This document shows positions 1 to 64,000 of a stretch of DNA of 64,000 nt, one piece after another (the first letter of the stretch is position 1; each line of letters opens with the position of its first letter). Where the stretch lies: assembly GCF_963664075.1 (NCBI RefSeq), contig NZ_OY760916.1, positions 4,374,710 to 4,438,709 of the forward strand, in the 5' to 3' direction. The translations under genes and the position numbers were made by a program. Under the pieces are notes generated by a model, which searched no databases, was not told the DNA's origin, and worked only from the letters and a program-made list of their open reading frames with translations. The stretch comes from an uncultured Desulfobulbus sp. GTDB lineage: Bacteria; Desulfobacterota; Desulfobulbia; Desulfobulbales; Desulfobulbaceae.

Positions 1-1
1 G

Positions 2-3000
2 CTGGCGGTTACCCAGTCTGATGTCCTCCCCGGGGCAAGTATTCGTGCCGCCGCTCAAATCGGCTCACTGGGGAATGATCTGCAGGTCTATCTGCTCCCT
101 GAAGAAAAACTCCAGCTCCGGCAGGATAAAGCCAGTTATGTGGTGCACAAGCGTCACTCCGTTTTTCTGGAGGCAAAAAAGATGGCTGATGGCTGGGGCT
201 GGTTTGATATCACCGCCCCCCTGGAACCGGGGAGATATCTGCTGGCCGGATACAGTGCCAGGCATTTAGTTGCCGCTGTGCCGATTCTGGTCGTTCCCCG
301 TCCTGAGGTGCAAGCGGAGATTGTTTGTGCACCGGGAGAGTACGAAACCGGGCAGCCGTATGCCTTTAAACTTTTCCCTCCGGCAGGGGGGATGCAGTCG
401 GGAAGTGTTGCTCTCTATACCGGGGATAAGGTGGTGCAAAAACGCAATGTCTCGTTGTCTTACATGGATTTTCCCTTGACCATGCAGGGGCCTCAGGCGC
501 CGGGGAGCTATTCCCTCCGCTATTTGGTCCGGGGCTCTGGTCAAAAAGACCAGGTCATGGTCGCGGAACAGCAGCTTCTTTTTGTGGAGCATGCGGCATT
601 GGCGCAGCCCGATTTTGCAGCTCAGGCTGAAGCTGTTCACCCGGAGGCTGTGGCTGCTTTCCAGCAAAAATCTGCCCTGTTGGCAAGCGGATTGGTCGAA
701 TTTGCCACATTTAAACAGCAGGTTGCCCCTGAAGAAGAGGTGCTGATCAGTTACCAGCTGCCCCCCGGAGTTCCTGCCTGCATGCTGCTGGTGCCGCGGG
801 GACTGGCAGCGGACTCGCTTGCTTCCTCCCTCAAAGGGGCGGTGCAGGTACACGAGCTGAACCCCAAAAAAGATGTGTTTACCTTGCGGGCGCCCAAATC
901 CGGGCAATGGGATATCTGCTTGTATGACAGCCTCCAGTGGACCAAGGCGGGGGCTCCTGCCTTGTTGACAACCCTGCCCTTGGATGTGGTTGGAGAAGAG
1001 CCCGCACGGCAGCTCGTTCACGCTCAGGCAGCCTTTGCCCAAGGTGCGCTGGTGCTGCGGATGCGGGCAGAGAGCTCTGATCTTTCCAAGGCGGAGCGAA
1101 CAGTTCGTCTCTTTCCCCAGGAGGTCAATTTTCTCCGGAACGACTCGGCTGCGGTTGGCTCGACAGTCTTGGAGCCGCTGGTCGATGGCTGGTACCAGGG
1201 CAGTCTGCAGCTCGATCTACCTCCCGGAAGCTACCAGCTTCGTTTAGCCGATGCTCCCCTGGCCTCAGCCCTTGAGGTTGTGCAGAATCCTTCCCTGGAT
1301 AAAAAGGCCTCAGCCAGGCTGCAGGGCAACATCCGGGAGTTGATGCCCCAGCAACTGGTGGAGGTGGATTTTGCTCCAGCCTCAGCCTGGAAAGAAGGCT
1401 GGGCCTGGGCTTGGGCGAAAAAGAATGACCAAGGCGACTTTGTTTTTCTGCAGCAGCCCCAGTCAGTGAAAGAAGGGAGTGAGCAGGTTGTGCGCAAAGC
1501 GATCAAGCTGCCGCAAAACATTGGTCAGTACCAGCTCTGTCTCTGGAAAAAGACTGACAAGCCCACCTATGCCAGTTTGCCCCAGGATGCGGTACGGGTC
1601 GTGGTCGATCTTGCCCTGCCCAGTGCTTATCTCCAGGCGCATCAGCCCAAGGTGGAGCTGCGGTCTTACTTTGCTGCCGATGACCGTCTCTATGCAGATA
1701 TGTATACCGATGGGACCTATATCGCGCGCAAGGATTATGATACTTCCGCCTGGATTGGTCTCTTGCCGGGGCAACCAGCGGCAGCAACACTGGATGCAGC
1801 AAGCGCCAAAAAACTAGCGCTCTGGTCCAAGACACTCAGCGGGAAAGATCAGGGGAAAATGAGTCTGCACACGCCCAAAGAACCGGGTGCCTATCAGCTG
1901 GTCATGTTTGATGGTGCAAAGAATGGCACCCTGGTTTTTCAACAAACACTTACATTACACCAGGCGGATATGGACCAGCTGAACCGGGCCGCCGAATTGG
2001 AGGCTGGCGCCTTGCTTGAGGCCCTGCCAGCCCCTGAAAAGGAGCAGGAGGCGGTTAAAGAAGCGATCAGAAACCAGTATAAAGAGCAGCTGGAGGTGCC
2101 TAGTTTGCGACCTGCCCCAATGAGTTCGGCACTGCTGAAGCAGTTTCAGGGAAGCTGGCAGGAAAAAAAATCGTTGTTTTTTGCGGAAACAATTCTGAGG
2201 TTGCTCGGGCCACAGTCGGCCTGTGCGGCGACCGGGGAAAAGGATTGCGAGGCTGATATTGATCTGGCTATTGCCAAGATGCGCAAGGTCAACATTAACT
2301 TCGGCGATGGGGTCAATGTGCGTCAGGTAGTCAGTGAACTTGCCACCAGCATGGCATCGGACCTGGTTATGGGGCAAAAGCATATTGCCCAGGCCAAGCA
2401 GTACTACGATAAAACCAAGGGCTATTACGAGCAGGCCATGCAGCTTAAGGCCGGAGTGGAAAAAAACGGCTGGCAGGAAACGGTCGAGGGGGCGCTCTGG
2501 AATTCGACCCAGGCCATGCTTAACTCCTGTGTCACCGATGGCTGCCTCTCGAAACTGGGGCGAAAGGCTATAGAGTATAAACTCAAAGGATATAACCCCA
2601 CCAAGATGACCAGGGCCCAGCAAGAGGCCTGGAAGCATGAGTACACCCGCATGGTCGTGCTTTTGGACGAAACAGACCTGCGGGCTCTTGAGGCCAAAAC
2701 CGCAAAATTTGCCACCCTGGCAGGTGAGTTGTCTGTACCTGATCCTGGCAGCAAGGCCAAAGAGATGGCCAAGGCTGCGGCGATCAATACCATGAAGGCT
2801 GTGACCCTGTCCATGGCCAGCAAGATGCCGGGGTATAAGGCACTCCAAGCCTATTATGAGACGCTGAATGTCCTGCGCGGTGCCCTGATAGACAATGAAA
2901 CGGTCGAGTTTATGGATGCCTACCGCAAATTACGCAAGGAAGGCGGAACTATCGCCCAGGTCAATACGATGCTCTCCGGTAAACAGGTCAACTACCTGAT

Positions 3001-3946
3001 GACTTCGCTGCGTCAGCGGATTGAGGCCAATCCAAAGGGATACAAGCAGTATTTGACCGTTGCCAATAACCGCCGGGCGATCAAGGGGGAGGCAATTGAG
3101 CTGAGCGCCGGAGAGATTGATACGGTGATTATGAGCTACATGGAAAAATGGTATCAGCAGGAGCTGGCAGATTCAAAGAAGGACCGTTATTACCAGGAGA
3201 TGAAAGATGCCTGGTTTGCAAGTAAATGTCGCCATGATGCCTACAGCGCTGCAGTGAAAAAAAAGACAGTTACCGGCACCATGAGTGAGCTGGGGAGTCA
3301 TGTGACCAGCTCGCTGACGGGGCTGCTTAGTGGAGAGCAAACCTACTCATCAATACCTTGTACACGCAAGGCAGAGGTTTTTAAAAATTTTCTCAACCTG
3401 CGCGGGCAGATTATCGGCCAGATGGCAGGCTGGCAAAATGGCAAGGCAAAGGCCTGTCGCCTGGGTACGGTGGAGAATAACCGTTTACTTGATCAGCTGA
3501 CCTGCCAGGCATTAACGGCCCCGGAGACGTATAAAAATACCATGCTCTCCAATGCCGAGGCCTGCGGTGCTTTACCGGGGCCCCTGCCAGCAAAGACGGA
3601 TCCAAAATTGAAGCAGTTGTCCCAGAAAAGCGGGCATACCCTTGAGGTGCTGTTGCGCGTCAGTGGAAACACGGACCTCAGTCAGTGTCTGTGTAACCGC
3701 CATTCGGTGATGGGGAGTGGATGTTATTATCACCCAGAGCCCACCAAAGGATCCAGCCCAGCATGCGATAATCCGGGCCCCCCCTGTATGCAGGGAAATT
3801 GGGGCTGCGCGCGCCTGCATCCGGCCACGGATCGGGCTAGCCTGGAGGCCTGTGGGTTTGCAGAGGCAATGCGTGATTTTCGCAAGAAAGACAGTAAGCA
3901 GTACAAGAAGTGGCTGCAGTGGCGGAAGAAGTATATGCAGCAGTAA
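2..3946 (+). CDS. Large beta-sandwich / helical envelope protein, 5' end outside window
   Basis: The reading frame is open from base 2 with no stop, so the gene begins before the window; 1314 codons are visible. I do not recognise the family. The first ~600 residues repeat a strand motif of the type PGxYxLR (for example APGSYSLRY, PPGSYQLRL, EPGAYQLVM), suggesting a row of Ig-like beta-sandwiches. The next ~450 residues are Lys/Ala/Glu-rich and probably helical. The last ~110 residues are Cys-rich (motifs SQCLCNRH, GSGCYYH, PPCMQGNWGC) and end in a basic tail. Paired cysteines suggest an exported, disulfide-bonded protein; this is inference because the signal peptide is not visible. GTG at 140 is an internal codon, not a start. 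Confidence 0.8.
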   Translation: MAVTQSDVLPGASIRAAAQIGSLGNDLQVYLLPEEKLQLRQDKASYVVHKRHSVFLEAKKMADGWGWFDITAPLEPGRYLLAGYSARHLVAAVPILVVPRPEVQAEIVCAPGEYETGQPYAFKLFPPAGGMQSGSVALYTGDKVVQKRNVSLSYMDFPLTMQGPQAPGSYSLRYLVRGSGQKDQVMVAEQQLLFVEHAALAQPDFAAQAEAVHPEAVAAFQQKSALLASGLVEFATFKQQVAPEEEVLISYQLPPGVPACMLLVPRGLAADSLASSLKGAVQVHELNPKKDVFTLRAPKSGQWDICLYDSLQWTKAGAPALLTTLPLDVVGEEPARQLVHAQAAFAQGALVLRMRAESSDLSKAERTVRLFPQEVNFLRNDSAAVGSTVLEPLVDGWYQGSLQLDLPPGSYQLRLADAPLASALEVVQNPSLDKKASARLQGNIRELMPQQLVEVDFAPASAWKEGWAWAWAKKNDQGDFVFLQQPQSVKEGSEQVVRKAIKLPQNIGQYQLCLWKKTDKPTYASLPQDAVRVVVDLALPSAYLQAHQPKVELRSYFAADDRLYADMYTDGTYIARKDYDTSAWIGLLPGQPAAATLDAASAKKLALWSKTLSGKDQGKMSLHTPKEPGAYQLVMFDGAKNGTLVFQQTLTLHQADMDQLNRAAELEAGALLEALPAPEKEQEAVKEAIRNQYKEQLEVPSLRPAPMSSALLKQFQGSWQEKKSLFFAETILRLLGPQSACAATGEKDCEADIDLAIAKMRKVNINFGDGVNVRQVVSELATSMASDLVMGQKHIAQAKQYYDKTKGYYEQAMQLKAGVEKNGWQETVEGALWNSTQAMLNSCVTDGCLSKLGRKAIEYKLKGYNPTKMTRAQQEAWKHEYTRMVVLLDETDLRALEAKTAKFATLAGELSVPDPGSKAKEMAKAAAINTMKAVTLSMASKMPGYKALQAYYETLNVLRGALIDNETVEFMDAYRKLRKEGGTIAQVNTMLSGKQVNYLMTSLRQRIEANPKGYKQYLTVANNRRAIKGEAIELSAGEIDTVIMSYMEKWYQQELADSKKDRYYQEMKDAWFASKCRHDAYSAAVKKKTVTGTMSELGSHVTSSLTGLLSGEQTYSSIPCTRKAEVFKNFLNLRGQIIGQMAGWQNGKAKACRLGTVENNRLLDQLTCQALTAPETYKNTMLSNAEACGALPGPLPAKTDPKLKQLSQKSGHTLEVLLRVSGNTDLSQCLCNRHSVMGSGCYYHPEPTKGSSPACDNPGPPCMQGNWGCARLHPATDRASLEACGFAEAMRDFRKKDSKQYKKWLQWRKKYMQQ

Positions 3947-4015
3947 TCCTGTCCAGTGGCAAGCGCCTGTATCAGATTGTGGGGCACAAGCTCAGCTGAA
4001 GTTGAGTAGTGATCA

Positions 4016-4056
4016 CAAATAAAAAAGGGTTAGATGAGTACTCATCTAACCCTTTC
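4016..4056 (-). terminator. Rho-independent terminator downstream of tRNA-Asn
   Basis: A perfect 16-bp inverted repeat with no extra loop bases (4024-4039 against 4040-4055) is followed on the minus strand by a T-rich run. It lies just past the 3' end of tRNA-Asn and also faces the end of the upstream plus-strand gene, so it may serve both directions. Confidence 0.8.
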
Positions 4057-4064
4057 TATATATA

Positions 4065-4140
4065 TGGCTCCTCGGGAGGGACTCGAACCCCCGACAGGGT
4101 GGTTAACAGCCACCTGCTCTACCTGCTGAGCTACCGAGGA
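4065..4140 (-). tRNA. tRNA-Asn (anticodon GTT)
   Basis: The minus strand gives a 76-nt cloverleaf. The acceptor stem TCCTCGG pairs with CCGAGGA, the D-loop has the GTAGCTCAG type, the anticodon loop is CTGTTAA with GTT (plus-strand 4105-4107), and the T arm contains GGTTCGAGTCC. CCA is encoded at the 3' end (4065-4067). A strong terminator follows. Confidence 0.96.
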
Positions 4141-4269
4141 ATGTAGCTCTGGACTGACTGGCCGTCTGTTGCGACGTCCACGTCATTTCGAGAATGGCTA
4201 TATAGCATGGTGGTGCAGGGGCGTCAATACAAAGTTTGCATTTGAATGCAGATTAGGCGAAAAAATTGT

Positions 4270-5736
4270 TTACGTAGTTTCTGATCTCAGCGGGACTGCT
4301 GGCAGGTTAATTTCAACGACCAACCCCTGCTGGTCAGTCATGTTGTAGATGTGGATGCGCCCACCGTGCTGTTGCACAACCTGGTGGGCAATAGCCAGGC
4401 CAAGTCCTGTCCCGCCACTATTGCGATCTCGCGCTTCTGCAACCCGGAAAAAAGGCTCTTTGAGATTGGGGATTTTGTCCTCCGGGACCCCGGGGCCATG
4501 ATCTCGTACCTGAATAACAGCCCATTGCTGCTGGGCTGTATCTGTTTTACTGAAAAGACGTACGTGGACCTCGGTGTGGGCAAAGGTGTAGTAGGCGCCA
4601 TTACGTATTACATTTTCAATAGCCTGGTGGAGCAGTTCCAATGAACCGATCACCCGTAGTTGTTCCAGATCAAGTACCTTGATCGATTTATGCTGAGTGC
4701 TTGTTTCAAAGCCAACATCATCCGCAATTTCCCGAATGAGTTCAGGCAGTGTAACAGCGGGCGTATCCTTGTCGAGAACAAAGGCTTCGCTGCGAGTCAG
4801 GGAGAGCAGTTGGCCGATGAGGGCATTGAGCCGCTCTGATTCACGGCCGATTCGCGCGAGAATATCATCGTTTTCTGCATTAAATCGTTTTTTTGCCAAC
4901 TCCAGGGCTAGGTTTAACCGGGCCAGCGGGGAACGTAATTCATGAGAAATATCTGAAAGCAGCCGTTTTTGCCCTGTAACCAATCCTTCCATACGTTCCG
5001 CCATGTGGTCAAAATCACGAGCCAGATCACCGATTTCATTACCTGGTTTGCCGAGGCTGGTGCCGATACGGGCGGAGAGATCACCTGCGGCGATCTGGCG
5101 GCTGGTACGACGAAGACGGGCCAGTGGGGCGCTGAAGGAACGCGCCAGCAGGTAGCAGATAATTCCTGCAACTGGGAGGAAGACAAGTAAACGGACCCAT
5201 TTATCCCCCATCAAAAAAACAAGAATTCCTCGCTGTTGCTCAAATTGAGGGGGAGGAGGCATCTTGATGCCCGGAGGAGGACCCATGCGGTGGACACCAA
5301 TGACTTGATAGGGGGCGCCTTGCAGCGAATGCAACTCTTTTGCAACAATGAGTTCTCGTCCATTATCCTGGATATAGATCTGGCGCTCCAGGTCCGTGTG
5401 CCGCAATTCCTCCAGAATGTTAGGCTCAAGAGGGGGAGTAGTTGGGTATATCTGGTTTTCAATGCGCAGGAAGATTTGCGTGTGCATTGACCCCTCGAGT
5501 TCCCGGACATAATCGTTAAAGGCAGCTTCCCCCTGATGCTGCCGCATGATATAGGCAGCCTGTCCCATGAGCCCTACAGAACGGGCAATATTGTTTTGCA
5601 GACGTTGTTGAAAATCCTGACGAAAGGTGTCCACCGAACGACGTGAGATGGAAAACATCACTAGGCCGCTGATTATGCCGGTGAGGAGAATGGTGAAGAA
5701 GAAGCTGAGGAGCAGCCGAACAAAGATGGTGCGCAC
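4270..5736 (-). CDS. cpxA: CpxA-like sensor histidine kinase
   Basis: 488 residues, the usual CpxA size. A first membrane helix lies at residues ~8-30, then a periplasmic sensor segment ~35-178 with a proline-rich stretch near 153-163, a second helix ~181-201 and a HAMP linker. The HisKA motif SDISHELRSPLARL carries phospho-acceptor His265. The ATPase N-box (ENVIRNGAYY) and G boxes (DHGPGVPE, GGTGLGLAIA) are intact. It starts 5 nt after the stop of the CpxR-like regulator, so the pair is one operon. The family senses envelope stress at the inner membrane and phosphorylates its regulator. The cpxA name rests on family resemblance and the CpxR-type box upstream. Confidence 0.88.
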   Translation of the reverse strand: MRTIFVRLLLSFFFTILLTGIISGLVMFSISRRSVDTFRQDFQQRLQNNIARSVGLMGQAAYIMRQHQGEAAFNDYVRELEGSMHTQIFLRIENQIYPTTPPLEPNILEELRHTDLERQIYIQDNGRELIVAKELHSLQGAPYQVIGVHRMGPPPGIKMPPPPQFEQQRGILVFLMGDKWVRLLVFLPVAGIICYLLARSFSAPLARLRRTSRQIAAGDLSARIGTSLGKPGNEIGDLARDFDHMAERMEGLVTGQKRLLSDISHELRSPLARLNLALELAKKRFNAENDDILARIGRESERLNALIGQLLSLTRSEAFVLDKDTPAVTLPELIREIADDVGFETSTQHKSIKVLDLEQLRVIGSLELLHQAIENVIRNGAYYTFAHTEVHVRLFSKTDTAQQQWAVIQVRDHGPGVPEDKIPNLKEPFFRVAEARDRNSGGTGLGLAIAHQVVQQHGGRIHIYNMTDQQGLVVEINLPAVPLRSETT

Positions 5737-5741
5737 GGTGA

Positions 5742-6442
5742 TCAGCCAACAGCGATACAGGAATACATATAGCCAACGCTGCGAATGGTCTTGATTCGTT
5801 CTATACCGTGCACGTGGTGGCCCAATTTTTTGCGCAGACTGCTGATATGGACATCGATAGAGCGGTCAAACATCTCCAATTTGCGGCCTAAGACCTCCTG
5901 TGCCAGATCTTCGCGATTGACCACCTGGCCGATGCGTTTAATGAGCGCATGGAGCAGGGAAAATTCAACGGCGGTCAGGGTAACCTCTACATCGTTTTGA
6001 TAGACAGTTCGTGTTCCCATATCAATGGCGATATCGTCTGCAACGATTTTACCCGGTGCCCCGGTTGGGCTTCCCAATCCATTTTCTCCACGTCGTTGAA
6101 TCGCGCGGATGCGGGCCACCAGCTCACGCGGATTAAATGGTTTGGGCAAGTAGTCATCAGCGCCCATTTCCAGACCAACGATTCGATCAACCTCATCGCC
6201 TCGTGCTGTCAGCATGATCACCGGCATGGCAGAGGGGCGTCGCAGCTGACGCAGTAAATCAAAGCCACTGAATCCTGGTAGCATCACATCCAGTATAAGA
6301 AAGGCATAGTCACCGCTTTGGGCAGCAGTCAGGCCCTCTTGGGCTTTTCATGGATGGCGGCCACATCAAAGCCCTCCTGATCCAGGTAGGTCGTGAGCAG
6401 GTCACAGAGTTCGGTGTCGTCGTCAATAATCAGAATTTTCAT
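5742..6442 (-). pseudogene. cpxR: CpxR-like response regulator, broken by a -1 frameshift
   Basis: The start codon at 6440-6442 opens a receiver domain (MKILIIDDDTELCDLL). This frame stops after HEKPKRA at about 6332. The rest of the receiver (ILDVMLPGFSGFDLL, with the phospho-acceptor Asp), the conserved PKPFNPREL lysine region and a winged-helix OmpR-type DNA-binding domain continue in another frame to 5742. Adding one A to the four-A run (plus-strand T at 6345-6348) rejoins them as HEKAQEGLTAAQSGDYAFLI. The second half has no convincing start or ribosome site. Either the gene is truly broken or the base is a sequence error; the intact kinase next door favours an error or a very recent mutation. 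Confidence 0.85.
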
Positions 6443-6605
6443 GAGCTTTCCATAAGGTTGAGCATAGCCCTGATTTGCAGGTGTTTTGTGTAGATCCGCA
6501 TGCTGCAGTTTGAGCACAGCCGGCACACTACGCCACCGCAAATATGAGCTGGGGACAATTTCAAAGGTCCACCATAGTGTTTCCTGTACAAAGTCTGTTA
6601 GGCAA

Positions 6606-6620
6606 TTTACAGAAGTTTAC
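6606..6620 (-). promoter_or_regulatory. CpxR-type box GTAAA-N5-GTAAA
   Basis: The minus strand reads GTAAA, CTTCT, GTAAA, an exact match to the tandem GTAAA half-sites with 5-base spacing described for CpxR. It lies ~164 nt upstream of the CpxR-like start and in the same intergenic region as the divergent EF-hand gene. Autoregulation of the cpx-like operon is the simplest reading. The rest of this 540-base gap (6443-6984) is AT-rich, with a TATAAT at 6666-6671 lacking a good -35 partner. Confidence 0.55.
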
Positions 6621-6873
6621 AATAATTTTCTGAGAGTTAACAAGCAAATCTCCTTAATATACCGATATAATCTTATGTGTACCTGGAGTGGGGATCAACG
6701 TGAAAAATTGTCTGGTCTGCAGAAAGTCGATCGGGACTGCACTTTGTTCTAACCTACAATGGTGCTGCTATAAGCAGAATCACATTGTTGACATGAAAGG
6801 CTTTGATTGTTGCGTAGTGTTACCCCAAAACAACCAAATACGCATAAAGTGCCTCTTTGTTCACGACGAAGCG

Positions 6874-6978
6874 AGAGGTAACCCGCAGTAGGCGGGGAAA
6901 ACCATGTTAACTCCGTTTTTTGCACAGGCATGACGCCAACGGTGGAAAGCGGAGAGAAACAAATACGTCATAAGGAGG
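6874..6978 (+). promoter_or_regulatory. Possible structured 5' leader of the EF-hand gene
   Basis: Two stems can be drawn before the start codon: CCCGC (6882-6886) with GCGGG (6892-6896), flanked by GGT/ACC, and CTCCG (6911-6915) with CGGAG (6950-6954). A strong Shine-Dalgarno AAGGAGG (6972-6978) follows, six bases before ATG 6985. I could not match the sequence to a known riboswitch core, so this is only a candidate structured leader. Confidence 0.3.
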
Positions 6979-6984
6979 TGTAGT

Positions 6985-7664
6985 ATGTCGGTCTTCAGTA
7001 TAGGCGGTAGTGTCAGTGGGTACTCCGTTGGGCAGATGATGTCCAATATGCAGACCCGAGGCTCTTCTGCAAATGAAGAGGCGCAGAAGAAGCCAGATTT
7101 TACAGAACTTGTTTCTACGTTGGATGCGGATGAGAGCGGCAGCCTGGATACAGATGCCGAAATTCAATCGCTTGCCGAAGCGTTGGGCTATGATACCGGA
7201 GTATCTGAGGAGTTAACGGCGTTTCTCACCTCCTATGATACGGATGAAAGCGGGACCATCAGTAAGGATGAGGCGGTAGCAGCGCTGGAAGCTAATGGCC
7301 CGCAGGGGCCTCTTTTGAAGAGGATTTCGTCAGTAAGCTTTCTCTAGCTGACGGTGAGGTTTTGGACGAAGAAAGTCTCACAGAACTGGCCAATTTTCTC
7401 AATGAGGCCACAGGCTCGGACTATGACGCTACCTCACTGCTTGAAAAATATGCCAGCACTGCTGTTGGCCTGAGCGCAGATGATGCTGTCGCCGCTATGG
7501 AAGCTAACCGGCCGGAAGGAGGTTCGCCAACTACTGAAAATAACTCGGTGAATACTGTAGCGGTCGAGACCTATATGAACATGCTGAGCATGTCGTCTCT
7601 GGGGGCAGAGAATACCGGTACCATGATGGACATGATGATGGGGCCTTTTAGTGGTATGGCCTAA
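6985..7664 (+). pseudogene. EF-hand calcium-binding protein, split by a -1 frameshift
   Basis: A strong ribosome site precedes ATG 6985. The first part carries two canonical EF-hand loops, DADESGSLDTDAE and DTDESGTISKDE, with acidic residues at positions 1, 3, 5, 9 and 12 as the fold needs. The frame stops at 7347 after unlike residues. The protein continues in another frame as FEEDFVSKLSLADGE to 7664; one extra T in the four-T run at 7313-7316 restores it. The second part resembles the first (LTELANFLNEATG against IQSLAEALGYDTG; SADDAVAAMEAN against SKDEAVAALEAN), so the protein arose by internal duplication and its second EF-hand pair has decayed. No signal peptide is evident. The C-terminus is Met-rich. 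Confidence 0.8.
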
Positions 7665-7680
7665 CCCGCGAATTTTGGGC

Positions 7681-7707
7681 TGAATCCTTGACCTCACGGA
7701 TTCAGGC
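7681..7707. repeat. Short hairpin carrying the 13-mer CCTGAATCCGTGA
   Basis: CTGAATCC and GGATTCAG face each other across a short loop just after the EF-hand gene. The bottom strand (7694-7706) reads the same 13 bases found at 17684-17696, pointing to a small dispersed repeat family. Confidence 0.45.
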
Positions 7708-7744
7708 TTGAGTCTCAAGCGGGCAGGATGCCTGCTGCAAACGC

Positions 7745-7788
7745 AAAAAAAGCGCTGCTCTCGACTTTTCGGAAAGCAGCGCTTTTTT
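7745..7788. terminator. Bidirectional terminator
   Basis: AGCGCTGCT and AGCAGCGCT form a stem with a ~15-nt loop, preceded by seven A and followed by six T. It separates the plus-strand EF-hand gene from the convergent prmA and can stop transcription both ways. Confidence 0.85.
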
Positions 7789-7817
7789 CTATGCGCAAAT
7801 AGGTTTGTAATAGCCCA

Positions 7818-8738
7818 TTATCGGCGGTCAAACTGAAGCGAAACCCACTCGTCGGTGTATTTTCTGTTGAGGATCCTGCAACCGAGTTCTTCATACTTTT
7901 GGATGATATTCTCTTCCTGAATACCGCTGAGGATGCCAGCCAGGACCAAATGACCACCTTGCGCTGTCCGTTGTACCAGGGTTGGAGCCATGGCAATAAG
8001 GACATCGTGGACAATGTTGGCAATGACCAGGGGAAAGGTTTCTGTAACTTCTTCAACCGGAGTGGTACGCACGGCAATACGTTCAGCCAGCCCATTATGC
8101 GCAATGTTTTCCAGGGCGACACGGACTGCCTCGGGGTCATTGTCAATGGCAAGGGCATGACGAGCTCCAAAGAGGAGGGAGGCCATGGCAAGAATACCTG
8201 TTCCCGTACCGACATCAAATGCTGATGAGGCTTGAATCTGGCTCATGCTGTCCTGAATCAGTGCCAGTGCCATCTGGGTAGAGGCGTGTTGTCCCGTTCC
8301 AAAGGCCATGCCCGGATCCATCTCAATGACCTGCTGGTTGTCCGCTGGGGTAAATTCTTCCCAGGAGGGCTTGATGATCAGACCGGGAACGATCTCAAAG
8401 GGCTTAAAGTACTGTTGCCAGCTTGTCGCCCAATCCTCATCGGCCATGAGTGCTGTCGTAAAGGCGGGCAGGGGAGCCGCATAGAGGGCAAAAAGCTCGC
8501 TAAGTTGCGGCTGCACCTCGGACATAACCGATTCCACGCTCACCTCTTCGCCATTATCATTTGTCCCAAGTTGGAAAAAACCGCTAATGGTGGCCCCTTC
8601 ATCGGTTTCTGGACTTTGCTCAACGCCCGACCCGCTGAGTATACCGAGTAAATCAGAGGCTGGTTCCAGCAGGGGAAGAGGGCAAAGGAAAGAAAGTTTC
8701 AGCCATTGGCTGGTGCTGTTTTGTGCGTTGTCTGTCAT
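7818..8738 (-). CDS. prmA: Ribosomal protein L11 methyltransferase PrmA
   Basis: SAM-dependent enzyme that methylates lysines of ribosomal protein L11 in the cytoplasm. The C-terminal Rossmann domain shows the SAM loop FDVGTGTGILAMASLLFG, the acidic ribose-binding turn ALAIDNDPEAV, and VIANIVHDVLIAMAP where the family has its NI motif. The substrate-side segment MDPGMAFGTGQHASTQM is typical of PrmA. I favour the start MTDNAQ at 8738 because the family begins shortly before the first strand (WLKLSF); an in-frame ATG at 8777 would add 13 residues. Stands alone, convergent with the EF-hand gene. Confidence 0.92.
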   Translation of the reverse strand: MTDNAQNSTSQWLKLSFLCPLPLLEPASDLLGILSGSGVEQSPETDEGATISGFFQLGTNDNGEEVSVESVMSEVQPQLSELFALYAAPLPAFTTALMADEDWATSWQQYFKPFEIVPGLIIKPSWEEFTPADNQQVIEMDPGMAFGTGQHASTQMALALIQDSMSQIQASSAFDVGTGTGILAMASLLFGARHALAIDNDPEAVRVALENIAHNGLAERIAVRTTPVEEVTETFPLVIANIVHDVLIAMAPTLVQRTAQGGHLVLAGILSGIQEENIIQKYEELGCRILNRKYTDEWVSLQFDRR

Positions 8739-8894
8739 GGTTTCTCGAAGTATAGGGGGCTGTAATGCATGCAGCATGGTAGGAACTCTTTTTGTACGTC
8801 TATATTACCCTGATTGCAGACGGTCCGCGAGGCTTTCCTCAGGCAATGATAGACGGGGCGGGGGCGCCATCAGGTGGGCAGGCCAAATTGGTGA

Positions 8895-9099
8895 TTGACA
8901 AAATCATCATTTAACGATTACTTAAGTCTCCCTGTTGCTGGTCACTACATTGCTCAAGGTGGGAGGTACGGCTGGTCGTTTAAGGGGGTAGAGGCCGACA
9001 GCGTCACCTGAGGATTCACATCCATCCGATGCCCATCGGAGCTCCCTTCCTGCAGACATTCCGTATTTTTCTCAGCTGATTGGATCAGCGGACTTTTTT
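8895..9099 (+). ncRNA. Candidate structured RNA with terminator, identity unknown
   Basis: The prmA-to-9175 gap holds a perfect -35 hexamer TTGACA (8895-8900) with only a weak -10, and a T6 run at 9094-9099. Between them the strand can fold: 8934-8943 pairs with 9083-9093 (one bulge), 8953-8961 with 9005-9012, 8971-8978 with 8996-9002, and TCCGAT/ATCGGA form a hairpin at 9025-9040. A competing stem CTGAT/ATCAG next to the T run would act as terminator. It may be a free small RNA or a leader of the HsdR-N gene 75 nt downstream. I see no motif of 6S, SRP, RNase P or a known riboswitch. Confidence 0.35.
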
Positions 9100-9174
9100 C
9101 GCTTCGGCCTGTGTTTGGCTGCAACAGGATACCTGCGTATTTGTAATCGTTTGGATCTAAGAGACGAGGCTGCC

Positions 9175-9741
9175 ATGGTTGATACCTCTGGACATCATAT
9201 TGTCTACGGAGAGCTCCAGGATTATCTCACCGGAGCGACACTGCAGGATACCGACGACGAGCGGGTTCGCCAGGACCTGGCCCGACGTTTGGTTGAGCAG
9301 CTCGGCTATGCCAAAGAGGAGTTGGAGCCCCGGCTGAGCATTGTCTCCGACTATGCTAATCATGTGGTGACCACCATCGAGCTGACGGTCAGCGTGGAGG
9401 GAAAACGGCTGTTTATCCTCCGTTATGGCCCAGGTTCTCTGGTAACCCGAGAAAAGGCGGCTATTGCTGCGGCTCGTATTCTTGAACCCGCCTATCGTAT
9501 TCCTCTGGCCATTGTCACCAACGGACGCGATGCAGAGCTCCTGGAAACCAGGCAGGGCAAGGTTTTGTCCACGGGAATGGACTGTATTCCGACTCGAGCC
9601 CAGGCTGGTCAATTGTTGCAGGAGTACAGTTTTGAGCCCTATACTGACCCGGAAAAGCGGGATCAGGCTTTACGTATCTTAAATGTTTTTGATCTGGAAG
9701 TTTGTTGTATGGGCAGTGGGTGTATCCCAAAACCCAACTAG
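9175..9741 (+). CDS. HsdR N-terminal-domain-like protein, probably not a nuclease
   Basis: 188 residues that align over their whole length with the N-terminal nuclease-type domain of type I restriction R subunits (DDERVRQDLARRLVEQLGY, then LVTREKAAIAAARIL and IPLAIVTNGRDAELLET). The expected ExK pair is replaced by LRY in RLFILRYGPGS, and the upstream catalytic Asp is not evident, so DNA cleavage is unlikely. No helicase domain and no HsdM or HsdS nearby. The ATG at 9175 follows GAGACGAGG; an upstream TTG at 9115 is less likely. Its stop codon abuts the inverted-repeat element. Function unknown. Confidence 0.75.
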   Translation: MVDTSGHHIVYGELQDYLTGATLQDTDDERVRQDLARRLVEQLGYAKEELEPRLSIVSDYANHVVTTIELTVSVEGKRLFILRYGPGSLVTREKAAIAAARILEPAYRIPLAIVTNGRDAELLETRQGKVLSTGMDCIPTRAQAGQLLQEYSFEPYTDPEKRDQALRILNVFDLEVCCMGSGCIPKPN

Positions 9742-9880
9742 TGCCCATCCAGAAACGGTCTTTTGGCCCAATTTCGGCGTTATGCGAAAAATTTTTCCTC
9801 GGAATATCATCTACATGCCTGTGGTAAAATTTTTCGCATGCCTTGAACTTGAACAAAAATCCTCATTCCTGGACGGGCAC
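9741..9880. mobile_element. MITE-like inverted-repeat element, copy 1, with target duplication
   Basis: 140 bp that are nearly one long palindrome. The left end GTGCCCATCCAG matches the right end read in reverse (GTGCCCGTCCAG), and the inner arms GCGAAAAATTTT match again around a ~25-nt loop. The element is flanked on both sides by CAACTA (9735-9740 and 9881-9886), a perfect 6-bp direct repeat of the kind left by transposition. It has no coding capacity. Related copies lie at 25484 and 51471. Confidence 0.75.
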
Positions 9881-9954
9881 CAACTAATCACGTCGCAGCT
9901 CTCGCCTCGCGACTCATCGCCATAAACCCTTACCCAATGACGAAGATGGAGAAT

Positions 9955-11295
9955 ATGAGCAACTGGAGCAAAACAAGTTGGCACAATTTCCCAGCCCTGC
10001 AACAACCCAAGTGGCCGGACAAACAACGATACGATGAGATCGTTCAGACTATTTCCGAATTGCCTCCCTTGGTTTTTGCTGGTGAAATCAGGGATCTGAA
10101 ATCAATGCTCGCCAAGGCGGTCAAGGGTGAGGCCTTTTTGCTGCAGGGTGGCGATTGTTCTGAAGAGTTTTCGCGCTGTACGGCTCCCAACATTCGTGAA
10201 ACGCTGAAAGTTTTGCTGCAGATGGCCGTTGTCTTGACCTACGCGGGCAATAAGCCGGTGGTCAAGGTGGGACGTATTGCCGGTCAGTACGCCAAGCCCC
10301 GCTCTGCGGACATGGAAAATGTCAATGGCATGGAGATTCCCAGCTATCGTGGTGATATGGCCAACTCTGCCGAGCCGGATGCCGAGGCGCGTATTCCTGA
10401 TCCTGGCCGTATGCTCAAAGGGTACCATCTCTCCGCTTCGACGCTCAACCTGCTGCGCGCCTTTACCCGCGGTGGTTTTGGCTCCCTCCATCGTGTGCAG
10501 GCCTGGAACCAGGAGTTTGTCAAACAGTCTCCCATGGGGCGTTCCTACGAGCGTATGGCGGTGCAGATCTCCAATGCGATTAAGTTTATGGAAACCATCG
10601 GCATCGAAACCGATATTCCACGCCTCAAAGAGGTGCAGTTTTATACCTCCCATGAAGCCTTGTTTCTCGGCTATGAAGAGGCTCTGACCCGTGAAGATTC
10701 CATCACCGGTGGTTGGTACGACTGTTCAGCCCATATGCTCTGGATTGGTGATCGGACCCGTCAGCTCGATGGTGCCCATATCGAGTTCCTTCGCGGTGTG
10801 CGCAATCCGCTGGGCATGAAAGTCGGGCCCAATTACGATATTGATACCATCTTGAAGATCATTGAGCGCCTCAATCCGGAGAACGAGGCGGGACGTATCA
10901 CCTTGATTACCCGTTTTGGTTATAGAGAGATTGAAAAATACCTCCCACCGCTTTTGCGCGCCGTGAAAAGCTCTGGTCAGCAGGTGCTCTGGACCTGTGA
11001 CCCCATGCATGCCAACACCTTCAAGGCGGACTCTGGTCATAAGACCCGTGATTTTGAGAATATTCTCTCAGAGCTGCGTTGCTTTTTCGAGCTGCACTGG
11101 GTCGAAGGGACTGTTCCCGGTGGCGTCCATTTTGAGCTGACCGGTGATGATGTCACCGAGTGTGTTGGTGGCGCCCGTAAGCTCTCCGATGCCCAGCTCG
11201 GTCAGCGCTATCTCACCACCTGTGACCCGCGGCTCAATGCCGAGCAGTCCCTGGAGATGGCCTTCCAGATTGCGGAGATGATTCGCAGCAGCTGA
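9955..11295 (+). CDS. Class II DAHP synthase (3-deoxy-7-phosphoheptulonate synthase)
   Basis: Condenses phosphoenolpyruvate with erythrose 4-phosphate, the first step of the shikimate pathway. At 446 residues it has the plant/actinobacterial class II length rather than the ~350 of AroFGH. Visible motifs are WHNFPALQQPKWPD, LQGGDCSEEF, RIAGQYAKPRS, RFGYREIEKYLPPLL and WTCDPMHANT, covering the metal and PEP site. I chose ATG 9955 because GGAG sits 5 bases before it; ATG 9937 in frame is possible. Single gene, closed by a strong terminator. Confidence 0.93.
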   Translation: MSNWSKTSWHNFPALQQPKWPDKQRYDEIVQTISELPPLVFAGEIRDLKSMLAKAVKGEAFLLQGGDCSEEFSRCTAPNIRETLKVLLQMAVVLTYAGNKPVVKVGRIAGQYAKPRSADMENVNGMEIPSYRGDMANSAEPDAEARIPDPGRMLKGYHLSASTLNLLRAFTRGGFGSLHRVQAWNQEFVKQSPMGRSYERMAVQISNAIKFMETIGIETDIPRLKEVQFYTSHEALFLGYEEALTREDSITGGWYDCSAHMLWIGDRTRQLDGAHIEFLRGVRNPLGMKVGPNYDIDTILKIIERLNPENEAGRITLITRFGYREIEKYLPPLLRAVKSSGQQVLWTCDPMHANTFKADSGHKTRDFENILSELRCFFELHWVEGTVPGGVHFELTGDDVTECVGGARKLSDAQLGQRYLTTCDPRLNAEQSLEMAFQIAEMIRSS

Positions 11296-11320
11296 TAGGG
11301 ATCTCATTTCTCCAAAACCA

Positions 11321-11366
11321 AAAAATCCCGCTGTAAGCTAAGAATGCTTACAGCGGGATTTTTTTT
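11321..11366. terminator. Bidirectional terminator after DAHP synthase
   Basis: AAAAATCCCGCTGTAAGC pairs perfectly with its complement across a 7-nt loop and runs into T8. The convergent ptsN gene ends just beyond, so both strands can use it. Confidence 0.88.
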
Positions 11367-11385
11367 ATTCTGGATAAAATGAAAT

Positions 11386-11841
11386 TTATTTGGGTCTATC
11401 GTCTTCTGAGGCAAAAAGTGAGACGATTTCTTCTCGGGTGGGGTAATCAAAAAGCAGCTGCCGGTTGCGGCTTTTTTTGAGGATGCGGCTGACCCGAGCC
11501 AGGGTCTGGAGGTATTCTCCACCCTTTCCTGCTGGTGAAATCATCAAGATAAAGAGATAAACATCACGCTTATCGATGGCGTTGAAGTCGATGCCTGCAC
11601 GGCTGCGGCCAAAACAGAGCAGAATCTGATCCAGTCCGTCTATCTTGCCGTGGGGGATGGCCACTCCGTTGCCCACACCAGTGGAGCCCACCGCTTCCCG
11701 TTCCAGGAGGATTTTATAGAGCACCTCCTCGGTGAAACGCCCGCATTGGGTGGCGGCAAGCCCGGCCAGCTCTCGTAAGGCCCCGTCTTTGGTGGCGGCC
11801 TTCATATCCAAAATGATAGCATCGCTGTTCAGTTGGGGCAT
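11386..11841 (-). CDS. ptsN: Nitrogen-type PTS EIIA protein PtsN
   Basis: 151 residues, the full length of a single EIIA-Ntr/fructose domain. The phosphorylated histidine is His64 in GVAIPHGK, and the GSTGVGNG loop before it is typical. In this family the phosphate comes from NPr/EI-Ntr and the protein regulates rather than transports. It lies 20 nt downstream of rpoN as in many proteobacteria. The hpf/raiA gene that usually sits between them is missing here. Confidence 0.9.
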   Translation of the reverse strand: MPQLNSDAIILDMKAATKDGALRELAGLAATQCGRFTEEVLYKILLEREAVGSTGVGNGVAIPHGKIDGLDQILLCFGRSRAGIDFNAIDKRDVYLFILMISPAGKGGEYLQTLARVSRILKKSRNRQLLFDYPTREEIVSLFASEDDRPK

Positions 11842-11861
11842 GAAATCCGCCTTGCAAAGGG

Positions 11862-13313
11862 TTATACGGTCTGGCGCCGATGTTTGACCGGAAGGATTTT
11901 CATTTGCTCCCGGTATTTTGCCACGGTGCGCCGAGCAACCGAGATGTTCTCTGTTTTCAGCAGCTCGGAGATTTTATTGTCACTTAAGGGCTTGGCAGGG
12001 TTTTCTCCGCTGATGAGCTGGCGAATACGGGTCTTGATGGCCTCGGCGGCAACAGTCTCACCGTCTGCATTGGGCACAGCGGTGCTGAAGAAATATTTTA
12101 ACTCGTAAATGCCCTGGGGGCAGTGCACATACTTGTTGGAGGTGACGCGGCTGACTGTGGATTCATGCATACCGATATCTTCGGCTACATCACGCAGGAT
12201 CAGTGGCTTCATGGCCGCTGGCCCGGTTTCAAAAAAGTCATGCTGAAATTTGAGAATAGATTCCATGACCCGGTAAATCGTGCGTTGCCGTTGCTCTATG
12301 GATTTGATGAACCATTCGGCGTTACGCTTGTTTTCACGCAGATAGCCTCGAGATTCGGTGTTGAGATTTCCTTTTTGCTTGAGCAGCTGCTGATACTCAC
12401 TGGAGAGCTGCAGCTGGGGCAGGCCATCGTCATTAAGCTGGATAACAAATTCTCCATCAATTTTATGGAGGTAAACATCCGGGACCACGTAATTGGTCTG
12501 TTCGTTGCTAAACTCATTGCCCGGATAAGGAGTCAGTTCCTGAATGACTGCTACTGCTTCCATCACTTTTTTAACCGGAGAACCAACCTCACGGGCAATC
12601 TGTGCGTAATTGCGCGACTGGAGCAGTCCCATGTGCTCTTCAACGATCTGATAGGGGAGGGTGTCGTAATAATCGAGTCTGTCCAGCTGGAGCAACAGAG
12701 ACTCTCGAATGTCACGGGCACCAATACCGGGCGGATCAAGGCTTTGAATGATGCGCAGACAACCTTCAGCATCCTCCTCGCTACACTCTCCGTAAGTGGC
12801 TATGTCGGCTATGGTTGCCTCAAGGAAACCATGACCATCCAGGTTGCAGATGATGAATTGGGTCAGATCAGCATCTTTTTCGTTAAGATCAAGGTGCGTC
12901 AGCTGCCACATGAGGTAGGAGTCCAGGCCCGGAGTGGCGGAAATAAAATCAAACTGTGAGGGGGCGTCGGCGGGAGGAGCCTCGTGGGCAAAGGAAAGAT
13001 CTGTATCGAAACTGTTAGAGTAATCTTCCCAGTTGATTTCGGCAACCGAAGATGGGTCGTCGCCTTTGATCTGATCGGTGACGATTGCCTCATTTTTGGC
13101 GGTATTTTCTTCGGCATTGAGGGCTTCAGGGTTGTCTGCCTGCTCCTGCAGACTAGGAGCTTCTTCAAGCATGGGGTTTTGTTCAATTTCTGCTTGTAGG
13201 GCCTCGGTAAGCTCAAGGCGTCCTAACTGGAGCAACTTAATAGCCTGACGTAACTGGGGTGTCATTACCAGTTTTTGCGCCAGCTTCAGATTTTGCCTGA
13301 GTTCAAGAGCCAT
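11862..13313 (-). CDS. rpoN: RNA polymerase sigma-54 factor RpoN
   Basis: 483 residues with the three sigma-54 regions: the Gln-rich activator region I (LAQKLVMTPQLRQAIKLLQ), an acidic linker at ~55-110, the core-binding domain, a helix-turn-helix (DIGMHESTVSRVTSNKY) and the RpoN box ARRTVAKYRE at 460-469, which reads the -24 promoter element. It directs enhancer-dependent transcription. Upstream on the same strand are lptB and lptA (112-nt gap), downstream ptsN, the classical arrangement. Confidence 0.96.
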   Translation of the reverse strand: MALELRQNLKLAQKLVMTPQLRQAIKLLQLGRLELTEALQAEIEQNPMLEEAPSLQEQADNPEALNAEENTAKNEAIVTDQIKGDDPSSVAEINWEDYSNSFDTDLSFAHEAPPADAPSQFDFISATPGLDSYLMWQLTHLDLNEKDADLTQFIICNLDGHGFLEATIADIATYGECSEEDAEGCLRIIQSLDPPGIGARDIRESLLLQLDRLDYYDTLPYQIVEEHMGLLQSRNYAQIAREVGSPVKKVMEAVAVIQELTPYPGNEFSNEQTNYVVPDVYLHKIDGEFVIQLNDDGLPQLQLSSEYQQLLKQKGNLNTESRGYLRENKRNAEWFIKSIEQRQRTIYRVMESILKFQHDFFETGPAAMKPLILRDVAEDIGMHESTVSRVTSNKYVHCPQGIYELKYFFSTAVPNADGETVAAEAIKTRIRQLISGENPAKPLSDNKISELLKTENISVARRTVAKYREQMKILPVKHRRQTV

Positions 13314-13425
13314 CGATCAGTGTTCCTGTCAAATCCCAACCTCTTGAATAGTCCCTTTGTGGGGCATTCAAGTCGTTGCCAAATTGTTCTATCAGATTAC
13401 TTCTCTTTGCCGTATCTACTACAAC

Positions 13426-14157
13426 CTACAGTTTAAAATTATCGCCGAGATACATCTTTCGTGCGACTGGACTTTGAATAACCTCGTCGGCAGCGCCACT
13501 GGTTAGAATTTGGCCGCCGTTCATAATATAGGCGAAGTCACAGACCTGCAAGGTTTCCCGCACATTGTGATCGGAAATCAAAACCCCCAGCCCCTTGTCT
13601 TTAAGGTCACGAATAATGCCTTGAAGATCCGCCACTGAGAGCGGATCAACACCGGCAAAGGGCTCGTCCAAGAGGATAAAGCGAGGCCGCGTAGCCAGTG
13701 CCCGCATGATCTCGACCCTTCGTCGTTCTCCACCGGAAAGCCCATGGCCCTTGTTGTTGGCAAGATATTCCAGTTTGAGCTCCGCCATCAGCTCCTCGAT
13801 GCGGCGATTGATTTCAAGGCGTGAAAGCCCAAGTGGTTCAAGGACGATGCGGATGTTTTCTTCCACGGTCAACTTCTTGAAAACCGAGGCTTCCTGTGCC
13901 AGATAGGTGATCCCACGCGAAGCGCGTTTATGAATCGGCAGGCCGGTAATGTCTTCGCCATCCAGTAGAATGGAGCCACCTGTCGGCCGCACAAAACCCA
14001 CTATTGAATAAAAGGTAGTGGTTTTGCCTGCACCGTTGGGGCCGAGGAGGCCAACCACCGATGAGCTGGGGACCTGCAGGTTAACCTGATCCACTACTCG
14101 TCGTTTGCGATATTCCTTGATCAGGCCGCTTGTTTCAAGCAGTGCACGTTCTGACAT
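13426..14157 (-). CDS. lptB: LPS export ABC transporter ATPase LptB
   Basis: 243 residues, a single ABC ATPase domain. Walker A GPNGAGKTT is at 39-47, the signature is GLSGGERRRVEIMRAL, and Walker B is FILLDEPFAGVDP followed by the switch histidine in VLISDHNVRET. LptB powers LPS extraction from the inner membrane with LptFG. It starts 5 nt after lptA, which fixes its identity among similar ATPases. lptF and lptG are not in the window. Confidence 0.94.
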   Translation of the reverse strand: MSERALLETSGLIKEYRKRRVVDQVNLQVPSSSVVGLLGPNGAGKTTTFYSIVGFVRPTGGSILLDGEDITGLPIHKRASRGITYLAQEASVFKKLTVEENIRIVLEPLGLSRLEINRRIEELMAELKLEYLANNKGHGLSGGERRRVEIMRALATRPRFILLDEPFAGVDPLSVADLQGIIRDLKDKGLGVLISDHNVRETLQVCDFAYIMNGGQILTSGAADEVIQSPVARKMYLGDNFKL

Positions 14158-14162
14158 GAGGG

Positions 14163-14690
14163 TTATTTGGATTCGGGGTGAATAATGGCACGAACACGGC
14201 CGTTTTTAGAGGTATCCTGTTCGACCACCGAGCGTTTTTTATCCAGGTAATACGTAATGGTTTTACCGGCAACCATATTCTGTCCCTGCCAGGCCTTGGC
14301 GTCACCCTGCAAGACCACTTTGCGTTCAAGGGCGTAGTAATCCATCCGTTCCCCGGTGCCGAGCCAGTCGTCTTGGCTGACTTTGACATTATCCTTACAA
14401 ATCAACTTTTCCACCCGGCTGGAGGATGGATCAGTCTCTTTACCTTGCGTGGGCTTGGCACTGTAATAAACAGTCATTTCATCGGCGCGAATGGTCAGAG
14501 TCCCCTGACGGGCGTCGACCTTGCCCAGAAAGATGACGATGTTGTCTTTTTCCTGCGAGATCATGCGGTTTGCTTCAATGCTTATAGGCTTGTTTGCCTG
14601 CTCGGCGCCAGCTGCCATGCTGAGCGGAAAAAGCAGTATGATGATCAGCAGGGGCAGCATCCGCAGGCGAATGCATTTTTTAAGCTCCAT
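14163..14690 (-). CDS. lptA: Periplasmic LPS bridge protein LptA (OstA family)
   Basis: 175 residues from the preferred start. A signal peptide (RMLPLLIIILLFPLSMAAGA) is followed by the OstA-type beta-jellyroll: PISIEANRMI, VIFLGKVDARQGTLTIRADEM, VKVSQDDWLGTGERMDYY and VVLQGDAKAWQG. LptA carries LPS across the periplasm. GAGGAG six bases upstream selects the ATG at 14690; an in-frame ATG at 14765 would put 25 odd residues before the signal peptide. No lptC precedes it. The first gene of the lptAB-rpoN-ptsN run, divergent from argB. Confidence 0.88.
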   Translation of the reverse strand: MELKKCIRLRMLPLLIIILLFPLSMAAGAEQANKPISIEANRMISQEKDNIVIFLGKVDARQGTLTIRADEMTVYYSAKPTQGKETDPSSSRVEKLICKDNVKVSQDDWLGTGERMDYYALERKVVLQGDAKAWQGQNMVAGKTITYYLDKKRSVVEQDTSKNGRVRAIIHPESK

Positions 14691-14942
14691 GGTCATCTCC
14701 TCAGAAATGCAAGGGGAAAAAGGGGGTTTTTGACTTTTGGGTTTATTTTTTGCAAGAGCAAGCAAATACTACTTGGTTATCCCTTAAATGTAAAGCCCCT
14801 TGAGTTGTTGAAGTGGAGGCTTTTGTAAAGACCTGAACATGCGAAAGCGTCGAGGAGCATAAAGATTCAGGTGGGGAGAAAACGCAGGAGTTTACAGGGG
14901 AGGGAAGGGGGGGTACAATGGGCGTCCGATAGAACACAGAGC

Positions 14943-14959
14943 ATTCCAATCACTGGAAT
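14943..14959. promoter_or_regulatory. Operator-like palindrome upstream of argB
   Basis: ATTCCA-N5-TGGAAT is a perfect 6-5-6 dyad ending 15 nt before the argB start. It does not match the E. coli ArgR box. It may be a repressor site or an mRNA hairpin near the ribosome site. The rest of the lptA-argB gap (14691-14942) is purine-rich with no clear feature. Confidence 0.3.
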
Positions 14960-14974
14960 AAGGATATAGAACAC

Positions 14975-15862
14975 ATGATGCGAGAAGAGATAGCAAAAGC
15001 CAAGGTGTTGGTGGAGTCGCTGCCCTATATGAGCGAGTTCCGGGGGAAAACCGTGGTTATTAAATACGGTGGCCACGCCATGGTCGACGAGACACTCAAG
15101 CGCAATTTCGCCCTTGATGTCATCTTGATGAAATACGTTGGTATCAACCCGGTCATCGTTCATGGTGGCGGCCCGCAGATCAACCGCTTTCTGGAGAAAA
15201 TGCAGATCACTCCTTCCTACGTGCAGGGCATGCGGGTCACCGATGGGGAGACCATGGATGTGGTGGAGATGGTCCTGGTGGGTAAGGTCAATAAAGAAAT
15301 CGTCGGCCTGATAAACCACTGCGGTGGCAAGGCCGTTGGGCTTTCCGGGCGTGATGGTGATCTGGTTCAGGCGCGTAAGCTCACTATTCAAGGCAAGCCC
15401 ACCAGTGAGGACCGTCCACCGGAACTCATCGATATTGGTCGGGTTGGCCAGGTGACCCAGATCAATCCGGAGATCCTCACCGCGCTTGACGAACAGGATT
15501 TTATCCCGGTTATTGCTCCCGTTGGCGTTGGAGAAGACGGCCAGGCCTTTAACATCAACGCTGATCTGGTGGCCGGTGCCATCGCCGCCGAGCTCAATGC
15601 GGTCAAGCTGATGTTGCTCACCGATGTCGAGGGAGTCAAGGATGGACAGGGAGAGCTGATCTCCACCATCAGTCGTGACCAGATCGATGGTCTGATTGAC
15701 TCTGGAGTGATTCAGGGAGGGATGATTCCCAAGGTGAACTGCTGTAAATCAGCCCTGGACGGCGGAGTGGCCAAGGCACATATTATCGACGGACGGCAGG
15801 AGCACGCCATCCTCTTGGAAATTTTTACGCGAGAAGGTATCGGAACGGAGTTAGTGGCATGA
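14975..15862 (+). CDS. argB: Acetylglutamate kinase ArgB
   Basis: 295 residues of the amino-acid kinase fold. It phosphorylates N-acetylglutamate, the second step of arginine synthesis. Seen: [13 protein letters not shown] and [10 protein letters not shown] at the ATP/substrate site, [24 protein letters not shown] and the C-terminal GGMIPKV. An N-terminal helix before the kinase core ([19 protein letters not shown]) is the kind found in arginine-inhibited hexameric enzymes, so feedback inhibition is likely. Overlaps argD by 4 nt (ATGA), so the two are translationally coupled. Confidence 0.96.
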
Positions 15863-17052
15863 GTAATCAAGAATGGGCAGAACGGGGAAATAGTGTCTTT
15901 ATAGGAACCTATAATCGTTTTCCTGCAGCGCTGGTTAAAGGGAGTGGCTGTAAACTCTGGGATGCAGACGGCAAAGAGTATCTCGATTTTCTTGCCGGCA
16001 TCGCCGTGTGCTCGCTGGGGCACTGCCATCCGGTGATCACCGAGGCGATCAGGCGCCAGGCCGGAGAGTTGGTCCATGTTTCCAACCTCTATCACACCAA
16101 GCCCCAGATTGAGCTTGCTGAACTTCTGGTCAATAACAGTTTTGCCGATCGCGTCTTTATGGGGAACTCCGGTGCCGAGGCCAATGAGGCGGCAATCAAG
16201 CTGGCCCGCATTCACTCTGGAGCGGGGAAATACGAGATCATTTCGCTTTCCGGCTCTTTCCACGGGCGTACCCTTGCAGCGGTGGCAGCCACCGGCCAGC
16301 CTAAGTTCCATCAGGGCTTTGAGCCGCTGCCCCAGGGGTTTGTCCATGCGGAGTTCGGAGATCCCAAGGCCATTGAAGCACTGATCACCCCGCAGACCTG
16401 CGCTATCCTCTGTGAACCGCTTCAGGGAGAGAGTGGGGTGCGCCCCTTGGAAGAAGGGTACCTGCAGGCGATCCGGGCACTCTGTGACAAACATGGGCTC
16501 CTGCTGATCTTTGATGAGGTCCAGACCGGTCTTGGCCGAACCGGTACCCTGTTCTGTCATGAGCAGCTTGGCGTGACCCCGGATATTATGACCCTGGCCA
16601 AGGCTCTGGGCAACGGTCTGCCCATTGGCGCCATGCTGACCACAGAGGTGATCGCCGCTTCCCTAGTTCCCGGCACCCATGCCTCCACCTTTGGTGGCAA
16701 TCCAGTGGCTGCGGCTGCTGCGGTTGAGGTGCTGAAGATCATGCTGGCCGATGGGTTTATGGAGTCGGTGCAGGAAAAAAGCCGCTACTTTATCAACAAG
16801 CTGGAAGAGGTCGCTCAAAAATATCCACAGCTGGCCACTGGTGTGCGCGGGCGCGGGCTACTGCTTGGTTTGCTGTTGACCGACAAGGGCATTGAGCAGG
16901 GCATGCATATTGTCCAGAAGATGTTTGAAGACGGTGGGCTGATCAACTTTGCCGGTAATAAGGTGCTGCGTTTTGTGCCGCCTTTGATTGTCAGCACCGA
17001 GGAAATCGACGCCATGATAGAAAAACTCTGCAGAGTCTTTGAGAGTCTGTAA
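15859..17052 (+). CDS. argD: Acetylornithine aminotransferase ArgD
   Basis: 397 residues, class III PLP aminotransferase. Motifs are [15 protein letters not shown] and [12 protein letters not shown] for phosphate and substrate binding, [15 protein letters not shown] with the cofactor Asp, and [15 protein letters not shown] with the Schiff-base Lys. It makes N-acetylornithine and may also act on succinyl-diaminopimelate as some ArgD enzymes do, which is relevant given the dap genes downstream. Starts inside the argB stop. Confidence 0.95.
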
Positions 17053-17093
17053 CCTGACTCACGGATTCTGTTGTACAACCCGATTGTCGTACC

Positions 17094-17696
17094 ATGGATA
17101 GTCTTTCTCTGATAGCTGTCGCGGTTGCCCTGGCCATGGATGCCTTTGCCGTGGCCCTGGCAGCCGGTGCAGTCCTGCACCCCTTGAGTTTTCGCCCCTG
17201 TTTTCGGCTGGCCTTTCATTTTGGCCTTTTTCAGGCGTTGATGCCGGTCATCGGCTGGTTGGCTGGGATGACTGTCCAGTCCTTTGTTGCAACCTGGAGC
17301 CACTGGCTTGCCTTTGGGCTGTTGCTTTATATTGGTGGGCGCATGATCTATGAGGCGCTCACCAGCCAGGAAGGTGATGAGCGGGCCAATGATCCCAGTC
17401 GTGGTCTGACCATGGTCGGGCTGGCGGTTGCAACCAGCATCGACGCGCTGGCGGTTGGGCTCTCTCTGGCCATGCTTGATGTGGTGGTCTGGATGCCCGC
17501 CCTGGTTATCGGCCTGGTTGCAGCGGGCTTTACCGTGCTTGGCCTCTTTCTGGGCACCCGTGCGGGGCAGCGCTGGGGCAAACGGGTGGAGGTGGCCGGC
17601 GGTCTCATTCTCATTTTTATTGGCGGTAAAATTCTTTTTTCTGCCCTCTTTTTGGAGAGGGCAGTTTTGCAGGTGTCTTGTAACCTGAATCCGTGA
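17094..17696 (+). CDS. mntP: MntP-type manganese efflux pump
   Basis: 200 residues with six hydrophobic helices arranged as two related halves: AMDAFAVALAAG in the first and ATSIDALAVGLSLAM in the second, whose Asp residues are the family's metal ligands. Expected to export Mn2+ across the inner membrane. It sits 41 nt after argD inside the arginine cluster, with no Mn riboswitch upstream. Its final codons (NLNP and stop) lie within an inverted-repeat element starting at 17684, so the extreme C-terminus appears to be repeat-derived. Confidence 0.88.
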   Translation: MDSLSLIAVAVALAMDAFAVALAAGAVLHPLSFRPCFRLAFHFGLFQALMPVIGWLAGMTVQSFVATWSHWLAFGLLLYIGGRMIYEALTSQEGDERANDPSRGLTMVGLAVATSIDALAVGLSLAMLDVVVWMPALVIGLVAAGFTVLGLFLGTRAGQRWGKRVEVAGGLILIFIGGKILFSALFLERAVLQVSCNLNP

Positions 17697-17814
17697 CGGC
17701 GGGTGGGCACTGAACAACGCATCTTTTTAATGAGACAACGTTTTTTGAACAAATTCAGGTATTCCTCAGTTTCACCCGCCGCCCTTAGGGGCTAAGAGAG
17801 GCCGGGGATTCAGG
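17684..17814. repeat. 131-bp inverted-repeat element overlapping the mntP 3' end
   Basis: The ends are CCTGAATCC (17684-17692) and GGATTCAGG (17806-17814). A second inner pair, GGCGGGTG (17698-17705) and CACCCGCC (17773-17780), is also complementary. The left end contains the 13-mer seen at 7694-7706. A sequence sharing TCCGTGAYGGCGGG lies just after the cardiolipin synthase-like gene near 30400. No coding capacity. The rest of the gap to argF (17815-17989) shows T-runs but no clear hairpin. Confidence 0.5.
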
Positions 17815-17989
17815 GCCTAACTTTTCTACTTATACCTCCATTCCAGCAACTCCTGGCAAAATCCCTTTGCAAACGCCCTGTTTTTTTGTATCAATTGTTT
17901 TTTTTACCCAGAGAGACATCGATGGAAATGGGTTTTTTCCCTGATATGCTTGTCGTCGTTGTCGATTCTGGATTACCAGGAAGAGTACG

Positions 17990-18913
17990 ATGAAGAAACA
18001 TCTGTTGTCATTGGGCGACTTTACACGTGAAGAACTTCGTGCCCTTATTGATCGGGCACTTGTACTGAAAAACGAAGCAAAACAGGGCATTCGCCATCAG
18101 CAGCTTGCTGGTCGCAAGATTTGTCTTTTGTTTGAAAAACCTTCCACCCGAACCCGTGTCTCCTTTGAAGCGGGCATGTATGGCCTTGGGGGACAGGTTA
18201 TTTTTATGTCGGCCAAAGAGTCCCAGCTTGGCCGTGGAGAGCCTTTAAAAGATACAGCTCGGGTACTTGCCCGCTATGTGGATGCCATTGTCGTGCGCAC
18301 CTTTGGCCAGAATGTGGTTGAAGAGCTGTCAAAATATTCTGCTGTGCCTGTGATCAATGCCTTGACCGATCTGCATCACCCCTGTCAGGTCCTCAGTGAT
18401 ATGATGACGGTGCTCGAGAAGAAAGGATCGCTGGATGCAACCAAGGTGGCCTGGATCGGTGATGGCAACAATATGGCTAACTCCTGGATCGAGGCGGCAT
18501 CGGTCATGGGGTTTCCTCTGAGCCTTGCCTGTCCTGAAGGCTTTGCTCCGAATCAGGAAATTCTGAGCAAGGCGACTGCCAGATGTCCCCAGGGAATCAC
18601 CCTGACCCAGAGCCCGGCTGAGGCAATCAAGGGCGTTGATGTGGTCAATGTGGATGTCTGGGCCTCCATGGGCCAGGAATCTGAGCAGGAGGAGCGCCTT
18701 GGTCTGTTCAAAGATTATCAGCTCAACGCAGAGTTGATGGCACAGGCGGATAAGGACGCAATATTCATGCACTGCTTGCCTGCACACCGGGGCGAAGAAG
18801 TGACCGAAGAGGTGCTTGAAGGGGAGCAGAGTGTGATTTTTGACCAGGCTGAAAATAAAATGCATATTCACGCCGCGATTTTGGAACACTTTATCCTCGG
18901 CGCGCAAAAATAA
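17990..18913 (+). CDS. argF: Ornithine carbamoyltransferase ArgF
   Basis: 307 residues. The carbamoyl-phosphate site FEKPSTRTRVSFEAGM, the LHHPCQVLSD loop, the ornithine-side WIGDGNNMANSW and the HCLPAHRGEEV motif with the active-site Cys are all intact. Converts ornithine and carbamoyl phosphate to citrulline in the cytoplasm. AGGAAGAG precedes the ATG. Separated from mntP by the repeat element, so it probably has its own promoter. Confidence 0.96.
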   Translation: MKKHLLSLGDFTREELRALIDRALVLKNEAKQGIRHQQLAGRKICLLFEKPSTRTRVSFEAGMYGLGGQVIFMSAKESQLGRGEPLKDTARVLARYVDAIVVRTFGQNVVEELSKYSAVPVINALTDLHHPCQVLSDMMTVLEKKGSLDATKVAWIGDGNNMANSWIEAASVMGFPLSLACPEGFAPNQEILSKATARCPQGITLTQSPAEAIKGVDVVNVDVWASMGQESEQEERLGLFKDYQLNAELMAQADKDAIFMHCLPAHRGEEVTEEVLEGEQSVIFDQAENKMHIHAAILEHFILGAQK

Positions 18914-19061
18914 TAAGGTTCTGGTGATTCCCCTCTCATGGAAGAGGGCTCTGCGTATTTTCTTCGTCGCAATGTACGAATGGCGGTGGAAAAATCCCGA
19001 TGCATGGCCTAATCTTCTACAGAGTCATGTCACCAGGTAAGCCTCAACACCAATACAAATC

Positions 19062-19076
19062 GATCTCATAGAGATC
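19062..19076. promoter_or_regulatory. Palindrome next to the argG ribosome site
   Basis: GATCTC-ATA-GAGATC is a perfect 15-bp dyad ending 13 nt before the argG ATG and just ahead of its weak ribosome site. It could be an operator or a translation-modulating hairpin; nothing in the sequence decides between them. Confidence 0.25.
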
Positions 19077-19089
19077 ACAGAGTGGAATT

Positions 19090-20289
19090 ATGTCGATCAA
19101 CAAGATTGTACTCGCCTATTCCGGCGGGTTGGATACCTCGGTTATTTTAAAATGGTTGGCCAATGAGTATGACTGCTCCGTTGTTGCCTATTCAGCCGAT
19201 ATCGGCCAGAAAGAGGACTGGGATGCGGTCCGTGAAAAAGGTATGGCGACCGGTGCGGAAAAGGTGGTTATCTCCGATCTGCGCGAGGAGTTTGTCCGTG
19301 ATTACATTTTTCCCGCCTTTCGCGCCAATGCGATCTATGAGGGCTCCTATCTTCTGGGCACCTCGCTGGCTCGTCCTCTGATTGCCAAAGAGCAGGTACG
19401 TATCGCTGCCGAAGAAGGAGCTGATGCGGTCAGCCACGGCGCCACCGGTAAGGGGAATGATCAGGTGCGTTTTGAGCTGAGCTACCTGGCGCTCAACCCT
19501 AAGCTGACCATTGTTGCTCCCTGGCGTATCTGGGATCTGAATTCCCGTGCCAAACTGGTTGCCTTTGCTAAAGAGCATAATATTCCCGTTCCGGTAACCA
19601 AGAAAAACCCCTACAGCTCCGATGAGAACCTGCTGCATATCAGCTTTGAGGGCGGTATTCTTGAGGATCCGTGGAACGAGCCGGATGAGGATATGTTCAA
19701 ACTCTCCGTTTCACCGGAGAAGGCACCGGACACCCCTACCTATATTGAGATCGATTTCGAGCAGGGCAATCCTGTGGCCATCGATGGCGAGCGTCTTGGA
19801 CCGGTTGGTATCATGACCAAACTCAATACCCTGGGCGGAGCCAATGGTATTGGTCGTCTGGATATGGTGGAAAACCGTTATGTGGGCATGAAGTCCCGTG
19901 GTGTCTACGAGACCCCCGGCGGTACCATCCTTCGGGCAGCACACCGCGATCTGGAAACCATCACCCTGGATCGTGAGGTCCTGAGTGTGCGTGATTCCTT
20001 GGTGCCGCGTTATTCCCAGTTGATCTACAACGGCTTCTGGTTCTCGCCAGAGATGCAGCTGCTGCAGAAAACCATGGATGAAGCGCAGACCACAGTGAAC
20101 GGAACGGTTCGCCTGAAGCTCTACAAAGGCAACTGCATTCCGGTTGGCCGTAAATCAGATAACTCGCTCTACTCCGAGTCCTTTGCTACCTTTGAAGAGG
20201 ACGAAGTTTACAATCAGGCGGATGCAACCGGTTTCATTCGGTTGAACGCACTGCGCCTGAAAATTCAAGCGTATCAACGGAACAAATAA
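19090..20289 (+). CDS. argG: Argininosuccinate synthase ArgG
   Basis: 399 residues, the short bacterial form. The N-terminal PP-loop [15 protein letters not shown] binds [19 protein letters not shown] and the citrulline/aspartate-binding [11 protein letters not shown] are present. Joins citrulline and aspartate. The stop lies 2 nt before the GTG start of argH, so the two are cotranscribed. Confidence 0.97.
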
Positions 20290-20291
20290 AC

Positions 20292-21689
20292 GTGGCTGAG
20301 CAACAAAAATCAGAGAAAATGTGGGGCGGTCGCTTTGCTGAGGCGACCGCTGCCTCGGTTGAGGACTACAGCGCCTCCATCCAGTACGATGCCCGCCTCT
20401 ATCGCCATGACATCAAGGGCTCCAAGGCGCATGCACGCATGCTGGCCCGTCAGGGGTTGATCACAGATGCAGAATGCGATGCGATTCTCCAGGGCTTGAC
20501 CGAGATCAAGGCAGAAATTGATCGTGGTGAGTTTGTCTTTAAGCCCGAGCTTGAAGATATTCACATGAATATCGAAAAGGCGCTCACTGACCGCATTGGC
20601 GCTGCCGGGGCTAAACTGCACACTGCCCGCAGCCGTAACGATCAGGTCAATCTTGATTTCCGCCTCTACCTCCGTGATGAGGCAGATACCCTGGATACGT
20701 TGCTTAAAGAGGTGCAACGCAGCTTTGCCCGTATGGCCCGCAAATATCTCGGTGCGGTGATGCCCGGCTACACCCACATGCAGCGGGCGCAGCCGGTCCT
20801 GCTCTCCCATCACATGCTGGCCTATGTGGAGATGTTTCAGCGTGATCGTGACCGTTTAGCTGGCTGCCGTACACGTATCGATGTCTTGCCGCTTGGTTCT
20901 GCTGCCATGGCTGGAACCGGTCTGCCCATTGATCGTCAGTTTGTTGCCGATGAACTCGGCTTTGCCGCGATCAGTGCCAACTCCATGGACACCAGCGGAG
21001 ATAGGGATTTTGCCCTGGAGATGCTCTTTTGTCTCAACCTGATTCAGGTTCACCTGAGCCGTCTCTCCGAGGAGCTGGTGCTCTGGTCCTCCAAGGAGTT
21101 TGAGTTTGTTCGTATCGGGGATCGCTATTGCACGGGTTCCTCGATTATGCCGCAGAAGAAAAACCCGGATATTCCTGAGTTGATGCGCGGTAAAACCGGG
21201 CGGGTGACGGGCGCGCTCATGTCCCTGCTGATGACCATGAAGGGACTGCCCCTGACTTATAACCGGGATCTGCAGGAAGACAAAGAGCAGGTCTTTGACG
21301 CGTTGGATACGGTCAAGGCCAGCCTTTCAATCACTGCCGAGCTTATGGATAATACCGAATTCAACGTTGAACGTCTGAAGGCGGCGACCATTGGCGGCTT
21401 TATGACGGCAACCGATCTGGCCGATTATCTGGTCAAGCGTAACATGCCCTTTCGCCAGGCTCATGGTGTGGTTGGGCGTATTGTAGCCCTCTGCCAGGAG
21501 CGTGACTGCGAATTGATAGACCTGAGCCTTGCGGAACTGCAGGAGCATTCAGAGCTGATTGAAGCAGATATCTTTGAGGTCCTCTCTGTTGAAGGATCGA
21601 TCAACAGTCGACTCTCGGCGGGTGGAACCGCGCAGGTGCGGGTAGCGGAAGCGCTGGCCAAGGTCGAACAACAGCTGGGAAGCAAATAA
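20292..21689 (+). CDS. argH: Argininosuccinate lyase ArgH
   Basis: 465 residues of the fumarase/aspartase superfamily. Begins at GTG with [15 protein letters not shown]; the conserved WGGRF supports this start. The C2 segment ([18 protein letters not shown]) and the signature [12 protein letters not shown] are intact. Releases arginine and fumarate, the last step of the pathway. Its stop overlaps the start of the next gene by one base. Confidence 0.97.
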
Positions 21690-22738
21690 TGAGACGGGAA
21701 GAACGGTTGGTTAAAACGGCACTCTCACTGGTGACGGCGGGTGTCCTTGTCTGTGCAGGTTGCGGGTTTAAAGACAAACCTGTCTCCCCCCAACAGGTTC
21801 TTCCCCAGGCTGTTCCTGATTTACGGGTCAAGCTCAACCCTCAAGGGGCAACGCTGAGCTGGAGCTACCCGCAAAAGACCATAACCGGTGAGGCCGTTGA
21901 AGAGATTGATGGCTTTGAGCTCTTTCAGGCCGAAATCCCTGAGGATGATTTTTGTCCGTCATGTCCCATTCCCTACCGGACAGTTATAGATGTGGACGGT
22001 GGCTATGTGGTGCCAGGAAGTACGAAAACCGCTGTCTATGAAGTGCGAGGCCTACGCCCAGGCAACCTCTATTATTTCAAGGTGCGCAGTAAAAGTGGCT
22101 GGTGGCGTGAATCAAAGGATTCCAATGAAATCTCTTTTCTCTGGCAAACACCTCCCCGCACTCCCCAAAGCCTGAGTGTCTTGAGTGGGGATGGTGAAAA
22201 CACGCTGCAGTGGCAACCGGTCACAGAGCTCACCACCGGTGAAAAAATAAGCGCACCTCTGCAATACCGGATTTTTCGTGGAGTTGACGGAGCCGGGGTT
22301 GCACCCTACGGCTCGCCACTGACCACCAGCAGCTACCGTGATACCGGTGTAAAGAACGGTAGCCGTTACACCTACCAGGTGCAGGCCGAAAATATCTATA
22401 CCCACGGCACCATTGTCGGCCCCTTAAGTGAGCCTGTTTTTGCCACACCCACCGATCAGACCGCGCCACCAGTGGTGAGCCAGATAGCCGCCATGCGCAC
22501 GGAGATGGGGGTGAAGGTTTTCTGGGAGGATGTTTCCGCAAGCGATCTTGCTGGCTATCGGGTCTATCGGCGGCATGCAGGCGAGGCTCCTGTCCAGGTG
22601 GGAGAGGTCAGTCTTCCCTATACACTGTTCGTCGATCAGAACCCTCCATCTGGTCTTCTCTATTATTCGGTAAGCAGTTTTGACGACCAGGATCCGGCCA
22701 ACGAGAGTAAACGCTCCGTGGAAGCAAGGGCCGAATAG
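21689..22738 (+). CDS. Putative lipoprotein with three fibronectin type III-like domains
   Basis: 349 residues. A short basic N-terminus and hydrophobic stretch end in VCAGC, where Cys25 is the likely lipidated residue; Cys at the -3 position is unusual. Three beta-sandwich units follow at about 45-150, 155-250 and 255-345, each with Fn3-like features (VYEVRGLRPGNLYYFKVRSK; YRDTGVKNGSRYTYQVQAEN; GYRVYRRHAGEAP). Coupled to argH by a one-base overlap and 62 nt before dapF. In many proteobacteria a small lipoprotein gene (lptM/yifL) precedes dapF; this protein occupies that place but is far larger. Role unknown, probably envelope. Confidence 0.75.
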   Translation: MRREERLVKTALSLVTAGVLVCAGCGFKDKPVSPQQVLPQAVPDLRVKLNPQGATLSWSYPQKTITGEAVEEIDGFELFQAEIPEDDFCPSCPIPYRTVIDVDGGYVVPGSTKTAVYEVRGLRPGNLYYFKVRSKSGWWRESKDSNEISFLWQTPPRTPQSLSVLSGDGENTLQWQPVTELTTGEKISAPLQYRIFRGVDGAGVAPYGSPLTTSSYRDTGVKNGSRYTYQVQAENIYTHGTIVGPLSEPVFATPTDQTAPPVVSQIAAMRTEMGVKVFWEDVSASDLAGYRVYRRHAGEAPVQVGEVSLPYTLFVDQNPPSGLLYYSVSSFDDQDPANESKRSVEARAE

Positions 22739-22800
22739 TCTGCTCAAACAGGTGGCCTTCAGCAGGCCTCACGACATCCCACAACGATAAAGAGCCTTTG

Positions 22801-23637
22801 ATGCAGCGAATTACCCGGCCGATCCCCTTTTGGAAAATGAGTGGAGCCGGCAACGATTTTATTGTCATTGATCATCGCCAACCTCTCATTGCCCCCGAGT
22901 TGATGCCTGAATTTGCCCGCCGGGTCTGTCGCAGAAAATTTTCTGCGGGAGCGGATGGGCTTTTTTTGCTTGAACCTTCTCAGCGGGCGGATTTTAAATG
23001 GCGTTTTTTTAATGCAGATGGGTCAGAAGCCGAGATGTGCGGCAACGGTGCTCGCTGTGTGGCCCGTTTCGCGTATCTGCACGGCATGGCTGCCGCTCGC
23101 ATGCGTTTTGAGACATTGGCAGGCATTGTGGAAGCTACCGTGGCAGATACCCAGGTGACCATCGGTATGACGCCACCGCACTCCTTTTGTTTTGATCGTC
23201 AGGTAGAGGTGGCAGGCGAGCTTTTTATGGTGCACAGTGTCGATACCGGCGTGCCGCATGCCGTGATTTTTGTCGATGATATCGAGGCCACAGATGTTGT
23301 CGGTTTGGGGCGTCAGCTCCGCCATCATCCAATGTTTGCCCCGGCCGGAACCAATGTGAATTTTGTCGGTCAGAAAGAGGAGACCTTTTTCATTCGAACC
23401 TATGAACGTGGGGTTGAGGATGAAACCATGGCCTGCGGGACGGGGGTAGTCGCCACAGCCCTGATTGCGGCAGCGAAAGCAATGACCAGCTCGCCGGTGG
23501 AAATTATCACAGCCGGGGGTACAGCACTCAAGGTCCAGTTTACAGGTCTCAGCGAGAAAAGCGCGGAGCAGGTTTTGTTACAGGGGCCCGCCGCCCTGAT
23601 CTATAAGGGCGAGCTGAGTCCTGAAGCGCTGTGGTGA
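22801..23637 (+). CDS. dapF: Diaminopimelate epimerase DapF
   Basis: 278 residues from ATG 22801 (a TTG directly before it is also in frame). Two catalytic cysteines are visible: Cys80 in EMCGNGARCVARF and Cys212 in TMACGTGVVATAL. It converts LL- to meso-diaminopimelate for peptidoglycan and lysine. MSGAGNDFIVID near the N-terminus is a family signature. Followed after ~120 nt by dapA and then dapB. Confidence 0.96.
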   Translation: MQRITRPIPFWKMSGAGNDFIVIDHRQPLIAPELMPEFARRVCRRKFSAGADGLFLLEPSQRADFKWRFFNADGSEAEMCGNGARCVARFAYLHGMAAARMRFETLAGIVEATVADTQVTIGMTPPHSFCFDRQVEVAGELFMVHSVDTGVPHAVIFVDDIEATDVVGLGRQLRHHPMFAPAGTNVNFVGQKEETFFIRTYERGVEDETMACGTGVVATALIAAAKAMTSSPVEIITAGGTALKVQFTGLSEKSAEQVLLQGPAALIYKGELSPEALW

Positions 23638-23759
23638 GCGCTCAAGGGTTCAGGGGCAGGCTGCAAAGAGATCAAAAAAATAAAGAGTTACCGGCCGGAG
23701 GGATTGCCGCGCTGGGGGAAGCCTCCATTTGTTGGAGAAAGATACATGACAGGAGAAGA

Positions 23760-24644
23760 ATGATGGAGCGATTTGAGGGAGCGATAACCGCATTGGTCAC
23801 CCCCATGCGAAATGGCCAAGTTGATGAGCAGGGGCTGGTCGATCTGATTGAATTTCAGATTGCAAGCGGGATTCATGGTATCGTCCCCTGTGGAACGACC
23901 GGTGAATCGGCAACCTTGAGTTTTAAGGAGCATAAGCGGGTCATCGAACTCACGGTGCAGACGGTGCAGGGCAGAATCCCTGTTATTGCCGGGACCGGGG
24001 CCAACAATACCCTGGAAGCCATTGAGTTGACTGAATCAGCCAAGGAGTCAGGGGCTGACGCGGTGCTTTCCGTTGTTCCTTATTATAACAAACCCAGTCA
24101 GGAAGGCCTGTACCAGCATTTTGCCGCCATCCTTGAGGCTGTCGATGTCCCCATGGTGCTGTATAATGTTCCCGGGCGGACAGTCACCAATATGTTGCCG
24201 GCAACGGTCGCCCGGCTGTCTACCCACCCGAACGTGGTCGGCATCAAAGAGGCCTCGGGCAATCTCAGTCAGATCTCTGAGATTATCAAGCTCTGCCCGC
24301 AGGATTTTATCGTGCTTTCCGGTGATGATTTTACCGCCATGCCCACAGCCATGATCGGTGGCAGAGGCGTCATCTCGGTAGTCTCCAACCTTGAGCCTGC
24401 AAAAACCGCGCAGATGATGGAGGCGGCTATGGGGGGCGATGTGGCTAAGGCCAAGGCATTGCATTATGAACTCTTTGATCTGATGGGCGCCATGTTCTGT
24501 TATCCAAGTCCAGCACCAGCCAAGAAAGGGTTGGAGTTGATGGGTAAAATCGGCTCCAGTGAGGTACGACTGCCCATGACCGCAATCGATGCAGCTGGCG
24601 AGGACCGTCTAACCCGCGACATGAAAGGTTGTGGGCTGCTTTAA
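23760..24644 (+). CDS. dapA: 4-Hydroxy-tetrahydrodipicolinate synthase DapA
   Basis: 294 residues, TIM-barrel class I aldolase family. The GTTGES loop, Tyr135 in VLYNVPGRT and the Schiff-base Lys163 in VVGIKEASGN are intact. Condenses aspartate semialdehyde with pyruvate. Two ATGs stand in tandem at 23760 and 23763, preceded by GGAG; a longer in-frame extension to 23631 has no family similarity and overlaps dapF, so I reject it. Confidence 0.96.
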   Translation: MMERFEGAITALVTPMRNGQVDEQGLVDLIEFQIASGIHGIVPCGTTGESATLSFKEHKRVIELTVQTVQGRIPVIAGTGANNTLEAIELTESAKESGADAVLSVVPYYNKPSQEGLYQHFAAILEAVDVPMVLYNVPGRTVTNMLPATVARLSTHPNVVGIKEASGNLSQISEIIKLCPQDFIVLSGDDFTAMPTAMIGGRGVISVVSNLEPAKTAQMMEAAMGGDVAKAKALHYELFDLMGAMFCYPSPAPAKKGLELMGKIGSSEVRLPMTAIDAAGEDRLTRDMKGCGLL

Positions 24645-24667
24645 TTTCAGCAGAGAGGAAACAGACT

Positions 24668-25480
24668 ATGACCAAGGTTATTGTAGCCGGTGCAGCCGGA
24701 AGAATGGGACAGCGGATTATTCATATGGTCCTGAACCATCCCGAGCTGGTCCTTTCCGGTGCTTTTGAGCGTCCAGGCAGTTCGGCGCTGGGAAAAGATG
24801 CCGGAGCCATCAGCGGGCTTGGAGAGACGGGGGTCACCATCAGCGAGGGCATTGAATCGGTCATTGAAGGCGCGGATGTCCTTATTGATTTTACCTTCCA
24901 TGAGGCGACAGTGGGATTTGCCCAGATCGCCGCTCAACATGGTGTGGCCATGGTTATCGGGACAACCGGTCTCAGTGGTGAGGAACTGACCACTATCAAG
25001 GGGCTTGCCGAGGGCAATTTTCCCTGTGTCCAATCGCCCAATATGGCCGTTGGGGTGAATGTGCTCTTCAAACTGGTGGAAAAGGCTGCCTCCGTTCTTG
25101 GTGACGCCTATGATGTGGAGATTGTCGAGGCCCATCACCGGATGAAAAAAGATGCCCCCTCGGGAACCGCACTGAAACTTGGCCAGATGGCAGCAGGCGC
25201 CCTGGGCCGTGATCTCGATACGGTCGGAGTTATGGAGCGCAACGGCATCATCGGCGAGCGCACCGATAAAGAGATCGGCATTCAGACCATCCGTGGCGGT
25301 GATATCGTCGGTGAGCATACCGTGTACTTCGCCGGGGCAGGCGAGCGAGTCGAGATCACACATCGGGCGACCAGCCGGGATAATTTTGCCCGTGGAGCAG
25401 CCCTGGCAGCGGCCTGGGTCGGTCAACAGCCCAAGGGGATGTATACTATGTTTGATGTGCTGGATTTGGCTAATTTTTAG
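24668..25480 (+). CDS. dapB: 4-Hydroxy-tetrahydrodipicolinate reductase DapB
   Basis: 270 residues. N-terminal NAD(P)H-binding VAGAAGRMGQRII, the central DFTFHEA, VIGTTGLS, and the catalytic/substrate motif EAHHRMKKDAPSGTAL are present. Reduces the DapA product. GAGAGGAA upstream marks the start at 24668, 23 nt after dapA. The stop is 3 nt before the second inverted-repeat element. Confidence 0.96.
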   Translation: MTKVIVAGAAGRMGQRIIHMVLNHPELVLSGAFERPGSSALGKDAGAISGLGETGVTISEGIESVIEGADVLIDFTFHEATVGFAQIAAQHGVAMVIGTTGLSGEELTTIKGLAEGNFPCVQSPNMAVGVNVLFKLVEKAASVLGDAYDVEIVEAHHRMKKDAPSGTALKLGQMAAGALGRDLDTVGVMERNGIIGERTDKEIGIQTIRGGDIVGEHTVYFAGAGERVEITHRATSRDNFARGAALAAAWVGQQPKGMYTMFDVLDLANF

Positions 25481-25483
25481 ACC

Positions 25484-25641
25484 GTGCCCATCCATAAATG
25501 GTCTTTTTGCCCAATTTCTGCGTTATGCTCAAAATTTTATCCTCGGAATATCATTTATATGCCTGCGGTAAAATTTTTCGCATGCCTCGGAGTCGGGGCT
25601 TACCTGAACTTGAACAAAAATCCTCATTTCTAGACAGGCAC
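25484..25641. mobile_element. MITE-like inverted-repeat element, copy 2
   Basis: 158 bp. The left end GTGCCCATCCATAAATGG is nearly the same as copy 1, and the right end reads GTGCCTGTCTAGA in reverse. The core shares long runs with copy 1 (CCTCGGAATATCAT, GGTAAAATTTTTCGCATGCC, TGAACTTGAACAAAAATCC) and has an added CGGAGTCGGGGCTTACC block also present in copy 3. No flanking duplication is visible. Lies between dapB and folK. Confidence 0.7.
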
Positions 25642-25684
25642 GGGGGGGAGCCCTTCCCTTAAAGGGATTGAGCAAAATTGAATA

Positions 25685-26203
25685 ATGGAGAGTCAACAAC
25701 ACCAGGCGGTTATCGGCCTCGGCGCAAATCTTGGTAACGCGGGTCAGACCCTGCAGCAAGCCTGGCAGGCGCTTGATGCGTGCCCTGAGGTCCGCTGCAC
25801 CCATTTATCCCAGCCGTATCGAAGCCAGCCGCTGGGTATGGAGAGTACCCACTGGTTCATCAATGCGGTGGGCATTGTGACCACCACGCTCTCCCCAGAT
25901 GCACTGCTTGGCACCCTGCAGCGTGTGGAATATCAGTTTGGGCGTCGTCGTGATTCCAAGGTGAGGGGATACCTGGATCGTCCCCTTGATCTAGATCTGC
26001 TCCTCTATGAAGAGTGCATCCTTAATACGGCACAGCTGACGCTTCCTCATCCGCGAATGTCCAGGCGACGATTTGTGCTTGCTCCTCTTGGCGAACTCGC
26101 AGGAGAGATTACGATTTCGCCTTTTGCCTGTTCTGTATCGGAGTGGGCACGAGTCCACCTGCAGCAGGTCACTGATCAGCAGGTTGTTGTGTCCTCGTGG
26201 TAG
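25685..26203 (+). CDS. folK: HPPK, folate biosynthesis pyrophosphokinase FolK
   Basis: 172 residues. Family landmarks are GLGANLG at the start, YRSQPLGMESTHWFINAV, RPLDLDLLLYEE with the Mg-binding Asp pair, and LPHPRMSRRRFVLAPL. Transfers pyrophosphate to hydroxymethyl-dihydropterin. The ribosome site is weak. Stands alone behind the repeat element. Confidence 0.93.
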   Translation: MESQQHQAVIGLGANLGNAGQTLQQAWQALDACPEVRCTHLSQPYRSQPLGMESTHWFINAVGIVTTTLSPDALLGTLQRVEYQFGRRRDSKVRGYLDRPLDLDLLLYEECILNTAQLTLPHPRMSRRRFVLAPLGELAGEITISPFACSVSEWARVHLQQVTDQQVVVSSW

Positions 26204-26325
26204 CGTGGGAAGCTCTGCGTCGGTTTTCATGGATGTAACTGCAATACGGTTAGACTTTTGAAGAGGCAGAGCTATAATACACATGCTGCAGAGAGCCTAA
26301 AGCTAGGAAGAAAACAGAGACTATT

Positions 26326-26601
26326 ATGACACCACTTCGCCTGTTAATCCTGGCCATACTTGTTTATATTGGATGGCGTATGCTCCGCCGAAGCCTGAGT
26401 AACAATGCTCAGCAATCGGTTTCACCGGAGCCACCACCTGAAGAAGATCCTCAGGATGTGCTGGTAGAGGATCCCGTCTGCCACCTCCTGATCCCAAAAC
26501 ACCAGGCGCTTCGATTGCGTCAGGATGGAAAAACCTACTATTTCTGCAGCGAACAATGCTGTGATCAATTTGCTGAACAAAGCCAACAAGGAGAGCAATG
26601 A
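26326..26601 (+). CDS. Membrane-anchored YHS/TRASH-type metal-binding protein
   Basis: 91 residues. A single N-terminal helix (residues ~4-20) is followed by basic residues, a proline/glutamate linker, then a YHS-like module: DPVCHLLIP and [12 protein letters not shown]. The cysteines suit binding of a soft metal such as copper. ATGA overlap couples it to the transaldolase gene downstream, although no functional link is known. Confidence 0.72.
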
Positions 26602-27242
26602 AGTTTTTTATCGATACCGCCAACATTGATGAGATTAAAAAGGCCCTGGCCCTGGGCATGGTCGATGGTGTGACCACCAACCCGTCTCTTGTGGCCAAAG
26701 AACCTCGTCCTTTTCTGGACATCCTCAAAGAGATATGCTCCCTGGTTGAAGGACCTGTCAGTGCCGAGGTTGTCAGCCTGGATGCCGAGGGCATGGTTGC
26801 CGAGGCTCGCGAGCTGGTGAAAATAGCGGACAACATCGTCATCAAAATTCCCATGATCGAGGAAGGCCTGAAAGCGGTTAAGATTTTGAGTGCCGAAGGT
26901 ATAAAAACCAACGTTACTCTGATCTTTTCCAGTGCACAGGCACTCCTGGCTGCCAAGGCCGGTGCCTCCTATGTGAGCCCCTTCGTTGGCCGTCTGGATG
27001 ATATTTCCATTAACGGTTTGGACCTGGTTGCCGATATAATGTCAATACTGCGTAACTACGGGTATGCCACCGAGGTTATTGTTGCCTCTGTTCGCAGCCC
27101 GATGCATGTGGTTGAGTCAGCGCTTCTTGGTGCTGATATCGCCACCATCCCCTACAAAGTCATTGCCCAGCTGGCCAAACATCCGCTGACCGATATCGGT
27201 ATGCAGCAGTTCCTGGCGGACTGGGAAAAACGGCAGAAGTAA
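26598..27242 (+). CDS. Fructose-6-phosphate aldolase / short transaldolase
   Basis: 214 residues, the small (~220) decameric class of transaldolases. [26 protein letters not shown] and the Schiff-base Lys83 in NIVIKIPM are intact, as is the C-terminal FLADWEK. Whether it acts as transaldolase in the pentose phosphate pathway or as FSA-type aldolase cannot be told from sequence alone. AAGGAGAG precedes the ATG, which overlaps the YHS gene. Confidence 0.9.
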
Positions 27243-27388
27243 GGTCAATTTCGCGGCCATGCAACGCTCCTCTGGTTTGACTGACTGGAGGAGCGCGCAA
27301 GGAAGAACGAAACTTTCACCTTCTGGTCAGATCCTGTCCCCAATCTGAGGGTGAGTGCGCCAACTTCTGTAGCTGAGAGAGATAGCCC

Positions 27389-28132
27389 ATGCTACCACGG
27401 CTTAGCCTGACAGTTTTTCTTTTTCTGGTCGTTGTACTTCCAGGGCCCGCAGGCGCGGCAATGTATGCCTACGTTGATGCTCGTGGCATCTGTCATTACA
27501 CCAATGTCCCCGGGACTGGTCGCTATAAGTTGAGTAAACGTCCACCACGACGAGTCAGCTCCCCAGAAGATGAGCTTATTCGAACGATTACTCGACATTC
27601 CCGCTCCGCAATGGCGCCTGCCAAATCGGCTCACCACTCCTCCCGTCGTCTCCAATCACGCCTTTCCGATCGTGGCTCAGGGAGCGGTCCGCATGCTTTA
27701 AATCGTTATATTCAACTGGCCGCACGAGAGCACAATCTCGACCCATTGTTGATCAAGGCGGTGATTCAAGCGGAGTCAAATTTTGATCCCCTGGCTATCT
27801 CCCCCAAGGGAGCTCAAGGGCTCATGCAACTTATGCCTGGAACCGCCCGTGACTTGGAGGTTCTGGATCCTTTTGATCCCGCCCAGAATATTAACGGTGG
27901 GGCCAAGTATTTACGTTCGCTGCTTGACAACTTCGATCAAAATGTGGAATTAACTTTAGCAGCATACAATGCAGGCCCCGGGCGAGTGGCGCCACATAAC
28001 GTCATTCCCAATATTTCTGAAACAAAGAATTATGTGGCCAAGGTTTTGAAGAATTACCGTTCCTACAAGCGGGAAAGTCGTTCTCGATCTGCCAAAAATA
28101 TCAACGTCCGCAAAATGGTAACCATCAATTGA
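27389..28132 (+). CDS. Soluble lytic murein transglycosylase with DUF4124 domain
   Basis: 247 residues. A signal peptide (LFLVVVLPGPAGAAM) is followed by a short DUF4124-type segment (YAYVDARGICHYTNVP), a basic Ser-rich linker, and an SLT lysozyme-like domain at ~110-230. The catalytic Glu lies in IQAESNFDP; PKGAQGLMQLMPGTA and LTLAAYNAGPGRV are the other hallmarks. Cleaves peptidoglycan in the periplasm. The pgsA start overlaps its stop. Confidence 0.92.
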   Translation: MLPRLSLTVFLFLVVVLPGPAGAAMYAYVDARGICHYTNVPGTGRYKLSKRPPRRVSSPEDELIRTITRHSRSAMAPAKSAHHSSRRLQSRLSDRGSGSGPHALNRYIQLAAREHNLDPLLIKAVIQAESNFDPLAISPKGAQGLMQLMPGTARDLEVLDPFDPAQNINGGAKYLRSLLDNFDQNVELTLAAYNAGPGRVAPHNVIPNISETKNYVAKVLKNYRSYKRESRSRSAKNINVRKMVTIN

Positions 28133-28701
28133 AGTATCGTTCCAAAATTTTTAATGTTCCTAACCTGATTACAGGCAGCCGGTTTATTTTCTCCGGCTGC
28201 CTGATGTTGCTTTTACTTCTTGAGCAAACCACCAGTGTTGCTTTCTTTGCCTGGTTGGTCTTTTCCATTGCGGCAGGCTCAGATTGGATTGATGGCTACT
28301 ATGCACGTAAGTATAAGGAAATAACCGTGCTTGGTAAGCTGATGGATCCTCTCGCTGATAAGGTCCTGGTAACCACCGCCCTGATTATGCTTATTCCCAC
28401 AGGAAAGTTGCCCGCTTGGATTGCTCTGATCATTCTTTGCCGGGAAATTGTCGTGACCGGCTTGCGCGGAGTGGCTTCCTCTTCAGGCGTTGTCGTAGCG
28501 GCCAGCCAACTGGGAAAATGGAAATCTATTATCCAGTACATTGCCCTTGGTACCCTGATCTTTCCTCTTGGATTATTACCCATTCCCCAGCTGCATCAGA
28601 TCGGGCTTGCTATTTTGTATGTTGCTTTGGTGATGACGGTCTGGTCAGGAGCGGATTATTTTTATAAGCTACGCCGTATTTTTCTTGAAGAAGCGGAGTA
28701 A
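28129..28701 (+). CDS. pgsA: Phosphatidylglycerophosphate synthase PgsA
   Basis: 190 residues, four to five membrane helices. The CDP-alcohol phosphotransferase motif is intact: DWIDGYYARKYKEITVLGK followed by MDPLADK. The product is phosphatidylglycerol phosphate. The only suitable start is TTG at 28129, overlapping the transglycosylase stop as TTGA; KFNVPNL-like residues that open the family follow directly. Confidence 0.9.
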   Translation: MKYRSKIFNVPNLITGSRFIFSGCLMLLLLLEQTTSVAFFAWLVFSIAAGSDWIDGYYARKYKEITVLGKLMDPLADKVLVTTALIMLIPTGKLPAWIALIILCREIVVTGLRGVASSSGVVVAASQLGKWKSIIQYIALGTLIFPLGLLPIPQLHQIGLAILYVALVMTVWSGADYFYKLRRIFLEEAE

Positions 28702-28748
28702 AGTGAGCCCTGGTTTTTGTTTGGGGCAGCAATCCCCCCGAGTGCTCC

Positions 28749-29042
28749 TTAGAATCCGATCTCAGGGGCTTTGAGCTCCCCAAACTCTTTGTTTCTTTTC
28801 ATAAACATTGCTGTATAGGAACACTGGGGAATTACTTTTTTTCCTTGTCGCTTCGCATCTTCAAGCGCAAATCGTGTCAGCAAAGCGGCCAGGTCTTTTC
28901 CACGGAGCTCCGGTGGCACAAAGGTATGGGTGAAAACGAGCACATTGTCCCCTTGCTCTCTGTATTCAAGAAGAGCAACTTTTCCCCCATCAGCCAGTTC
29001 AAAACGGTGCATCAGTTCATTTTTAACCGGTTGCATTGTCAT
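28749..29042 (-). CDS. Small GNAT-like (YjdJ-type) acetyltransferase
   Basis: 97 residues, a minimal GCN5-like fold. FTHTFVPPELRGKDLAALLTR provides the acetyl-CoA pyrophosphate loop, and PQCSYTAMFMKRNKEF the last strand. The substrate is unknown for this class. Divergent from the cardiolipin synthase-like gene; 175 nt of AT-rich sequence separates them. Confidence 0.8.
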   Translation of the reverse strand: MTMQPVKNELMHRFELADGGKVALLEYREQGDNVLVFTHTFVPPELRGKDLAALLTRFALEDAKRQGKKVIPQCSYTAMFMKRNKEFGELKAPEIGF

Positions 29043-29217
29043 TTTTTCCCTCCTTTTTTCTGTTTCAGGGTATCTTTCCCATCACTGCACAATTACTCAC
29101 AATACCAACATGCTTTAGTTGTGGATGTATGCATTCTTGTATCTGCCTTCAAGCAGATCACGAGAAAAACAGCGAATTTTTTAACCTGTCACGAAAGCAA
29201 CAGAACTTTCGTTATCC

Positions 29218-30393
29218 ATGGTCCTCTTTGAAAAATACAAAACAAAGCAGCGGCTGACGCGTCTTTTGAAACGTATACGGCGCCGAGGTGAGCTGGTCTA
29301 TTTTTCTGGTAATAGGGTCGATCTGTTGCCCCATGGGGGTGATTTTTTTCCCGCCTTGCTTGCAGCCATCGATCAGGCAGAGACTTGCATCTGTATCGAT
29401 TTTTATATCATAAAAAGCGATACAACTGGAGTACTCCTGGGGAAAGCTTTGAAGAAAGCTGCCCAACGCGGGGTCAGCATTGTTCTCATCTATGATGCCT
29501 TGGGATCGTTTGAGACCCCAGAGGCCTATTGGAATGACCTCCAGTTGCATGGGGTGGAATGTATTCCTTTTAATCCTCCCTCTTTTGCTCGATTCCGTTT
29601 GTTGGATATTCGTGATCACCGCAAACTGGTTGTGATTGACGGGGAGAAAGCCTTTGTCGGTGGCCTCAACGTGGGGGATGAGTATTCAGGCTTTGGCGAA
29701 AATTATACCCGATGGCGCGATGTGGGGATGCGCCTGGAAGGATCCGCCGCCAGAGAACTCCAGCGTATCTTTGAAGAAACCTGGCAGCAGCTTGGCGGTC
29801 ATTTCAATCATTTCCCGCAGCCCCCGCAGGAGGCAGTGCAGGGAGAGGCAGATGTGGTGATTGTCAATGGGCGCCCCCATATGAACAGGCCTCGGATTCG
29901 TAACGCCTTCCGTTTGGCCATGTCCGGAGCAGAAACAAAAATTCAGATCATGACGCCCTATTTTGTCCCGGGGCCACGGGTCGTGCGCTCTCTCTTGCGG
30001 GCGGTTCGCCGTGGGGTGTGCGTTCAAATCATACTTCCTTCCATCAGTGATGTTCCTGTGGTGAAGATCGTTGGGCGGGCCTACTTAAAGCCTCTTTTTG
30101 CGGCCGGTGTTGAGATTTATGAACGATTGGGGACCATTCTCCATGCCAAGGTCATGGCCGTGGATACAAGCTGGGTGACCCTGGGCTCGGCCAATCTGGA
30201 TGCGCGCAGCTTTCACCGTAATTTTGAAATCAATGTCATCGTGGCCAGTCAGCCCTTTGGCCAGCAAGTGGATGCTCTGTTTCAGGAGGAGTTGGAGAAA
30301 TCACAACGCATCGATCCGCTTGCCTATGAACGCCGAGGTCTCTTTGAGCGTTTCTGCGAATGGCTGCTTTCCCCCCTGGGACGTTATCTCTAA
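29218..30393 (+). CDS. Phospholipase D-type cardiolipin synthase
   Basis: 391 residues with both HKD half-sites: HRKLVVIDGEKAFVGGLN beginning at His134 and HAKVMAVDTSWVTLGSANLD in the second half. It lacks the N-terminal membrane helices of ClsA and therefore resembles ClsB. Expected to join phosphatidylglycerol into cardiolipin, which fits pgsA two genes upstream. No good ribosome site precedes ATG 29218. Confidence 0.87.
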   Translation: MVLFEKYKTKQRLTRLLKRIRRRGELVYFSGNRVDLLPHGGDFFPALLAAIDQAETCICIDFYIIKSDTTGVLLGKALKKAAQRGVSIVLIYDALGSFETPEAYWNDLQLHGVECIPFNPPSFARFRLLDIRDHRKLVVIDGEKAFVGGLNVGDEYSGFGENYTRWRDVGMRLEGSAARELQRIFEETWQQLGGHFNHFPQPPQEAVQGEADVVIVNGRPHMNRPRIRNAFRLAMSGAETKIQIMTPYFVPGPRVVRSLLRAVRRGVCVQIILPSISDVPVVKIVGRAYLKPLFAAGVEIYERLGTILHAKVMAVDTSWVTLGSANLDARSFHRNFEINVIVASQPFGQQVDALFQEELEKSQRIDPLAYERRGLFERFCEWLLSPLGRYL

Positions 30394-30613
30394 GCTAAGT
30401 CCGTGATGGCGGGCGGGTGTTCACGAATACAAGGTGATACATATCGTTGCCGTGGACCAGAGCCAGGCACTGCTTGCTTTTCAGGGAAGCCGATGGTATC
30501 CATCAGCACCATTTTTCAATTCATCGATTGGATTGTCAGTGAAAGACGTAACTCGTGCGCGGGCATTGCTCATTTTTTGGCCGCGTAAATTTTATCGTAT
30601 TTGAATATGCACA
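30394..30613. other. Intergenic region with a repeat fragment
   Basis: Begins with TCCGTGATGGCGGGCGGG, which shares TCCGTGAYGGCGGG with the element at 17684, just after the upstream stop codon as at mntP. The rest has no convincing gene, promoter or terminator. Confidence 0.3.
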
Positions 30614-32257
30614 ATGAGTCTTATGAGCGAATATAGCATCGGCATTGATACAGGCGGCACCTACACCGATGCCGTCCTTTTAGATAGTGAAACAGGCAAA
30701 GTCATTGCCTGGCATAAAGAACGCACCACCCACCATGACCTCAGTGTTGGCGTCGGCAAGGCGCTGGCAGGGTTGCTGGCGCAATCTGTTGGCCCCAGTG
30801 AGGTCACCCGGCTTTCGGTGTCTACCACTCTGGCGACCAATGCTGTGGTTGAGGGACGTGGAGCTCGTGTTGGCCTTTTTGTTTTGGGTTATGTACGCCA
30901 TTTCAAATTACCGGTTGTGGCCAATATCTTTGTTAAAGGGGGCCATACCATCACCGGCGATGAAGACGAACCCCTGGACATCGAGACTCTGATTGACACC
31001 ATTCCCGGGCTTGCCAAAGAGGTGGACAGTTATGCGGTCTGCGGAGCCATGTCGATTAAAAACCCCGCCCATGAGCTGGTGACCCAGGAGGCGATCAAGA
31101 TGATCGACGGAGGCAAGCCGGTCTTTTGCTCCCACCTGGTCTCAACACATCCCGGTATGCTGGAGCGCTCGGCAACCGCTTGCCTGCACGCCAAACTCAT
31201 GCCTCTGATGGTGGATTTCCTGGCCTCCATTCAACGTTCCATGCTCAGTGTCGGCTTGGAGTGTCCGGTGACTATTATCTGCGGTAATGGGAAAGGTGAA
31301 CCCCTGGACGCCATCGCGGAGCAGGCAGCCGTGACCATGGCCAGTGGACCAGCGGCGACGGCACGGTTTGGTGCCGGAGACAGTGTCAGCACAGCCCTGG
31401 TGGTTGATGTCGGGGGCACGACCACGGATGTCTGTCTGCTTAAAGATGGCGAACCGCTGCTCAATAAAGAGGGCTGTGTCATCGGTCATTGGCGAACCCA
31501 TGTGGAGGCAGTCGATATGTACACCGCCGGTGCCGGCGGTGATAGCCATCTCATCTGTGTTGATGGCCATCCAGAATTGAAAAAAACACGGGTGCAACCA
31601 CTGGCAATGACCACTGATTTGCCGGATCCTGCAACCTGGCTGGAGCTCGGGCTGAACGAACAGCTGGTTGTCCCGGTGGTGGGGCTTGCCCCGGAAGTGG
31701 TTGCCGCTGACCCGATTCTTCGTTTTCTGGCCGAACATGGCCCCTGTTCTCCCAGCCTCATCGATGAGAAAACCGGCGTTGGCGGCATTGTCCTGGAAAA
31801 ACGGCTGGAGCGGTTGATGTTTCTCCAACAGCTGGTGCTGGTTGGTTTTACCCCCACCGATGCACTCCATGCTCTGGGGCGCATAGAAATAGGTAATGCA
31901 GAGGCCAGCCGTGCAGGCGCCGCTGTGCTCGCCAAAACGTTGGGAATCAGTATGGAGGAGTTTTGTCAGCAGGTGATCACCGTGACCGAGGATGCCATTG
32001 AAACCATCCTCCTGAATTACCTGGGGCGGACTGTCTGGAAGGGCGATCAGAGTACTCCCTTTCTCAATCGCCGCGAAAATGAGCTGTTTTCAGTCCAGTT
32101 TGCACTCAAAGTACCCTTGATTGGTATTGGTGCCGCTGCCCGCAGCTTTTTGCCTGGAGTGGCCAAGCGGCTGGGAACAACAGTCCAGTTTCCCGAGTAC
32201 TGTGAGGTAGGTAATGCCATAGGTGCCGCGCTGATTGGAGAAAGCAAGGGCAACTGA
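30614..32257 (+). CDS. Hydantoinase/oxoprolinase-type (HyuA-like) protein
   Basis: 547 residues. The N-terminal actin-like ATP motif IGIDTGGTYTDAVLLD, STTLATNAVVEGRG, the second phosphate loop VVDVGGTTTDVCLL and TAGAGGDSHL are family hallmarks. The family hydrolyses cyclic amides using ATP. It is shorter than typical HyuA (~680) and no hyuB is adjacent, so the substrate is unknown and the enzyme may work alone. ATG 30623 (MSEYSIG) is an alternative start. Confidence 0.83.
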   Translation: MSLMSEYSIGIDTGGTYTDAVLLDSETGKVIAWHKERTTHHDLSVGVGKALAGLLAQSVGPSEVTRLSVSTTLATNAVVEGRGARVGLFVLGYVRHFKLPVVANIFVKGGHTITGDEDEPLDIETLIDTIPGLAKEVDSYAVCGAMSIKNPAHELVTQEAIKMIDGGKPVFCSHLVSTHPGMLERSATACLHAKLMPLMVDFLASIQRSMLSVGLECPVTIICGNGKGEPLDAIAEQAAVTMASGPAATARFGAGDSVSTALVVDVGGTTTDVCLLKDGEPLLNKEGCVIGHWRTHVEAVDMYTAGAGGDSHLICVDGHPELKKTRVQPLAMTTDLPDPATWLELGLNEQLVVPVVGLAPEVVAADPILRFLAEHGPCSPSLIDEKTGVGGIVLEKRLERLMFLQQLVLVGFTPTDALHALGRIEIGNAEASRAGAAVLAKTLGISMEEFCQQVITVTEDAIETILLNYLGRTVWKGDQSTPFLNRRENELFSVQFALKVPLIGIGAAARSFLPGVAKRLGTTVQFPEYCEVGNAIGAALIGESKGN

Positions 32258-32425
32258 TGCCTCGGCGATCACAGGGGAATCCCAGGAAATACTTGAGAGT
32301 CGGTGTCCCGAGATCACTTATGCTGGTACGGTTGGAGACAGAGAGCAAGGTTTTTGCTTTACATCAGGCCGAGATTGGTTATTCTTATCTGAGAACTACT
32401 CTCAAAAGTACCTGGAGCTTATCCC

Positions 32426-33127
32426 ATGGAATTTCTCCTCAGCCAGTTTGACACCTACCTCCAGTCCTCTCTGATTGTTTCGGTTATTATCGCCTTTGTA
32501 GGCGGTATGCTGGCGAGCCTGACCCCCTGCGTCTATCCGATGATTCCCATCACCGCAGGGGTTATTGGGCACGCCAATGTGGGGGGCTCGCGCTGGCGAG
32601 GATTTAGTTTATCCTTTACCTATGTAGTGGGGATGGCCCTGACCTATGCGGCCCTGGGCGTCTTTGCTGCCGCTACCGGAAGATTTTTTGGGGCTATCAA
32701 CTCCAGTCCCTGGACCTTTCTCGTGGTGGGCAACGTAATATTGCTCTTTGGTCTGGGGATGCTGGATGTATTTGAACTGCCAACCTTCGCAGCACGAATT
32801 GGCACCAAACGCTTGGGGCTGGGGGGCATTTTTCTTGCAGGGATTTCCTCTGCCCTGGTTGCAGGCCCCTGCACCACACCGGTGTTGGGAACCCTGCTTG
32901 CCTATACCGCATCCACCCACAACAGCTTGCTTGCAGGCGGAGTGCTGCTTTTTGCCTTCTCTTTGGGTATGGGGGCTTTGCTTTTGGGGGTGGGGACATT
33001 TTCTAGTATATTGACCTCTATTCCCCGTTCCGGAGCCTGGATGGTCAAAATCAAGAAAGGTATGGGCATATTAATGATAGGACTGGCTGAATACTTTTTT
33101 GTGCAGGCAGGAAAGCTCTTTTTCTAA
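32426..33127 (+). CDS. ccdA: CcdA/DsbD-type transmembrane thiol reductant carrier
   Basis: 233 residues with six membrane helices. The redox cysteines are Cys35 (LTPCVYPMIP) and Cys149 (AGPCTTPVLG), both in the helix-breaking proline contexts of the CcdA/DsbD-beta family. Moves electrons from cytoplasmic thioredoxin to periplasmic thiol proteins. The TlpA-like partner starts 3 nt after its stop. The 168-nt gap before it shows nothing clear. Confidence 0.9.
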   Translation: MEFLLSQFDTYLQSSLIVSVIIAFVGGMLASLTPCVYPMIPITAGVIGHANVGGSRWRGFSLSFTYVVGMALTYAALGVFAAATGRFFGAINSSPWTFLVVGNVILLFGLGMLDVFELPTFAARIGTKRLGLGGIFLAGISSALVAGPCTTPVLGTLLAYTASTHNSLLAGGVLLFAFSLGMGALLLGVGTFSSILTSIPRSGAWMVKIKKGMGILMIGLAEYFFVQAGKLFF

Positions 33128-33130
33128 AGG

Positions 33131-33640
33131 ATGAGAACCATTATGTTACAGCCCCAGATCAAGTCCCTTGTATTGAGTTTGTGCCTCTTATTGCTGCCAG
33201 CATCACTCTGGGCAGTCCAGGAGGGGCAACAGCTAATTCCTTTTCAAGGGACCGACCTCAACGGAAATCCGATTGACCTGACAAAGACTATTGGCTCAAA
33301 GCCAGTGCTGCTGGTTTTCTGGGCATCTTGGTGTCCCAGTTGTCGGGCAGAGGTGCCCAAAATCAACAGTCAGTTCGAGAAATACAAAGGCCAGGGGTTG
33401 GAGGTCATTGGAGTGAATGTGGGCTACAATGATTCAGTGGAGCGTGCCCAAAAATTTGCCCAGAAATACAAGATGGCCTACCCTTCATATTTTGATACCA
33501 ATGGTCAGGTGACAGCCAAATACAGCCTCATTGGTGTACCCACCATTATTCTGGCGGACAAACATGGGGTGGTTCGTTTTCGCAATTTTATGACCCCGGA
33601 TATCAGTCAGGAAAATTTTGCGAGGCTGAGTGCCGATTAG
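33131..33640 (+). CDS. TlpA/ResA-like periplasmic thioredoxin
   Basis: 169 residues. A signal peptide or anchor (residues ~11-28) precedes an AhpC/TSA-thioredoxin fold. The active site is Cys68-Pro-Ser-Cys71 in FWASWCPSCRAEVPK, and IGVPTIILADKHG holds the cis-proline. Presumably reduced by the CcdA-type protein encoded directly upstream. ATG 33143, after AAGGATGAG, is an equally good start that would shorten it by four residues. Confidence 0.9.
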   Translation: MRTIMLQPQIKSLVLSLCLLLLPASLWAVQEGQQLIPFQGTDLNGNPIDLTKTIGSKPVLLVFWASWCPSCRAEVPKINSQFEKYKGQGLEVIGVNVGYNDSVERAQKFAQKYKMAYPSYFDTNGQVTAKYSLIGVPTIILADKHGVVRFRNFMTPDISQENFARLSAD

Positions 33641-33669
33641 TCTGAATAGAAGACTTCTTCAATAGAATT

Positions 33670-33728
33670 AAAAAAGGGACAGCCCATATTGTATTTAAAA
33701 ATACGATGTGGGCTGTCCCTTTTTTTTT
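33670..33728. terminator. Bidirectional terminator between tlpA-like gene and thioesterase
   Basis: AAAAGGGACAGCCCA pairs with TGGGCTGTCCCTTTT around a ~28-nt AT-rich loop that itself contains GTATTTAAAAATAC. A-run on one side, T10 on the other. The T-run reaches the stop codon of the convergent thioesterase gene. Confidence 0.88.
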
Positions 33729-34152
33729 AGGGCTCGTCATCAGGTGCAATGATCAGGTAGGCCTCCTGCACCTCAGGTGGGATGGTAATGGGGCGGCCTG
33801 TCTTCAGGTCACAGAAGATGAAAAGAGTCTCTGCCTTTGCCAGGATTACTCCATCTTCGGGACGGATGAACTTGTATTTTCTCAACGACCGAATTTTTTG
33901 AAAATTTGCTACCCAGGTGAGCACTTCAATGGTTTGCCCAGCGTAGGCCGAGTGATAGTATTCGATGCTATGGGAGCGAATAATCCAGGTTTTCCCTAAA
34001 CTCAAAAAACGTTCCGTGGGCCAGCCCAGGCTGGCTGAGTGGTCGATGGCCGCATCCTGCATCCACTGTACATACTGGACATTGTTCACATGCTCATTAA
34101 CATCAATGGCAGATTCCGGGACCACCAGTGTGGTTGTACCAAATCCTTTCAT
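33727..34152 (-). CDS. Acyl-CoA thioesterase, 4HBT hotdog family
   Basis: 141 residues of a single hotdog fold. VNEHVNNVQYVQWMQDAAIDH matches the 4-hydroxybenzoyl-CoA thioesterase-type active-site helix, where the usual Asp of the D-x-x-G/N-H motif is replaced by Asn/Glu surroundings (DVNEHVNN). Substrate unknown; membrane or acyl metabolism is likely. Last gene of waaA-kdsB-tolC-thioesterase, overlapping tolC by 4 nt. Confidence 0.82.
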   Translation of the reverse strand: MKGFGTTTLVVPESAIDVNEHVNNVQYVQWMQDAAIDHSASLGWPTERFLSLGKTWIIRSHSIEYYHSAYAGQTIEVLTWVANFQKIRSLRKYKFIRPEDGVILAKAETLFIFCDLKTGRPITIPPEVQEAYLIIAPDDEP

Positions 34153-35549
34153 TGGGCATTAGGCGTCGTCAGGCTGGCCAGGTTACGCCCTGTGGCTGCC
34201 TGAAGCCGATGTTTTTGCAACTGGTAGGAGACCAGGGCCTGGGCATAGCGACCGTGGGTCGCAGTCAGATCCCTTTGCGCCTCGTTGAGCCGAACCAGAG
34301 ATGCCTCCCCAGCCTCATATTCATTTTTTGCAAGATCCCTGTTTTCCTGAACCAGTTTCACGGTTTCCCTCTGGAGGCGTACCTGTTCTTCTGCCGCCTG
34401 CAGAAGCGCCAGATCTTGCCGGATTTCAGCGGCAACTGAATTGCGTAACCCTGCCAAGGTATAGACGGCTTCCCGTTTGGCCTGTTCGGTTTCGATCATG
34501 CGTGCCTTATCTGCGCCACCGGCGTAGAGATTCCAGCTCATGTTGATCCCAAGGGTATGGCCAAAATCGTTGCTGTCCATCCCCGTATCACCTTCCCGTG
34601 CGCCTTCCAGAGCACCAGCTATCTGCACCTTCGGATACAGCGGAGCTTTGGCCATGCCTTGAGCCGCATCCGCCTGTTGAATCATTGCCTCAAGTTGGCG
34701 AATGTCGGGGCGCTGGGCCAGAGCCTCGATGATCAGCGTATTGACATTCTCAGTGTTACTTGTAATGGGACATTTTTTATCCAGTGATTGCAGACGAAGC
34801 TGGGAGGGAAGGGTGGCATCGTCTATTCCCATGAGGGCTGCCAAACCGTAGCCTGCGGCCTCAAATTCACGTTGAGCACCGATCAGAGAGGTTTTGGCCG
34901 AATTTACCTGTACCTTGATGTTGAGCACATCGCCCCAAGGGCCTGCCCCCACATCAAAACGGTTTTGCGCATCTTCTAATTGTCGCAGATAAAAGGTCTT
35001 ATCGGCCTGGGCTATATCTATTTTGGTCTGGGCGAGTTGTGCGTTGAGAAAGGCCTCGGCCACGGAGTTGACCAACAGCCGTTGACTATCGGCCATGGCA
35101 GCCTGATTGGAGTTTTCATCAAAGTTCGCCTGTTTCTCTCTGAAGTTTCGGTAAAAACCATCAAAGAGAACCCATGTGGCCTGAAGACCGGCACTGTAAT
35201 TTTCAAGGTTTTGGTCGGCTGTGCCACCCATCGGTACGACCATCTTTTGGTTATAGGCGTACTGATTATTGGAGAGCCGTTGACGAGCGGCACCTGCGCT
35301 GAGGTCCAAACTCGGCCACCAGGCAGCAGTTGCCTGGCGCACTCGTGCCCTGGCCTGTTCGATTCGAGCTTGAGCCGCAGCCATGTTGGGATTTTTGCTG
35401 AGGGCGATTTCTTGGGCTGTATGTATTTCCAGGATTTGTAACTGGGAAAGGTCGAATGACGACAGGGGCTCTGCCTGAGCAAAGGCAAAGTGTAGGGGCA
35501 AACAGATACAGATAACGATAAAGAAAAGGGGCAGAACAATACGCTGCAT
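34149..35549 (-). CDS. TolC-family outer membrane efflux protein
   Basis: 466 residues. A signal peptide (VLPLFFIVICICLPLHFAFA) is followed by two repeated OEP halves rich in long Ala/Gln/Glu helices: QARIEQARARVRQATAAWWP and TEQAKREAVYTLAGLRNSVA are typical. Forms the trimeric exit duct for type I secretion or efflux. No inner-membrane pump is adjacent; the neighbours are Kdo genes. Starts 17 nt after kdsB. Confidence 0.9.
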   Translation of the reverse strand: MQRIVLPLFFIVICICLPLHFAFAQAEPLSSFDLSQLQILEIHTAQEIALSKNPNMAAAQARIEQARARVRQATAAWWPSLDLSAGAARQRLSNNQYAYNQKMVVPMGGTADQNLENYSAGLQATWVLFDGFYRNFREKQANFDENSNQAAMADSQRLLVNSVAEAFLNAQLAQTKIDIAQADKTFYLRQLEDAQNRFDVGAGPWGDVLNIKVQVNSAKTSLIGAQREFEAAGYGLAALMGIDDATLPSQLRLQSLDKKCPITSNTENVNTLIIEALAQRPDIRQLEAMIQQADAAQGMAKAPLYPKVQIAGALEGAREGDTGMDSNDFGHTLGINMSWNLYAGGADKARMIETEQAKREAVYTLAGLRNSVAAEIRQDLALLQAAEEQVRLQRETVKLVQENRDLAKNEYEAGEASLVRLNEAQRDLTATHGRYAQALVSYQLQKHRLQAATGRNLASLTTPNAQ

Positions 35550-35566
35550 GATTTCCTCCGGGGGCC

Positions 35567-36310
35567 TTATTGCTGTTGTAACTGCTTGATGATTTCTTCC
35601 ACATCTTCGGGGCGGTCTACACCGAAGCCATTATAGTTCGTCATGACCAAATGAATATTTATTCCCGCCTCAAGGAGCCGAAGCTGTTCAAGTTTTTCGA
35701 TGTCTTCAAGGGGGCTCGGCGGGAGCAAAGTAAAGGTTTTCAAAGCTGAGAAACGGTATGCATAGATGCCAATGTGCAGATAATAGTCGGTTTGGGCATG
35801 TTCCTCGTCACGAATATAGGGAATTTTTGAGCGGGAAAAGTAGAGGGCAAGGCCACGATTTGAGCGGACCACCTTAACTCGATCTGGATTTTCCGCCTCT
35901 TGGGCATCAATGACTCGGGCTAGGGTAGTGACCTGGGTGGAGGGATCGTCAAAGGGAGCGACCAGCTCCGTGAGCATCGAAGGGTCTAGAGCAGGCTCGT
36001 CACCTTGAATATTGACGATCACCGCCTCATCGTCGAGTTTGAGTTGTTCTGCAGCTTCTTTGATCCTATCCGATCCACTGTGATGGTCCGGAGAGGTCAT
36101 GACGACAGGAACATTGAGCTTCTTGGCCGCATCAAAGATACGCTGGTCGTCTGTTGCCAGCCAGACCTGTTGTAATTTGTTGCAACTCATTGCTCGTTCG
36201 TAGACACGGTAAAACATGGGTTTACCAAGGATATCCACAAGCGGTTTTCCCGGGAACCGATGCGACTGATAGCGGGCCGGAATGATGCCGTAACAGACGG
36301 GTGAACTCAT
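35567..36310 (-). CDS. kdsB: CMP-Kdo synthetase KdsB
   Basis: 247 residues. [16 protein letters not shown] binds [24 protein letters not shown] and [11 protein letters not shown] are family motifs. Activates Kdo as CMP-Kdo for LPS. Its ATG overlaps the waaA stop by 4 nt, so substrate supply and transfer are cotranslated. Confidence 0.96.
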
Positions 36311-37605
36311 GTGTGCATTCTCTTTTTTGTACTTGAAAGTATTGATAAAATTTCTTGGCTGACTATTTTTGTCCCCCCCTGACGGGTGTGGAGATAGTCA
36401 CGGACCAGTGTCAGGGTTGTCTCGCGAGAACTCGGCCTCTTGAGATCAGCAAGTAACAGCTGGCTCAGTTCAACCTCATCATGTACCTCTCTGACTAATC
36501 CACAGTTTAAGATATCTCGGCCAACCCAGGAAAAATTTTCCCAATAAGGACCAATGATTGTTGGCACACCAAAGGCTAAGGGTTCGAGAAAATTTTGGCC
36601 TCCCTGGGGAACGAGAGATCCACCGACAAAAGCAGTATCCGCATACTGGTAGGCCTCAGCCAGTTCACCAAAAGTATCCCAGACAATAACCGAGGAGTTA
36701 GGTGCAATATTTTTGATTTTTGAGCGCTTTTGAGCCAAGATACCTTGCTGTGCCAGTGACTCTATCCAATCGTCAGCCCATTCAACGTGTTTGGGAAAGA
36801 GTCCTATAACGATATCAGGGCTTACCTGTAGAATAGCATAAATGGTCGCAAGAATTTTTGCCTTTTCTTTTTGGCGAATGGAGCCCAGGACAATAAAGGA
36901 GCATTGCTCTCCTACCAAAGGGTGATTGGTGTGTTGAGCTGAAGCAAGAGCCTTTGGCTGAATCCGATCAAATTTCAGGTTGTTGAGCGGAGTAACGCGT
37001 TCAGGACCAATGAGAGACGCAAAACGTGTACAATCCGCTTCGGATATTGCCAGGACACGTTTTGGACCATAATGCTTGAAAAAAAGGCGAAAAAAGCGAT
37101 AGCTCCTGAAGCTTTTTTCTGACATGCGTCCATTTATAAGAAGTACGGGCACCCCAGCTGTTTTGGCGGCCATAAGATACCCTGGCCAGAGCTCGGTTTC
37201 CACAATTACTGCAAGGCGCGGGCGTAAGATGGCGAAGGCTCTGGCCATTGTGTTGGGCGCATCAAGGGGAAAATATCTGATTGTGAGCTTGAGAGCCTCT
37301 TGTGATGTGGGTTCAAGCTGTCCCCAGATTTTGTGGAGGCTGTCGATCCCCTGCTTGGTTCCCGCAGTTGCCAGGGTGGTGAGTGGGGAATTGGTTTTGG
37401 TGAGCCTGGCCAGCTGGGTCAGTACCATACCGCTGAGCATGGACTCACCACCGGAAGCTGACTGTATCCAGATATCAACGGGACCGGGAAGTGGTTTTGC
37501 CAGTGTTCGTTCTTCCCAGCCAAGAGTCATCCGTGGACTTTTGTGGAGGAAAGGACGTACGCAAGCCCAGAGGAGAGTATAAAAAATAGATAAAAAGTTG
37601 GCCAT
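36307..37605 (-). CDS. waaA: Kdo transferase WaaA (KdtA)
   Basis: 432 residues from the start [13 protein letters not shown]. An N-terminal hydrophobic anchor precedes a GT30/GT-B fold: [24 protein letters not shown] with the catalytic Glu, [32 protein letters not shown]. Adds Kdo to lipid A on the inner face of the membrane. A longer in-frame start at 37704 would run through the terminator of the cyd operon, so I prefer 37605, although its ribosome site is poor. Confidence 0.93.
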
Positions 37606-37688
37606 ATAAACAGGAAGATACAGATTTTGTCCTTGGGGGAGGATCATGTCTGCAAAACCTAGCCTGTACGGGAGATCTTTACAACAAC

Positions 37689-37727
37689 AAAAAAAGGGAG
37701 GCAAACCAATTGGTTCGCCTCCCTTTT
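37689..37727 (-). terminator. Terminator of the cyd operon
   Basis: GCCTCCCTTTT and its complement (37692-37702 with 37717-37727) enclose a second palindrome AACCAATTGGTT, giving an almost uninterrupted stem. On the minus strand it runs into T7. It sits 25 nt after the stop of the small cyd-linked membrane gene and so marks the operon end. Confidence 0.85.
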
Positions 37728-37751
37728 GTTCTTGGTCGCTTTCAGGCGATT

Positions 37752-37853
37752 TTAATAGAGATCGAGTTTTTTCAGCACCGAGACCGAGACAAAAAAGGAA
37801 ACGGCGAGAACCGCTACCCAGGAAACACAGAGAACGATACTCATGATACTCAT
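37752..37853 (-). CDS. Putative cytochrome bd small subunit (CydX-like microprotein)
   Basis: A 33-residue open frame, ATG at 37853 to TAA at 37752. Translation begins MSIMSIVLCVSWVAVLAVSF and ends VLKKLDLY: one membrane helix with a short positive C-terminal end. GAGGTA lies 5-6 bases before the ATG. It follows cydB by 68 nt and lies before the operon terminator, the position of cydX-type subunits elsewhere. No sequence identity with E. coli CydX is evident, so assignment rests on size, topology and place. Confidence 0.65.
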   Translation of the reverse strand: MSIMSIVLCVSWVAVLAVSFFVSVSVLKKLDLY

Positions 37854-37880
37854 AGGGGCTACCTCATAAAAAAGCTTGGA

Positions 37881-37905
37881 CTCTGGAGAGGTAAGCTCTC
37901 CAGAG
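37881..37905. repeat. Perfect hairpin between cydB and the microprotein gene
   Basis: CTCTGGAGAG and CTCTCCAGAG flank GTAAG, a 10-bp stem with a 5-nt loop and no T-run. It may protect the cydAB message at its 3' end or tune readthrough into the microprotein gene. Confidence 0.5.
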
Positions 37906-37921
37906 CAATCAGCAGGATCAC

Positions 37922-39070
37922 TTAATACGCGGCCCGATCGCCGGTATCCTCAATTTTAATTTTGGTCCGATTCATTGCCCACCAGACGTAGGCAATGTAG
38001 GCCAGAACAAAAGGAATACCCAGGGCGACGTAGGTCATAACCTTCAGCGTGTAGGGGCTGGAGGAGGCATTGTAGATGGTCAGGCTGGACTGCAAATGCG
38101 TTTTGGACGGATAAAAGGCCGTGTTGTTGTATGCAGGCAGCAGCAGGACGCAAAGACCAATGAAAACAGTGCCCAGACCTCCAAGCCAGATACCTTTGGT
38201 TGTGGTTGTTTTTGCAGTCTTCCAGGCACTGTAGACAACCAGAGCCAGGCCAGCAAGCAGCAGAAGCAGCAGCCAGGGATTGGCCAGCAGGTTAAAGAAG
38301 TATTTAAAGCTGACCACTTCGATGACACCCTGCTCATTGATACCGTAACCGCGCATGAAGAGGAGTGAACCAACGATAATCAGGCAGAAGGGCAGAGAGC
38401 AAATCAGGTTCTGCAGACAGGCCTTGCGCAGGCGGGGCTCCATATCTGGAACCTCGCCCAGCTCGATACTGTTGATCAGGTACATGGCACCCAGGGTGCG
38501 GGCGTTAAAGACCAGAAACAGTCCCATGGCGATATTGAAAATCGAGGAGAGCGAGAGGCTGAGAGCAGCTTCCAGACCACGGAAAGGGTGGGTCCAGGTA
38601 ACGAAGTTGTTGCCATCGAGCTGGAAGTTGGAGCCGGTGAAAAAGGTTCCAACCGCAGCACCAATCAGCAGAATGCCCACCACACCGTTGATGAAAAGAA
38701 AGCCCTCATAGACGAGGCTCCCAAGAATATTCCAGGGTTTACGGCGATACTCATAGCTGACCGCCTGGATGATAAAAGTAAAGAGGATTGCGATCCACAC
38801 CCAATACGCGCCACCAAAGGAGGTGGAGTAAAATTTGGGAAAAGAGGCAAAGAGTGCTCCACCAAAAAGGACCAGGGTTGTAAATGTCAGCTCCCACTTG
38901 CGGCCCAGGGAGTTGATGATCAGATCTTTCTCAGTCTGGGTTTTGGCCACCTGCCAGAGCAGGCTCTGCCCACCCTGGACAAAGGTAAGAAAGAGAAACA
39001 GCGATCCGACCACGGAACAGAGCAGCCACCAGAGGTGTTGCAGGGTTGCATAATCCAGATTTTCAATCAT
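37922..39070 (-). CDS. cydB: Cytochrome bd quinol oxidase subunit II CydB
   Basis: 382 residues, about eight to nine membrane helices. Conserved helix segments include LWWLLCSVVGSLFLFLTFVQGGQ and WKTAKTTTTKG-like charged loops; the C-terminus ends with a helix and KIEDTGDRAAY. Partner of CydA in the inner membrane. Its first residues MIENLDYATLQ echo those of CydA (MIENLDLGMVN). Starts 1 nt after the cydA stop. Confidence 0.92.
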   Translation of the reverse strand: MIENLDYATLQHLWWLLCSVVGSLFLFLTFVQGGQSLLWQVAKTQTEKDLIINSLGRKWELTFTTLVLFGGALFASFPKFYSTSFGGAYWVWIAILFTFIIQAVSYEYRRKPWNILGSLVYEGFLFINGVVGILLIGAAVGTFFTGSNFQLDGNNFVTWTHPFRGLEAALSLSLSSIFNIAMGLFLVFNARTLGAMYLINSIELGEVPDMEPRLRKACLQNLICSLPFCLIIVGSLLFMRGYGINEQGVIEVVSFKYFFNLLANPWLLLLLLAGLALVVYSAWKTAKTTTTKGIWLGGLGTVFIGLCVLLLPAYNNTAFYPSKTHLQSSLTIYNASSSPYTLKVMTYVALGIPFVLAYIAYVWWAMNRTKIKIEDTGDRAAY

Positions 39071-39071
39071 C

Positions 39072-40610
39072 TTAGTTTTCCTCCGGTCCGATGTTGATCT
39101 GTTTTACCATGATGCTGATCTCGGCAATGAGCAGCAGGGTAAAGAGGATCAGGAACATATAAAAGGTGGTTTGGACGGTGCCGCTGGTCAGGTTGGTGCG
39201 GGCAACGGTGACGGGCAGCAGGTCCTGAATCGCCCAGGGCTGACGGCCAACCTCAGCAACAACCCAACCAGCCTGGGAGGCAATCATACCCAAGAGGTAG
39301 GTAATGGTACCAAAGCCAAGGAGCCATTTTTTCTCTTCCAGTTTCCCTTTCATGGTGAAGTAGAGATAGCCAATGAAAATGATGGGGAAGAGGGTTCCCA
39401 GGGCAACCATGATGTGAAAGGCGTTAAAGCTCAGGGCAACCGGAGGTACAGCCGCCTCTGGTTTGTTCAGGTAGCCATAGCCCAGGAATTCCTTGTTGTC
39501 GTTAAAGGTCGCCAGATGGCTCGCGGCGGCATCGGCGTCACCATCCTTTTTGGCCTGTTTGTAGGCATCCAGGCTGGCAATGGCATTTTTCCCTCGTTCC
39601 ATCTTCTGGGCAGCACCCAGGATACCCTGCTCAGAGTTGCCATAGACCAGATCCTTCATACCCGGCACATAAGAGCCAAAAGAACGGTTGGCCATGAGCG
39701 ACAGGGCTCCTGGTATTTTGACGTGAAACCCTTCAAAAGGCTCCTGGGTATCAAACACTTTCTTTTCAGGGTTGATTATACCAAAGGCAACCAGACCGGC
39801 ATTGGTTTCACCTTCATAGAGTCCCTCAAAGGCGGCGAGCTTCATCGGCTGCACCTGGGCGATTTCATAGGCAGACTCATCACCATTAAAAATGGTGAAA
39901 ACTGAGGCAATCAAACCGATAATTGCGGCTACGGCAATCGAGCGCTTGGCCATCATGATATGACGTTTGCGCAGCAGGTAATAGGACGAGATAGAGATAA
40001 TGAACAGGGCGGCCATCAGCATTGAGGAGCTGGTGGCGTGGACAAATTTATTGACTGCGTAGGGGGAAAAGGCCACCTCGGTGAAATTCTGCATTTCAAA
40101 GCGGGCCGTATCCGGGTTGAAGGCTTGACCAACCGGGTGTTGCATCCAGGCATTGGCGACCAGAATCCAGACGGCTGAGAGGTTCGATCCCACGGCCACC
40201 ATCCAGGTGGAAAAGAGGTGAAACCCTTTGGAAACGCGGTTCCATCCAAAAAACATGACCGCAAAGAAGGTGGCTTCTAGGAAGAAGGCAAAGATACCCT
40301 CAATGGCCAGAGGGGCGCCAAAGATATCGCCGACCATCCATGAGTAGTTGGACCAGTTGGTGCCAAACTCAAACTCCATGATGATGCCGGTAGCGACACC
40401 GATGGCAAAGTTGATGCCAAAGAGTTTCATCCAGAATTTTGTCAGCCGCTTCCACTCTTCACTGCCAGTTTTCACATAGATGGAATGATAAAAGGCTATG
40501 ATCCAGGTGATTCCCAGAGTCAGGGGCACAAAGATCCAGTGGTACATCGCGGTGAGGGCAAACTGGGCTCGAGCCCAGTTGACCATGCCGAGGTCCAGGT
40601 TTTCGATCAT
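39072..40610 (-). CDS. cydA: Cytochrome bd quinol oxidase subunit I CydA
   Basis: 512 residues. The haem-ligand region FALTAMYHWIFVPLTLG, the proton-path Glu-rich helix (IEGIFAFFLEATFFAVMFF) and the signature VVAEVGRQPWAIQDLLP are intact. Reduces oxygen to water at the inner membrane with quinol, with very high oxygen affinity; in anaerobes it serves mainly for oxygen removal. It overlaps the DUF4492 gene by 4 nt and leads directly into cydB. Confidence 0.96.
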   Translation of the reverse strand: MIENLDLGMVNWARAQFALTAMYHWIFVPLTLGITWIIAFYHSIYVKTGSEEWKRLTKFWMKLFGINFAIGVATGIIMEFEFGTNWSNYSWMVGDIFGAPLAIEGIFAFFLEATFFAVMFFGWNRVSKGFHLFSTWMVAVGSNLSAVWILVANAWMQHPVGQAFNPDTARFEMQNFTEVAFSPYAVNKFVHATSSSMLMAALFIISISSYYLLRKRHIMMAKRSIAVAAIIGLIASVFTIFNGDESAYEIAQVQPMKLAAFEGLYEGETNAGLVAFGIINPEKKVFDTQEPFEGFHVKIPGALSLMANRSFGSYVPGMKDLVYGNSEQGILGAAQKMERGKNAIASLDAYKQAKKDGDADAAASHLATFNDNKEFLGYGYLNKPEAAVPPVALSFNAFHIMVALGTLFPIIFIGYLYFTMKGKLEEKKWLLGFGTITYLLGMIASQAGWVVAEVGRQPWAIQDLLPVTVARTNLTSGTVQTTFYMFLILFTLLLIAEISIMVKQINIGPEEN

Positions 40611-40882
40611 AATTTCTCTCCTTTAACGGGGGGGGGTATATAACCATGGGCAGGCCGAGTCAGATTGTCGATGACGTGGTCTGCCCGTTGCGAATCAGTT
40701 GTAAACTCTGTTGCCAGGAAATTGGGGAAGAAAAAAAGTTTCAAGACGGCAAACATTATAAAGAGTTTAAGGCCAATAATTTTCCAAAGTGTGCGGCCCA
40801 CGGTCATCTGGCGAAATCCATCCCGGTAAAAATGGAACACACGAAGCAGCAGGCCTGGGGCTGTTAGTGGATTTGCGCTCAT
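40607..40882 (-). CDS. DUF4492 protein of the cyd operon
   Basis: 91 residues. The core FYRDGFRQMTVGRTLWKIIG and the following membrane helix LKLFIMFAVLKLFFFPNFLA match DUF4492, a small protein found before cydA in Bacteroidetes and Campylobacterota. It probably helps bd oxidase assembly or acts as an accessory subunit. It overlaps the rrf2 gene upstream and cydA downstream by 4 nt each, so all three are translationally coupled. Confidence 0.85.
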   Translation of the reverse strand: MSANPLTAPGLLLRVFHFYRDGFRQMTVGRTLWKIIGLKLFIMFAVLKLFFFPNFLATEFTTDSQRADHVIDNLTRPAHGYIPPPVKGEKL

Positions 40883-41361
40883 TGCAGGTCACCTCGGGCG
40901 GAAGTGTTGGTTTCAAGCGATTCGGATTCGAGCATGGATTTGGGGAAGGGCAGGCAGGAACTGTCTAGGATCAGTTGGTCAAAGGTGACTCGCCGCAGCG
41001 TGTCACGCAACTGATCACGGGCATCCAGCCAAACCCGGTGCACGGCGCAGTGGTAGCTTACCTTACATCCGGCAGGGCGGGCAATGCAGTCGTTTAAGTA
41101 TATCTCGCCGATCATGGTCTCCACCACATCCAAGAGGGTGATGGCGGCAGGCAGTTTACTCAAAAGAAAGCCACCTTTGGCCCCCTGGCGGATTTCGATC
41201 AGCCCGGCCTTGGCCAGGTCCTGAGCAATTTTTGCCAGAAAATGAATGGGGATATCGGCCTGGGCAGCAATCTCCTGACGGCTGGTCAGGACACCCCGAC
41301 CACGGCGACTGAGATAAATGATACAACGTATGGCGTATTCGGCAGCTCGAGTTAATCGCAT
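40879..41361 (-). CDS. Rrf2-family regulator, likely Fe-S sensor of the cyd operon
   Basis: 160 residues. A winged helix (YAIRCIIYLSRR, then SRQEIAAQADIPIHFLAKI) is followed by the dimer helix and three cysteines, Cys92, Cys99 and Cys105, spaced as in the cluster-binding loops of NsrR and IscR. A [2Fe-2S] or [4Fe-4S] cluster reacting to NO or oxygen is likely. As first gene of rrf2-DUF4492-cydA-cydB it probably controls its own operon. Confidence 0.85.
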   Translation of the reverse strand: MRLTRAAEYAIRCIIYLSRRGRGVLTSRQEIAAQADIPIHFLAKIAQDLAKAGLIEIRQGAKGGFLLSKLPAAITLLDVVETMIGEIYLNDCIARPAGCKVSYHCAVHRVWLDARDQLRDTLRRVTFDQLILDSSCLPFPKSMLESESLETNTSARGDLQ

Positions 41362-41400
41362 AAAACGGTAGTAAAAGGATAAATAAGATTAATATGGTCT

Positions 41401-41429
41401 CATATATTTTAATTGAGAACGGCTGTCAA
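41401..41429 (-). promoter_or_regulatory. Sigma-70-type promoter of the rrf2-cyd operon
   Basis: On the minus strand a consensus TTGACA (41424-41429) is followed after 17 bp by TATATG (41401-41406). The spacer and the following AT-rich stretch hold CTCA..TGAG symmetry overlapping the -10, a suitable site for the Rrf2 protein. The start codon is ~40 nt farther on. Confidence 0.6.
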
Positions 41430-41533
41430 TACTAAAAGTGGAAAATTATCAGGGAAAAAGGGTTAAAATCTAGAAGGTTAAGAAAGTACGGAAAAACAGG
41501 CCCCTTCAATGGGGCGCTCGAAAAAGAGCGCTT

Positions 41534-44500
41534 TCAGGCAGACTGAGAGCGCCCCTGTTTTTGGAGAATACGGTCGCGCTGCATCCCCATTTCCAGCATT
41601 TCAAGGAGATAGGTATCGCTGCGATCCAGGTAAAATGAGAGTGCGGGAGCAAATTTTCGGCCGACCAGGCCATCAACAAAGACCTGGGAAATTTCCCGGT
41701 CGCGTTTCAGGATCAGTTGAGAGCGGTAAAAAATAAGCCATTCTTCGGTGGACATGGTCAGGACAATGCGCTGTAAGGCCTTGCGGGCACGTGGTTTGTA
41801 CATCCAGATGTACATCAGGTCCAATGCATTGATGATAAAGACTTTTTTGAGATCCTGGGCCTCCTCGCTCATGGCCTTGATCAGTGATTTAGGGGATTGC
41901 AGAAGATCAAGGACGTCTTCTTCGGGAAAAAGCATATCCAAGCGGGCAAAAACTGAGAAAAGTTGTGATATTTTAGCCTGGTAATCGGCCATACGCATGC
42001 GAATGTTACTTTGGCGATCCGCCAATCCTTCAATCACTGCGGCAACGCAGTCTGAGGCGAGCTTGGAAATAATCGCCGCCCATTTCTGTAACCCGGCTTC
42101 AACCCCAGGGACCATGGCCATATGCAGCATGACGCTCAGAGCCTCGTTGAAGACAAGAGCCAGGGGGATGGAAAGAATGGAGCGAAAGAAGTTGCCAATG
42201 GCCGCACTGCGGGGGAGGCCCCGCAGAATATTGTGGGTGGAGATATAGATGCCATTGGCCAGTGCCATCACCGAGTAGAGCAGAATGGGGCTGGTTGAGG
42301 TGGTGATTCCCAGTTGATTCTGTAAAAACAGGGTCTTGACCAGATAATCGAGAAGGGGGACAGAAAAACCGGTGAAAAAGAGAGAGTCGGCAATCCGACT
42401 CCAGCTCACCAGGGAATTCCAGGGAAGCAGCGGCGAACGTTTCAACCCTCCGCCCCCAAGGATGGACTGAATGATGTTTCTGCCGCCTGTGATGCCAAAC
42501 CAGATAAAGGCACCGCAGTAGGCCAGCACCCACCAGTCCTTGGTCAGGGCAAAGGTGAGGAAGGCTGGAATGAATCCCCCAAGTACCTTGAGTGTATTTT
42601 GGAGATGGGTGTTGAGGTAACGAAAGGGTTTTTCAATGGTTTCTTGGTGTTGTTGTTCCTGGGGATGAATATTGACCTCCGGAAGGCGACGAATGCCTCC
42701 CAAGGGAACAACATTGCCCTCGGTTCCTGGATGGATTTCAAAGCGATCCAAAGACCAGTCCTGTGAGTAGATGACATTGCGTTGATTCCAGCCGGGAATT
42801 TGAGCAAGAATCCGCTGTTTCCAGGTAGCGGTGACCGGCTTGCAGACACGTTGGTGCAGATGTTTGAGCATGCGTGCTGTCACCGGAATCAGGCTGTGAT
42901 GACCGGCTCGGTGGTCTCTGAGCACCTGGGTAATGGCCCGTTCCGGCAAGGTGTCCAGGCAGACCAGGCCCATACCGTACTGGAGTTGTGACTGCCCGGT
43001 TGAGCCTGTACCGATGCGGGAGCCCAGGTAGCGTTTGTTGTAAAAGTTGTGAAAGGATTCCAGGTCAAAAAGAATATCCAACAACGCCATCTTTCGTTGA
43101 TTGGCCGCTTCCCGATCGCTTAGGCACCGCTGTTGTTCCTCAGCGTTTGCCCCTCTCTGCTGGATCTGTTCGCAGCGCTTTTCTGCCAGGACTCGGGTCT
43201 GCTCAAAATCCCAGATGATGGTCCGAATAATCCGTTTGAGTGCGATCACATTATCTTCATTGAGCGCTTTCTGTAGGGCGTTGATCAACTCATAGTTGCG
43301 ATCGGGGCTGGTGATATCAACCGCTTCCCCGGCAAAACCACTCCCTTTGGAGGAGGCCAGTGCGGTCATCCCGTGAGAGGCGTCTTTTAAATTGAACGCT
43401 TCGATGTGGGTGATACGACCTCGGCAGAGGTAGAGCAGCTCCAGGGTATCCTGAATGGTGAGGTTACTTAAATTGAGGGTAAAGCGAGAAGTGGAGAGCA
43501 TGGTTCCCAACCTGGCCAGCAAGGCCTGGGGAGAGAGCGTCAGCAGTGCGGGCATCCCCTCTTCCTGGGGGACGAAGGGGTTATGCAGTGAGGGGTTTTC
43601 AACCGGCTGGAGAAACCGTCCGATGAGTGTTTCCAGGCTCAGCGAATGCATCTTTTTGGCGCAGGTTGTAAGAAGATCCTGGCGGGTCTGGCTGTCTTGG
43701 GGATGCTCCTCATAAATTAGGGCGACGCGGGTATCAAGGAGTTGGTGGTAGTACTGTTGTATGAATTTTGCCAGATGCAGCAGGGAAGGCTGGCCGCTTC
43801 CCACAAACTGGATGAATTCTTCCCGCCTGAAAGGCGCACTCTCCACCCCCAGATCTTGGTCGAGCACGAGACGGTGTCGATTGTTAAAGGCCTCGAGAAC
43901 GTCTGTAACATACTGTTGCTGATACTCAGAGACCGCACGTCCCTCCGCCATGAGCTGGGCTATACTTTCCTGCCCAAGAAACTGAAGCAGATTGTCTTTG
44001 TCAAAAAATCCCTCAAGTTCCCAGATAATACGGACAAATTTGTCTCGAAAACCGGCGGAGAGTTCGATGCCGATACGCACATGGATATCTAAGATAGCCC
44101 CAGCCTCGAGGAGTTCTTCCACCACTTCGGGCTCGACATGGTTGTAGTAGACCACCGTGATCTGGCGGATACCTTTGATCCAGGCATCCATCAAGAGGTG
44201 GGTCGGAGATTTGCGGCCTTTGGTGTTGGCATCGTGCACATGGTCATCAAAAGCAAACTGATTCCAGGCCTCAGGCATTTCCAGCAAGTGGTATTTGGCT
44301 AGCTGTTCCCGAACCAGGCGCGGTTTTCCGGTATAGGCCATGCGAAAATCATGGGCCAGTTTGAGCTGCTTGAGCTCATTGCCTTGGCTGCGCACCAGCT
44401 CCTTCATGATCTGCATCAAAACCCGGGCGGTGTTTTTGTGATAAAAAGTGGTTGCAGAACTGAAGACTTCGTCCCGGAGACTACGAAGGGCTATGATGCG

Positions 44501-44728
44501 GTCACCCGCCTTACCGGCTTCCAGGGAGCCGAGCAGGCTGACAATGGCGTAGGCTATGCGTAAACCAGCCGGGGCCGCCATCTCTTTAATGCCATGGGGG
44601 TGGAGCGCGGTGGCCATGAGAGAACTCAGCGAACGGGGACGGGTGTTTCTTTTAAGGACATCGTTGACGATATTGAGCAGCTTGTGGTCGTTGCTGTCAA
44701 AAAATAGTCGCGATGTTTTTTTACGCAT
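41534..44728 (-). CDS. 1064-residue membrane protein with PHP-like N-terminal half
   Basis: Not a family I can name. Residues ~160-225 resemble a PHP-type metal-hydrolase start: DDHVHDANTKG (His163, His165), ITVVYYNHVEP where PHP proteins have TDHN, and VRIGIELSAGF like the GIE-S strand. The middle (~230-690) is helical. Residues ~715-905 hold several membrane helices (LGGFIPAFLTFALTKDWWVL, LLYSVMALANGIYIS). The C-terminal ~150 residues are basic and helical. All motifs lie in one intact frame. Monocistronic, divergent from the hybrid kinase. Enzymatic activity is speculation. Confidence 0.7.
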   Translation of the reverse strand: MRKKTSRLFFDSNDHKLLNIVNDVLKRNTRPRSLSSLMATALHPHGIKEMAAPAGLRIAYAIVSLLGSLEAGKAGDRIIALRSLRDEVFSSATTFYHKNTARVLMQIMKELVRSQGNELKQLKLAHDFRMAYTGKPRLVREQLAKYHLLEMPEAWNQFAFDDHVHDANTKGRKSPTHLLMDAWIKGIRQITVVYYNHVEPEVVEELLEAGAILDIHVRIGIELSAGFRDKFVRIIWELEGFFDKDNLLQFLGQESIAQLMAEGRAVSEYQQQYVTDVLEAFNNRHRLVLDQDLGVESAPFRREEFIQFVGSGQPSLLHLAKFIQQYYHQLLDTRVALIYEEHPQDSQTRQDLLTTCAKKMHSLSLETLIGRFLQPVENPSLHNPFVPQEEGMPALLTLSPQALLARLGTMLSTSRFTLNLSNLTIQDTLELLYLCRGRITHIEAFNLKDASHGMTALASSKGSGFAGEAVDITSPDRNYELINALQKALNEDNVIALKRIIRTIIWDFEQTRVLAEKRCEQIQQRGANAEEQQRCLSDREAANQRKMALLDILFDLESFHNFYNKRYLGSRIGTGSTGQSQLQYGMGLVCLDTLPERAITQVLRDHRAGHHSLIPVTARMLKHLHQRVCKPVTATWKQRILAQIPGWNQRNVIYSQDWSLDRFEIHPGTEGNVVPLGGIRRLPEVNIHPQEQQHQETIEKPFRYLNTHLQNTLKVLGGFIPAFLTFALTKDWWVLAYCGAFIWFGITGGRNIIQSILGGGGLKRSPLLPWNSLVSWSRIADSLFFTGFSVPLLDYLVKTLFLQNQLGITTSTSPILLYSVMALANGIYISTHNILRGLPRSAAIGNFFRSILSIPLALVFNEALSVMLHMAMVPGVEAGLQKWAAIISKLASDCVAAVIEGLADRQSNIRMRMADYQAKISQLFSVFARLDMLFPEEDVLDLLQSPKSLIKAMSEEAQDLKKVFIINALDLMYIWMYKPRARKALQRIVLTMSTEEWLIFYRSQLILKRDREISQVFVDGLVGRKFAPALSFYLDRSDTYLLEMLEMGMQRDRILQKQGRSQSA

Positions 44729-45021
44729 GCCCTGGCTCCAGACAACGGGTTAAAAAAAGAAACAGGCCTCTTGAGCTTACCGTGAAGATGATGAGGGCCT
44801 GATTGAGGATATGGTTAAATAATCTATTATACTCGTTCACATAAAGAGGAAAAGATGCAGGCCGGTCAAGGAAGCCCCTCCCCGGACATTTTACTTTGGG
44901 TTAGGTAATCGTTCTCACCTGTACCGATCCATTCTTCCTTGAATATTGTTATGTTTTTTCAGTAGAGTATATAGATAAGGCGTTCGTTTGTCAGTCTGGA
45001 TTACCCACCCAGAGGATATTC

Positions 45022-48000
45022 TTGTCCGAATCATCCACGGAGCAAAAATTTATGCCAGCATTCCACCGGACATGGTTGTTTGTGTATTTTGTCCTTCTTG
45101 CCGTTGTCTTTGCCGGAGGCAGCTGGTTTCTGCGGCATGAAGAAGAGCAGATCCGTCGTCAGGTGACTGATCAGCTTGAAAGTATTGCTCAACTCAAAAT
45201 TCATCAGATTGAACAGTGGCGCAATGAGCGTTTGGGGGATGCCCAGGTGCTTGTTGATGCGCCTTTTGCCTCAAATCTTCTTGCAGGGTGGCTGCAGAAG
45301 CCAACAGCGGAAATGACGACAGCCATACTGAGCTGGTTTCAATCCCTGCAGAAGAATTATCAGTATTCTGATGTACTCCTGCTTGACGCTAAGGGAGCAG
45401 TTCGGCTGAGTTTGTCCGAGCATGCCATGGTGCATGAGGACATTCAAAAACAGATCTCCACCGCTGTCCATCGTAAAAAGCCCCTGATCTCTGATCTGCA
45501 CAAGCCCCCGCTTCTCCCTCCCCATCAGGATGTGATCAGCCCTTTGTTCAGGCGGGTGCATGGCGCGGATGTTCATATTGGCACCATTTTATTGCGAATC
45601 AATGCATCCACCTTTCTCTACCCCATGCTGCAGAGCTGGCCGGTTGAAAGCAGAAGCGCGGAAACCCTGTTGGTCCAGCGTGTCGGCAAAGAATTGGTAT
45701 TCCTCAATGAATTACGGCATCAACGAGACAGTGCCCTGACCCTGCGTTTGCCACTGGCTCAACAAGATCTTCCGGCGGCGAAGGTGATTCAAGGCCAGCG
45801 TGGTGTCGTCAGCGGTCTTGATTACCGTCAGATTCCCGTTTTGGCCGTGGGGTATTCTGTGCAAGGGACCAACTGGTTTATGATTTCCAAGGTTGATACC
45901 CAAGAGGCGCTGGCGCAATGGCGAGTGCATGCCGTCTATATAGTGGTGCTCATGAGTGGTGCCGTTATCGCTTTGACTGCCGTTTGGGCAATGATGTGGA
46001 TGCGCGCACGGAAGGAACAGTACAAACATGCTCTGGAGTTGGAATATGAACAGCGGCAGATGGAGGCACGATATCGGACTATATTGCTCAGTGTTGGGGA
46101 TGGCGTTATTGTCTGTAACAGTCAGGGGCGAGTTGAACTGATAAACCCAGTGGCCGAGTTGCTGACAGGTTGGTCAAGCAAAGAGGCCATGGACAGGACG
46201 GTGGATGATGTCTTTCATCTCGTGCATAGCAAGACAGGTGAGCCCCGTGAAAGTGCAGTCCATGAAGTCTTGCGCACAGGAAAGGTGGTGGGATTTGCCA
46301 ACCACCTTTGCCTGCTCACGGCCAGTGGAGAGGAATATCCCATCGCTGAATCTGCGGCTCCAATCAGTGATGAACAGGGCCAGATGACTGGGGCTGTTCT
46401 TGTTTTTCGAGATCAGACTGAAGAGCGAAAAGCCGAAGCACGTATCCTGCGCACCACCAATTTGTTGGAGCGAGCAGAGAGCATGGCAAATATGGGGTGC
46501 TGGGAGTTCGATTTCGCAAGCAAAGTCGTCTGGGCATCTCCCTCGGCTCGTCACATTTATGGGGTGAGTAACGAACGCTGGACCATTGAGGAGATCCAGG
46601 GCATACCTCTTTCCCAGCATCGATCGATGTTGAATCGAGCTCTCAAAGAACTGATCCAGGAGAATATTCCCTATGATGTCGAATTCCAGATTCGTCGGCC
46701 AACAGATGGTGCCTTGGTGGAGATCCGTTCCCAGGCGGAATATAACCCGGATGCCAATAAAGTTTTTGGTATTATTCAAGATATTACAGAGCGCAAACAA
46801 GCGGAGGCTGAAATACGCGAAAGTGAGTCGCGCTATCGCAGTCTCTTTCAAAACAATCATGCCGTTATGCTGCTCGTGGATCCCAAAAGTGGCCAAGTGG
46901 TGGATGCCAACCCCGCAGCGATAGCCTTTTACGGCTGGAGTCGGGAGCAATTGCTGCAGATGAATATCGCCGAAATAAATGCCCTGACACCCGATGAAGT
47001 GCAATCGGCCATGCAAGAGGCTAAAGACAAGCAGAAAAACATCTTTTTCTTTCGCCATTACAAGGCAGATGGATCCAGCTGCGATGTGGAGGTTATATCC
47101 GGGCCGATTCGCATCTCCGGTCAGGAGCGCCTCTATTCCATTGTCCAGGATGTCAGCGATCGCAGAAAAGCGCAGGAACAGAAGGAGCGTCTTCAGGAGC
47201 AGCTGCTGCAGGCGCAGAAGCTTGAATCTGTCGGACGTCTTGCCGGGGGCGTCGCCCATGATCTCAATAATCTGCTCAGCCCCATCCTCGGGTACAGTGA
47301 GGTCCTTCAAACGGAGCTGGAGGCGGGAAGTCCCCATCACGGATATATCGAGACAGTCTATCAGGCCGCACTGCGGGCTCGCGATTTGGTTCGGCAGCTG
47401 CTCGCTTTTGGCCGCAAGCAGGCCCTCTTTATGGAGCATGTGGATCTGAATCAGACTATTCAGCACTTTGTGCCTCTCTTGCGGCGAACCATTCGTGAAG
47501 ACATTCTTATCGAACCGGCGTTGACAGCTCGACGGCCAACAGTACATATGGATGTCGGACAAATTGAGCAGGTGCTCATGAACTTGGTGGTCAATGCCCA
47601 GGATGCGATGCCAGATGGGGGCACTATCTGGTTGGAAACAGAGTCAGTTGAGCTTGATCAGGACTATGCGGACAGTCACACTGATGTCTGCCCCGGTCCC
47701 TATGTCCAGCTCACGGTGAGCGATACCGGATGTGGCATGCGTAAGGAGGTTCTGTCTCAGATCTTTCAGCCCTTTTTTACCACCAAGGAAGATGGACAGG
47801 GGACCGGGCTTGGCCTGGCAACCTCCTACGGTATCATTAAACAGCATGGTGGACATATCTGGGTCTACAGCGAGCCAGGTGAGGGGACCACCTTTAAAAT
47901 TTACTTACCGATAGTCAGCGAAGAAATAGAAAAAGCAGACTCCTCTGAGGTGGAGGTCTGTGAAGCCGGGAAAAGCGGCCGGCTTATGGTGGTGGAGGAT

Positions 48001-48363
48001 AATGAAATGGTGCGAGAGTTGGCCGTGGATATCCTCACCCGTTCAGGATATACGGTCTTTGAGGCGGCCAGTGGGGCTGAATGCTTGAAGCTCCTGCAGC
48101 AGGAGGCCGCAGACATAGACCTCCTGCTCACTGATGTGATCATGCCGATGATGAATGGCAAGACCCTCTACAAAGAGGCGAACAAACTGCTTCCAGGGCT
48201 CAAGGTACTCTACATGTCAGGCTACACAGAAAACGTGATCGCCTCTCGCGGGGTGCTTGATGCGGGCATACATTTTATTGCAAAACCATTTCGGCCAAGC
48301 GGCCTGGTGGCCAAGGTACAGGAAGTTCTTTGTCAACCCCAGTCCCCACTTCCTACGAGGTAG
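45022..48363 (+). CDS. Hybrid sensor histidine kinase with three PAS domains and a receiver
   Basis: 1113 residues. Membrane helix at ~15-36, a large periplasmic sensor to ~300 opening with QLKIHQIEQWRNERLGDA, a second helix ~303-325, then PAS domains at about 345-470, 480-590 and 605-715. The HisKA box is GRLAGGVAHDLNNLLSP, the ATPase boxes MNLVVNAQDAMP and GTGLGLATSYGI. A C-terminal receiver has LLLTDVIMPMMNG with the phospho-Asp. Start is TTG 45022, six bases after AGAGGA; ATG 45052 is an alternative. No separate regulator is adjacent, so output is unknown. Confidence 0.9.
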   Translation: MSESSTEQKFMPAFHRTWLFVYFVLLAVVFAGGSWFLRHEEEQIRRQVTDQLESIAQLKIHQIEQWRNERLGDAQVLVDAPFASNLLAGWLQKPTAEMTTAILSWFQSLQKNYQYSDVLLLDAKGAVRLSLSEHAMVHEDIQKQISTAVHRKKPLISDLHKPPLLPPHQDVISPLFRRVHGADVHIGTILLRINASTFLYPMLQSWPVESRSAETLLVQRVGKELVFLNELRHQRDSALTLRLPLAQQDLPAAKVIQGQRGVVSGLDYRQIPVLAVGYSVQGTNWFMISKVDTQEALAQWRVHAVYIVVLMSGAVIALTAVWAMMWMRARKEQYKHALELEYEQRQMEARYRTILLSVGDGVIVCNSQGRVELINPVAELLTGWSSKEAMDRTVDDVFHLVHSKTGEPRESAVHEVLRTGKVVGFANHLCLLTASGEEYPIAESAAPISDEQGQMTGAVLVFRDQTEERKAEARILRTTNLLERAESMANMGCWEFDFASKVVWASPSARHIYGVSNERWTIEEIQGIPLSQHRSMLNRALKELIQENIPYDVEFQIRRPTDGALVEIRSQAEYNPDANKVFGIIQDITERKQAEAEIRESESRYRSLFQNNHAVMLLVDPKSGQVVDANPAAIAFYGWSREQLLQMNIAEINALTPDEVQSAMQEAKDKQKNIFFFRHYKADGSSCDVEVISGPIRISGQERLYSIVQDVSDRRKAQEQKERLQEQLLQAQKLESVGRLAGGVAHDLNNLLSPILGYSEVLQTELEAGSPHHGYIETVYQAALRARDLVRQLLAFGRKQALFMEHVDLNQTIQHFVPLLRRTIREDILIEPALTARRPTVHMDVGQIEQVLMNLVVNAQDAMPDGGTIWLETESVELDQDYADSHTDVCPGPYVQLTVSDTGCGMRKEVLSQIFQPFFTTKEDGQGTGLGLATSYGIIKQHGGHIWVYSEPGEGTTFKIYLPIVSEEIEKADSSEVEVCEAGKSGRLMVVEDNEMVRELAVDILTRSGYTVFEAASGAECLKLLQQEAADIDLLLTDVIMPMMNGKTLYKEANKLLPGLKVLYMSGYTENVIASRGVLDAGIHFIAKPFRPSGLVAKVQEVLCQPQSPLPTR

Positions 48364-48373
48364 AGAGCTGAGA

Positions 48374-49420
48374 CTAGCGTATTGGGGCAATGAAAAGTAA
48401 CTGCAGGTCATGGTCGGGACGAAAGTTTTTTCGGGTGAGTTCGAAACGGGTTGCGTCTGTCTTTTTGAGCCCATCCAGGCAGAGAGAGAGAATGTTGTTG
48501 GGTGAGCCCTTGTCAATGGTGAGGTGAAAGGTGTCAATGGGCCCGTGCCAGGTATTGGCTGTGGTCAGGACATAATCGAGGTAGATCGCCATGCCGTTGC
48601 CAGCCATCTCTTTACTTTGTTGACGATAGAGCCGTTTGACAATTCCTCTGCGGGTATAGCCATCAATGCAGTACTGCTGGATCAGTTCTTTCTGGTAGGG
48701 GTAGAGTTCACTCTCTGACTCTGGCCAGATAAAGATGCCACCGGGCGGTGCCGGGATATAGCTGTGCTCAATGACCATATCCTTTCCGGCGGGAAAACTC
48801 TGCGGCCAGTGATAATTCAACTGGATTGACCAGAGCGCTGTCGGAGGCACGCCTTTGTAAATTTCAACCAGGCCCAGCTGCACAAGGCGTTGTTGTTGGG
48901 CAGGGGAAAGTGCCTGGAGAACAGAATTGAGTTCCTGTGGGTTGAGAGAGAGTGGGATGTGTAGCTCTTGCAGCAGGTGAGTGATGTCCTTTCCTGGGTG
49001 GTCATATCGACCTCCTCCCTTGGCTCGCTCGGAATAGGGTGGTTCGAGAATGGCTCTTCGTTCGGTGCGAACAGCAATGGGCATACCATTCACCCGAACA
49101 GTGAAATGCACCGGGTTGGATGATTGGAGCTCTTGTTGGTCAAGAGCGAATTCGCTGTTATTGAGATCAGAAAGAGAAATGGGAGGCAGGGGAAAAATGA
49201 CCTCTCCTCGTACTGTTACGCTCCCCTGATTGTGGAAGAGATAGCGCACCTCCACCTTGCTGGGGCTGAGAAAGAGATCTTCCCGGACCATACGCACGGC
49301 ATCGGTATGACTGAATTGGAGACCGGTTGCGCTGAGTCCACCAAAACCATCGTTGGCAAAAGCGGTAGTCGGCGTCAAATAAATCCAAAAAAGGATAAGA
49401 ATTTTCTCTAATTTGAGCAT
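48374..49420 (-). CDS. DUF4424 exported protein
   Basis: 348 residues from the ATG at 49420, which opens a clear signal peptide (MLKLEKILILFWIYLTPTTA). The mature start NDGFGGLSATGLQFSHTDAV and VRMVREDLFLSPSKVEVRY match DUF4424, a beta-rich periplasmic family. A longer frame to 49483 lacks signal character and runs into the chemoreceptor gene. Follows the chemoreceptor by 22 nt on the same strand. Function unknown. Confidence 0.75.
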   Translation of the reverse strand: MLKLEKILILFWIYLTPTTAFANDGFGGLSATGLQFSHTDAVRMVREDLFLSPSKVEVRYLFHNQGSVTVRGEVIFPLPPISLSDLNNSEFALDQQELQSSNPVHFTVRVNGMPIAVRTERRAILEPPYSERAKGGGRYDHPGKDITHLLQELHIPLSLNPQELNSVLQALSPAQQQRLVQLGLVEIYKGVPPTALWSIQLNYHWPQSFPAGKDMVIEHSYIPAPPGGIFIWPESESELYPYQKELIQQYCIDGYTRRGIVKRLYRQQSKEMAGNGMAIYLDYVLTTANTWHGPIDTFHLTIDKGSPNNILSLCLDGLKKTDATRFELTRKNFRPDHDLQLLFIAPIR

Positions 49421-49442
49421 TTGAGCCCTGATTGCATGAAGG

Positions 49443-51440
49443 TTAGAGTTTAAAGAGATTAACGATCCCTTGAAGTTGTTCAACCAGACTCAAAAGTTCT
49501 TCTGCCTGCTGATTGACCTGGGTGCTATTTTGCCGTAAATTTTCTGTAATCTGACTGACTTCGGTTATCTCCTGGGAGATTTCCATGGCAAAGGTGGAAC
49601 TTTCGCCAACATTGGCATTGACCTCGGCGATACCACCTGCTGCCTGGTGGACATTGGCGGTGATATCGTTGGTCGAGGTGGATTGTTCGTCAACAGCCGT
49701 CGCTATTGTCGAGACAATCTCGTTGACATCGTTAATGATGACACTGATTTCCTCTATTTCTGTGACAGTCAGACCGGTTGATGTTTGAATTGCACTGATG
49801 CGTTCCCGAATTTCCAGAGTCGCAGCTGCGGTTTGCTTGGCCAGCTCTTTTATTTCATTGGCGACAACGGCAAAACCTTTACCAGCCTCACCCGCCCGAG
49901 CCGCTTCAATGGTCGCATTGAGGGCAAGTAGGTTGGTCTGTTCGGAAATTTCAGTGATGGTTTCAGTCACTTTACTTATTTCTTGAGCAGCTCCTCCGAG
50001 TTGATCGATACGACTTGAAGCGCTCTTCGTTTTTGTTACTGCCTGATGTGCAATCTGCCGTGCTTTGGAGGTATTGTCGGCAATTTGGTTCACCTTGGAG
50101 TTGATCTCTTCCGTTGCGTTGGCGACAAGAGTTACATTGGAGGCCGCTTCTTCAGAGGCATCGGCAACCGTATGCATGTTGGTGCTCATTTGCTCGGCCG
50201 CCGCAGCAACGGTGCTCGATCTGTTGAAAACATCGTCCGAGCTGATTGACATCTCTTCAGAAACAGAGGTGAAATGGTCGGCTGAGTTTCGTAATGAGGC
50301 AAGGCTTGTGGTGATCTCGCTCACCAGGTTATGCAGTTTTTTAACGAAAATATTGAAACAGTTGGCCAACTCTTCAATTTCATCACCCGAGTGTACTTCC
50401 AGTCTCATTGTTAGGTTGCCGGTTCCCTCCGCGATATCTCGGAGGCCATTAACGGCTTTGTTGATCGGTGTGACAATGGTTTGCGAAGCCAGAAGAATGA
50501 CAATTGCCACCAGGAGGAGAGAGCCAGCCAAAAGGTAAAACGACTGGTTGCGCATGGCGACCGCCGCCTGGAGAAATTCATCAGACGATTTACTGTAGGC
50601 CACAGACCATCCCTTGAGCGCAATGGGGGCAAAGCCCGCTATTTTTTCCATCCCTGAATAGTAGTAGTCAAGAACACCGGATTTTCCGGCCAGCATGGCT
50701 TGGGTGATCTCGTTCATTCCGTCGAGTGTTTTGATATCAAGCTTCAGTTCCAGTTCTTTTTTAGGATGCGCAATAATAATGCCCTGGGAATTGGTCATAA
50801 AGGCATAGCCGGTTTTGCCCGATTGTTCACGGGTGACGATGGAGGTGATTGCTTCTGCTCGCATGGTCACCCCCAAAATTCCCAGAAAATTACCGTTGCT
50901 CGAGTGAATGGGGCCAGCTGCGACAACCACAATGGTCCCGTCGGCCTTGGAACGGATGGGGTCGCTGAGGACGACTTTGTTTTCCTGTTTGATTTGTTTG
51001 AAATAGCCGCGATCACTGATGTTGATTGCGCCAAATGTTGTTTTCTCACCAAACATGGCAGCAACAATATTGCCTTGGGCATTGGCGATATATAGATCGG
51101 GGTAGGTCTGTTTAAAGGCGGTGGAGACCTTGACGACTTTGTTTTGCAGGGTCGCGATATTTTTAGTGCTGTTTTTGATGCCAAGCTGATTAATTTGCTC
51201 CATTAAATCGACAAGTTGGCTGTCATTGGTGAGGATGGAAACCGCGTGCTCCGCTCCGTTGAGGATAAGCGTCACTTCCTCTGCCAATTTAATGGCCATG
51301 GATTGAGCATATTCTTTGGAATTTTGGGTCAGAACTGCTGTGGCCTTATTGTTACTGATGAACATGGTTAAGACCATAGGGACAAGAATGATTAAAACAC
51401 CGCCAATCAAGAGTTTGATCCGTATTGACTTTATTCGCAT
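49443..51440 (-). CDS. Methyl-accepting chemotaxis protein with double Cache sensor
   Basis: 665 residues from [11 protein letters not shown]; an in-frame ATG at 51467 would add nine. Membrane helices lie near 10-33 and 280-303 and enclose a dCache-type sensor ([33 protein letters not shown]). HAMP and the signalling coiled coil follow, with the hairpin tip [21 protein letters not shown] and [20 protein letters not shown] intact. It ends at NLFKL without a CheR-docking pentapeptide. Ligand unknown; the Cache type suggests small organic acids or amino acids. Confidence 0.93.
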
Positions 51441-51470
51441 TGCAGCACCCCATATTGGTTTATGCACAAA

Positions 51471-51647
51471 TGGGAATCTTGAATAATTACTTTTTCTTCC
51501 AATCCCTGCGTCACGCTTGAAATCTTATCCTCGGAGGTAAGCGTAGACTCCGATATCAAGCATATGCCTGCGGTAAAATTTTGCGCAATTCTCGGAGTCT
51601 GCGCTTACCTGGCTTTGATTGAAAAATCTAATTATTCAAGACACCCA
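51471..51647. mobile_element. MITE-like inverted-repeat element, copy 3 (divergent ends)
   Basis: 177 bp. Outer arms TGGGAATCTTGAATAAT and ATTATTCAAGACACCCA are inverted repeats but differ from the ends of copies 1 and 2. The core is shared: TTATCCTCGGA, ATATGCCTGCGGTAAAATTT, and CGGAGTC..GCTTACCTG as in copy 2. A second inner pair GGTAAGCGTAGACTCCG / CGGAGTCTGCGCTTACC is nearly perfect. Fills most of the gap between znuB and the chemoreceptor gene. Confidence 0.65.
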
Positions 51648-51764
51648 TATATCTGACCGCGTCCTGAAGTTGTGGAGTGTCTTCATGACACCCTAAAATC
51701 ATATAGGTAGGGACAGCAGTTTGTCAAATGGGGCAGGAGGAAGATCTTGACTCGCGAATTCAGG

Positions 51765-52631
51765 TTATTCTCTGCGCTCTCTTCGCAGCATAGCCGGTAG
51801 GAGGCTGAGGATAAACCATCCGCAGGCAATAAGGATAATTGTGGCACCGGTGGCGGTTCGTGCCCAGTCCTGTGCAGAGAGGATGAGTCCACTGAGCGAA
51901 GAGCTCAGGCTGATCAATAGCGCCCACCAGAACATGGAGCCCGCTGAGCGAGCAAGGTTGCGTGCGGCTGCAGCGGGGACGATGAGCATGGCCGTCACCA
52001 GAAGCACTCCCATTGCCTGCACGGCAAACATCACGATCAAAGAGAGAAGTGCTGTAAAAATGTACTGGTGGATGGCTACGCGAATGCGGTGCGCTTTGGC
52101 CAGCGTCGGATTCAGACCAATGTAGAGCAGGTGGTTGTAGCTTTTTATCTGAAATCCCATCAGGACAATAAAAAGCAGAATGAGAAAGAGCACCTGCCCG
52201 TCAGAGATGGTGAGGATATCACCGTATAAAAAGCGTTGCAGGTCTCGGGCGAGTGAGCGGTCCCGACTGACAATGGCCAGACCAAAGGCGACCATGGCTG
52301 AAAAAAAGACCCCGATGACCGTGTCGTTCGAGAGACCCGAGCTGCGCTGCATGACCATGATGCCTAAACCGACCAGCAGCCCAAAGGCGGGCATGGACCA
52401 GCTGGGATCAATCGCAAAGAGCAGCCCCAGGGCAACGCCGGCAAAGGCGGAATGACTGATGGCATCGGCAAAAAAGGCCATGCGGAAGTTGACCACCATA
52501 ATTCCCATGACCGCCGCCATGGGGGCTAAAAGCAAGAGGCCGATGAACGCCTGCTGCATGAATCTGGCCTGGAGGCAGTCAAAGGGAAGGAATTGTCCCA
52601 CCAGGGCGTAGAGAGCACTCAGATCAATCAT
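51765..52631 (-). CDS. znuB: Zinc ABC transporter permease ZnuB
   Basis: 288 residues, about eight membrane helices of the ABC-3 family: MGIMVVNFRMAFFADAISHSAFAGVALG is the conserved opening region (helix plus EAA-like loop), and LLVTAMLIVPAAAARNLAR the family loop near the end. The start MIDLSALYAL at 52631 overlaps the znuC stop by 8 nt; an upstream start at 52667 would overlap more and lacks support. Confidence 0.9.
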   Translation of the reverse strand: MIDLSALYALVGQFLPFDCLQARFMQQAFIGLLLLAPMAAVMGIMVVNFRMAFFADAISHSAFAGVALGLLFAIDPSWSMPAFGLLVGLGIMVMQRSSGLSNDTVIGVFFSAMVAFGLAIVSRDRSLARDLQRFLYGDILTISDGQVLFLILLFIVLMGFQIKSYNHLLYIGLNPTLAKAHRIRVAIHQYIFTALLSLIVMFAVQAMGVLLVTAMLIVPAAAARNLARSAGSMFWWALLISLSSSLSGLILSAQDWARTATGATIILIACGWFILSLLPAMLRRERRE

Positions 52632-53451
52632 CGCATTTTCCCTGGCAGCAGGGGGCTGAACAGACAACCCGATTATCTGGCATGGCCCGGGAGCGGACCA
52701 AGCCCATGTGCATCCCGAAAATAGCGGTTAGGTTTTCAGGGGTCAGGGTTATGCGGGGGGGACCTTCGGCAGCCACCTTGCGGTTGAGGCAGATGACATG
52801 GGTGGCGTGATGGGTCACGGTGGCCAGGTCGTGACTGACCATCAGTTGGGTGAACCCCTTGTTGACGCGCAGTTTATCCAGAAGCTCGCAGAAAATAAGT
52901 TCACCTCTAAAATCCACACCCGCTGAGGGCTCGTCCAGAACCAGCAGCTCAGGATCCTGGCGAAGAGCTAAGGCCAGGAGCACCCGTTGGAGTTCCCCAC
53001 CAGACAAGGCGCCTATCTTGCGCCTGGCCAAGTGTTCCGCCTTAACCTGGGCCAGTATTTCCCGGGAGCGGTCCTCAATTTTGGGCAGAATGCCAAACCA
53101 GAGGGGCTTTTTTTGAAAGCCCATGGCAAGAAATTCGTTCACAGTGAGCGGCATCCCTCGATCAAAGGAAAGACGCTGGGGCACATAGCCAATGCGCAGA
53201 GGACGTTTGCCATCACCGAGGATAATGCTGCCGCTGTAGCTGATCTCCTGTAAAAGGGCCATCAGCAGTGTTGTCTTCCCCGCCCCATTGGGACCGATAA
53301 TGGCTGTACAACTCCCCTTGGGGACACCTGCTGTCACCGCATCGAGGATGGATATTCCTCCCCGTTCCACCGTTACCTCATCAAAGCGAATCGTAAGGGG
53401 AAGGTCTTCAGGTTGAGGTTGATAGAGAGGAAGGGGATTAGCGGCTGCCAA
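52624..53451 (-). CDS. znuC: Zinc ABC transporter ATPase ZnuC with a cysteine tail
   Basis: 275 residues. Walker A GPNGAGKTTLLMALL, signature LSGGELQRVLLALAL, Walker B LLVLDEPSAGVDF and the switch VSHDLATVTHH are intact. The last twelve residues, CSAPCCQGKCDD, hold four cysteines (264, 268, 269, 273), not part of the ABC fold and suited to zinc binding. The start is TTG at 53451, inside the znuA end (14-nt overlap). Confidence 0.88.
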   Translation of the reverse strand: MAAANPLPLYQPQPEDLPLTIRFDEVTVERGGISILDAVTAGVPKGSCTAIIGPNGAGKTTLLMALLQEISYSGSIILGDGKRPLRIGYVPQRLSFDRGMPLTVNEFLAMGFQKKPLWFGILPKIEDRSREILAQVKAEHLARRKIGALSGGELQRVLLALALRQDPELLVLDEPSAGVDFRGELIFCELLDKLRVNKGFTQLMVSHDLATVTHHATHVICLNRKVAAEGPPRITLTPENLTAIFGMHMGLVRSRAMPDNRVVCSAPCCQGKCDD

Positions 53452-54391
53452 GAGTATCCACCAGTGTTTTGAGGTTGGTCTGCATAACCTGCTGGTAATA
53501 GTTCATGGGAGCCTGTTCCGGACCGGTTGCCACAGGATCAAGACGGGCGGACTTGATTCCCGATTCTCGAGCAAGTGTTTGGCCAATGGCTTCGGGGTAC
53601 TGCGGCTCAGTGAAAATAGCTCCGGCTTTGGAGGCTTTGATGGTGGCGACAATTGAGAGCATCTCGGAAGCCGAAGGATTTTGGCCGGCATGAGCCTGAA
53701 CCACAGCGACAACCTCAAGCCCCATATCCCGGGCCAGATAATCAAAGACACCATGCTGGGTGACAATACGGTTATTTACAAGCCGGCTGCCCGTCTGCGC
53801 CATCTCTGTGGCCAGGTCGCGCATTTGTTGGCTGTAGGCAGCACCGTTTGCCTGCAGTTGCAGGGCTTTTTCCGGGAAGGCATGGACCAGGTCCTGAGTA
53901 ATGTTTTCAGTGAGCAGTGCGGCCATGGCGGGGCTGGCAAAGAGGTGGGGGTTGGGGCCGGCGTGATGATGATGTTCTGCCTCCGTCTCTGCATGACCGT
54001 CATGGTGCTCGTCGTGTTCTTCGTCACCGGGCATGGGCAGGGGAGTGATTCCACGGGAACTGTCAATGACCTGGAGTTTGGCGTTGGCTTTTTTCAGCGG
54101 TGCCCCCAGGAACTCTTCCAACCCTAAACCATTTATAATCAGCAGGTCCGCCTTGGCCAGCTTGCGCATGTCCTGTGGTGTGAGCGCATAATCATGGGGG
54201 CAGCCTAGCCCGGCAGGAATCATCAGCTCAAGAGAGATGCCCTCAATCCCCTGGGTGATATTGCGGGTGATCTGGTAGATGGGAAATGTGCTTGCCAGGA
54301 CCTGTCGTGTCGCCTCTGCCCGTGCGAAAAACGTGGAATTCAGGACTGTCAGGCAAACAACGAGGGTGAGCGAGAAGAGTCGAGTACGCAT
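53438..54391 (-). CDS. znuA: Zinc-binding periplasmic protein ZnuA
   Basis: 317 residues from ATG 54391, chosen because GGAGG stands five bases before it; longer in-frame starts reach 54442. Signal peptide LFSLTLVVCLTVLNSTFFARA. Cluster A-I solute-binding fold with ligands in GCPHDYALTP, NPHLFASP and QHGVFDYLA, plus a His/Asp/Glu-rich loop (DEEHDEHHDGH, EHHHHAG) typical of zinc rather than manganese binders. Delivers Zn2+ to ZnuBC. Confidence 0.92.
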   Translation of the reverse strand: MRTRLFSLTLVVCLTVLNSTFFARAEATRQVLASTFPIYQITRNITQGIEGISLELMIPAGLGCPHDYALTPQDMRKLAKADLLIINGLGLEEFLGAPLKKANAKLQVIDSSRGITPLPMPGDEEHDEHHDGHAETEAEHHHHAGPNPHLFASPAMAALLTENITQDLVHAFPEKALQLQANGAAYSQQMRDLATEMAQTGSRLVNNRIVTQHGVFDYLARDMGLEVVAVVQAHAGQNPSASEMLSIVATIKASKAGAIFTEPQYPEAIGQTLARESGIKSARLDPVATGPEQAPMNYYQQVMQTNLKTLVDTLGSR

Positions 54392-54446
54392 GAGAACCTC
54401 CATAGGGGTTTGCTCCTGCTTGGGATAGTTAAAAGAATACAATCGG

Positions 54447-54463
54447 GCTTACTCAACGTAAGC
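54447..54463. promoter_or_regulatory. Palindrome upstream of znuA
   Basis: GCTTAC-N5-GTAAGC is a perfect 6-5-6 dyad ~55 nt before the znuA start; a second pair TTGTCTG/CAGACAA spans 54487-54520. Either could bind a zinc-responsive repressor, but neither matches the Fur/Zur AT-rich consensus I know. Confidence 0.3.
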
Positions 54464-54548
54464 AGACCGATAACCCTGCTGATTCGTTGTCTGGGGATGG
54501 CTTGTCTTGCATGCAGACAACCAGTACTCTGCAGTGGGGCAGGATGAT

Positions 54549-54746
54549 TTATTTTTCCACCCAGATTTCCTGCTGCACACAGGCGGCATCCTCCTGCCGC
54601 ATTATCCGGTACGATAAAACCCCTTCCTCAAAGGTGCCGTAGGTTGCATGTCGGGGAACTTTCAACGTTCCCGTATCATCAAGTTCCACCATGACGACGA
54701 TGTCGCCTCCATTTCCCAGGGTCAGTTCACAGGGTATCTTGCGCAT
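54549..54746 (-). CDS. Small hypothetical protein
   Basis: 65 residues, MRKIPCELTLGNGGDIVVMV at the start, then LKVPRHATYGTFEEGVLSY and a C-terminal IWVEK. Predominantly strand-like, no membrane helix, two cysteines. Begins within the last 20 nt of the L,D-transpeptidase gene, with the same direction, suggesting coupling. I do not recognise the family, but the codon pattern and overlap look real. Confidence 0.5.
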   Translation of the reverse strand: MRKIPCELTLGNGGDIVVMVELDDTGTLKVPRHATYGTFEEGVLSYRIMRQEDAACVQQEIWVEK

Positions 54747-56562
54747 AGGAGCTATCCGTTTCTTGTTGTTTGCTCTGTACCAGTTGCAGAGACTTGCTGA
54801 TGCCCGTCTGCTGATTTTTTGGCTGTTTTTTCGCCTCCGGGACTTGTGTTGTCAGTTTCAGGGGCAGGGGAGGGCTGTTTAAGGCTTTGAGGATGCTTTC
54901 GTCGCGGTTGTACAGATCTGTTTTGAACATCACCTTTCCCTCACTGACATTGGAGGTCAGGTACATCAGATAGATGGGCAAAGGCTGTTTGAGCATGATG
55001 GTTGTGGTTTTGCCTGAGGCTAGAATTTTATTCATCCTCTCCGGCGTGGTGGGGTTGCCTATATCGTTGGTCAGGATCAGGCTGCCAAGATCAAGCGGGT
55101 TCTGTACGCGAATGCAGCCGTGGCTAAAGGCACGACGTGTCCTACCAAAAAGGCTTTTTGACGGTGTATCATGCAGGTAGACGTGATAGGGGTTGGGAAA
55201 CATGAATTTTATTCGGCCCAGTGCGTTATAGGAGCCTGGTGTCTGGCGAATCATATAGGGCAGATATTTCCCCTTGTATCCTTCCCAGTCGATTGTTTCC
55301 GGATCAATCTGATTGCCTTCATAGTCCAGGACCCGAAGATTGTCTTTAGCCAGGAATTCAGGGTCTTTGATAATGCTGTGGATGGTCTCATTTTTAATGA
55401 TATCCGGCGGAATGGTCCAGGTCGGGTTGAGTACCAGGTAGGTAATGGCCGAGCGAAAGATTGGCGTCTGGTGGTAGGGCTTCCCGACCATGACCTTGCT
55501 GGTCCAGACCTGTTGATTGTTGTGATAGTACTGCAACATAAAACCGGCGATATCAACAATCAGGTTGGAGCTGGGCAGATCGTGGATAATCCAGCGTGTT
55601 CGCTCCAGGTTGACGCGAAGCTGTTTAATCCGTTGTTCAACGGTAATATTCATCGCGATCAGAGTTTTGGGGCCGATGACACCATCGACTCCCAGGTGAT
55701 GCCGTTTCTGAAACGATTTCACAGCTGTGACCAGCGCCCCATCGTAGAGGGTGCTGCCAGTGTCGGGAATATCGATGTAATCGCCGGTCATGCTCAACCG
55801 CTCCTGGATCAGGGGCACACGATTGTCCTGCATTCCAGGGCGAAGGGAGCCGGCGGCAGGGATCTGGGGCCAGCCACCACGTCCGGCAATTCCTTTATAG
55901 GTACTAAGCGCTTCTTTCAGGGCTACATAGGCCTGGTGATGCGGGGAGAGTTGATCAAGAAAGGCGCGCACTGTCCCGGTTTGTAGTGCCTTGAGGCTTC
56001 CGTCCACTGGGGAGAGCCGAGGTGCGGTCGATTCGAGGTTATGTTTTTCATCGACCTGGCTGGGATCGACTTTACCGTAGCGTTTGTGTTGGCCCAGAAG
56101 AATGAAGGCGTCTGAAAGGAGCAGGTCGTTCTGGACGCGCTGAGCTGTTGAGCCCATCTCCTTGGGATCGAAATAATAACGGCTGATTGTTTTGAGATGA
56201 TAGTCGTCAGGAATGAACCCTTCTTCCCGTGCATTGATAATGGCAGAGAGTAATTGGGTGATATTGTCCTGATTGGTCCACAGAGGGGCGAAATTATTTT
56301 TTCTATACAGATCAAGCAGATAGGCCGTTGCGTAGAGTGGTGGTTCTTCCGCACTTTTTTGGGGACCATAGTAGGCCTGTTCCAGGCGTTGCTGAATCAG
56401 CTGCTGTTCAGGCAGGACGTTTACAGTCAGGCTTTCGTCGGGGGGAGCCGGTTCGTTTTCCTCAGCTTGCACGAGTAGAGCAAGCGGAAAAGAGAACAAG
56501 AGGGTGAGCAGCGCAACCAGTAGGGAATGAGTACAGCGTCCTGCGGGACTTGACGACAACAT
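54727..56562 (-). CDS. L,D-transpeptidase, YcbB/LdtD type
   Basis: 611 residues. Signal peptide (LLVALLTLLFSFPLALLVQA), an N-terminal helical domain, a peptidoglycan-binding domain with YDGALVTAVKSFQKRHHLGVDG and IGPKTLIAMN at ~275-335, and a YkuD catalytic domain with SHGCIRVQNPLDL, which contains the nucleophile Cys. The long insert in YkuD is typical of LdtD. Forms 3-3 cross-links in peptidoglycan in the periplasm, which uses the meso-diaminopimelate made by the dap genes here. Confidence 0.92.
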   Translation of the reverse strand: MLSSSPAGRCTHSLLVALLTLLFSFPLALLVQAEENEPAPPDESLTVNVLPEQQLIQQRLEQAYYGPQKSAEEPPLYATAYLLDLYRKNNFAPLWTNQDNITQLLSAIINAREEGFIPDDYHLKTISRYYFDPKEMGSTAQRVQNDLLLSDAFILLGQHKRYGKVDPSQVDEKHNLESTAPRLSPVDGSLKALQTGTVRAFLDQLSPHHQAYVALKEALSTYKGIAGRGGWPQIPAAGSLRPGMQDNRVPLIQERLSMTGDYIDIPDTGSTLYDGALVTAVKSFQKRHHLGVDGVIGPKTLIAMNITVEQRIKQLRVNLERTRWIIHDLPSSNLIVDIAGFMLQYYHNNQQVWTSKVMVGKPYHQTPIFRSAITYLVLNPTWTIPPDIIKNETIHSIIKDPEFLAKDNLRVLDYEGNQIDPETIDWEGYKGKYLPYMIRQTPGSYNALGRIKFMFPNPYHVYLHDTPSKSLFGRTRRAFSHGCIRVQNPLDLGSLILTNDIGNPTTPERMNKILASGKTTTIMLKQPLPIYLMYLTSNVSEGKVMFKTDLYNRDESILKALNSPPLPLKLTTQVPEAKKQPKNQQTGISKSLQLVQSKQQETDSSYAQDTL

Positions 56563-57301
56563 GGGAAATCTTCCTGAATCTTGACTGATGGGGTCCGTGA
56601 GCGGAGGGTTATCCTCTGATCAGAAGGTGCCGCTAACGGGATGGCCCTGGATGAATAAAGGACGGGCAATATTGACTGTTGATCCAGGGCCGTGACGACA
56701 GATGAACGGCCAGGGAGTCTTGCAATGTAGGTTTGAGTGTAAGAAAAATTATATATCCTTCTGTTTTCTATTGGTTTTACGGTTCTGGCATAGGGCAGAT
56801 AACCGTGCCTCTCTGTTTTTTCTGAGACAACCGGTAAAAAAGAGAATGAAACTCAAACACTGTGTTCATTTTTAAGGAACAACGACGATAAAGACAAGAA
56901 GATATACAAATTTTTGAATAAAAATTTTATTTTCCCTTCCTCTTTGACGAAAATAGAAGCGCTGACTATTAGCAGCAAAGGCTGTTCCGGTAGAGAATTG
57001 GCAAAGCGAGTGAGCAACAATGCTCATTTTGCCGCAGAATTTTTCCGTCGCAATTTCATTCTTTCTTGGGGATCTTGCCGGTTTTGCCTTATGCTTTGAA
57101 GAGAAATTTGTGGTTGGCGTCCAAAGAGGTGAATCCAATCTGGACCCGTGAGTTGTTATCGATATGCTAGGCTGCATGATGTAGTGCTCTCCCGTTGGCA
57201 CGGGGGTGGTGAAAAATGGGCGTCGTTTTTCTCTGCGGATGTATACAAGTTCGGAATTTTCTTTTCTATGGATTGAGAAAATCTTTTTGAAGGAGTGCTC
57301 C
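56563..57301. other. Long intergenic region between divergent genes
   Basis: 740 bases without a convincing gene. A 10-bp inverted repeat GGCCCTGGAT / ATCCAGGGCC lies at 56643-56692 with a ~30-nt loop. A hairpin GGCAAA..TGAGCA-ACAA-TGCTCA..TTTGCC lies at about 56998-57035. The middle (56730-56950) is AT-rich. No tRNA, known riboswitch or sigma-54 element was recognised. Confidence 0.35.
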
Positions 57302-57766
57302 ATGGTGTTTGCTGATGTCTCCCCGGTTTTGGTGTGGTTTCTTTCGGGAGTGGCCTTTTTGGGGTTAGAGCTTTTGCTCCCCGGGCTTATTGTTTTTTTC
57401 TTTGGTCTGGGGGCCTGGTGCGCTGCCTTTGCTCTCTATTTTATTCCCATGAACCTGGCTTCGCAGTTACTCGTTTTTTTGGGAGCAAGTTTACTCTGCT
57501 TGCTGCTGCTGCGTTCCACTTTAAAAAAAGTATTTCTTGGCCGAACCCTGGATCAGGATGGAATGGACACATCCCTGTCTCTGCAAGGTACTGCCGAAGT
57601 GATCGAGGATATCGTCCCCCCTGCCTTAGGCAAGGTGAAATATAGCGGTACATTCTGGCAGGCAAGTTCTCATTCACCCCTGCCTAAAGGAACCGTGGTG
57701 CGTATACTTGAAAAACAAAATTTAACGCTCGTCGTTGGCCCTGCCGACACACAAGGAGAGGCATGA
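57302..57766 (+). CDS. NfeD-like membrane protein
   Basis: 154 residues. Two to three membrane helices (LVWFLSGVAFLGLELLLPGL, FFFGLGAWCAAFALYF, LLVFLGASLLCLLLL) and a C-terminal OB-fold domain (LQGTAEVIEDIVPPALGKVK, GTVVRILEKQNLTLVV). The start ATG 57302 follows GGAG by eight bases. Coupled to the SPFH gene by an ATGA overlap, the classical NfeD-stomatin pair thought to organise membrane microdomains or protease targets. Confidence 0.88.
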   Translation: MVFADVSPVLVWFLSGVAFLGLELLLPGLIVFFFGLGAWCAAFALYFIPMNLASQLLVFLGASLLCLLLLRSTLKKVFLGRTLDQDGMDTSLSLQGTAEVIEDIVPPALGKVKYSGTFWQASSHSPLPKGTVVRILEKQNLTLVVGPADTQGEA

Positions 57767-58710
57767 TGGATAGTTTTCTGGTTGGAGTATTAGCGCTTGT
57801 AGGCTTTGTCGTTATTATCTTGCTGAAGACCGCGGTGGTGGTCTCTCAGCAGTATGAATATGTCATTGAGCGGTTGGGAAAATATAGAACAACCCTTGAG
57901 GCGGGATTTCATCTCCTGGTCCCTTTTTTGGATAAGGTTGCCTATAAAAGGAGTTTGAAAGAGGAATCCATTGATATTCCCGCCCAGACTTGCATAACCG
58001 CAGATAACGTCACCATGGAAATTGATGGCTGCCTCTATATGCAGGTGATTAACTCGCGGTTGTCTGCCTATGGTATTGAAAATTATCATTATGCGGTGAC
58101 CCAGCTGGCACAGACAAGTCTGCGCTCAGCCATCGGCAAGATCAACCTGGACAATACCTTTGAGGCCCGTGAAACGCTGAATCAGCAGGTCGTGCAAGCC
58201 CTTGATGAGGCCTCGCAAAACTGGGGGGTCAAGGTGCTGCGGTATGAAATCAAGGATATCCAGCCTCCACGGAGTGTACTGGATGCGATGGAAAAACAGA
58301 TGAGGGCTGAGCGAGAGAAACGGGCTGAGATCGCCAAGTCAGAAGGCGAACGCCAGGCAATGATTAACCGGGCAGAAGGTGCGCGTGCAGAGGCAATTGC
58401 CCGTTCAGAGGGTGAAAAGATGCGGCGCATCAATGAGGCAGAAGGTCAGGCCCAGGAGATATTGAAAGTTGCCGAAGCAACCGGTGAGGGAATTCGTCGT
58501 GTGGCGGAGTCCTTAAGCTCCCCCGGTGGACAAGATGCAGCTAATCTGGATGTAGCGAAAAAGTATATCGATCAGTTTGGAAAACTGGCCAAAGAGGGCA
58601 ATACCATGATCTTGCCAGCCAACCTGACCGATGTTGCCTCCGTGGTTGCTACGGCTCTGACCACCCTGGAGCGAACCAAAACTGTACCAAAAGGACCAGA
58701 CGCCACGTAA
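57763..58710 (+). CDS. SPFH/stomatin-like membrane protein
   Basis: 315 residues. An N-terminal membrane helix (VGVLALVGFVVIILLKTAVV) precedes the SPFH domain: VISQQYEYVIERLGKYRTTL-type opening, ESIDIPAQTCITADNV and NWGVKVLRYEIKDIQPP. The distal coiled coil has Ala/Glu/Arg repeats (RAEREKRAEIAKSEGERQA). Homologues form large membrane rings and often bind FtsH- or NfeD-type partners; nfeD is coupled directly upstream. ATG 57766 is an alternative start. Confidence 0.93.
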   Translation: MMDSFLVGVLALVGFVVIILLKTAVVVSQQYEYVIERLGKYRTTLEAGFHLLVPFLDKVAYKRSLKEESIDIPAQTCITADNVTMEIDGCLYMQVINSRLSAYGIENYHYAVTQLAQTSLRSAIGKINLDNTFEARETLNQQVVQALDEASQNWGVKVLRYEIKDIQPPRSVLDAMEKQMRAEREKRAEIAKSEGERQAMINRAEGARAEAIARSEGEKMRRINEAEGQAQEILKVAEATGEGIRRVAESLSSPGGQDAANLDVAKKYIDQFGKLAKEGNTMILPANLTDVASVVATALTTLERTKTVPKGPDAT

Positions 58711-58735
58711 GTACAAGAACACATCTTCTTATTGC

Positions 58736-58770
58736 AAGCCGTTGCTCGTTTTTTGAGTAGCGGCTTTTTT
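58736..58770 (+). terminator. Terminator of the nfeD-SPFH operon
   Basis: AAGCCGTTGCTC pairs with GAGTAGCGGCTT (two imperfect positions) around a T-rich loop and ends in T6. It stands 25 nt after the SPFH stop. The following stretch to ~59150 holds no convincing gene. Confidence 0.7.
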
Positions 58771-59152
58771 CTTTCCCAGGGCCTGGCTTTCAGCTCGACA
58801 AATCTTCAAGGCTTTGTTGCACATGCTTGGAAGAGGAGCAGGAGTCAGGAGGCGTTCTTCTTCTCAGTTGTCTCTGGAGGGAAGCTTAATGACTGCTTCT
58901 GGATGAATCAAACGGGCAAAGGTCAAGAGGGTATCTGCAAAGGTAAGGGGCGAAGGGCTGCAGACAAGCTACGTGATCGTTTACCAATATCTACCTCTTG
59001 CTAACAATTCCGTCATATTTTACTTCAAGTGAGCCCTCTACTTACCTCGATGGTATATCAAACTTCCCTAACAAAATCTTTTTGCATTTTTTGGTGAATT
59101 GTATTAAGTCGAAAAAATTGCAATTTACACGCAAGAATCTAGGGTTATTGGG

Positions 59153-59263
59153 AATGACATAGCGTCATTGACTCTTTTTAAATCTACTCTATATTGTCCC
59201 CAAAAATCCTAAATACGGGTAATGTTTATTGTCAAGATAATGACCGTAAACAATCAACATTAC
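59153..59263 (+). promoter_or_regulatory. Promoter and two dyads upstream of the giant PKD gene
   Basis: TTGACT (59168-59173) and TATATT (59190-59195) are separated by 16 bp, a good sigma-70 promoter. A perfect palindrome AATGAC-N5-GTCATT (59153-59169) overlaps the -35. In the expected 5' leader, GTAATGTTTATTG (59219-59231) faces CAATCAACATTAC (59251-59263), 12 of 13 positions complementary. A ribosome site AGGA lies before ATG 59322. Confidence 0.5.
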
Positions 59264-59321
59264 AATTGAAAGGGATTGCACCGTTCTTTAAGCTGTTAAA
59301 AATGAGTGAAGGACATCCTGA

Positions 59322-62300
59322 ATGAAGCATTGGATAATTAGAAAACATAGTTTTTTAGGACGATCTCAGCGAGTATTTCTCTGCTTGCTATTTTTTATCC
59401 TTCTTCTCGATTGTGCTGTGGTGCAATCAGGGCAGATTAAAGAAAACTCAAAAAAAACGATCACTGCTGCTTTAGTGCTATTATTGGGAGAGGATGTAGA
59501 TCTTCCTGTTATCAAAATATCTTGCCCTGCCAATAATTCAACTATTAAAACAAGAAATCCCTCAATAAGTTTTTCTTATGCAGCCGGCACCTTTGACATT
59601 GATTTTTTATCTCTAATTGTAAAAATCAACGATGTTGATATTACTTCTTTGTTTAATGTTTCAGCAACACAAGCAACTGCAATAATTACAAATCCATTGC
59701 CAGCTGGATCCAACACTCTGTCTGTATCGCTTAAAGACGAAGATGGAAATGTAGTATCAAAAACGTCAATATTTACTGTTGATGTTTTTAAAGTAAATAT
59801 AATAGCTTCTCCTGATGAGGGGAGTACTCCTTTAGAGGTATTATTTCAACCCCAGATTGTGGGGTGGCGATCCCCTTACAGTTATCAATGGGACATCGAT
59901 GGGGATGGAAGTGTTGACGATACACGAATGTCATTTACACATATTTATAGCGACTCAGGATCCCATCATGTTTCCTTACAGGTTGAGGATAGTAGAGGGG
60001 AAACTGCCACAGCAGATACGACGATTAAAGTCGTTACCCCCCCCACTGTCATTGCTGCAGCAGAACCAATTTCCGGGACCGCACCACTAGAGGTCTCTTT
60101 TTCCGCAACGGTGGACGAAGCCGATGGCTCGATTGTCCTATATGAATGGGATTATGATGGTGACGGCACATACGACTTTGCCAGTCAATCTACCGCTTCA
60201 ACGTCTCATACTTATAGCGCTTCAGGTAGCTATACTTCCATTCTGCGTGTGACAGATAATACCGGGGCGACTGCAATAGATTCAATTGAAATCTCGATTG
60301 GCATTGTCCCGGAGGCATCTGCCGAAGCCTCACCACAAGCTGGCACAGCTCCATTGGAAGTTGAATTCTCTGGCAGCGCAACTGATGGTGATGGTAGCGT
60401 AGTCTTGTATGAATGGGACTTTGATGGCGATGGTGTTTATGATTACAGTAGTTCATCAACAGGAAGCGTTTCTCACAACTACTCTTCTTCTGGTATTTTC
60501 AACGCCACCTTAAGAATTACAGATAATGATGGGTTAAAAGATACTGACTCAGTTCTTATCTCCGTATCAGGGGCTCCAACCTCCTTGCCAGGTGCATATC
60601 CTAGGACCGGCGACAGGCCGCTTACCGTTACATTTTTTTCAGATGGGAAAGATCTGGATGGGAGCCCGGAATATTATGACTGGGATTTTGATGGTGATGG
60701 AACACGCGATAGTCGTCTCATCGCATCAATGAATACTACATATACATACGAGCAAGCAGGAACATACAATGCTGAATTAACTGTAATTGATGATGATGGC
60801 TTGAGTACTTCTGCCACAATTACGATTGTTGTTACTGAACCCTCTACAGTATCAGGAACACCATATGTAAATGCTGTAGCTTTCCCGTCAAATGGGGCGG
60901 TTCCTCTAGAAGTCCTGCTTTCTGCCACGGCTTCTGATGCGGACGGCAGTGTTGCTAAATATGAATGGGATTTTCAAAATGACGGGATTTACGATTTCAC
61001 AGAATTGGTAAATCCAGTTTCCTCTATCGGAGAAATTATAGATGTTGGATCTTATAGCAGTCCATATATTGTAGATATCGATAACGATGGAGATCCAGAC
61101 ATTTTTGTTGGAGCAAATTCTGGAACAATCAACTTCCTCCGAAATGATGGGAGCGCTGATCAGCCTGTTTGGACCAATACAGGAACAATAAATGATTCTG
61201 AAGGTAACACTGTCGATGCAGGATCATATAGTAGTCCTGCTGTGATCGACTTGGACAACGACGGTGACCTGGATCTCGTGATCGGAGAAAGTGGAGGACG
61301 AATTTACTTCTACCAGAATGATGGGGATGAAAGCGTACCCGTCTGGACTGCGGTTGATTATCTGAAAGATAGCAGCGGTACGACTATTGATGTTGGATAT
61401 TACTCTTGTCCCTCGTTAGCAGATATCGATAATGACGGTGACCTGGATCTTTTTGTCGGACACAGTGGTGGCACACTCATGTTTTATAGAAATGATGGTA
61501 CATCATCTTCTCCTGTATGGACGGAAGTGGGATTGATCGAGGATGTTGAGGCATCTCAAATCAACGTTGGATCCTACAGCTATCCGAACTTTTTTGATAA
61601 AGACAAAGATGGAGATCTGGATCTAATTGTAGGAATGTCAGACGGACGTACAGTAATGATTGAAAATACCGGCAGTAGCAGTGTCGCAACCTGGGCTTCG
61701 TTCTCTTATCTGCAAAATGAGGATGGAATAGATCTGGATATTGGCTCGTGGTCCAGGCCTGCAACTATCGACATAAATTCTGAGACAACATTGATTATAG
61801 GTGAATCAAACGGACGCTTAATTCTTTATAAAAACACAGATGAAACGAACCTTGTTTTCACACTTGAGCAGCTCTACCTCGGATATGTCGGTGCAGCTAG
61901 TTATGGGGTATTGGCCCTTGCAGATATTGATAACGACTCCGATAAAGATTTATTCATTGGAGACTCTGACGGGACTATATATTTCTACCGGAACTCAGGC
62001 ACACAAGGTGCTCCTGTCTGGACTGGAGAAGGACTTTTAAGGGATGATACAGGGACGATAATTGACGTAGGATCACATGCAACATTGACGTTTGCGGATA
62101 CCGACGGGGACAATGACCTTGATCTCTATGTGGGAGAGGACTCTGGCCATGTCTATCTCTATCGAAATGACGGGAGCCCTATTTCTTCTGGTTTTATCAG
62201 TATAGGCGCTATAACGGATTCTGAGGGCACCGTGATTGATGTCGGATACTGCAGTTATCCAGCTTTTGCTGATATTGATAATGACGGAGACTACGACCTG

Positions 62301-64000
62301 TTTGTGGGCGATTCTTACGGCCGAGTATATCTTTATCGGAACACAAACGACGGTAGCTCTTCAATATGGTCTGCTGAAAACTATCTCCATGACTCGTCTG
62401 GCAATGCCATTGATGTCGGTTCATACAGCACACCCTGCTTCGTCGATTCCGACAATGATGGAGACATGGATCTTTTTATTGGCAACAGTTACGGAGCAAT
62501 CATCCCTTACAAAAATACAGGAAACGTATCAAGTGCAATATGGTCCGAGGAAGACCCATTGCAGGACTCCTCAGCTACCCAAATCGATGTCGGTTCTTAC
62601 AGTACAATTGCAATTGATGACATAGATTTGGATGGTGACCTAGATTATTTAATATCTAACAGTTCAGGAATCATATACGTCTATAAGAATGTCGGAAATG
62701 TATTGCACTCTTACACGAGCATAGGCAGTTATACCGCAACGCTGCAGGTAACTGATAATGATGGTAATACTGCTACGGATGCCGTCCTTATCTCTGTAAA
62801 AGGCCCAGGGATCCCTACAGCTACTGCCCACGCCACACCACTTTCAGGAAACGTCCCGCTCAAGGTGAATTTTACTGGTTCAGGTTATGATCCTAATGGT
62901 AGCATTGTCCTTTATGAATGGGACTTTGATGGGGATGGAGCTTTCGACTATTCCAGCACAGTTTCTGGAGACACCACTCACACATATGAAACTTCAGGTA
63001 CTTTTGATGCAACATTCAAAGTAACTGATAATGAAGGAAATTTTTCTTCTGAGGTTATCCCCATTAGCAGTAATTTTGTTATCTCAACTACAAGGGAAGA
63101 AATCTTTAATCCGGTAGATGGAGCAACGGCTCATATTAGTTTCACAATTGCTGGTGAAGCAAATGTTACAAGTCAAATAATAGATTCCGATGGTAATGTA
63201 GTAAAAACTTTGGTTGATAATGAGCAACGGACGACTGGTACATACAATGATAATTGGGATGGAACCGGTACAGACGGCGACATTGTTAAAGATGGGGTGT
63301 ATTATTTCTATATAGAATGCGAGCAAGACGGAGTTATTACGGTCTACGACCTCAGGGAAGACGCCACCTATCAGGAAATAACACCCTCCCGCTCCTGGCC
63401 CAGTTCATTCTCCCCCTACGAAGATGATGTCGTTGAAGTAAGTTATACCATAGACACCCCTTCGGTTGTCAGTCTGTATTTCTGGAAACGGGACTACGAC
63501 AGGGAAGAATCTTCAATCGCCCCGGTTCGCACACTGTTCATCCGCGATCCAAGAGCTGCAGGAACCTACACTGAAGTGTGGGATGGGGTCGATGACAACG
63601 GGGTTGTCGTCGGTTCATGGGATGGAGGGTATCCCATAACACTCTGGGTTTATGAATTGCCGGAAAGTGCCATTATAGTGACAGGTAATACGCCTGTTAT
63701 CAACAATGTAGATGCTGAGCCGAACTACTTCACGCCTGTGTACAATCCGTACGCCCAGGATTCGGATAACTACACATCGGTTTCTTTTGAACTCTCAAAA
63801 GCATCCACTGTCACCTCCTGTGTCAGGAATGAAAATGGCGTGATTGTTAAAACGATAACAAGAAACAACCTGCCCGCCGGTCAGAATACAATTCTCTGGG
63901 ACGGCAAGGACTTTGACGGCAATCTGGTGAAAGGCGGTTCCTACAGTATATCGCTCAAAGCCATAGACTCCAGCAGCAACCAGTCTCTAACGCGTTATGC
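59322..64000 (+). CDS. Giant secreted protein with PKD domains and an FG-GAP repeat array, 3' end outside window
   Basis: Open from ATG 59322 to the window end, 1559 codons with no stop. A signal peptide (residues ~17-35) is followed by an Ig-like segment, then PKD domains at about 157-239, 240-328, 329-416 and 417-506 (YEWDFDGDG, DNDGLKDTDSVLISV). A fifth PKD begins at 507 but is interrupted near 560 by ten FG-GAP/VCBS-like repeats (VDIDNDGDPDIFVG, IDLDNDGDLDLVIG, ADIDNDGDYDLFVG), and resumes at ~1129 (SIGSYTATLQVTDNDG). A sixth PKD (1161-1250) and three FlgD-Ig-like domains (WDGTGTDG, WDGVDDNG, WDGKDFDG) follow. Asp/Asn-rich loops suggest calcium binding. Probably surface-exposed or secreted; role unknown. 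Confidence 0.88.
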   Translation, partial: MKHWIIRKHSFLGRSQRVFLCLLFFILLLDCAVVQSGQIKENSKKTITAALVLLLGEDVDLPVIKISCPANNSTIKTRNPSISFSYAAGTFDIDFLSLIVKINDVDITSLFNVSATQATAIITNPLPAGSNTLSVSLKDEDGNVVSKTSIFTVDVFKVNIIASPDEGSTPLEVLFQPQIVGWRSPYSYQWDIDGDGSVDDTRMSFTHIYSDSGSHHVSLQVEDSRGETATADTTIKVVTPPTVIAAAEPISGTAPLEVSFSATVDEADGSIVLYEWDYDGDGTYDFASQSTASTSHTYSASGSYTSILRVTDNTGATAIDSIEISIGIVPEASAEASPQAGTAPLEVEFSGSATDGDGSVVLYEWDFDGDGVYDYSSSSTGSVSHNYSSSGIFNATLRITDNDGLKDTDSVLISVSGAPTSLPGAYPRTGDRPLTVTFFSDGKDLDGSPEYYDWDFDGDGTRDSRLIASMNTTYTYEQAGTYNAELTVIDDDGLSTSATITIVVTEPSTVSGTPYVNAVAFPSNGAVPLEVLLSATASDADGSVAKYEWDFQNDGIYDFTELVNPVSSIGEIIDVGSYSSPYIVDIDNDGDPDIFVGANSGTINFLRNDGSADQPVWTNTGTINDSEGNTVDAGSYSSPAVIDLDNDGDLDLVIGESGGRIYFYQNDGDESVPVWTAVDYLKDSSGTTIDVGYYSCPSLADIDNDGDLDLFVGHSGGTLMFYRNDGTSSSPVWTEVGLIEDVEASQINVGSYSYPNFFDKDKDGDLDLIVGMSDGRTVMIENTGSSSVATWASFSYLQNEDGIDLDIGSWSRPATIDINSETTLIIGESNGRLILYKNTDETNLVFTLEQLYLGYVGAASYGVLALADIDNDSDKDLFIGDSDGTIYFYRNSGTQGAPVWTGEGLLRDDTGTIIDVGSHATLTFADTDGDNDLDLYVGEDSGHVYLYRNDGSPISSGFISIGAITDSEGTVIDVGYCSYPAFADIDNDGDYDLFVGDSYGRVYLYRNTNDGSSSIWSAENYLHDSSGNAIDVGSYSTPCFVDSDNDGDMDLFIGNSYGAIIPYKNTGNVSSAIWSEEDPLQDSSATQIDVGSYSTIAIDDIDLDGDLDYLISNSSGIIYVYKNVGNVLHSYTSIGSYTATLQVTDNDGNTATDAVLISVKGPGIPTATAHATPLSGNVPLKVNFTGSGYDPNGSIVLYEWDFDGDGAFDYSSTVSGDTTHTYETSGTFDATFKVTDNEGNFSSEVIPISSNFVISTTREEIFNPVDGATAHISFTIAGEANVTSQIIDSDGNVVKTLVDNEQRTTGTYNDNWDGTGTDGDIVKDGVYYFYIECEQDGVITVYDLREDATYQEITPSRSWPSSFSPYEDDVVEVSYTIDTPSVVSLYFWKRDYDREESSIAPVRTLFIRDPRAAGTYTEVWDGVDDNGVVVGSWDGGYPITLWVYELPESAIIVTGNTPVINNVDAEPNYFTPVYNPYAQDSDNYTSVSFELSKASTVTSCVRNENGVIVKTITRNNLPAGQNTILWDGKDFDGNLVKGGSYSISLKAIDSSSNQSLTRY

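Follow-up and report, generated by a model that had tools for sequence, protein, structure and literature searches.

A ten-unit FG-GAP array set within the fifth PKD domain of a Desulfobulbus protein, and domains nested at the same PKD loop in relatives

Can one loop of a PKD domain accommodate a whole propeller array? This question is raised by a long open reading frame at the end of the window, the 64,000-nucleotide stretch of an uncultured Desulfobulbus sp. that was analyzed here (contig NZ_OY760916.1, positions 4,374,710 to 4,438,709). The frame (59322 to 64000, plus strand, as are all the features within it) encodes 1,559 aa in the window; its stop codon ends 22 bases past the window, and the full frame spans 1,566 aa to the stop (L023 1032-5732). 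Following a hydrophobic N-terminus, seen in the sequence, there are four uninterrupted PKD domains, PKD1 to PKD4 (aa 158 to 238, 243 to 327, 332 to 416, and 422 to 505; 59793 to 60836), with profile matches of 108 to 128 bits to a profile that these same domains had also helped to build. An uninterrupted PKD6, recognized by the PKD profile (aa 1167 to 1251; 62820 to 63074), precedes a C-terminal region that resembles FlgD Ig-like domains (63135 to 63968; Pfam FlgD_ig, 82.9 bits, together with an NCBIfam stretch and relatives). Between PKD4 and PKD6 lies PKD5, which an earlier note on this DNA had described as split by an FG-GAP array.

This split was confirmed using a PKD profile made from the five other PKD domains of the protein. 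PKD5 breaks off after ...EWDFQNDGIYDFT (aa 560), in the loop that separates the W-D-F and H-x-Y strands, and picks up again at VLHSYTSIGSYT... (aa 1127). The left half (aa 516 to 560; 60867 to 61001) matched the profile with 46.9 bits (i-Evalue 1.1e-16, model positions 1 to 74), and the right half (aa 1127 to 1160, VLHSYTSIGSYTATLQVTDNDG...; 62700 to 62801) matched it separately with 28.6 bits (i-Evalue 5.9e-11, model positions 35 to 84 of 85). Both matches overran into the adjoining propeller unit, the left one through aa 591, and the full length of the model was covered only when the two halves were counted together. The insert between them comprises 566 aa (aa 561 to 1126; 61002 to 62699), close to the earlier estimate of about 570. 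PKD3 and PKD6 of the same protein align to the PKD5 halves with 6 or 8 residues in between, and intact PKDs of G168, Thiodictyon, G304, Photobacterium sp. GJ3, and G634 do so with 6 to 14. Moreover, a C-terminal query starting in the right half of PKD5 matched from inside the next-to-last PKD in G168, G304, G634, and GJ3, and residues 1100 to 1559 of the window protein matched residues 694 to 1140 of the Thiodictyon protein by blastp. Since these matches begin inside the next-to-last PKD, the counterpart of PKD5 is uninterrupted in all five homologues. At the sequence level, these comparisons support the reading that the propeller array is nested within PKD5.

The insert consists of ten FG-GAP units, as the earlier note had counted, with a period of 58 aa instead of the roughly 50 residues it had given. 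Eight units measure 57 to 58 aa, unit 5 has 52 aa, and the last has only 38 aa, and three predicted strands, up to the point where PKD5 continues. Pfam FG-GAP_3 (PF13517) matched nine stretches of the protein with 116.3 bits. The D-x-D-x-D-G loop ascribed to the units was found in strict form in seven of the ten and as an acidic loop in nine; all three acidic positions are retained in units 6 and 7, where S or N replaces G. Unit 5 (61737 to 61892) has indeed lost its calcium loop (DINSETTL), as a motif check confirmed, and lies at the seam between both groups of five, namely, units 1 to 5 (aa 561 to approximately 852; 61002 to 61877), a probable first five-bladed propeller, and units 6 to 10 (aa approximately 857 to 1126; 61890 to 62699), a probable second one. 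Among 84 uncut arrays of this branch (loci L033-L112, plus that of the window protein), 58 have a number of units that is a multiple of five (5, 10, 15, or 20). A doubling of one group of five was considered and rejected, units i and i+5 being no more alike than other pairs.

Structure prediction was performed with two alignments, A2 and A6; from the latter, PKD1 (both halves) and the left half of PKD4 were omitted, and the homologue ends were trimmed to make them align. A propeller fold was predicted, in which units 1 to 5 alone form a ring of five blades and match five-bladed folds. The insert looks like two five-bladed propellers, the second of them probable, and not like the single propeller-like module proposed initially. 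In a Foldseek search of the PDB, CRTAC1 ranked first (E 1.7e-9), followed by numerous double propellers, SF3B and DDB1 among them; no TM-score among the best 50 matches exceeded 0.44, and TM-scores against viral models were low. Propellers fill both VIA-align lists, and the lack of a PKD among the matches listed is therefore uninformative about PKD. With PKD rows added, three strands were predicted in the left half of PKD5 (model residues 7 to 16, 21 to 30, and 36 to 44; pLDDT of about 56 to 70) and three in the right half (model residues 619 to 623, 627 to 637, and 642 to 651; pLDDT of about 66 to 83). Three plus three strands fits two parts of one PKD sandwich, and the models suggest, with low confidence, that the two halves fold together as one domain.

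The earlier note had regarded this architecture as unusual; within the family, however, nesting recurs. Among the open-licence PubMed Central papers listed in literature searches, none was seen to describe PKD-nested domains or a PKD-FlgD/RHS pair. We observed long PKD-FlgD proteins with split PKDs in G032 (same order, other family) and in G070 (same phylum, other family). Four PKDs are split in G070 (L129/L130), their inserts measuring 134, 303, about 116, and 515 aa; the one of about 116 aa was found by eye, the split-PKD rule given below having missed it. Three are split in G032 (L113 8641-17694, minus strand), by inserts of about 278 to 302, 146, and about 498 to 513 aa, and a fourth is cut by the contig end, with its right half left. 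Inserts were searched singly against Pfam. The 303-aa insert of G070 matched NHL (71.6 bits) and Vgb_lyase (51.2 bits; cut-off, 50). A full Laminin_G_3 domain was matched together with NHL in the 515-aa insert of G070 (106 and 56 bits) and in the 498-aa insert of G032 (119 and 57 bits), and visual inspection places the laminin-G amid propeller repeats in both; here a PKD holds a propeller that holds a laminin-G, a threefold nesting. In G032, the 146-aa insert matched Reelin_subrepeat-B (35.9 bits) and InhA-like_MAM (33.2 bits) above the cut-offs, the cut first insert matched Reelin_subrepeat-B just below the cut-off (26.7 versus 27 bits), and the 302-aa insert gave propeller-type matches only, all below the cut-offs. 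For two G070 inserts, those of 134 and 116 aa, no Pfam family matched; by eye, they resemble the MAM-like inserts of G032. Based on this likeness, G032 and G070 appear by eye to share one order of their four inserts. The G070 protein (L129) also has what by eye is a dockerin-like N-terminus, followed by a free-standing NHL-type propeller.

All of these breaks fall at or shortly past the D-F/G-D-G loop, the W of W-D-F being replaced at two of the seven complete sites. Applied to 1,317 frames from 151 loci, the split-PKD rule returned 13 rows corresponding to seven distinct sites in three proteins (one in the window protein, three in G070, and three in G032), and the same frames reversed returned none. 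The rule had been broadened after a stricter version overlooked the window protein; that version gave five rows, one in G032, three in G070 (two of them for one site), and one in G031. The G031 site (L138 2597-12052, minus strand), where weak matches of 7 and 12 bits flank a gap of 164 aa, is only a possible split PKD; it fails the broadened rule and was dropped. Intact PKD matches in the same 151 loci number 260 in 71 frames, duplicates counted. A single intact PKD comes after the split PKD5 of the window protein, and three come after the PKD with propeller and laminin-G in G032 and G070. Because the position of the split PKD and the inserts differ from those in G032 and G070, at least two independent nesting events are likely. 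A query with the propeller-containing PKD of G070 matched G070 alone among 390 genomes (E <= 1e-25) and no plasmid record covering over 80% of the query length.

Family members were searched for with the C-terminal FlgD Ig-like region as the query. The family is rare, with matches in 5 of 395 genomes of the phylum and 3 of 193 of the order (each including the own genome and one matched via PKD only), 1 of 229 of another class, and 1 of 8 others (PKD only); among plasmids, 2 of 25 matching records covered at least 80%. Split PKDs occur in three of the eight members. An RHS-repeat gene lies downstream in all eight proteins with a FlgD-type C-terminus, as called by Pfam RHS_repeat in seven and by YD-motif count only in G032. 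The window protein, with its FlgD-type C-terminus and a downstream RHS-repeat gene (L023 7513-11253; Pfam RHS_repeat in 7513-11250), has both traits of this PKD-FlgD companion of RHS, a group defined in the present analysis. The two open frames overlap or lie a few bases apart in G032, G070, and G168, and Thiodictyon has a small gene between them. At the window locus the two genes are separated by an IS66-type element (L023 5780-7471), whose transposase was recognized by Pfam; its inverted ends measure 15 nt, and the target duplication, CAAAAAAC, has 8 bases. Beyond the RHS gene lie a gene for a PD40 (WD40-like) propeller and a further FlgD-Ig gene (L023 12256-14442). In Photobacterium sp. GJ3 (L128 7849-10758), the PKD-FlgD match reaches 10307 and the PKD frame ends at 9963; since the match extends beyond the frame end, the gene looks broken in that record.

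Other explanations of the insert were weighed against these data. All ten units might close into a single ten-bladed propeller inside the PKD, which would fit with ten being the commonest array size (38 of 84) and with the lack of pairing between units i and i+5. We consider this unlikely, given that arrays of five units exist (17 of 84), as do arrays of 15 and one of 20, and that several five-unit arrays occur within one frame in L063 and L070. Furthermore, the first model showed a low-confidence break at residues 356 to 360 of P0002, and the five-bladed matches were obtained with units 1 to 5 alone. A different possibility concerns the PKD itself: the left side could make up a whole PKD together with the first propeller unit, whose GSYSSPYIVDIDNDGD resembles a PKD right half, leaving the actual right half as a foldless remnant. 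Indeed, the PKD profile continues through aa 591 at the left, and the right half scores 34 against aa 561 to 620, near the 37 to 40 that it reaches against three of the eight intact PKDs compared. However, it scores 56 to 100 against the other five, and the lowest values in the overall span of 37 to 100 come from the most distant relatives. The GSYSSPYIVDIDNDGD strand was predicted as part of propeller blade 1 (unit 1; block pLDDT, 92 to 94), and homologous arrays need unit 1 to make ten. This explanation is weak but not empty, and we judge it improbable.

Slightly more improbable still is a chimeric assembly or a decaying gene, with propeller DNA inserted into a PKD and a protein that has lost its function. 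Consistent with such an event, the searches turned up no relative that carries this insert: nothing matched over the insert in 35 other genomes (22 of the same genus; E <= 1e-10), and the array was matched in 6 of 394 other genomes (E <= 1e-25), in frames that contained no PKD. From 167 array relatives, in a search set that may omit the window's own and near genomes, 80 were kept, and a weak 9-bit PKD match was present in one frame (L105). The other FG-GAP_3 matches of the genome are confined to one frame of 581 aa (G000:C1:433726-434415, minus strand), and the IS66-type element lies between the PKD and RHS genes. Against this, the protein is encoded by one open frame of 1,566 codons in a single-contig genome, the insert does not differ from its flanks in codon use (permutation p 0.82), and the same loop holds different inserts in relatives. 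A viral scan with PKD2 to PKD4 detected no relative. An insertion scar was also looked for and rejected, as no exact direct repeat of at least 7 bases occurred between the 90-base stretches at the two junctions.

Nested domains as such are a known kind of architecture. Both PKD5 halves match the PKD profile, as in the PKD domain family (Pfam PF00801 / PF18911), from which PKD5 differs by its 566-residue interruption between W-D-F and H-x-Y. Likewise, the array resembles FG-GAP / VCBS repeats (PF13517, PF01839) in its FG-GAP_3 score and acidic loops, and differs in that the units of its branch are mostly grouped by fives. The FG-GAP propeller of integrin alpha has seven repeat units, versus ten in the window array. 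GH43 and GH32 propellers are five-bladed, but they share only about 6 to 14% identity with the window propeller, and no catalytic role is implied. SorCS receptors combine a propeller (Vps10p) and a PKD domain in one exported protein; there the two lie side by side, whereas in the window protein the propeller is inside the PKD. Teneurins and other RHS/YD-shell systems link NHL-type propellers with YD repeats, and weak Teneurin NHL and YD-shell profile matches occur in PKD-FlgD relatives; in contrast, the window propeller is inside a PKD of a separate, neighboring gene product. PMC4735018 mentions five-bladed lectin propellers and also cyanobacterial propellers similar to FG-GAP.

We favor, with a probability of roughly 0.7, a PKD (Ig-like) scaffold that ends in FlgD-type Ig domains, is encoded upstream of an RHS-repeat gene, and hosts in PKD5 two five-bladed FG-GAP propellers as a recognition side arm, with the RHS protein as partner. 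The nested architecture is well supported, since the split, the intact relatives, the repeated nesting at one loop, and the RHS neighbor are all seen in the sequences; the propeller fold is a prediction, and export, packing of the PKD5 halves, calcium binding, the recognition role, and the RHS partnership are inferred. The propellers would sit in the loop between the W-D-F and H-x-Y strands, and the PKD5 halves would meet in space, giving the propeller pair a two-point attachment. After export, the arm would gain rigidity from its calcium loops, and it would most likely serve in recognition, by sugar or protein binding, within a surface complex that includes the RHS protein.

PKD half-matches are easily mistaken for decay; here, they mark seemingly intact nested domains that a plain domain table would miss. 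The grouping of FG-GAP units by fives suggests a five-bladed branch in a family best known for seven, and the same-loop inserts in two distant relatives point to a construction principle for large surface proteins that can be used repeatedly. More tentatively, and with the odds somewhat against it, the PKD loop after D-F may be a general, reused docking site that nests whole domains in exported proteins (propellers, jelly rolls, and even a domain within a domain), and the PKD-FlgD/RHS pair may be an undescribed two-part surface system that exchanges recognition parts there. If this is general, PKD loops would be a natural, repeatedly used fusion site that holds its guest at two points, and RHS genes would have a defined PKD partner tied to them.
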